A stretch of DNA of 5,488 bases from Tardiphaga sp. (lineage in GTDB: Bacteria; Pseudomonadota; Alphaproteobacteria; Rhizobiales; Xanthobacteraceae): positions 1 through 5,488 of the forward strand of contig JAQGJF010000511.1 in assembly GCA_028290765.1 (NCBI GenBank), read 5' to 3'. The position numbers and the translations under genes were made by a program. The notes beneath the pieces were generated by a model. The model worked only from the letters and a program-made list of their open reading frames with translations. It had not been told where the DNA came from and ran no database searches. The number at the start of each line of letters is the position of its first letter. Position 1 is the first letter of the stretch. Of this stretch, positions 1 through 5,488 are shown one piece after another.

Positions 1-1
1 T

Positions 2-1342
2 GGCGACTCCGGAACGCTTTGGCTGCTGGAACCGATCGAGGACAAAAACAATCTTGATAGCTGCCATGCCGCCGACCAGCTCCGGCCGCTCGCCCTCCAG
101 TGGGGCGCCAATCGGCTCTATTCGGGCCTGAGCCGGCAGCCGCGTGCCTATGCGCTGGCGACCTGTCTCAGCACGGTCTGCGACCGGCTCGACGTCGATG
201 TCGTCCGGGACTGGAATCTCGACCGGCCGGACACCTGGGGCGCTGTGGGCCACTTTGCCATCGCCAGCCGGGTCGTAAAATGTCTGTCCGACGCGGTGCC
301 GACGCTGCAAGAGCTGATGCAGAACAACGCCGGCATCGTCAGCCATGACGACGAGACCATCCTCAACGACGAATTCTCGCACATGGGAGATCTTGAAATC
401 ATCCCGATGGCCGATGTGCCGGATTTCTTCTGGAAGCACGGCAAGCAGCATCACTCGCGCGGTTCGGAAGGCCCCAACCACTTCGCCGACATGGACCAGA
501 AGCGCGACGCCGATGGCGTCGATCTTCTCACGCTCTGCGAAGACCCCGCCAACATCGACCCCAAGGTGTGGAATGATTTTTACGACAGCGTCGAGGATCT
601 GCTCGACGGCGGTCCGATATCGATGGCGCACCGCGGCCTGCTGCCGTTCCGGGTCTGGCAGATCTTCGATCAGATGGTCGAATTCGTGCGCAAGAACAAA
701 ATGCCGGAATTCGTCTGTGCCGCCGGCGTGCTGACGCATTATGTCGGCGATTCATGCCAGCCGCTGCACATCTCGTATCTGCACGACGGCGATCCGACGC
801 GTTCGAAGGTCCACACCGTTCATCACATCAAGGGCGCGAAGGCCGGAACCAGCGAAGACAAGCATATTGCGCTCGGCGCCGGTCTTCATGCCGCCTACGA
901 AGACGACATGGTCAACGCGCATCGCAAGGACATCCTCGAGGGCCTCGACAAATCCCCGCACGTGAAGGCCAGCGAACATCTTGGCTCCGGCTTCGATGCG
1001 GCCAAGGCGATGATCGACCTGATGCGCAAGACCTTCAAGGCGCTGCCACCAAAAAATATGCTCAAGACCTTTCTCGACGCCAAGAAGAACGGCGACGACA
1101 TGACCGACACGTTCTGGGACGAATATGGCGACGGCACCATCACCGCCATGCAGGATGGCACCCATCTCCTGGCCGTGCTGTGGGAAAGCGCGTGGCTGGC
1201 CGGGCAGGGCGAAAGCAAAAAGCGCGACACCTCCGCGCTAAAACCCGAGGACGCGATGGCGATCTGCGCACCGGCGGAGTTTCTGCCGTCGGTCACCATC
1301 GCGCAGATCGGCAAATTCCTCAGCAAGCCACCGCACGGGTGA
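2..1342 (+). CDS. Trypsin-like serine protease / S1-P1 nuclease-type zinc hydrolase fusion (5' end missing)
   Basis: The reading frame is open from the window edge (first whole codon at base 2) to TGA 1340-1342, giving 446 visible residues; the true start lies upstream. Visible residues 1-4 read GDSG, the catalytic-serine motif of chymotrypsin-fold proteases (Ser3). A strand-like LRPLALQWGA follows, consistent with the end of that fold; His and Asp of the triad would be off-window. From residue 79 an S1/P1 nuclease / zinc phospholipase C domain begins with WGAVGH, closely matching the mature start of P1 nuclease (WGALGH). Assignable zinc ligands are Trp79, His84, Asp138 (MADVPD), His160 (PNHFAD), His246, Asp250 and His256 (HYVGDSCQPLH), His296 and Glu300. 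Known members cleave single-stranded nucleic acids, 3'-nucleotides or phospholipids using three zinc ions. HxxxE at the last site resembles Bacillus cereus phospholipase C, whereas HxxxD is the P1 form. Substrate and cellular location cannot be told from this fragment. The zinc-domain assignment is firm, the protease assignment good but partial. Confidence 0.85.
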   Translation, partial: GDSGTLWLLEPIEDKNNLDSCHAADQLRPLALQWGANRLYSGLSRQPRAYALATCLSTVCDRLDVDVVRDWNLDRPDTWGAVGHFAIASRVVKCLSDAVPTLQELMQNNAGIVSHDDETILNDEFSHMGDLEIIPMADVPDFFWKHGKQHHSRGSEGPNHFADMDQKRDADGVDLLTLCEDPANIDPKVWNDFYDSVEDLLDGGPISMAHRGLLPFRVWQIFDQMVEFVRKNKMPEFVCAAGVLTHYVGDSCQPLHISYLHDGDPTRSKVHTVHHIKGAKAGTSEDKHIALGAGLHAAYEDDMVNAHRKDILEGLDKSPHVKASEHLGSGFDAAKAMIDLMRKTFKALPPKNMLKTFLDAKKNGDDMTDTFWDEYGDGTITAMQDGTHLLAVLWESAWLAGQGESKKRDTSALKPEDAMAICAPAEFLPSVTIAQIGKFLSKPPHG

Positions 1343-1349
1343 CGCGGGG

Positions 1350-1388
1350 CGTGTCGGGCTCCGTCCCGGCCATTCACGTCTTTCTTTC
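1350..1388 (+). terminator. Possible terminator after the protease-nuclease gene
   Basis: Eight bases after the stop codon an interrupted stem can form: CGTG (1350-1353) with CACG (1375-1378), enclosing CGGG (1355-1358) with CCCG (1365-1368). The pyrimidine run TCTTTCTTTC (1379-1388) follows. The bulge between the two stems and the mixed T/C tract make it a weak intrinsic terminator, and strength was not calculated. Confidence 0.35.
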
Positions 1389-1453
1389 GGAGGCACTTCA
1401 AGACCCGCTGTGCACCTGCCGCGACCGAAGCCGGACAGGAAACATTCGGTCGC

Positions 1454-1468
1454 CAGCTTGCCAAGCTG
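1454..1468. repeat. 15-bp palindrome CAGCTTG-C-CAAGCTG
   Basis: A perfect 7-bp inverted repeat (1454-1460 and 1462-1468) around one central base lies about 150 bp upstream of the methyltransferase start. It has the size and symmetry of a dimeric repressor site, but no cognate regulator is visible and a chance occurrence is not excluded. Confidence 0.4.
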
Positions 1469-1616
1469 AATGATTGCCGTGTGTCCGGAATCCGACGAAC
1501 GGCCAGCAGCTCAAAACGCCATTGAGCCGGCGCTCGGCTTGCACCGGAACAAATCACTCGCGCTCGAATTTACGGATGCGAGGTGGTCTGTTTCGATTGC
1601 GGGCAGGGGGACGTCC

Positions 1617-2429
1617 ATGAATCTTAAGTCAGCTATCCGACCATTGGTGCCGCCGATCCTGTACGAGGCGGCCTCTCGCCTCAAGAATTCATCAAGAGGC
1701 ACCGCGTGGCGGCCTGGCGATGCGTCCGACTCGGCGCGTCCCAATAACTTGCCGCTCAGCTACAAGCCGAGAAAGTCATTTGCTCTGGCGGCTCGAGAAG
1801 CCGGACCAGGGTATAATGATCAACGGCTGAGAAACTCGTTTCACGACAGCCCTGTTGATCTCGGACAGGGCGTCCCGGCCTTCACGGCGCCGCTGTTCGC
1901 GAGCGTCGCCGCCGCCTCGATGAGGGCTCAAGGTGCGGTGACCAAAATCGTCGATTTCGGCGGCGCATCGGGCTACCTCCGATCGTGCGTCAACACGTTC
2001 TTCGGCGACCGAATTAAATCCGATTGGACCATTGTTGAGACCGCAGATCAGGTGAATTTCGTTGGCGACCTTGGCAGAGACGATGTCAGGTATTCGGCAA
2101 CGATCGGAGCCGGCCACTACGACTTGGCGATTTTCAGCAGCAGCCTGCAATACGTCGAAGACTGGAAAACCCCACTCCGGTCAGCCGATGCCGACATGAT
2201 CTATATCGCCCGCACGCCGCTGGGCGACCACGAACAGCCCTTTCTTCAAAGTACCTTGCGAGACGGAATTGCGGTGCAATACCCCGGAAGGATCGTTGCG
2301 CGGAAGGATCTGTTCGCCGTCCTGGAGCCAACCCATAGGCTCATGTCTCTCTGGGAACTCGACGCGCATCTTTTCGAAATGGGCGTATACGACGCCCCCG
2401 CCATGCTTTGGGAACGCAGGACGTCCTGA
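1617..2429 (+). CDS. TIGR04325-family (LIC12133-type) SAM-dependent methyltransferase
   Basis: The product is 270 residues. ATG 1617 was chosen because GGGG/AGGGGG (1605-1610) sits six bases upstream and the N-terminus MNLKSAIRPLVPP resembles the usual opening of this family. A longer in-frame start at 1470 would add 49 residues that look unrelated. The SAM-binding glycine-rich loop is VDFGGASG (112-119), the acidic residue closing strand 2 is Glu141 (WTIVE), and the family-typical SSSLQYVED (174-182) and YIARTP (196-201) follow. The C-terminal QYPGRI and late LWEL are also characteristic as I recall the family. Members are generally found in O-antigen, capsule or other surface-glycan clusters and are presumed to methylate sugars, but no acceptor has been established. 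No glycosyltransferase or sugar gene accompanies it here, so it appears to be an orphan. Third codon positions seem less GC-rich than in neighbouring genes, which would fit horizontal gain. Confidence 0.8.
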   Translation: MNLKSAIRPLVPPILYEAASRLKNSSRGTAWRPGDASDSARPNNLPLSYKPRKSFALAAREAGPGYNDQRLRNSFHDSPVDLGQGVPAFTAPLFASVAAASMRAQGAVTKIVDFGGASGYLRSCVNTFFGDRIKSDWTIVETADQVNFVGDLGRDDVRYSATIGAGHYDLAIFSSSLQYVEDWKTPLRSADADMIYIARTPLGDHEQPFLQSTLRDGIAVQYPGRIVARKDLFAVLEPTHRLMSLWELDAHLFEMGVYDAPAMLWERRTS

Positions 2430-2546
2430 TCCGAAGTCAAATAAGTGTCTGATTTAGTGTGGCTCCCTTTCCTGGAGCTGGCCATCGCTGGCCTCGCGGC
2501 GGTGGCGCGAGATCGAACGATTACGCGTGTCGGTGAGGGGCATCCC

Positions 2547-2579
2547 ACCATTGAAATGGTCCATTTGATGGTCTAAATA
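2547..2579 (+). promoter_or_regulatory. Probable vapBC promoter and operator
   Basis: A perfect inverted repeat ACCATT-GA-AATGGT (2547-2560) abuts a second, CCAT-TTG-ATGG (2561-2571). ATGGTC is directly repeated at 2556-2561 and 2568-2573, 12 bp apart, close to one helical turn. A possible -35 TTGAAA (2551-2556) lies inside the first repeat, and TAAATA (2574-2579) is a weak -10 at 17-bp spacing. Antitoxins of this fold normally repress their own operon by binding such repeats over the promoter. The repeats are seen directly; the regulatory role is inferred. Confidence 0.5.
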
Positions 2580-2621
2580 TCCTAAATCGAGACGCCGACC
2601 GGTCGGGAGAAGGGCTTTGTC

Positions 2622-2879
2622 GTGAAGGTATCGGTCAGCGAAGCCAAAGGTCAGCTGACCGAATTGGTCCGGCGTGCCGAGGCAGGGGGCGAGGTCATCC
2701 TGACCCGTCACGGCCATGCCGCTGTTCGGCTGGTGCCGATCAACGCGATGCCGGATGCGAAATCCCGCAAGGCTCTGCTCGAAGCGGTTCGTGCGTCCGC
2801 AGCCGAAAAGGCGACGGCCGGTCCCTGTGCCGCGCGCAGCCAGGATTTCCTGTATGGCGATGATGGTTTGCCGGAATGA
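2622..2879 (+). CDS. vapB: VapB antitoxin, Phd/YefM family
   Basis: This 85-residue protein starts at GTG 2622, with a strong purine-rich ribosome site GGGAGAAGGG (2605-2614) seven bases upstream. Residues 1-40 have the Phd/YefM pattern: VSVSEAKGQL, ELVRRAEAGGEV, then ILTRHGHAAVRLVP. This fold dimerises to bind operator DNA. The tail (about 50-85), ending DFLYGDDGLPE, is the type that threads into a PIN toxin's active site and neutralises it. The stop overlaps the toxin start by four bases (ATGA, 2876-2879), so the pair is almost certainly cotranscribed and translationally coupled. The length is normal for the family. The family call is firm; the vapB symbol rests on the partner being a PIN toxin. 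Confidence 0.9.
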   Translation: MKVSVSEAKGQLTELVRRAEAGGEVILTRHGHAAVRLVPINAMPDAKSRKALLEAVRASAAEKATAGPCAARSQDFLYGDDGLPE

Positions 2880-3259
2880 TCGCGGTCGATACGTCGACGC
2901 TGATGGCGATCGTTCTTGGCGAACCGGACGCCGATGCCTGCATCGCGGTGCTGGAGGCCGAAACGGATCTGATGATTTCCGCTGGCACGGTGGCGGAGGC
3001 CCTGATCGTCGCCGCCCGGCGCAACGTTGCCGACGAGATGGAGCGTCTAATCGATGGGCTCGGCTTCGAGATCGTAAGTGTGACGTCGGCGTCTGCGCGG
3101 CGTATCGCTCAGGCCTATGAAAGCTGGGGCAAGGGCGTGCATCCGGCGGCGCTGAACTTCGGCGACTGCTTCGCCTATGAGGTGGCGAAGGAACATGGAT
3201 GCCGGTTGCTCTATGTCGGTGAGGATTTCAGGAAGACCGATGTGGAGAGCGTGCTCTGA
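2876..3259 (+). CDS. vapC: VapC toxin, PIN-domain ribonuclease
   Basis: A 127-residue single PIN domain of normal VapC length. The metal-binding acidic residues are all present: Asp5 (AVDTST), Glu41 (TVAEAL), Asp97 (NFGDCF) and the late Asp117 (VGEDF), followed by KTD. Family members are Mg/Mn-dependent endoribonucleases that cleave tRNA or rRNA when freed from antitoxin; which RNA this one cuts cannot be told from sequence. Its start codon overlaps the antitoxin stop and has only a weak ribosome site of its own, so translation probably depends on the upstream gene. No frameshift or missing catalytic residue is seen, so the module looks intact. A chromosomal tRNA-Asn gene lies convergently 164 bp downstream. 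Confidence 0.92.
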   Translation: MIAVDTSTLMAIVLGEPDADACIAVLEAETDLMISAGTVAEALIVAARRNVADEMERLIDGLGFEIVSVTSASARRIAQAYESWGKGVHPAALNFGDCFAYEVAKEHGCRLLYVGEDFRKTDVESVL

Positions 3260-3423
3260 GAATCTCGCCGAGACCAACCGCGAAATCGTCGGACATGTGA
3301 AACTAATGCTGTGGGACGGTGCAGGTGGCGCGGCGCTCGGCATCTGCGGGTGGATTTATTTGACGAAGTGATCGACATCGACGCCAAAAATGTCGTGAGA
3401 TTTCAGGCGGAAAAAGCGGTGTT

Positions 3424-3498
3424 TGGCTCCCCGGGCTGGATTCGAACCAGCGACCATTCGATTAACAGTCGAATGCTCTACCGCTGAGCTACCGAGGA
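3424..3498 (-). tRNA. tRNA-Asn (anticodon GTT)
   Basis: Read on the minus strand, 75 nt fold into a complete cloverleaf. The acceptor TCCTCGG pairs with CCGGGGA (one T-G wobble). The D arm is GCTC-AGCGGTA-GAGC, the anticodon arm TTCGA-CTGTTAA-TCGAA with anticodon GTT, and the T arm GCTGG-TTCGAAT-CCAGC. The discriminator is G and CCA is encoded (3424-3426). The gene decodes AAC/AAU. It is convergent with vapBC, whose genes lie on its 3' side. Confidence 0.97.
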
Positions 3499-3528
3499 AC
3501 AGGCGAAACAGGCGTTCGCGAATGGCTG

Positions 3529-3556
3529 CGTATAACAAAGCCGCCTTGGCTTGCAA
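3529..3556 (-). promoter_or_regulatory. Probable promoter of tRNA-Asn
   Basis: On the minus strand a TTGCAA -35 element (3551-3556) is followed, after 16 bp, by a TATACG -10 element (3529-3534). Transcription would begin about 25 nt before the mature tRNA 5' end at 3498, a normal leader length for RNase P processing. The elements match the sigma-70-type consensus at several positions each; no experimental support is available. Confidence 0.5.
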
Positions 3557-3765
3557 AGCGGGAAATGCGCCGGGCCATCCGGGGTCGACATACCGGGAAA
3601 ACCTTACGAAACCTGCAATTTTTCAGTGTTTTTCGCGATTAGGGGCCGTTGATCGGTGGGGCCAGAGTGGGGCAGGCCGCCGCCAAATGCCATGGACTGA
3701 TCGCGAAAGCGTCTCATTCACTGCCGAGACTGGTGGTCAACCGAGTCGATTTTCGAGGTGATTGG

Positions 3766-3960
3766 ATGCCAGGCAACCAGACGAATCTCGCAAGACCCCA
3801 TTTCACGAGGCCGGATCTATCGATCGACTGGCGCGCGATGCCCCAGGTGAGCGATGACGAGTGCCTCGTCCGGCTGGAGAAGGCGGTCCAGAATCATGAC
3901 CCCGAATCGCTGGACGAAGTGGCGTGGCTGATCGGGCGATTGGCCGTTCCGATCGAATAG
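3766..3960 (+). CDS. Small hypothetical protein, 64 residues
   Basis: I do not recognise a family. ATG 3766 is preceded by GAGG (3755-3758) at seven bases, a plausible ribosome site; an upstream in-frame ATG at 3649 would give 103 residues but lacks such a site. Codon third positions are mostly G or C from about residue 15 onward, as in a translated gene. The C-terminal half (from about SDDECLVRLEKAV to LDEVAWLIGRLAVPIE) is likely to form two amphipathic helices rich in acidic residues. There is no signal peptide or membrane segment. It is flanked by the tRNA-Asn promoter and pcm-like gene and stands alone. It is probably cytoplasmic if real. Confidence 0.55.
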   Translation: MPGNQTNLARPHFTRPDLSIDWRAMPQVSDDECLVRLEKAVQNHDPESLDEVAWLIGRLAVPIE

Positions 3961-3971
3961 GCATTTGAACA

Positions 3972-4010
3972 CCGCCTTGGGCGGCGGCGATGATGGCCGG
4001 CCGCGGTTTT
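3972..4010 (+). terminator. Weak possible terminator after the 64-residue gene
   Basis: CCGCC-TTG-GGCGG (3972-3984) forms a tight 5-bp hairpin 11 bases after the stop. Alternatively GCGGC (3981-3985) pairs with GCCGC (4000-4004) just before GGTTTT (4005-4010). The two stems exclude each other and neither is long, so termination is uncertain. Confidence 0.25.
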
Positions 4011-4147
4011 AAGCTGCGATTGGCGGGCGTGCTGCGGTGGCTGCCGCCATCACACGCCGCGATGTTGCGTTTTGGCGAACCTTGCATCAAAGATGGCGCC
4101 ATCCGGGTTGCTGCGTGCGCAGCTCCGCTTGATTGCAAGGATCGCCA

Positions 4148-4813
4148 ATGTCCGACTTTTCGACCGCCCGCCAGAAAATGGTCGATTGTCAGGTTCGCCC
4201 CAGCGATGTGACGGATTTGCGTATCATCGACGCGATGATCGCGGTGCCGCGTGAGCTGTTCGTCCCGGAAGACCGGCGCGCGCTGGCCTATCTGGATCTC
4301 GACCTGAATGTCAGCAGCGAACCCGGTGCGCCGAAGCGCTTCCTGATCAAGCCAGCGGTGCTCGCGCGGATGCTGCAGGCCGCCGACATCAAGGATACCG
4401 ACAACGTCCTGGTCGTCGGTTGCGCCAGCGGCTATTCGGTCGCCGTGGTGGCGCGAATCACTAGCCGGGTGACTGCCACCGAGAGCGAACCGTCCTTGGC
4501 GGCGATGGCCACCGAGTGCCTCGCGAAGGCCGGCGTCGTCTACCCCGTGCGCACCGCCGCAGCGGCGGAAGGCGATACCTCCGGTGCACCCTACGATGTC
4601 ATCGTCCTGGACGGCGCAACCGAAATTGTTCCCGATCGGCTCTATCGGCAGCTTCGCGATGGTGGACGCCTGGTCGGCGTTTTCGCTACCGGCCAGCCGC
4701 CCCGCGCCGAGATCGTGACGCATTCCCACGCCGACTTCGGGAACCGGACACTTTTTGACGCCACCGCGCCGGTTTTGCCCGGGCTGGAGCGGGAAGCCGC
4801 TTTCGTTTTCTAG
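4148..4813 (+). CDS. pcm: Divergent protein-L-isoaspartate O-methyltransferase-like protein
   Basis: The product is 221 residues, close to the usual PIMT length. ATG 4148 has AAGGA (4137-4141) six bases upstream. The N-terminal helix region MSDFSTARQKMVDCQVRPSDV and IAVPRELFVPE (31-41) are typical of alphaproteobacterial PIMT-like proteins. SAM-binding motif I is VLVVGCASGY (87-96), and a later strand is YDVIVLDGA (149-157), followed by LYRQLRDGGRLVGVF (165-179). Classical PIMTs repair isoaspartate in aged proteins and carry a conserved T-I-S-x-P loop at the substrate site. Here the corresponding stretch is FLIKP (65-69), so the catalytic serine position is not conserved and repair activity is doubtful. 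The tolC-family gene follows after about 195 bp in the same direction. The symbol denotes the family, not a proven activity. Confidence 0.8.
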   Translation: MSDFSTARQKMVDCQVRPSDVTDLRIIDAMIAVPRELFVPEDRRALAYLDLDLNVSSEPGAPKRFLIKPAVLARMLQAADIKDTDNVLVVGCASGYSVAVVARITSRVTATESEPSLAAMATECLAKAGVVYPVRTAAAAEGDTSGAPYDVIVLDGATEIVPDRLYRQLRDGGRLVGVFATGQPPRAEIVTHSHADFGNRTLFDATAPVLPGLEREAAFVF

Positions 4814-4850
4814 TTCCTATCAACCTGTCGTCTGCGTTCGATATCAAGAG

Positions 4851-4923
4851 TGTGGCCCGGATGCCCCACATCAGGAGTTTCCGTCGGGAAACACGGGCAG
4901 GGGTTCCGTCTCGCGTTTGCGAG
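4851..4923 (+). repeat. Three consecutive hairpins between the pcm-like and tolC genes
   Basis: Three stems are visible in order. TGTGG/CCACA spans 4851-4870 with a 10-nt loop. GTTTCC-GTCG-GGAAAC (4877-4892) is a perfect 6-bp stem with a tetraloop. CTCGC-GTTT-GCGAG (4910-4923) has five pairs and a tetraloop. None is followed by a T run, so classical intrinsic termination is unlikely; a structured leader for tolC or a Rho-influenced 3' end of pcm is possible. Confidence 0.4.
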
Positions 4924-5008
4924 TAATAAGGTGAGTAGGGACTCAATAGAGGCAATACCCGACTCCAGGGCGCTGGAGCGGGCGAACGACATGGATGGAT
5001 TACCTGGG

Positions 5009-5488
5009 ATGGGTGGCGTGAAAGTCGTTACCGGAGCTGCGGCTGCGGTCCTTCTACTGGCGTTTATCGGGACAACGCCTGTCCTCGCCGACACGATTGA
5101 GGCGGCGCTGGTCCGTGCCTATCAGAACAATCCGCAGCTCAACGCGCAGCGCGCCTCGGTGCGGGCCACCGACGAGGGGGTGCCGCAGGCATTGTCGGGT
5201 TATCGCCCCAAGGTCGCGGTCACCGCGAGCGGCGGCTATCAATACAGCGACGTGATTTCCGGCTCCGGTGGGGCGGGCAACTCGGTGCATCTCCACGGTG
5301 TGCAGGTCCCGCGCGCCGTCGGTGCGACCATTACCCAGACGCTGTTCAACGGCCAGCAAACCGCCAACCGAACCCGGGCGGCGGAAGGCCAGGTCTCGGG
5401 CGCGCGTGAAGGCCTGCGCGTCCTGGAACAGACGGTTCTGCTGTCGGCCGCCACGATTTACATGGATTATTTGCGCGATTCGGCGATC
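5009..5488 (+). CDS. tolC: TolC-family outer-membrane efflux/secretion protein (3' end missing)
   Basis: 160 codons are visible before the right edge; the full family length is roughly 430-500 residues. The chosen start ATG 5009 gives a signal peptide: short n-region with Lys5, hydrophobic AAAAVLLLAFIG, and cleavage likely after PVLA at residue 27, just before DTIEAAL. ATG 4991, with GGAG 12 bases upstream, is a possible alternative that adds six residues. The mature start follows the family closely: AYQNNPQLNAQRASVRATDE and LSGYRPKV form the first coiled-coil hairpin, and VGATITQTLFNG with the later TVLLSAATIYMDYLRD continue the repeat. Such proteins trimerise into an outer-membrane channel with a periplasmic helical tunnel and serve RND/ABC efflux pumps or type I secretion. 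No inner-membrane partner is visible here. Confidence 0.93.
   Translation, partial: MGGVKVVTGAAAAVLLLAFIGTTPVLADTIEAALVRAYQNNPQLNAQRASVRATDEGVPQALSGYRPKVAVTASGGYQYSDVISGSGGAGNSVHLHGVQVPRAVGATITQTLFNGQQTANRTRAAEGQVSGAREGLRVLEQTVLLSAATIYMDYLRDSAI

Follow-up and report, generated by a model that had tools for sequence, protein, structure and literature searches.

Can a zinc hydrolase whose metal site is built around an N-terminal tryptophan work when that tryptophan lies in the middle of the encoded chain, behind a protease domain? The question is raised by a gene at the 5' end of a 5,488-nucleotide stretch of DNA from Tardiphaga sp. (hereafter, the window). In S1 nuclease, the mature chain is described as beginning at Trp21 once the signal sequence has been removed, and the main chain of this residue binds zinc (PMC5201275, sections available). 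In Listeria PC-PLC, according to the available sections of PMC10576769, the main chain of W1 binds metal, W1 substitutions except Phe reduce activity, and one residue added before W1 is stated to abolish activity (citing its ref. 51); this enzyme is a proenzyme that is cut by a separate protease, Mpl. By analogy with these enzymes, a Trp held in a peptide bond is expected to spoil the metal site.

A protease and a zinc hydrolase in one reading frame

The reading frame that raises the question (2..1342, forward strand) encodes 446 amino acids within the window and continues beyond its 5' edge. The initial annotation placed a WGxxGH motif at residues 79-84, downstream of a GDSG protease motif, and both are located in frame as claimed, with GDSG at residues 1-4 (nucleotides 2-13) and WGAVGH at residues 79-84 (nucleotides 236-253) and zero stops between them. 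A stop or frameshift between the domains, which the same annotation named as evidence against its reading, was looked for and is absent from the reading frame and from the upstream extensions of the relatives. Differences from L001, the closest relative among the genome loci found, are distributed over the three codon positions as 64/50/180 (440 codons); judging by this sequence comparison, the reading frame is under protein-level constraint and behaves as a real gene. The full-length database relative P0003 (799 aa) shares 91.7% of 445 aligned residues with the window protein. The features of the gene, with conservation counts referring to the database matches listed, are as follows:

2..1342, forward strand: protease/zinc-hydrolase fusion gene, 3' part; 446 codons plus stop, 5' half outside the window
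2..226, forward strand: NAL1-like serine protease domain, C-terminal end only, GDSG to residue 75, assigned from the GDSG and QWG motifs and the AF2 fold match
8..10, forward strand: catalytic Ser, window residue 3, equivalent to Ser343 in L001, assigned from relatives
227..238, forward strand: join, Pro76-Asp77-Thr78-Trp79, with the putative cut at Thr78/Trp79 proposed from conservation
236..1339, forward strand: trinuclear-zinc hydrolase domain with the predicted phospholipase C/S1-P1 nuclease fold, starting at Trp79
251..253, forward strand: predicted metal ligand His84 (L001 position 427; 380/380 matches listed)
413..415, forward strand: predicted metal ligand Asp138 (L001 position 481; D in 372/377 matches listed that cover it)
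479..481, forward strand: predicted metal ligand His160 (L001 position 503; 371/372 matches listed)
737..769, forward strand: predicted metal ligands His246, Asp250 and His256, in HYVGDSCQPLH (L001 positions 589, 593 and 599; 356/358, 355/358 and 357/358 matches listed)
887..901, forward strand: predicted metal ligands His296 and Glu300, in HxxxE (L001 positions 635 and 639; 356/357 and 357/357 matches listed)

Distribution and unity of the fusion family

A scan of the genome collection retrieved relatives with 33-78% identity at 23 loci, and an in-frame upstream extension is present at all 23, bearing out the claim that the protease and the zinc domain belong to one chain. A search with the L001 protein yielded 1678 database proteins at E <= 0.001 among 7997 scored, of which the best 120 were analyzed; by this sequence measure, the fusion family is broad, not small. 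The 23 loci and the best 120 database matches make up a 143-protein alignment. A larger set of 382 sequences, in which the Trp position is covered by 380, consists of the best-scoring matches listed only and includes duplicates of some loci (for example, P0272 is 100% identical to the protease half of L012), so that counts made from it could overlook distant relatives that stand alone or have a dead protease. For AF2 modeling, alignments of 128 rows (A3) and 109 rows (A4) were hand-picked from 173 non-redundant sequences, themselves chosen from 234 near-full-length ones, and from other matches.

The 23 loci are assigned to alpha-, beta- and gammaproteobacteria, Acidobacteria, Thermoanaerobaculia, Myxococcota, Ignavibacteria and Ktedonobacter, although some of these labels may be wrong because several of the loci come from metagenome bins. 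The distribution is patchy: in the family to which G003 belongs, 8 of the 248 genomes contain a match, which is near full length in three (including G003 itself), split between two frames in one and incomplete or weak in four. PF25819 was detected in 3 of the 251 genomes of the phylum of G007, G007 itself among them. L015 and L019 are both labeled as Ktedonobacter strain SOSP1-85, in which case the fusion gene would be present there twice. In L042/L047, the protease part contains one stop and the zinc part lies in another frame, representing either a broken copy or a sequencing error.

The pairwise identities of the protease and zinc halves are correlated (r 0.86 over 27,261 pairs), as expected for halves that travel together. 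Searches with the separate halves gave 530 matches for the protease half, the best 120 of which were analyzed and joined the other matches in the 382-sequence set, and 470 for the zinc half (profile A1). Among the best 120 of these 470, the protease Ser is absent from 45, of which 44 retain at least 11 residues before the Trp and one, P0234, begins after it. Judged by their sequences, most of these matches look like truncated or frameshifted gene calls; some may be real split genes, given that several of the contigs are long (P0177, P0192, P0199 and P0233). In P0220, the N-terminal segment, the join with its Trp and the zinc domain are kept and the protease core has been lost internally, so that this protein may be either an assembly error or a real protease-less variant.

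The predicted NAL1-like protease half

The protease domain expected upstream of the zinc domain was found, although not as the generic chymotrypsin of the initial annotation: in the relatives, the models display the fold of rice NARROW LEAF 1 (NAL1) together with the Nal1_C domain (PF25819), and the protease of the fusion is accordingly predicted to be NAL1-like. The catalytic His and Asp, which the initial annotation asked to be confirmed upstream, are each present in 143 of the 143 aligned proteins, as is the Ser. Only the Ser falls within the window, and the His and Asp of the window protein itself are deduced from its relatives because the 5' half of the gene lies beyond the window. In the 382-sequence set of matches listed, the Ser is kept in 337 of the 338 relatives that cover the site, the exception (P0143) looking like a frameshifted fragment.

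In most of the NAL1 rows, the match between the AF2 model of L001 and rice NAL1 extends to residue 418, which corresponds to window residue 75, and in the others it extends to 414 or 416, in line with the proposal that the protease fold ends right before the Trp. The linker between the modeled protease fold and the Trp thus spans three residues in the best NAL1 rows (418/422 in L001; 393/397 in L014) and three to seven across all 11 NAL1 rows tabulated for these two proteins. The matched chains of rice NAL1 (PDB 7y77, 8pmi and 8pmg) differ from the fusion in having no zinc-hydrolase domain, and their matched part stops at 447-451, the point where the join of the fusion starts. The literature search returned no papers on the NAL1 structures.

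The zinc-hydrolase half

The second half is predicted to adopt the all-helical phospholipase C/P1 nuclease fold. The motif and alignment data place the Trp and all eight His, Asp and Glu predicted metal ligands in the window protein, and the zinc-site motif of the P1 nuclease/phospholipase C type holds up well, these residues varying little or not at all across the relatives listed. The name "zinc nuclease" fares worse, since the models match phospholipase C and S1 nuclease equally well; phospholipase and nuclease are both candidate roles for the zinc partner. Pfam is similarly reserved: PF02265 stays below its cut-off of 29.5 bits in five of six relatives (14.3, 13.6, 25.4, 20.7 and 12.9 bits), with no score listed for the sixth, L011, and PF00882 reaches at best 20.2 bits against a cut-off of 26.8 in the same relatives. 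Precomputed Pfam annotations of the best 120 of the 470 zinc-half matches assign PF02265 to 25 and PF00882 to 10. The fusion family further departs from the S1-P1 nuclease SmNuc1 (PF02265) at the last ligands, which read HxxxE in 357 of the 357 matches listed and HxxxD in SmNuc1; HxxxE is the form expected of Zn-dependent phospholipases C (PF00882).

The ligand map rests on motifs, alignments and fold matches, because the comparison of profile A1 with an S1-P1 nuclease encoded at locus L005 aligned only 21 columns. The fold rows also differ in the register of the Trp: against 8cqm, Trp397 of L014 is placed on residue 10 and Gly423 of L001 on residue 1. The L005 nuclease itself (7390-8253; PF02265, E 4.9e-48), from Mesorhizobium sophorae, is an ordinary member of its family with a signal-peptide-like start and is encoded immediately downstream of the fusion gene.

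An internal tryptophan at a short, conserved join

In the encoded chains of the 23 loci, the Trp lies at residues 387-424 and hence is not the first residue, the position that characterizes the phospholipase C/S1-P1 superfamily. Whereas loss of the signal sequence exposes Trp21 of S1 nuclease (PMC5201275, sections available), the Trp of the fusion is located mid-chain, and a signal-peptide-like stretch (hydropathy of at least 2.0 over 12 residues of the N-terminal region) was detected in 0 of the 234 near-full-length relatives, the highest value being 1.69. This test is crude, with a self-chosen cut-off that its single control, the L005 S1-P1 nuclease, in which CLA precedes WGDRGH, barely passes (2.01); within its reach, the fusion family shows no sign of the route by which a Trp of this kind is usually freed. 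Listeria PlcB and Bacillus cereus PLC (PF00882) are secreted, the Listeria enzyme with a 26-residue propeptide that is removed by another protease, as described in the available sections of PMC10576769; in the fusion family, by contrast, no signal peptide was seen with the crude test and the Trp comes after an entire protease domain.

The Trp at the join is conserved in 380 of the 380 matches listed and in 143 of the 143 proteins of the alignment. Among the same 380, the preceding residue (-1, or P1) is Thr or Tyr in 374 (Thr in 196, Tyr in 178), and the one before it (-2, or P2) is Asp or Glu in 348. The divergent L041 has Tyr-Ile ahead of the Trp (Y-I-W), and L042/L047, the broken copy, reads S-G-T-W. 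The mutual information between the join and the protease pocket is dominated by the split between clades (250 sequences, Neff 177).

In the AF2 model of L001 (mean pLDDT 90.8), residues 419-422 fall below a pLDDT of 50; the other such runs are confined to the N-terminal tail (1-3 and 16-22), and block 381-390 averages 54. The L014 model contains no run below 50, its join block (391-400) averaging 66, alongside 67 for block 61-70 and 66 for block 131-140. In these models, low pLDDT at the join is partly repeated and is not unique to the join, and it can arise from strain alone; the unusual feature is the strong conservation of residues modeled with low confidence.

The initial annotation had already raised the alternative of a metal site that functions with no free amine. 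Under this reading, no cut occurs, and the Trp carbonyl together with the acidic residue at -2, or water, would substitute for the amine. The carboxylate at -2 would be an obvious substitute ligand, and P1 and P2 are conserved in the manner of a structural element; among the rivals, this one is the strongest. On the other side, 32 of the 380 matches carry Asn, Gln, Leu, Pro or Tyr at -2 with all of the covered triad and ligand positions intact, the join is modeled at low confidence, and a single extra residue is stated to inactivate Listeria PC-PLC (PMC10576769, sections available). The departures at -2 and the Listeria precedent weaken this alternative, which still stands; we regard it as unlikely.

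Proposed activation by cleavage at the join

The internal Trp suggests that a cut at the join is needed before the second half works. We favor, at roughly even chances of being right, a single-chain zymogen in which cleavage before the Trp would activate the hydrolase. The N-terminal NAL1-type protease would run nearly linker-free into a trinuclear-zinc phosphoesterase, and in the uncut chain the alpha-amino group of the Trp, which with the carbonyl is due to bind one metal, would be tied up in a peptide bond, with the protease sitting beside the metal site; for both reasons, the uncut hydrolase is proposed to be inactive or poorly active, as analogy with Listeria PC-PLC would lead one to expect. 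Cleavage at [D/E]-[T/Y]/W-G would create an N-terminal Trp and switch the hydrolase on. The cut itself, the agent that makes it, its trigger and the substrate of the hydrolase, be it phospholipid or nucleic acid, are features that we infer. The most plausible cutter would be the attached protease, acting either in cis or between the subunits of an oligomer, the latter being conceivable because NAL1 is a hexamer.

Several observations sit uneasily with a zymogen. The alternation of Thr and Tyr at P1 is odd for the specificity of a single protease; the divergent L041 has Tyr-Ile at these positions; the protease core is missing from P0220 and yet the Trp is retained; and the Trp may be conserved for the packing of its indole alone. 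A more specific version, in which the gene would encode a latent effector, a single chemical step both cutting the chain and completing the metal site, and in which a self-directed nuclease or phospholipase would be triggered when oligomerization activates the NAL1-type protease, seems to us possible rather than probable.

Alternatively, the chain might be cut once, around folding, with the halves staying together as an always-active two-chain enzyme and the protease being spent or structural. There are precedents for a chymotrypsin-fold protease cleaving its own C-terminus, such as the alphavirus capsid protein, and the neighboring genes examined at the 23 loci include no conserved trigger-type partner. 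Against such constitutive maturation, an always-active nuclease or phospholipase in the cytosol, where the lack of a signal peptide in the crude test would leave it, would be expected to harm the cell, and we consider this scenario distinctly unlikely.

It is improbable, in our view, that the fusion serves mere co-localization, with some other protease exposing the Trp and the NAL1-like protease acting on other proteins. Rice NAL1 does act on other proteins. Activation of Listeria PC-PLC by a separate protease (PMC10576769, sections available) provides a precedent for the other part of this scheme, but no neighbor that could be a partner protease is conserved across the 23 loci, which are assigned to several phyla.

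Genomic context and the defense hypothesis

The initial annotation likened the arrangement to defense or toxin proteins, a role that the neighboring genes examined (23 loci, with 30 neighbors annotated) do not support. No neighbor family is shared by more than 3 of the 23 loci, the fusion gene itself being shown in only 20 of them because the ORF picker chose longer overlapping ORFs in L002, L018 and L022. The 30 neighbors annotated with Pfam comprise metabolic enzymes, Hsp90, a subtilase, an M4 peptidase, two cyclase-type genes and unknowns. The Hsp90-family gene lies directly downstream of the fusion gene in L001 (6114-7979). In the Ktedonobacter locus L016, a gene for a STAND-like NTPase and a separate LRR gene are found on the other strand, with homologs in L019.

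Within the window, two overlapping genes on the forward strand (2622-2879 and 2876-3259), encoding a Phd/YefM-type antitoxin (PF02604, E 8.7e-12) and a PIN-domain protein (PF01850, E 4.4e-17), look, from these matches, like a toxin-antitoxin pair. Between the fusion gene and this pair lies a 319-aa ORF (1470-2429, forward strand) with a sub-cut-off match to the TIGR04325 methyltransferase family (58.7 of 80 bits) and zero Pfam matches. A tRNA-Asn (gtt) gene (3424-3498) is located downstream of the PIN gene on the reverse strand, followed on the forward strand by a PCMT-type methyltransferase gene (4133-4813) and then by a gene for an outer membrane efflux protein of the TolC type, only the start of which (4850-5488) falls within the window.

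A more specific defense reading would make the fusion a LypC-like effector of a CARD-NLR/NACHT-type anti-phage system. All five relatives scanned are matched by the PADLOC model PDLC03017 ("trypsin-like"; 4e-22 to 2e-40), as are both halves scanned apart; the available sections of PMC13236601 describe LypC as a protease followed by a putative endonuclease and mention phospholipase-containing CARD-NLR variants. The model is unspecific, however. Among 398 genomes of the phylum of G003, it matched two, G003 and G101, the latter through a different protein (L034), and because it also hits both halves of the 702-aa ORF of L034, we rejected it as proof of a defense role and do not call the fusion a defense system. 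Further, no operon with an NLR-like ATPase and a CARD protease was found among the 30 annotated neighbors of the relatives, neighbor families recur in at most 3 of the 23 loci, and the LypC nuclease was aligned by its authors with NucA/EndA-type enzymes (PMC13236601, sections available). Membership in such a system thus appears very improbable. L034 itself contains overlapping ORFs (197-1423 and 1420-3528), one of which scores E 9.7e-80 to the PADLOC "nacht" model (PDLC03010), and its 702-aa ORF combines what we read as a trypsin-like part and a P-loop-like motif; the pair is possibly a CARD-NLR-like operon.

Comparison with known systems

The observation behind the initial annotation is real, and the inference drawn from it is sensible and partly supported. 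Both halves of the protein are of known kinds; for the broad family that includes the fusion, or for its system, we found no description by title or abstract in a literature search covering few subscription papers. If the cut occurs, the fusion would represent a very direct zymogen design, in which a peptide bond hides a metal ligand, and NAL1, a crop-yield protease, would gain bacterial relatives with a built-in candidate substrate.

Cleavage at the join would also extend the protease-activated pro-nucleases of Hachiman and AVAST to a single-gene design. The HamM/Avs systems (Tuck et al. 2025, PMC12799240, sections available) are alike in principle, with a trypsin-like protease activating a latent metal nuclease; their nuclease, however, has the metallo-beta-lactamase fold and is encoded by a separate gene, whereas the fusion is a single chain with the predicted phospholipase C/S1 fold, and their gating is described as involving insertions or loops near the site, not a missing N-terminus. 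LypC of Caulobacter resembles the fusion in joining an N-terminal trypsin-like peptidase and a C-terminal putative endonuclease in one chain. According to the available sections of PMC13236601, its endonuclease aligns with NucA/EndA/Dns, it belongs to a three-gene CARD-NLR-like system and its nuclease residues are dispensable for lysis, features that set LypC apart from the fusion by description only.
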